A stretch of DNA of 15,187 bases from an uncultured Comamonadaceae bacterium (GTDB lineage: Bacteria; Pseudomonadota; Gammaproteobacteria; Burkholderiales; Burkholderiaceae), in contig CAMLSD010000108.1 of assembly GCA_946482595.1 (NCBI GenBank), forward strand, positions 1 to 15,187. The letters run 5' to 3'. Position 1 is the first letter of the stretch; each line of letters starts with the position of its first letter. Under the pieces are notes generated by a model. The model was not told the origin of the DNA and searched no databases. It saw only the letters and a list, made by a program, of their open reading frames with translations. Positions 1 through 15,187 of the stretch are shown here, one piece after another. The translations under genes and the position numbers were made by a program.

Positions 1-976
1 CCTGGCGGGCCGAGTCGGCCGACTGCTTCACGGTGCCGGTGAGCTGCTCCATCGACGAGGCGGTCTGCTGCAGGTTCGAGGCGGTCTGTTCGGTGCGCGC
101 GCTCAGGTCCTGGTTGCCGGTGGCGATTTCAGTCGAGGCGGTGGAGATGCTGTCGGTGGCGGCACGCACCTGCGACACCATGGACTTGAGCGAGTCCTGC
201 ATGCGGCCCATCGCTTCGACCAGCTGGCCGATCTCGTCGCGGTGGGTCACCACCACGTCGTTCGACAGGTCGCCGTGTGCAATGCGCTCAGCAAGGTCCC
301 GCGCCTGGGTCAGCGAACGGGAGATGGCGCGCACGCTCAGGGTGGTCAGTGGAATGAGCACCACCAGGGCGATCACCACCGATGCGGCGATCACGGCCAG
401 CAGCGTGGACGTGCGCTCGTCGAGCGCCGCCTGCGTGGCTTGCAGGTCTTCACGCGATCTGGCAGACAGCGCGGCCAGTTCACGATCGGCCCCCTGCGTG
501 AACTCCTTGACGCGCCCGGCGTAGGCCCCGGCTGCGCCACCGTCGATCTGGGCCCGTTCGACCTGCTCCAGCACGGGGGCGATGCCTTCCTCGTACTGCT
601 TCAGATACGCCAGCACCTTGTCGACGGTCTGGGCCACGTCGGCGCTGTCGCCGTGGGTGTCCTTGACCTTGCCCAGCTCGGTGCGCAGTTCACCCAGCGA
701 TTGCTGCCAGGACTTTCGCAGCTCCGCAACTTCGTTGGTGTTGTTGAAGCTGATGATGACTTCTTTCTCGAAGCGCTGCAGATCACCCAGGGTGGTGCGC
801 AACTGCCCGGTGTCGGCGATGGCCTGCACCTTGTCCTCGAGCAGACTTTTCAGCGTCACACGCGTGTTGTCCAGTGCCCAGTAGCCCAGCAGCCCGATGG
901 CCGTGAGCAGCACCAGCGAGAAGACGGTACCGAAGTACAGCCGGGTGCGGATCGAGACGGTGCCCAGTTTTGACAT
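1..976 (-). CDS. Methyl-accepting chemotaxis protein, 3' part missing (mcp1)
   Basis: This is a transmembrane chemoreceptor that would control CheA kinase through CheW. The first 325 residues are visible; the reading frame stays open to the window edge. It has a short cytoplasmic N-terminus, a first membrane segment near residues 14-34, a periplasmic region (about 35-190) that looks helical and resembles a four-helix-bundle ligand domain, a second membrane segment near 192-214, a HAMP domain (about 215-268, with HGDLSNDV and RDEIGQL) and the start of the signalling helix ([17 protein letters not shown], about 288-304). The ATG start at 976 is preceded by GGAGAG at good spacing. The signalling helix is nearly the same as in the two receptors upstream, while the sensor region differs, so the ligand is probably different; which ligand cannot be told. 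It appears to be transcribed separately, because a strong hairpin lies between it and the next receptor. Whether it ends in a WETF pentapeptide is unknown. Confidence 0.93.
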   Translation of the reverse strand, partial: MSKLGTVSIRTRLYFGTVFSLVLLTAIGLLGYWALDNTRVTLKSLLEDKVQAIADTGQLRTTLGDLQRFEKEVIISFNNTNEVAELRKSWQQSLGELRTELGKVKDTHGDSADVAQTVDKVLAYLKQYEEGIAPVLEQVERAQIDGGAAGAYAGRVKEFTQGADRELAALSARSREDLQATQAALDERTSTLLAVIAASVVIALVVLIPLTTLSVRAISRSLTQARDLAERIAHGDLSNDVVVTHRDEIGQLVEAMGRMQDSLKSMVSQVRAATDSISTASTEIATGNQDLSARTEQTASNLQQTASSMEQLTGTVKQSADSARQ

Positions 977-1136
977 AGGGACTCTCCAACGATTTGTTAC
1001 GTACAGGAACCTTAGCAATCGATGCGCCAGCGTGTGGCTGCTGATGTGGCAAACGCTTCCTTGGCGACATCGCGCTGCCGCAACCGTGACTTCCTGCTCG
1101 TTTCACGGCGTCGGGCGCGATGAGGCGCTCCACGTA

Positions 1137-1163
1137 ATTTCGACGAGTCGTGCTGAAACTTCA
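1137..1163 (-). promoter_or_regulatory. Possible sigma-28 (FliA) promoter for mcp1
   Basis: Read on the minus strand, TGAAGTTT is followed after exactly 11 bases by GTCGAAAT. The enterobacterial flagellar consensus is TAAAGTTT-N11-GCCGATAA, so the -35 matches 7 of 8 positions and the -10 matches 5 of 8. The position, about 160 bases before the mcp1 start and downstream of the terminator-like hairpin, is sensible for a receptor gene. The -10 is imperfect, so this could be chance. Confidence 0.4.
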
Positions 1164-1268
1164 TTCCAAATGGAAACGGACTTTCCGCACAAAACTCGGT
1201 TCCCCGGGCCGCCGCTGGTGGGGTTCCTTTCTGGTGCATGCGGCGCACCATCCGGGGCCCGCACAAAG

Positions 1269-1298
1269 CAACAGCCCCCTGCGGGCAGGGGGCTGTTG
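1269..1298 (-). terminator. Strong hairpin, probable terminator of the che operon
   Basis: A perfect inverted repeat with 14-base arms (CAACAGCCCCCTGC and its complement) and a two-base centre lies about 30 bases after the stop of the mcp2 receptor. On the minus strand it is followed by CTTTGTGC, so the T-tract is short. The stability and position favour a Rho-independent terminator or a 3' mRNA-protecting hairpin that ends the cheY-to-mcp2 transcript. Confidence 0.7.
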
Positions 1299-1328
1299 TC
1301 GGGGAATGCACAGCGGCGGCGCCGGGCG

Positions 1329-3056
1329 TCAGAAGGTTTCCCAGTTGTCGTCCGCGCCGGGCTTCGGAGGCGGTGGTGACGAGGGACGGCTCTGCGCCTG
1401 GGGGGCTGGGGCGGCCTTGTCAGCCAGTGGGGCGGGGGGCGGCACAGGAACAGCCGCAGGGCGCGTGGCCTGCTGCACCCGTCCGATGATCGCCTGGGCC
1501 GCCTGGGTGGCTTGCGCGACACGGAACTGCCCCACCACGTCGGCCAGGCGGTGAGCCTGCTCCTTCAGCGATTCGGCTGCGGCGGCCGACTCCTCGACCA
1601 GCGCCGCGTTCTGTTGCGTCATCTGGTCGAGCTGGTTCACGGCGGTGTTGACCTGGCCGATGCCCGAGCTTTGCTCGGCGGCTGCCGCGGTGATCTCGCC
1701 GATGATGTCGGCCACACGCTGCACCGAGGCGACGATCTCGCTCATCGTGGTGCCGGCGTCCTGCACGAGCTTGGAGCCCGATTCGACCTTCTCGACCGAG
1801 GCGCCGATCAGCGTCTTGATTTCCTTGGCGGCCTGGGCCGAGCGCTGGGCGAGGTTGCGCACCTCACCGGCGACGACCGCAAAACCACGGCCCTGTTCAC
1901 CGGCACGTGCGGCTTCGACCGCGGCGTTCAGCGCCAGGATGTTGGTCTGGAAGGCGATGCCGTCGATCACGCCGATGATGTCGGAGATCTTCTTGGAGGC
2001 GGCATTGATCTCGTCCATCGTGGTGACGACCTGGGAGACGACCTGGCCACCGCGGGCGGCCACGCTGGAGGCCGAGGAGGCGAGCTGGTTGGCCTGACGG
2101 GCCGAGTCGGCCGACTGCTTGACGGTGCCGGTGAGTTGCTCCATGGAAGACGCGGTCTGCTGCAGGTTCGAGGCGGTCTGTTCGGTGCGGGCGCTCAGGT
2201 CCTGGTTGCCGGTGGCGATCTGGGTCGATGCAGTGGAGATGCTGTCGGTGGCCGATCGCACCTGGGTGACCATGCGGCGCAGCGCGCCCTGCATCTCGGA
2301 CAACGCGCCGAGCATCTGACCGAGTTCGTCCTTGCGGTCGACCACCACGTCTTGCGACAGGTCGCCGCTGGCGATCACCTTTGCAGCCTGGGTGGCAGCT
2401 CCGAGCGGCTGCATCACCGAGCGGGTGATCAACCAGGCCAGTGCGGCCCCCAGGGCCACGGCCAGGGCGGTGAGCACACCCAGCACCGACTGGGCGGTGG
2501 TAATGCTGGTGCCGGTGGCCACGATGGCGGCGTCGTTCAGTTCACGCTGCAAGGTGGCATAGGCCTCGATGCCACGCGCGTACTCGGTCGCAGCCGGCAG
2601 CAGGCGAGAGTCGATCAACGGTGCGGCGGCCATCATGTCGCCTTCCTTCAGCAGCCTGAACACCTCGTCGCGGGCCTCGAGATAGGCCTTGGCATTGGTC
2701 AGGGTCTGGGCCAGCAGGGCCTTGCCCCGCTCGCTGCGGGTCTTGTCCTGGATCTCCGTCTGCAGCGCCACGATGCGCTTGCTGGTCTCGGCCATCAGCG
2801 GGTCGAAGTAGTCCTTGAGCGATTGCTGACCACCGGTCTTGGCGATGGCCATCACCCGGGTGAGGTTGGTGGTGGTCAGGCTGTGCCACTCCGAGGCCAG
2901 CGCGGTCATGTTCTGGCGCTGCGCGATCTCGGACTCGGCATGCCGGATGGCCTGCAGGCGCCACATGGCCGTGGCGGCAATGAGCACCGACAGCGTGAGC
3001 ATCGCGGCAAAGGCGCCGCCCAGGCGAACGCCGAGTTTCATGTCAGTCAACTTCAT
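1329..3056 (-). CDS. Methyl-accepting chemotaxis protein with WETF tether (mcp2)
   Basis: This 575-residue chemoreceptor has a membrane segment near 13-33, a periplasmic helical region (about 34-188, resembling a four-helix-bundle ligand domain), a second membrane segment near 190-212, HAMP (about 212-265, with SGDLSQDV and RKDELGQM) and a class-I-type cytoplasmic signalling domain. The hairpin tip has [20 protein letters not shown] (370-388 region), as in Tar and Tsr, and the methylation helices contain [18 protein letters not shown] and [19 protein letters not shown] Pro/Ala-rich linker of about 50 residues ends in the pentapeptide NWETF, the known docking peptide for CheR and CheB. I chose the ATG at 3056 because AGGA lies seven bases before it and the signal-anchor helix follows directly; an in-frame GTG at 3149 would add 31 polar residues with no membrane or domain function. 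It is the last gene of the che operon. The signalling domain is almost identical in DNA to that of mcp3. The ligand is unknown. Confidence 0.95.
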
Positions 3057-3175
3057 GTCCGATTCCTCATCGACACATCGGGACGCGGATTCAAGCCCTG
3101 CGCGTTCCCGGGGGGTAAGGTCTGGGCCGCTTGGTGCCCGCTGATTCACTGAAGCATCGATGAGCGACGGGTCAC

Positions 3176-3208
3176 GACCGGCTGGCCGCCAGCGGCGGTT
3201 GGCCGGTC
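3176..3208 (-). repeat. Hairpin between mcp3 and mcp2
   Basis: An outer stem GACCGGC/GCCGGTC and an inner stem CCGCC/GGCGG form an interrupted hairpin that begins eight bases after the mcp3 stop on the minus strand. No T-run follows, so it is more likely an mRNA-processing or stabilising structure, or a partial attenuator, than a full terminator. The remaining bases up to the mcp2 start show nothing else I can name. Confidence 0.45.
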
Positions 3209-3215
3209 GCGTGGG

Positions 3216-5015
3216 TCAGAAGGTCTCCCAGTCGTCGTCGCCGCCTGCGGCGGCTGCCGCTGGCTTGGCCGAAGCAGGTGCCGCTGCAGCGGCCTTGGCC
3301 GGGGCGGCCGGCACCACGGACGACAGCACCGGCACATCGGCACCACCGCCCTTGGCCTTGGTTGCCGTGCCTTCGGCCGCCTTGCCTGCCGCGGGTGCGG
3401 CCGGGCGGTTGCCGTGGGCTGCATCGCGCACGCGCCCGATCACGGCCTGGGCTGCCTGGGTGGCCTGCGCCACGCGGAACTGGCCCACCACTTCGGTCAG
3501 GCGGTGCGCCTGATCCTTCAGCGATTCGGCCGCGGCGGCCGACTCCTCGACCAGCGCCGCGTTCTGCTGCGTCATCTGGTCGAGCTGATTGACGGCGGTG
3601 TTGACCTGGCCGATGCCCGAGCTCTGCTCGGCGGCTGCCGCGGTGATCTCGCCGATGATGTCGGCCACACGCTGCACCGAGGCGACGATCTCGCTCATCG
3701 TGGTGCCGGCGTCCTGCACGAGCTTGGAGCCCGATTCGACCTTCTCGACCGAGGCGCCGATCAGCGTCTTGATTTCCTTGGCGGCCTGGGCCGAGCGCTG
3801 GGCGAGGTTGCGCACCTCACCGGCGACGACCGCAAAACCACGGCCCTGTTCACCGGCACGTGCGGCTTCGACCGCGGCATTGAGCGCGAGGATGTTGGTC
3901 TGGAAGGCGATGCCGTCGATCACGCCGATGATGTCGGAGATCTTCTTGGAGGCGGCATTGATCTCGTCCATCGTGGTGACGACCTGGGAGACGACCTGGC
4001 CACCGCGGGCGGCCACGCTGGAGGCCGAGGAGGCGAGCTGGTTGGCCTGGCGGGCCGAGTCGGCCGACTGCTTGACGGTGCCGGTGAGCTGCTCCATCGA
4101 AGACGCGGTCTGCTGCAGGTTCGACGCGGCCTGTTCGGTGCGCGCGCTCAGGTCCTGGTTGCCGGCGGCAATCTCGGTGGAGGCGCCCTGGATGGACTCG
4201 CTCGAGCTCTGCACCTGGCGCACCAGCTGCACCAGCCGCTGCTGCATCGCGCCCAGTGCGGCGGCCAGCTGACCGACCTCGTCACGGCGGTCGAGTTGCA
4301 CCACTTCACCGGTCAGGTCACCCTCGGCAATGCGCCGGGCCATGTCGGTGGCCTGGTGCAGCGGACGGGCCAGGGTGCGTGCGATCAGCACGCCGAACAG
4401 CGCAGCCATGGCGGCGGCCAGGCCCACGCCGATCATGATCGAGGCACGGGTCAGCTGGCGAGCGTTGTTGGCGGCCGCCTGCCGCTCCTTCAGCATGGCC
4501 GCCTTGGCGGCGTACAGCTTGTCGTAGGCGGCACGCACGGCGTCCATCGCTGCCTTGTCCTTGCCTTCGGCAAAGGCATCGAACACCAGCGTCATCGCCA
4601 GCGGATCACCGCCTGCGTTCTTTCGCAGGTCGATCAGGTGTTCGCCGACCGTCTCGAAGGCCTTGGCCTGGGTTTCCATCTCCTTCAGCAACGCGGCTTC
4701 TTCTTCGTTGGCCTGTGCCTTGAGCTGGGTCATCAGGGGGCCGAATGCGGCCTTGCCGTTGTTCCAGGGGGCGAGAAAACCTTCTTCACCTGTCAGCAGG
4801 AAACCGCGCATGCCGGTCTGCATGTTCACCAGCGAGCGCATGGCGTTGTCGCCGTCGCCGATGAAGCGGTAGCTGTCCTCGTTGAGCCGGTCGCTCGCTT
4901 CCTGGTTCAGGTTGCTCCACAGGATGAAGCCCCCGACGGCCACGAACAGGGCCACGAGGCTGCCGAAGGCCAGGGCGAGCTTGTGGCTCACACGAAGGTT
5001 GGCGAGATGGCGCAT
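3216..5015 (-). CDS. Methyl-accepting chemotaxis protein, CHASE3-like sensor, DWETF end (mcp3)
   Basis: This 599-residue chemoreceptor has a membrane segment near 14-33, a periplasmic domain (about 34-190) containing [17 protein letters not shown] (65-81), which is the typical signature of a CHASE3 sensor domain, a second membrane segment near 191-213, HAMP (about 213-267, with EGDLTGEV and RRDEVGQL), a Tar/Tsr-like signalling domain (tip near 367-395) and an Ala-rich tail of about 60 residues ending in DDDWETF. The last five residues match the xWxxF CheR/CheB tether. The ATG at 5015 has GGAG six bases upstream. The gene lies 111 bases after cheW1 and 159 bases before the mcp2 start, on the same strand, so it is probably co-transcribed with cheYAWW. 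The sensor domain is unrelated to that of mcp2 while the signalling domain DNA is almost identical to it, which points to recent duplication or gene conversion. The stimulus is unknown. Confidence 0.95.
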
Positions 5016-5101
5016 TTCTGTCTCCGGTTGACGTCCTGCCGGAGGAGCCCCCTGCGAAGGCGGCTGGCCGGCGGCGCTTGTTGAATGTTCTGCGGGAGCG
5101 G

Positions 5102-5122
5102 GCGGCCGTTCGGACTGGCCGC
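5102..5122 (-). repeat. Short hairpin after the first cheW
   Basis: GCGGCC and GGCCGC, separated by nine bases, can form a six-base-pair stem just after the cheW1 stop on the minus strand. There is no T-tract. It may protect the 3' end of the upstream message or may be chance in GC-rich DNA. Confidence 0.25.
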
Positions 5123-5126
5123 GAGG

Positions 5127-5651
5127 TCAGGCGCTGGCCAGGCCCATCGACGGCGAGAGGATCAGTCGCTCGATGTCGAGCAGGATCATCAGCCGTTCGC
5201 CGACCTGGCCCAGGCCGGTGATGTACTGTGCGTCGATCACCGAGCCCATCTCGGGCGCGGGCTTGACGGCGTCAGCGGGCAGTTCCATCACGTCGCTCAC
5301 ACTGTCCACCACCACACCGACGACACGGTCGCCCACGTTGAGGATGATCGACACGGTGAAGCCGTTGTATTCGACCTTCTCGCACGCAAAACGCATGCGC
5401 ATGTCCACGATCGGCACGATGGTGCCGCGCAGATTGACCACGCCCTTGATGTAGGGCGGCGAGTTGGCGATGTGGGTCGGTTCCTCGTAGCCGCGGATCT
5501 CCTGCACCTTCAGGATGTCGATGCCGTACTCCTCGGCACCCAGACGGAAGGTCAGGTACTCCTTGGGCATGGCCGTGAGGGTCTTGCTGGCGCCGGCGCT
5601 GCGGGCTGCAGCACCGGGCACCATCTTCTGGATCGGATCCATCATGCCCAT
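5127..5651 (-). CDS. cheW: CheW chemotaxis coupling protein (copy next to mcp3)
   Basis: CheW is the soluble adaptor that links receptors to CheA in the polar arrays. This 174-residue protein has a loose N-terminal extension of about 28 residues followed by a single CheW domain (about 31-170). The conserved receptor/CheA contact region is visible: EYGIDILKVQEIRGYEEPT (41-59) and GVVNLRGTIVPIVDMRMR (70-87), including the NLRG arginine. The ATG at 5651 has AGGAGA seven bases upstream; internal Met codons at positions 3 and 4 lack an equally placed site. It lies 40 bases before the neighbouring cheW2 stop in gene order and 111 bases before mcp3, inside the che operon. By hand alignment it is about 78 % identical to the second CheW over 144 gap-free residues, so the two are paralogues from a tandem duplication. 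Confidence 0.96.
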   Translation of the reverse strand: MGMMDPIQKMVPGAAARSAGASKTLTAMPKEYLTFRLGAEEYGIDILKVQEIRGYEEPTHIANSPPYIKGVVNLRGTIVPIVDMRMRFACEKVEYNGFTVSIILNVGDRVVGVVVDSVSDVMELPADAVKPAPEMGSVIDAQYITGLGQVGERLMILLDIERLILSPSMGLASA

Positions 5652-5691
5652 GGCGGGTCTCCTGGAATCGTGTGGAGGAAAAGTTGAAAGC

Positions 5692-6180
5692 TCAGGCGTC
5701 GATCAGCCCGAGTTCGGGGCTGGCGATCATGCCTTCGATGTCGAGCAGGATCAGCATGCGCTCGCCCACCTGGCCCAGGCCGATGATGAAGCGTGCGTCC
5801 ACGGCGGACTGGATTTCCGGGGCCGGCTTGATCGCCTCGGTGGGGATCTCCAGCACGTCGCTGACCGAGTCCACCACCGTGCCGACCACACGGTTGCCCA
5901 CCGTCAGGATGATCGACACCGTGAAGCCGTTGTATTCGACCTTCTCGCAGCCCAGGCGCATGCGCATGTCCACGATCGGCACGATGGTGCCGCGCAGGTT
6001 CACCACACCCTTGATGAAGTCGGGCGCATTGGCGATGCGGGTGGGCTGCTCGTAGCCGCGGATTTCCTGAACCTTCAGGATGTCGATGCCGTATTCCTCG
6101 CCACCGAGCCGGAAGGTGAGGTACTCCCGGGCACGCGCCTTGGCGTTCTTGTCGAAGCTGTCCATCTTGCCCATGGTCAT
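5692..6180 (-). CDS. cheW: CheW chemotaxis coupling protein (copy next to cheA)
   Basis: This second CheW adaptor of 162 residues has a CheW domain covering about 19-160, with EYGIDILKVQEIRGYEQPT (29-47) and GVVNLRGTIVPIVDMRMR (58-75). It lacks the longer N-terminal tail of its neighbour. The start is uncertain between two in-frame ATGs: the one at 6180 has GGGGAA seven bases upstream, and the one at 6174 has AAGGA seven bases upstream; the difference is two residues. It is 48 bases downstream of cheA. Variable positions relative to the other copy cluster towards the C-terminal end and around residues 44-57, so the copies could differ in receptor or CheA preference; that is inference. Having two adaptors beside two receptors and one kinase is common in multi-receptor arrays. 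Confidence 0.96.
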   Translation of the reverse strand: MTMGKMDSFDKNAKARAREYLTFRLGGEEYGIDILKVQEIRGYEQPTRIANAPDFIKGVVNLRGTIVPIVDMRMRLGCEKVEYNGFTVSIILTVGNRVVGTVVDSVSDVLEIPTEAIKPAPEIQSAVDARFIIGLGQVGERMLILLDIEGMIASPELGLIDA

Positions 6181-6228
6181 GTCCTTGTTCCCCGTGCTGC
6201 GTGTGGCGTCGGCGTGGCCGCTCGGTGA

Positions 6229-8436
6229 TCAGTGGCGCGAGCGCCGCACCAGGCTGCCCACGTCCAGGATCAGGGCCACGCGGCCGTCACCCATGATGGT
6301 GGCGCCCGAGACGTCGCTGACCTTGCGGTAGTTGGCCTCGAGGTTCTTGACCACCACCTGCTGCTGGCCGAGCAGCTCGTCCACCATCAGGGCCACCCGG
6401 CCGCCTTCGGCCTCGGCCACCACCATGATGGAGCTGTTCTTTTCCCAGTCGAAGCGGGGCACGTCGAAGACACGCTCCAGCTCGACCACCGGCATGTACT
6501 CGGAGCGCACCTCGACCACCCGGCCCGAACCACCGATGGTCTTGACCATCTCGGGCTCGACCTGGAAGCTCTCGACCACCGAGGACAGCGGCAGGATGTA
6601 GACCTCTTCGCCCACCCCCACGCTCATGCCGTCCATGATGGCCAGCGTCAGCGGCAGGCGCACCGAGACCCGCATGCCGTAGCCCTCGGCCGAGTCGATC
6701 TCGACCGTGCCGTTGAGCGACGCGATGTTCTTCTTGACCACGTCCATGCCCACGCCTCGGCCGGAGACGTCGGTGACCTGGTCGGCGGTGGAGAAGCCCG
6801 GTTCGAAGATCAGGCCCCAGACCTCCTGGTCCGTCATGGTGTCGGGCGCGTGGATGCCGCGCTCGCGGGCCTTCTTCAAGAGCTTGTCGCGGTTCAGGCC
6901 ACGGCCGTCGTCGCGCACTTCGATGACGATCGAGCCGCCCTGGTGCGAGGCCGACAGCGTGATGGTGCCGGTCTCCGACTTGCCCTTGGCCAGGCGCTCG
7001 TCGGGCATCTCGATGCCGTGGTCGCAGGAGTTGCGCACCAGGTGGGTCAGCGGGTCGGTGATCTTCTCGACCAGGCCCTTGTCCAGTTCGGTGGCTTCGC
7101 CCTGCGTGACCAGCTCGACCTTCTTGCCCAGCTTGGCCGCCAGGTCGCGCAGCATGCGCGGGAAGCGGTTGAACACCACCGACATCGGGATCATGCGGAT
7201 CGACATCACCGCTTCCTGCAGGTCGCGGGTGTTGCGGTCCAGGTCGGTCAGGCCGGCCAGCATCTGCTGATGCACGACGGGGTCGAGGCCGCGGCTGTTC
7301 TGGGCCAGCATGGCCTGGGTGATCACCAGTTCGCCGACCAGGTTGATGAGCTGGTCGACCTTCTCGACCGCCACGCGGATGGTCGCGGCATCCAGGGCGG
7401 CACCGGCCTTGGCCTCGCCGCGGGCGGCGGGCTTGGCAGCGGCTGCCGGCTTGGCGGCCGGGGCGCCAGGCGCTGGCGTGACGTTGGGCGAGCCGGGGGC
7501 GTTCTCGAAGAATCCGTAGCCCGGGTCGCCTTCGACACGCACAGGGGCAGGCTCGGGGGCGCCGGGCGCGTCGTCGAAGAAGCCATAACCGGGGTCGCCC
7601 GCCGTCGAGGCCGCCGGTGCGGATGCCTGGGGTTCGTCAGCCGGTGCGGCGACAGGCTCGGCCGGCGCGGCATCCAGCGGCTTGAAGACCACCTGCTCAC
7701 GCGACACATGGAAGGTGAACAGATCCAGCAGGTCGGCCTCGGTGCTCTTGGTGACCACCTTGAAACGGCGCATGCCGTCCTGGGCCTGGCCGCCGTCCAG
7801 CGGTTCGATCGTGCCCAGGTCGACGATTTCCTTGAACAGCTCCTGCAGGTTGTCGGCCTGCGAGGGGTCGGGCAGCGGGCCGACGACCAGCTCCAGCGTG
7901 CGTGCGCCCGTGGGTGCCGTTGCGGCGGCCGGTGCGGGGGCGGCCACAGGTGCGGCCACCGGGGCCGCAGCGACGGCGGCAACGACGGGCGCGGCCACCG
8001 GGGCCGGCGGCACTTCGCCGGCCACCATGGCGCGGATGTTGAACAGCAGCTCGGTGGTGTCGACCACGTCGCCGGTGCCGGTCTGGTGACGGGCCAGCTG
8101 GGCCTTCAGGGCGTCGCCGGAGGCCAGCAGCACGTCCACCATCGAGGCGGTCGGAGTCAGTTCATGGCGGCGCAGCTTGTCCAGCAGCGTTTCCATCTGG
8201 TGGGTCAGCTCGGCCACGTCGGCAAAACCGAAGGTGGCGGCGCCGCCCTTGATCGAGTGCGCGCAGCGAAAGATCGCATTGAGCTCCTCGTCGTCGGCCG
8301 CCTCGATGTCCAGTTCGAGCAGTTGCTGCTCCATCCGGTCGAGGTTCTCACCGGCTTCTTCGAAGAAGACCTGGTAGAACTGGCTGAGGTCGATGCCAGC
8401 GCTGAGCTGGGAGCCTTCTGAGGACATTTCGCCCAT
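6229..8436 (-). CDS. cheA: CheA chemotaxis sensor histidine kinase
   Basis: CheA autophosphorylates under receptor and CheW control and passes phosphate to CheY (and CheB). The 735 residues contain, in order: a P1/Hpt domain with the phosphorylatable His60 in CAHSIKGGAATFGF; an Ala/Pro-rich linker (142-178); a compact domain at about 180-255 in the position of the CheY-binding P2 domain; a second linker (256-350) with the motif GDPGYGFF repeated twice; the P3 dimerisation helices (about 352-415, VDQLINLVGELVITQAMLAQ); the P4 ATPase with N-box LVRNSCDHGIE (466-476), G1 DDGRGL (509-514) and G2 GRGVGMDVV (559-567); and a C-terminal CheW-like P5 domain (about 597-735). All catalytic motifs are intact. 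The ATG at 8436 has AGGAG six bases upstream. It lies 40 bases after cheY and before the two cheW genes. The length is somewhat above the about 650 residues of E. coli CheA because of the linkers. Confidence 0.98.
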   Translation of the reverse strand: MGEMSSEGSQLSAGIDLSQFYQVFFEEAGENLDRMEQQLLELDIEAADDEELNAIFRCAHSIKGGAATFGFADVAELTHQMETLLDKLRRHELTPTASMVDVLLASGDALKAQLARHQTGTGDVVDTTELLFNIRAMVAGEVPPAPVAAPVVAAVAAAPVAAPVAAPAPAAATAPTGARTLELVVGPLPDPSQADNLQELFKEIVDLGTIEPLDGGQAQDGMRRFKVVTKSTEADLLDLFTFHVSREQVVFKPLDAAPAEPVAAPADEPQASAPAASTAGDPGYGFFDDAPGAPEPAPVRVEGDPGYGFFENAPGSPNVTPAPGAPAAKPAAAAKPAARGEAKAGAALDAATIRVAVEKVDQLINLVGELVITQAMLAQNSRGLDPVVHQQMLAGLTDLDRNTRDLQEAVMSIRMIPMSVVFNRFPRMLRDLAAKLGKKVELVTQGEATELDKGLVEKITDPLTHLVRNSCDHGIEMPDERLAKGKSETGTITLSASHQGGSIVIEVRDDGRGLNRDKLLKKARERGIHAPDTMTDQEVWGLIFEPGFSTADQVTDVSGRGVGMDVVKKNIASLNGTVEIDSAEGYGMRVSVRLPLTLAIMDGMSVGVGEEVYILPLSSVVESFQVEPEMVKTIGGSGRVVEVRSEYMPVVELERVFDVPRFDWEKNSSIMVVAEAEGGRVALMVDELLGQQQVVVKNLEANYRKVSDVSGATIMGDGRVALILDVGSLVRRSRH

Positions 8437-8476
8437 GGCGTACTCCTGGATCGTTCTTGTGAGGTCTGTCCGCCGA

Positions 8477-8839
8477 TCAGCGGATGACCTTCTGGATGAC
8501 TTCGATCAGCTTGGTCGGATCGAACGGCTTGACCAGCCAGCCGGTGGCGCCGGCGGCGCGTCCGGCCTGCTTCATCTGGTCACTGGACTCGGTCGTCAGG
8601 ATCAGGATCGGCGTGCTCTTGAACTGCGGGTTTTCCCGCAACTTCTTGGTCAGGCTGATGCCGTCCATGCGGGGCATGTTCTGGTCGGTGAGCACCAGAT
8701 CGAAGCTGCGACCGCCGGCTTTCTCGAAGGCGTCCTGCCCGTCGACGGCTTCAACAACGTTGTAGCCGGCGTTCTTCAGGGTGAAGGCGACCATCTGACG
8801 CATGGAGGCGGAATCGTCCACCGCAAGGATTGAATGCAT
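8477..8839 (-). CDS. cheY: CheY-type single-domain response regulator
   Basis: CheY carries the signal from CheA to the flagellar motor. The 120 residues are a stand-alone receiver: acidic pair Asp8-Asp9, phosphoacceptor Asp52 (LTDQNMPRMDG), Thr82/Thr83 and Lys104 in WLVKPF. At the position of the E. coli switch residue Tyr106 there is Trp101, an aromatic replacement. There is no DNA-binding or other output domain. The ATG at 8839 has GGAG six bases upstream. It is the first gene after the sigma-28 promoter and is followed 40 bases later by cheA, so CheA is its likely phosphodonor. Whether it binds FliM directly or acts as a phosphate sink cannot be decided here, because a second, motor-type CheY may exist elsewhere in the genome. 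Confidence 0.96.
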   Translation of the reverse strand: MHSILAVDDSASMRQMVAFTLKNAGYNVVEAVDGQDAFEKAGGRSFDLVLTDQNMPRMDGISLTKKLRENPQFKSTPILILTTESSDQMKQAGRAAGATGWLVKPFDPTKLIEVIQKVIR

Positions 8840-8862
8840 AACTCTCTCCGGACTTTTCGTGG

Positions 8863-8889
8863 ATATCGGAAGAATGGGAGACTTCTTTA
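8863..8889 (-). promoter_or_regulatory. Sigma-28 (FliA) flagellar-class promoter of the che operon
   Basis: On the minus strand TAAAG (8889-8885) is followed after exactly 15 bases by CCGATAT (8869-8863). This matches the core of the flagellar consensus TAAAG-N15-CCGATAA at 11 of 12 bases with perfect spacing. Transcription would start near 8856 and leave a short leader of about 17 bases holding the cheY ribosome-binding site. The TAA of the -35 is also the stop codon of the upstream CheZ-like gene. Confidence 0.75.
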
Positions 8890-9345
8890 GAAGAGTTCGA
8901 TGGACCCGGCGTCCATTTCGGACTGGGTCACCGGATTCGGGCGCAGGGGCGGCGTCTCGACCACCGCCTCTCCGTCCTCGTCATCTCCCATCGCGTCGCG
9001 TGCCAGCTGGTCGGCGCAGTTGCGCAGTCGGCGATTGGTATGGACGATCAGTTGGGAGGCCATGTCCTGGAACTGCAATGCCGTGACCGCGGCACCCAGG
9101 CTCTGCATCACCGGGGCGAGCTCAGCGGTCTGGATGCGGTGGTCGGTGGCAGCCTGCATCAGGCCCTCCATTTGCTGCACTGCACTCGAAAAGCGCAGCA
9201 TCAGCGTGTCGCAGGCATCGGCCAGCAGGCCATGCAGCCGTTCCAGGTCGTTGGTCGCGGTCATCAGGTGGTCCTGAAGGTCGGCGGCCATCAGCAGGGG
9301 GATCGGCGAACCCGGGTCCGAGCCGGAAGTGTCGTTCGTCAGCAT
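8887..9345 (-). CDS. Small CheZ-like protein, candidate CheY-P phosphatase
   Basis: This 152-residue soluble protein has no signal peptide or membrane segment. Two long helical stretches (about 22-66 and 71-118) suggest an antiparallel helical hairpin. In the second helix, ALQFQDMASQLI (89-100) contains Asp94 and Gln98 spaced as D-x-x-x-Q, like the catalytic Asp143 and Gln147 of E. coli CheZ (motif around QDFQDLTGQ). A polar, acidic tail (119-147) ends in DAGSIELF, reminiscent of the CheZ C-terminal peptide that binds CheY (ending DSLGF). It is shorter than CheZ (214 residues). The ATG at 9345 has GGAG five bases upstream. It is 47 bases upstream of cheY on the same strand and would be co-transcribed with it by read-through. 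Family knowledge says remote CheZ homologues keep only this motif; the phosphatase role is inference. It could instead be another chemotaxis-associated helical protein. Confidence 0.6.
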   Translation of the reverse strand: MLTNDTSGSDPGSPIPLLMAADLQDHLMTATNDLERLHGLLADACDTLMLRFSSAVQQMEGLMQAATDHRIQTAELAPVMQSLGAAVTALQFQDMASQLIVHTNRRLRNCADQLARDAMGDDEDGEAVVETPPLRPNPVTQSEMDAGSIELF

Positions 9346-9535
9346 GGGGTCTCCACGGCGAAGGCTACTGAACAGGTGGTTCCTTGCGGACAGGCAAGTC
9401 GCTCGACCTGATGGTTGCTAGAATTTTCGACAGCCGGCAGGGAAGTCATAGGCTGCATAAACAGTGGCAATCGACTCCTTTTCGGCACGGCCGCGGATCT
9501 TCTGAAGGGTTTTCTTTCGTGACTTATTACCTGCC
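9346..9535. promoter_or_regulatory. Divergent intergenic region between CheZ-like gene and kinase gene
   Basis: These 190 bases separate two divergently transcribed units and so should hold promoters for both, and they are more A/T-rich than the flanks. I see no convincing sigma-70 or sigma-28 pair on either strand. A TTTTCGGC at 9479-9486 would be a good sigma-28 -10 on the minus strand but has no matching -35. Confidence 0.45.
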
Positions 9536-10708
9536 ATGAGTGCTTCGCCGGCCCACCGCACCCTGCGGGTCCTGCATCTGGAGGATTCGGAGCTGGACCA
9601 TCACTTGATGATGACCCAGCTGCAGCGCTCAGGCCTGGACGTGCTGGCCCTGCGCGTCGAAAGCGCGGCCGCCTTCGAGGCGGCGCTGGCCCAGGGCTGT
9701 GAGGGCAAACCCTGGGACGTGGTCTTGTCTGACTTCAACCTGCCGGGGTTTTCGGGCCTGCTGGCGCTTGAACTGCTCAAATCCAGCGGGCAGGTGCTGC
9801 CGTTCATCATCGTCTCCGGCGAGATCGGCGAGGACGTCGCCGTGGAGGCCATGCGCAACGGCGCCAGCGACTACCTGCTCAAGAACAACCTGGCGCGCCT
9901 GGTGCCGGCCACGCTGCATGCGATCGAGGCGCACCAGGCCATCCGCGCCAAGCAACTGGCCGACCGGGCACTGTCGCAGTCCAAGGAGCGGCTGCGCGAG
10001 CTGGCCCAGCATCTGCAGACCAGCGTCGAGATGGAGCGCGCGGCCATCGCACGCGAGATCCATGACGACGTCGGCGGCTCCTTGACGGCGCTCAAGTTCG
10101 ACCTGGCGTGGATCTCCCGCCACGCCCGCGACGAGGCGGTGCAGCAGCGTGTGCAGTCGGCACTCGAAACCGTCAGCTATGCCCTGGAGGCCAGCAAGCG
10201 CATCATGCACAACCTGCGCCCGGCCATCCTGGAGCAGGGGCTGGTGGCCGCGCTGCAATGGATGACCAGCCGCTTCGAGCGGCGCACCGGCATCCAGGCC
10301 ACCTTCCGGGCCAGCCATGAACACCCCCAGCTGCCGGCCGGGGTACCGCTGGTGGCCTATCGCACCGCCCAGGAGGCGCTCACCAACGTGTCCAAACATG
10401 CGCAGGCCACCCGGGTGAACGTCGACCTGACGCTGGCAGGCGGTATCCTGTCCCTGGAGGTCAGCGACAACGGTCGCGGCCTGAGCGCCGAAGACCTCGC
10501 CAAGGCCCGCTCGTTCGGCATCCGCGGCCTGCATGAGCGGGCCGGCACGGTGGGCGGCTGGGTCGACCTCAGCAGCGGGCCGGGCGGGACGACGCTGATT
10601 CTTTCGGTCCCGCTGGAGGCGGAAGGGGAGGGTGCATTCGGTGGCGAAGAGGGGTCGGACGGTGCTAAAAGATCCGACGACGATCCGACGTTCTGGGGAG
10701 ATCTATGA
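9536..10708 (+). CDS. Soluble hybrid histidine kinase, receiver plus HisKA_3/HATPase
   Basis: This 390-residue protein has no membrane segment. Residues 10-130 form a receiver domain with Glu16-Asp17, phosphoacceptor Asp66 (LSDFNLPG) and Lys116. A helical connector (130-165) leads to a HisKA_3 dimerisation domain of the NarX/DesK class with His176 in AREIHDDVGGSLTALKFDL, and then a HATPase domain with N-box QEALTNVSKHA (279-289), DNGRG (311-315) and GIRGLHERA (328-336). A charged tail (361-390) has no recognised role. The receiver-first layout means the kinase is probably controlled by an upstream phosphodonor or interacts with another kinase; which one is unknown. The ATG at 9536 has no clear ribosome-binding site and no in-frame alternative before the upstream stop at 9503. 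It overlaps the next gene by ATGA, so translation is coupled to its partner regulator. Confidence 0.92.
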   Translation: MSASPAHRTLRVLHLEDSELDHHLMMTQLQRSGLDVLALRVESAAAFEAALAQGCEGKPWDVVLSDFNLPGFSGLLALELLKSSGQVLPFIIVSGEIGEDVAVEAMRNGASDYLLKNNLARLVPATLHAIEAHQAIRAKQLADRALSQSKERLRELAQHLQTSVEMERAAIAREIHDDVGGSLTALKFDLAWISRHARDEAVQQRVQSALETVSYALEASKRIMHNLRPAILEQGLVAALQWMTSRFERRTGIQATFRASHEHPQLPAGVPLVAYRTAQEALTNVSKHAQATRVNVDLTLAGGILSLEVSDNGRGLSAEDLAKARSFGIRGLHERAGTVGGWVDLSSGPGGTTLILSVPLEAEGEGAFGGEEGSDGAKRSDDDPTFWGDL

Positions 10709-11337
10709 TCCGCGTCATTCTGTGTGACGACCACGCGCTGATCCGGCGGGGCATACGCGACACCTTGTCCGACCTGCCCGACATCGAGGTGGTCGGTGAG
10801 GCGGGCGACTATGCCGAACTGCGCTCGCTGATGCGCGACAAGGGCGGCTGCGACGTGCTCGTGCTGGACATCAACCTGCCCGGGCGCAGCGGGCTGGACG
10901 TGCTGCACGCGCTGAAGGACGAAGGCTCGCCGGTGCGGGTGCTGGTGGTGTCGATGTACCCCGAGGACCAGTACGCCATCCGGGCGCTGAAGGCCGGCGC
11001 CTATGGTTACGTCAACAAGGGCGGCGATCCAGCCCAGCTGGTTGCGGCCGTGCGCATGGTGGCCCAGGGGCGCAAGTACGTCACCGCCGACATGGCGCAG
11101 ATGCTGGTCGAAAGCCTGACCACGCCCAGTTCCGAGGCAGCCCACGAGCGGCTGTCCGACCGTGAGCTGCAGACGCTGGTCATGATCGCCTCGGGCAAGC
11201 GCCTGTCCGACATCGCCGAGGAGCTCACCCTCAGCCCCAAGACGGTCAGCGTCTACCGGGCGCGGGTGCTTGAAAAGCTCGGCTTGTCGAACAACTCCGA
11301 ACTCACCGTCTACGCCATCCGCAACGGCCTGGTCTGA
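10705..11337 (+). CDS. NarL/FixJ-family response regulator
   Basis: This 210-residue transcription factor has an N-terminal receiver (2-120) with Asp8-Asp9, phosphoacceptor Asp55 (LVLDINLPG), Ser83 and Lys105, and a C-terminal LuxR-type helix-turn-helix (about 147-208) with LSDRELQTLVMIASGKRLSD and the recognition helix SPKTVSVYRARVLEKL. The ATG overlaps the TGA of the kinase gene and has GGGGAG four bases upstream. It is the expected phosphate acceptor of the kinase by cognate-pair logic. The regulon is unknown: the pair sits between a chemotaxis operon and a urea-transport operon, and nothing in the sequence links it firmly to either. Resemblance to small regulators such as UvrY/NarL is only at the family level. 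Confidence 0.94.
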   Translation: MIRVILCDDHALIRRGIRDTLSDLPDIEVVGEAGDYAELRSLMRDKGGCDVLVLDINLPGRSGLDVLHALKDEGSPVRVLVVSMYPEDQYAIRALKAGAYGYVNKGGDPAQLVAAVRMVAQGRKYVTADMAQMLVESLTTPSSEAAHERLSDRELQTLVMIASGKRLSDIAEELTLSPKTVSVYRARVLEKLGLSNNSELTVYAIRNGLV

Positions 11338-11339
11338 AG

Positions 11340-11357
11340 CCCGCCCGCCGGGGCGGG
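11340..11357. terminator. Hairpin between convergent genes
   Basis: A seven-base stem CCCGCCC/GGGCGGG with a GCCG loop lies two bases after the response-regulator stop and eight bases before the end of the convergent acetyltransferase gene. The plus strand continues with GGTTGCTTC, so the T-tract is weak. It may stop transcription from both sides. Confidence 0.5.
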
Positions 11358-11364
11358 GGTTGCT

Positions 11365-11874
11365 TCAGGGGGCCGGGCGGTTGTCCAGCTGAAGCTGCAT
11401 CAGCGTGAGGTCCAGCCAGCGGCCGAACTTGGCGCCCACCTGCGGCATGCGGCCCACCTCCGCGAAGCCGAGCGTCGCATGCAGCCGGATCGAGGCGGTG
11501 TTGCCCGATTCGATCGCACCGATCATCACATGCTTGCCCAGGCGGCGCGCCTCGGCGATCAGCGCTTCCATCAGCTTCAGGCCCACGCCGCGCCCGCGCA
11601 CGGCCTGGCGCACGTACACCGAGTGCTCCACGCTGTGGCGGTAGCCGTCGAAGGCGCGGAAGTCGCCGAACGACGCATAACCCTGCACCGAGCCGTCCTC
11701 GTCCAGCGCAACGAACACCGGAAAACCGGCGGCCTGGCGCTGGGCCATCCAGGCCACCCGGTTGTCGGCATCGACCAGCACCTCGTTCCAGATGGCCGTG
11801 GTGTGCTCCACCGCGTGGTTGTAGATCTCGGCAATGGCGGTGGCGTGGGCGGGCGTGGCGCTCAGGATCTGCAT
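11365..11874 (-). CDS. GNAT N-acetyltransferase of the Pat/MnaT family
   Basis: This 169-residue cytosolic enzyme transfers acetyl from acetyl-CoA to a small amine; relatives act on phosphinothricin, methionine sulfone or methionine sulfoximine. Family features are seen in order: YNHAVEHTTAIWNE (18-31), the acceptor-side motif SFGDFRAFDGYRHSVEHSVYV, the acetyl-CoA-binding RGRGVGLKLM (motif A), HVMIGAIESGNTASIRLH and the C-terminal GAKFGRWLDLTLMQL. The full domain fills the protein. I chose the ATG at 11874, which starts just before the domain; an in-frame start at 12039 would add 55 residues that lie over the urtA upstream region and resemble no protein. There is no strong ribosome-binding site at 11874. 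The gene is divergent from urtA and convergent with the response regulator, so it is probably monocistronic. The natural substrate is not known. Confidence 0.93.
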   Translation of the reverse strand: MQILSATPAHATAIAEIYNHAVEHTTAIWNEVLVDADNRVAWMAQRQAAGFPVFVALDEDGSVQGYASFGDFRAFDGYRHSVEHSVYVRQAVRGRGVGLKLMEALIAEARRLGKHVMIGAIESGNTASIRLHATLGFAEVGRMPQVGAKFGRWLDLTLMQLQLDNRPAP

Positions 11875-11933
11875 GGGTGTGAGGAATTCCGGGTCAATCC
11901 GCGAGCATAGACCACGGCCGGGCGCGTCGGCGC

Positions 11934-11951
11934 ATACGCCATGTGGCGTAT
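11934..11951. promoter_or_regulatory. Perfect inverted repeat, possible operator
   Basis: ATACGCCATGTGGCGTAT has perfect 8-base arms around a two-base centre. It lies in the divergent intergenic region, 60 bases before the acetyltransferase start and 132 bases before the urtA start. The size and symmetry fit a dimeric regulator site, but it does not match NtcA, FNR or NtrC sites I know. I cannot name the protein or the gene it serves. Confidence 0.45.
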
Positions 11952-12083
11952 TCACGCTCCGGCGGGGGCTCCGTAACCTGAAGGCATCCGATGAACGCAC
12001 TGCTCGAGACAGGCGGACCATCGGACGAGAACCAGCCATTTCCTCTTTCCTCAGCTCGTTTCGACCTTCCAGGAGCCTCAGAC

Positions 12084-13358
12084 ATGAAATCCACCCGCCG
12101 CAGCGTCGTCAAGTCACTGTCCGCCGTGGCCTTGGGCGTGGCCGCCCTCGGCCTGCCCCAGGCCTACGCCGCCGACACCATCAAGGTCGGCATCCTGCAC
12201 TCCCTGTCGGGCACCATGGCCATCTCCGAGACCGTGCTCAAGGACGTGGCGCTGATGACCATCGAGGAGATCAACGCCAAGGGCGGCGTGATGGGCAAGA
12301 AGCTCGAGCCGGTGGTGGTGGACCCGGCCTCGAACTGGCCGCTGTTTGCCGAAAAGGCCAAGCAGCTCATCGGCCAGGACAAGGTGGCCGTGGTGTTCGG
12401 CTGCTGGACCAGCGTGTCGCGCAAGTCGGTGCTGCCGGTCTTCGAGGAGCTCAACAGCCTGCTGTTCTACCCGGTGCAGTACGAGGGTGAAGAGCTGTCG
12501 AAGAACGTGTTCTACACGGGCGCCGCACCCAACCAGCAGGCCATCCCCGCGGTCGAGTACCTGATGAGCAAGGACGGCGGCTCGGCCAAGCGTTTCGTGC
12601 TGCTGGGCACCGACTACGTGTATCCGCGCACGACCAACAAGATCCTGCGCGCCTTCCTGAAGTCCAAGGGCATCCCCGACAGCGACATCATGGAGGAATA
12701 CACCCCCTTCGGTCACAGCGACTACCAGACCATCATCGGCAAGATCAAGAAGTTCTCCAGCGAGGGCAAGAAGACGGCCGTGGTGTCCACCATCAACGGT
12801 GACTCCAACGTGCCGTTCTACAAGGAACTGGGCAACCAGGGCCTGAAGGCGACCGACGTGCCGGTGGTGGCCTTCTCGGTGGGGGAAGAGGAACTGCGCG
12901 GCGTGGACACCAAGCCGCTGGTGGGGCACCTGGCGGCATGGAACTACTTCATGTCGATCAAGAACCCGACCAACGATGCCTTCATCAAGCAGTGGAGCGA
13001 CTACGCCAAGGCCAAGAACATCCCGGGCCACAAGGACAAGCCGCTGACCAATGACCCGATGGAAGCCACCTACATCGGCATCCACATGTGGAAGCAGGCG
13101 GTCGAGAAGGCCAAGAGCACCGACACCGACAAGGTGATCGCCGCGATGGCCGGTCAGACCTTCAAGGCACCCGGCGGCTTCACGTCCACCATGGACCCGA
13201 AGAACCACCACCTGCACAAGCCGGTGTTCATCGGTGAGGTCAAGGCCGACGGCCAGTTCAACGTGGTGTGGAAGACCAAGGGCCCGGTCGTGGCCGACCC
13301 CTGGAGCGACTACATCGCCGAGAACAAGGGCAAGAAGAACGAGCCCGAGAAGAAGTGA
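12084..13358 (+). CDS. urtA: UrtA, urea ABC transporter substrate-binding protein
   Basis: UrtA binds urea in the periplasm and delivers it to the UrtB/UrtC permease. The 424 residues begin with a signal peptide with a twin-arginine-like motif (TRRSVVKSL, 4-12) and a cleavage site near AYA-AD (29/30). The mature part starts TIKVGILHSLSGTMAISE, the usual start of branched-chain amino-acid/urea type I binding proteins, and then shows FGCWTSVSRKSVLPVFEE and LLFYPVQYEGEE, which are typical of UrtA rather than LivJ. Length fits the family. The ATG at 12084 has AGGAG eight bases upstream; a longer in-frame start at 11991 would hide the signal peptide. It is followed 98 bases later by urtB. In many bacteria this operon is induced by nitrogen limitation; I see no clear sigma-54 site here. 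Confidence 0.97.
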   Translation: MKSTRRSVVKSLSAVALGVAALGLPQAYAADTIKVGILHSLSGTMAISETVLKDVALMTIEEINAKGGVMGKKLEPVVVDPASNWPLFAEKAKQLIGQDKVAVVFGCWTSVSRKSVLPVFEELNSLLFYPVQYEGEELSKNVFYTGAAPNQQAIPAVEYLMSKDGGSAKRFVLLGTDYVYPRTTNKILRAFLKSKGIPDSDIMEEYTPFGHSDYQTIIGKIKKFSSEGKKTAVVSTINGDSNVPFYKELGNQGLKATDVPVVAFSVGEEELRGVDTKPLVGHLAAWNYFMSIKNPTNDAFIKQWSDYAKAKNIPGHKDKPLTNDPMEATYIGIHMWKQAVEKAKSTDTDKVIAAMAGQTFKAPGGFTSTMDPKNHHLHKPVFIGEVKADGQFNVVWKTKGPVVADPWSDYIAENKGKKNEPEKK

Positions 13359-13413
13359 CCCCGGCGCTGCGCGGTCCTGTCCTGCGGGCAGGTCGTGCAG
13401 CGTGGCCTGACTG

Positions 13414-13438
13414 CCGCGGCGTGTGATCCACGCCGCGG
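13414..13438 (+). terminator. Hairpin between urtA and urtB (attenuator or mRNA-stabilising)
   Basis: CCGCGGCGTG and CACGCCGCGG form a perfect ten-base-pair stem with a five-base TGATC loop, followed by TTTC and then the urtB ribosome-binding site. Such structures behind the binding-protein gene of ABC operons commonly raise its level relative to the permease by partial termination or by protecting the upstream mRNA. The T-tract is too short for efficient termination. Confidence 0.6.
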
Positions 13439-13456
13439 TTTCATGAGGATCTCCGA

Positions 13457-15070
13457 GTGAATGCCTTGTACCGATGGCTGTGCCGGCTGGCGCTGGCCGT
13501 GTCAGGCCTGATGGCCTGCACTGGCGCCAGCGCGCTGACTGCCGAGCAGGTCCGCACCCTTGCCCTGGGCGACAACGACGAGCGCATCGAGGCGCTCGGC
13601 CAGGCCGTGGCCGGCGGCGACACCTCGCTCGGCCCGTTTGTCGAGGCGCTGCTGGCCGATCAGGTGCGTACCGCGGGCGAACGTGTGTTCATCGTGCGGG
13701 GCAGCGAGGCCGTCGATGCCGCCACCGGTGCCGTGACACCGTTGCCGGCCGACGCCGAGGAAGTGGTCAACAGCAACCGCATGCGCCGTGCGCTGGAGGC
13801 GGCACTGGCCGGCCTCAAGCTGCTGTCGCCGCAGGCGTCAGTGCGTGCCCAGGCCATCACCGAACTGCAGAAGGACACGCTGGACGAGACCCAGCTGCCG
13901 CTGATCGACAAGGCCCTGGCGGCCGAAACCCAGCCCGGGCTGAAGGAGATGCTGGAGCGCATGCGTGCCTCCATCCTGATCAGCTCGCCCGACAAGTCCC
14001 GCCGTCTGGAGGCGGCGCGCCTGCTGGCAAAGAGCCAGCAGCCGGCCGTCAAGACACTCCTGCTCGAGCGCCTGGCCATGGAGGGCGACACCCCCGTCGA
14101 ACCCGATGCCGAGGTGCGTGCGCAACTGCGCAGCTCGCTGGCCGCGGTCGAGTCGCGCCTGGCCTGGGGCGAACGCGCGGCGGTGGTCTTCAGCGGGGTG
14201 AGCCTGGGCAGCATCCTGCTGCTGGTGGCCCTGGGCCTGGCGATCACCTATGGCCTGATGGGTGTGATCAACATGGCGCACGGCGAGCTGATGATGATCG
14301 GCGCCTATGCCACCTATGTGGTGCAGAACCTGTTTCGCACTCACCTGCCCGACCTGTTCGACTGGTACGTCGTGGCCGCCATCCCGGCCGCCTTCGCCAG
14401 CGCCGCGCTGGTCGGCGCGGTGCTGGAGCGTGGTGTGATCCGCTGGCTGTACGGCCGGCCGCTGGAGACCCTGCTGGCCACCTGGGGCATCAGCCTGATG
14501 CTGATGCAGGCGGTGCGCTCGATCTTCGGTGCGCAGAACGTGCAGGTCGAGAACCCGTCCTGGCTCAGCGGCGGCGTGGATGTCATGAGCAACCTCACGC
14601 TGCCCTACAACCGCATCGCCATCATCGTGTTTGCCGCGGTGGTGCTGGCCGGGGTGGCCTTGCTGATTGCGCGCACCCGGCTGGGGCTGTTCGTGCGCGG
14701 TGTCACGCAGAACCGCCCGATGGCCGCCTGCATGGGCGTGAACACGGCGCGGGTCGACACCTATGCCTTTGCGCTGGGCGCCGGCATCGCCGGGCTGGCA
14801 GGTTGTGCCTTGTCGCAGGTGGGCAACGTCGGCCCCGACCTGGGCCAGAGCTACATCGTCGACTCCTTCCTGGTGGTCGTGACCGGCGGCGTGGGGCAAC
14901 TGGCCGGCACCGTGTATGCCGCACTGGGCCTGGGCGTGCTGAACAAGTTCCTCGAAGGCTGGTCGGGCGCGGTGCTGGCCAAGATCACCGTGCTGCTGCT
15001 GATCGTGGTCTTCATCCAGAAGCGGCCGCAGGGGCTGTTCGCGATGAAGGGCCGGAGTGCCGAAGCATGA
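13457..15070 (+). CDS. urtB: UrtB, urea ABC transporter permease with periplasmic N-terminal domain
   Basis: UrtB is one of two membrane subunits of the urea ABC transporter. The 537 residues start with a signal-like hydrophobic segment (about 8-26, ending ASA) and a hydrophilic, helical domain of about 210 residues, probably exported, which is typical of the long proteobacterial UrtB. The permease domain begins near residue 240 with several hydrophobic segments and contains GLMGVINMAHGELMMIGAY, the hallmark of the LivH/UrtB family, plus GRPLETLLATWGISLMLMQ and VVVTGGVGQLAGTVYAALG. The start is GTG at 13457, with GAGGA seven to eight bases upstream; no ATG is equally placed. It follows urtA by 98 bases. 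The rest of the transporter (UrtC, UrtD, UrtE) is expected downstream but not visible. The ATG of a following open frame overlaps its TGA stop. Confidence 0.97.
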   Translation: MNALYRWLCRLALAVSGLMACTGASALTAEQVRTLALGDNDERIEALGQAVAGGDTSLGPFVEALLADQVRTAGERVFIVRGSEAVDAATGAVTPLPADAEEVVNSNRMRRALEAALAGLKLLSPQASVRAQAITELQKDTLDETQLPLIDKALAAETQPGLKEMLERMRASILISSPDKSRRLEAARLLAKSQQPAVKTLLLERLAMEGDTPVEPDAEVRAQLRSSLAAVESRLAWGERAAVVFSGVSLGSILLLVALGLAITYGLMGVINMAHGELMMIGAYATYVVQNLFRTHLPDLFDWYVVAAIPAAFASAALVGAVLERGVIRWLYGRPLETLLATWGISLMLMQAVRSIFGAQNVQVENPSWLSGGVDVMSNLTLPYNRIAIIVFAAVVLAGVALLIARTRLGLFVRGVTQNRPMAACMGVNTARVDTYAFALGAGIAGLAGCALSQVGNVGPDLGQSYIVDSFLVVVTGGVGQLAGTVYAALGLGVLNKFLEGWSGAVLAKITVLLLIVVFIQKRPQGLFAMKGRSAEA

Positions 15071-15090
15071 GGACGCCCAGGCGATTGCAG

Positions 15091-15130
15091 CACCCTCTCC
15101 CCAGCCCTCTCCCGCAGGCGGGAGAGGGAG
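15091..15130. repeat. Dispersed-type palindromic repeat behind urtB
   Basis: CCCTCTCCCGC and GCGGGAGAGGG form 11-base perfect arms around AG (15105-15128), preceded by a second CCCTCTCCCC. This composition is the common form of short intergenic repeats seen in many copies in betaproteobacterial and xanthomonad genomes; I know the type but cannot count copies here. It can form a hairpin in both strands and may act as a terminator or mRNA stabiliser. Confidence 0.65.
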
Positions 15131-15166
15131 TGACACCGGCTGGCCGTGGCGCCCTTGCCGCGGGCA

Positions 15167-15187
15167 TGGGGGAGTGCACTCTCCCCA
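15167..15187. repeat. Second small hairpin at the window edge
   Basis: TGGGGGAGT and ACTCTCCCCA pair around GC with a single bulged T, ending at the last base of the window. It has the same G-rich/C-rich character as the nearby repeat and may belong to the same repeat cluster. It could continue beyond the edge. Confidence 0.35.

Follow-up and report, generated by a model that had tools for sequence, protein, structure and literature searches.

A small relative of CttP/McpA-like chemoreceptors encoded before an F7-type cheY, a candidate CheZ-like phosphatase

The 152 aa protein P0002, encoded in a 15,187 nucleotide stretch of DNA (the window, meaning here the whole stretch that was analysed), is a member of an undescribed family. 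Judged from profile comparisons, it is a relative of the CttP/McpA-like chemoreceptors, both of its helical arms being homologous to theirs. With moderate confidence, its sequence is read here as that of a receptor-derived, CheZ-like candidate phosphatase dedicated to the adjacent F7-type CheY. The features of the window are listed below with their coordinates, strand and the basis of each assignment.

8887..9345, minus strand: candidate CheZ-like protein P0002, 152 aa (translation; precedes cheY in 80 of the 80 best related loci)
9145..9297, minus strand: helix 1, residues 17-67 (AlphaFold2; hhalign of residues 19-60 to the McpA-like N-terminal arm)
8989..9129, minus strand: helix 2, residues 73-119, with the CheZ-like motif (AlphaFold2; hhalign to the McpA C-terminal arm)
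9064..9066 (codon 9066-9064), minus strand: D94, candidate catalytic Asp (sequence; D in 121 of 121 proteins)
9052..9054 (codon 9054-9052), minus strand: Q98, candidate catalytic Gln (sequence; Q in 121 of 121 proteins)
8890..8937, minus strand: C-terminal tail NPVTQSEMDAGSIELF, residues 137-152, proposed docking peptide (sequence, conservation)
8477..8839, minus strand: cheY, module-linked ('F7-type'), 120 aa, likely substrate (PF00072; CheY tree)
6229..8436, minus strand: cheA, with Hpt, H-kinase_dim, HATPase and CheW domains (Pfam)
5692..6180, minus strand: cheW (PF01584)
5127..5651, minus strand: second cheW (PF01584)
3216..5015, minus strand: chemoreceptor ending DWETF (ORF list; MCP signalling sequence read in translation)
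1329..3149, minus strand: chemoreceptor ending NWETF (ORF list; MCP signalling sequence read in translation)
2-1018, minus strand: third chemoreceptor, running off the window (4HB_MCP_1 and HAMP)

The small gene and its conservation

An earlier note on this DNA had described a 152-residue, mostly helical protein with D94, Q98 and a SIELF end, encoded directly upstream of cheY. All of this is present, and the strand, not given earlier, is minus (9345-8887); the plus-strand reading of 8887-9345 is a different frame. The minus-strand translation runs ...AVTALQFQDMASQLIVHTNRRL...PNPVTQSEMDAGSIELF, with PNPVTQSEMDAGSIELF as the C-terminal end. Downstream on the same strand, 47 bases separate the P0002 stop from the start of the cheY ORF at 8839. 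The AlphaFold2 monomer (mean pLDDT 78) is a helical hairpin of two long helices, residues 17-67 and 73-119, followed by a low-confidence linker and a short C-terminal helix at residues 141-145. Upstream of helix 1 the model has a short N-terminal tail only, from which the absence of a membrane segment is read. Structure searches with Foldseek and VIA-align gave generic helical hairpins (PI3K iSH2, designed proteins) among the 50 matches listed; CheZ was not among these 50, which is evidence neither way. When the family profile was compared with the sequences of solved structures, the best matches were designed armadillo repeats (E ~0.01), with tropomyosins weaker, and CheZ was absent from the 20 matches up to E 10.

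No family in Pfam or NCBIfam includes P0002. Matches to P0002 at E<=0.001 comprised 5218 proteins, and none of the best 120 listed carries a Pfam domain; most of these are unnamed or 'hypothetical protein', as the earlier note had anticipated. The D..Q pair, for which conservation in orthologues had been expected, occurs in 121 of 121 proteins, these being the query and the 120 best of the 5218 and so close relatives, and FHD replaces FQD in 2 of the 121. In genome contigs 482 related loci were found, and the best 80, from Caldimonas, Rubrivivax, Rhizobacter, Roseateles, Sphaerotilus and the like, were kept for locus counts. A cheY more than 70% identical to that of the window follows the module gene on the same strand in all 80, after a gap of 21-98 bases (median 53). 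All 80 also keep the D..Q pair, and 79 keep the tail G-[SD]-[IV]-[DE]-LF, the exception, L018, ending GSITLF. This conservation of the pair and the tail indicates that the P0002 ORF and its motif are more than chance. A cheA gene was seen in 72 of the 80 loci, and the remaining 8 end ~600 bases or less after cheY.

Further observations concern the surroundings of the gene. A receiver-kinase gene and a LuxR-type regulator gene (window 9536-11337, plus strand) lie divergent from it; of the 80 related loci, 79 show the divergent sensor-kinase gene and 78 the regulator, and the one locus lacking the kinase starts too close. A sigma-28-like site, TAAA-N15-TCCGATAT (8863-8889, minus strand), starts at the P0002 stop codon, before cheY, with 2 mismatches to the consensus. 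The window holds 7 such sites with <=3 mismatches against 1.5 expected, and in the related loci the gap and upstream region match the sigma-28-like consensus better than one base shuffle per locus. The signalling parts of the window's receptors share long identical stretches, as after recombination.

Kinship with CttP/McpA-like receptors and the shared gene slot

Genome searches with the family profile returned, besides true orthologues, proteins of ~400 residues that are short chemoreceptors, with the PF00015 MCP signalling domain in 33 of 33 relatives checked; P0002 has no PF00015 match in Pfam. A receptor or module match was found in 36 of 274 genomes of the class and 104 of 250 of the order. 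One of the receptors, P0236 from Sulfurimicrobium lacus, is named CttP in its source record and is a relative of the McpA-like receptors; its predicted model, with long helices and a low pTM (0.35), was set aside.

Both arms of these receptors align with P0002. Against the McpA C-terminal arm, the P0002 family gave an hhalign Prob of 99, E 4.2e-18 (single comparison) and a score of 109 over 76 columns reaching into the tail (Prob 99.4 with more rows), while controls reached 19.1 (column-shuffled maximum) and 18.8 (reversed). Residues 19-60 of P0002 matched the N-terminal arm of McpA-like receptors with Prob 90, E 1.6e-6 (single comparison) and a score of 38.3, against a shuffled maximum of 15.5 and 17.7 reversed. 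Two 'QDR' rows and one fragment were left out of the hhalign rows, and the N-half comparison was also made without L105. The N-terminal arm carries the motif DAxxxLxxxF, which in P0002 comprises D43, A44 (at least 90% kept), L48 and F52 (invariant), and these align with the invariant D121, A122, L126 and F130 of P0236. D342 and Q346 of P0236 align with D94 and Q98. Since F52 and D94 are 42 residues apart and F130 and D342 212, ~170 residues including the tip are absent from P0002.

The C-terminal arm of the matched receptors carries LQF[QE]DxxxQ and the tail, and the C-terminal end of P0236, HNPVTQEQMAAGDIELF, is nearly the same as the P0002 tail. For one McpA-like receptor the 120 best relatives were compared: all 120 have QF[QEH]DxxxQ exactly 114 residues past the tip sequence LALNA, and 119 have the tail at the C-terminus; these relatives are close to each other, so this conservation is partly expected. 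The distance of 114 recurs in 25 of 25 more diverse receptor rows, which were chosen for motif and tip and not for distance.

Within the order, the slot before F7-type cheY is taken by either a whole receptor or a free module. This was seen in 27 new loci (L214-L240) drawn from the best matches of the order search, 23 of which have a cheY start 11-104 nt past the last codon of the module (stop included). Of these 23, 12 are without the receptor tip and 11 have it. In L225, cheY is 872 nt away from the module, and at the fetched locus of L238 no cheY was seen. L219 and L239 carry the motif and fall outside the 23 scored cheY-linked loci; L219 ends GSVALF. L233 reads LQSHDLVNQ, with D..Q kept. 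The order to which the nearest named relative of the window belongs has both the receptor and the free module.

In a class-wide sample of eight receptor regions (L205-L212), L210 has the order receptor-cheY-cheA-cheW, L205, L206 and L211 have cheR-cheD-cheB-receptor, and in L207 the receptor is divergent from cheY-cheA. No cheY-cheA cluster was found in the 18-19 kb around the McpA-like receptor of L208, L209 and L212, so that linkage of the receptor form is not strict. These layouts fit the stage 1 and stage 2 F7 layouts in the excerpted text of PMC7184735. L124 and L128, also from the class-wide sample, encode free-standing proteins (226-234 residues) with LQFEDIVQQ and the tail KGDVTLF, possibly another free module form.

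We infer that the change ran from receptor to free module, because it is the receptor form that the literature gives for V. cholerae and P. aeruginosa. On the CheY tree, the stand-alone label needs two changes, of which the well-supported branches force only one. According to excerpts of PMC7184735, the transition to stage 3, the F7 cluster of beta-proteobacteria, was accompanied by loss of mcpA-like genes.

The adjacent CheY and the likeness to CheZ

The CheY proteins behind free modules most like that of the window are ~72-98% identical to the window's CheY, those behind further free modules 63-68% and those behind McpA-like receptors 61-75%, falling to 48-56% in 'F8-type' clusters and 35-42% where cheY is linked to cheZ. 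A CheY tree was built from 59 chosen rows, made up of 15 drawn at random from the CheY most like the window's, labelled rows, and 9 cheZ-linked CheY from ten hand-picked loci. These 9 stand apart from the other 50 with a support of 100/100. In the genomes examined, CheZ thus goes with a different CheY than the module-linked one. The best solved-structure match of the window's CheY is 4h60/4hnr, which we take to be V. cholerae CheY4. According to excerpts of PMC3774744, CheY4 belongs to a cluster without cheZ and is expected to use CheZ poorly; stage 1 and 2 F7 clusters, in the parts of PMC7184735 available, have their own cheY and no cheZ.

The window cluster itself would be F7-type, a class taken here from gene order and CheY similarity. 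Its order is cheY-cheA-cheW-cheW-receptors, and the window ends before any cheR, cheD or cheB. Behind the orthologue in L134 the F7 order cheY-cheA-cheW-...-cheR-cheD-cheB is seen, and L136 has the same without a detected cheW. In Caldimonas caldifontis, cheR, cheD and cheB are on another contig.

A variant of the favoured explanation, not opposed to it, is that the adjacent CheY serves as a phosphate sink whose turnover P0002 raises, the flagellar CheY being reached indirectly through a shared CheA. Such a sink has been suggested for the fast autodephosphorylating CheY1 of Comamonas testosteroni, encoded by a gene numbered next to cheA (PMC6391922, as excerpted), and the CheA-type kinases found in C. 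caldifontis number only two, the neighbour of the small gene and another within a frame of 2039 residues. Comamonas CheY1 may, however, belong to another CheY group than the window's, and the variant is held tentatively, at somewhat less than an even chance.

A second receptor type was observed in L198-L204, with QFQDRxxQ in 7 of 7 and an [ED]ITFF tail in 5 of 7. One such 'F8-type' receptor, L204, matches PF04344 weakly (22.0 bits, cut-off 30.7, E 1.7e-4; 1 of 4 scanned), and the CheZ model matches two 'F8-type' receptors of one genome below the cut-off, with E 3.4e-6 and 6.7e-5.

The earlier note took P0002 for a shortened CheZ. The catalytic type of helix that it recognised has held up in motif, invariant D and Q, hairpin layout and cheY adjacency, but the assignment to CheZ as a shortened form has not. 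The spacing of D94 and Q98 is indeed that of CheZ, ALQFQDMASQ fitting the pair AXXFQ and DXXXQ given as the CheZ motif in excerpts of PMC7750401. In an HMM-HMM comparison with CheZ the score was at noise level (21.9, against up to 22.0 for shuffles and 22.3 reversed). PF04344 matched none of 40 members of the small family, P0002 itself having no match in Pfam or NCBIfam, and none of 33 McpA-like proteins. Against the N-half of CheZ, the N-halves scored 12.0 (small family) and 17.2, which is no match.

The McpA arm gave a higher score against CheZ, 31.7-32.7 and, with the small proteins added, 34.2 (Prob 45-63), with D and Q in register. Controls scored 19.1-21.7 (ordinary MCPs), 19.1-26.1 (best of 60 shuffles) and 23.5 (reversed). 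The signal spans only ~58 columns, and for hhalign the CheZ rows were kept if the motif could be recognised, as it could in 42 of the 43 extracted. Because families were followed up or filtered for FxDxxxQ, the likeness to CheZ may be convergent. Unrelated helical models also match McpA-like proteins, with E down to 2.5e-6, and the CheZ search of genomes gave a B. subtilis match below the cut-off, so weak helical matches mean little.

All 15 relatives tested have an ordinary CheZ that scores above the PF04344 cut-off; in G014 it occupies two adjoining frames. P0002 as a replacement for CheZ is therefore ruled out.

That P0002 is nevertheless a true, very divergent CheZ with a shortened hairpin, as first proposed, would account for the shared motif pair, the layout of hairpin, linker and C-terminal helix, the C-terminal Phe and the alignment in register of McpA arm and CheZ; the hairpin of A. 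caulinodans CheZ is also shorter than that of E. coli CheZ (PMC7750401, in excerpt). Against this, there is no Pfam or NCBIfam match, the direct profile score equals its controls, the N-half matches McpA arms and not CheZ, and the relatives tested have ordinary CheZ as well, making this origin very improbable. That P0002, as a receptor relative, works like CheZ is plausible from its sequence.

The C-terminal tail, a proposed mechanism and comparison with known systems

The earlier note had also compared the SIELF tail with the CheY-binding tail of CheZ. The tail is conserved and ends in Phe, which agrees, but the same hexapeptide occurs on McpA-like receptors, on CheD and on certain GGDEF proteins. 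When 26 chosen genomes were searched at the DNA level for G[SDN][IV][DE]LF followed by a stop, near variants included and Ser written TCN missed, 22 of them yielded a total of 31 exact matches; the reversed pattern yielded 1. Thirty tail loci (L168-L197) comprised 11 McpA-like receptors, 6 CheD, 9 GGDEF proteins, 1 other MCP and 3 that are probably chance. Pfam confirmed one CheD, two GGDEF proteins and the CheD of C. caldifontis (L213:1019-1777), which ends GAGSIDLF; the other tail proteins were assigned by sequence resemblance. Seven of the nine tail-bearing GGDEF proteins are in beta genomes, and 6 of these 7 lie ~3 kb from a CheA-type kinase (a ~2000-residue frame).

That CheD and GGDEF proteins also bear the tail argues that CheY may not be what it binds. 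From its sequence it looks like a docking peptide whose partner would be common to a number of chemosensory and c-di-GMP proteins, with CheY and a polar hub protein as candidates. In excerpts of PMC7184735, the McpA C-terminus is conserved and its role 'important yet unclear', and P. aeruginosa McpA, with Val at the second position, binds none of 4 CheRs. A role as a CheR-binding pentapeptide was dropped because of this Val-bearing McpA. The tail strings had no match in open-access full text.

Under one alternative, P0002 is a docking or scaffolding protein and not an enzyme, its tail and hairpin bringing CheY or the array to a polar hub or shared partner, with D94 and Q98 as a binding face. 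The occurrence of the hexapeptide on CheD, GGDEF proteins, another MCP and McpA-like receptors is in keeping with such a role, and catalysis by P0002 is predicted from sequence. The exact preservation of D and Q with CheZ spacing in an AXXFQ context argues otherwise, as do the tight bond of the free form to one cheY and the lack of the D..Q helix in the tail-bearing CheD and GGDEF proteins, and a purely docking role is considered unlikely.

On the favoured reading as a candidate phosphatase, P0002 would be the free-standing membrane-proximal part of a CttP/McpA-like chemoreceptor, lacking the N-terminal membrane segment and the ~170 hairpin residues with the CheA-binding tip, its two remaining arms linked via a short turn. 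Two copies would form a CheZ-like four-helix bundle and offer D94 and Q98 to the phosphorylated form of the CheY whose gene follows after 47 bases, Q98 positioning the attacking water and D94 holding CheY. Linker and conserved tail may tether CheY, or another partner, to the phosphatase. The F7-type CheY branch would lose its phosphate fast in this way, and the ordinary CheZ would serve the flagellar CheY.

A broader proposal, with chances just short of even, is that CttP/McpA-like receptors carry a candidate CheZ-like phosphatase site in their own bundle, at the fixed 114 residues from the tip, where the receptor could switch CheY-P removal beside the kinase, and that some Burkholderiales have trimmed the receptor, at its original position, to a free phosphatase. 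No description of a CheZ-like site on McpA/CttP was found in the open-access full text, as far as the available parts extend. If the proposal is true, the missing phosphatase of F7 CheY would be supplied in cis or in trans, giving an off-switch to a signalling branch thought to have none; the conserved McpA C-terminus would gain a role, and the 'lost' mcpA-like gene would persist in some bacteria as its C-terminal part. G[SD][IV][DE]LF would then mark CheD, GGDEF proteins and candidate phosphatases for a single partner that chemotaxis and c-di-GMP proteins share, to which the peptide is a lead. A stated open question on McpA and F7 would become directly testable with one small protein.

CheC, CheX and FliY have a fold and motif different from those of P0002. 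They have only the proposed function in common with it, and P0002 has no Pfam match. The 'F8-type' receptors (L198-L202), whose class name is inferred, are ~400-residue proteins comparable to P0002 in motif (LQFQDRxxQ) and in lying immediately ahead of cheY-cheA, here in second chemosensory clusters of these genomes; their [ED]ITFF tail differs, and they keep the tip. CheZ (PF04344) has in common with P0002 the AXXFQ and DXXXQ motifs on the second helix of a hairpin, a flexible linker, a short Phe-ending C-terminal helix and a cheY neighbour. Unlike CheZ, P0002 gives no profile match, has a shorter hairpin and an N-half unrelated by profile and goes with another CheY group; the CheZ proteins compared mostly end VDDLLASLGF, from which its tail differs. 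The CttP/McpA-like receptors differ from P0002 in their membrane segment, MCP signalling tip and length (~400 against 152 residues), but share with it both helical arms, QFxDxxxQ, the NPVxQxxM..G[SD][IV][DE]LF tail and the slot before the same type of cheY.
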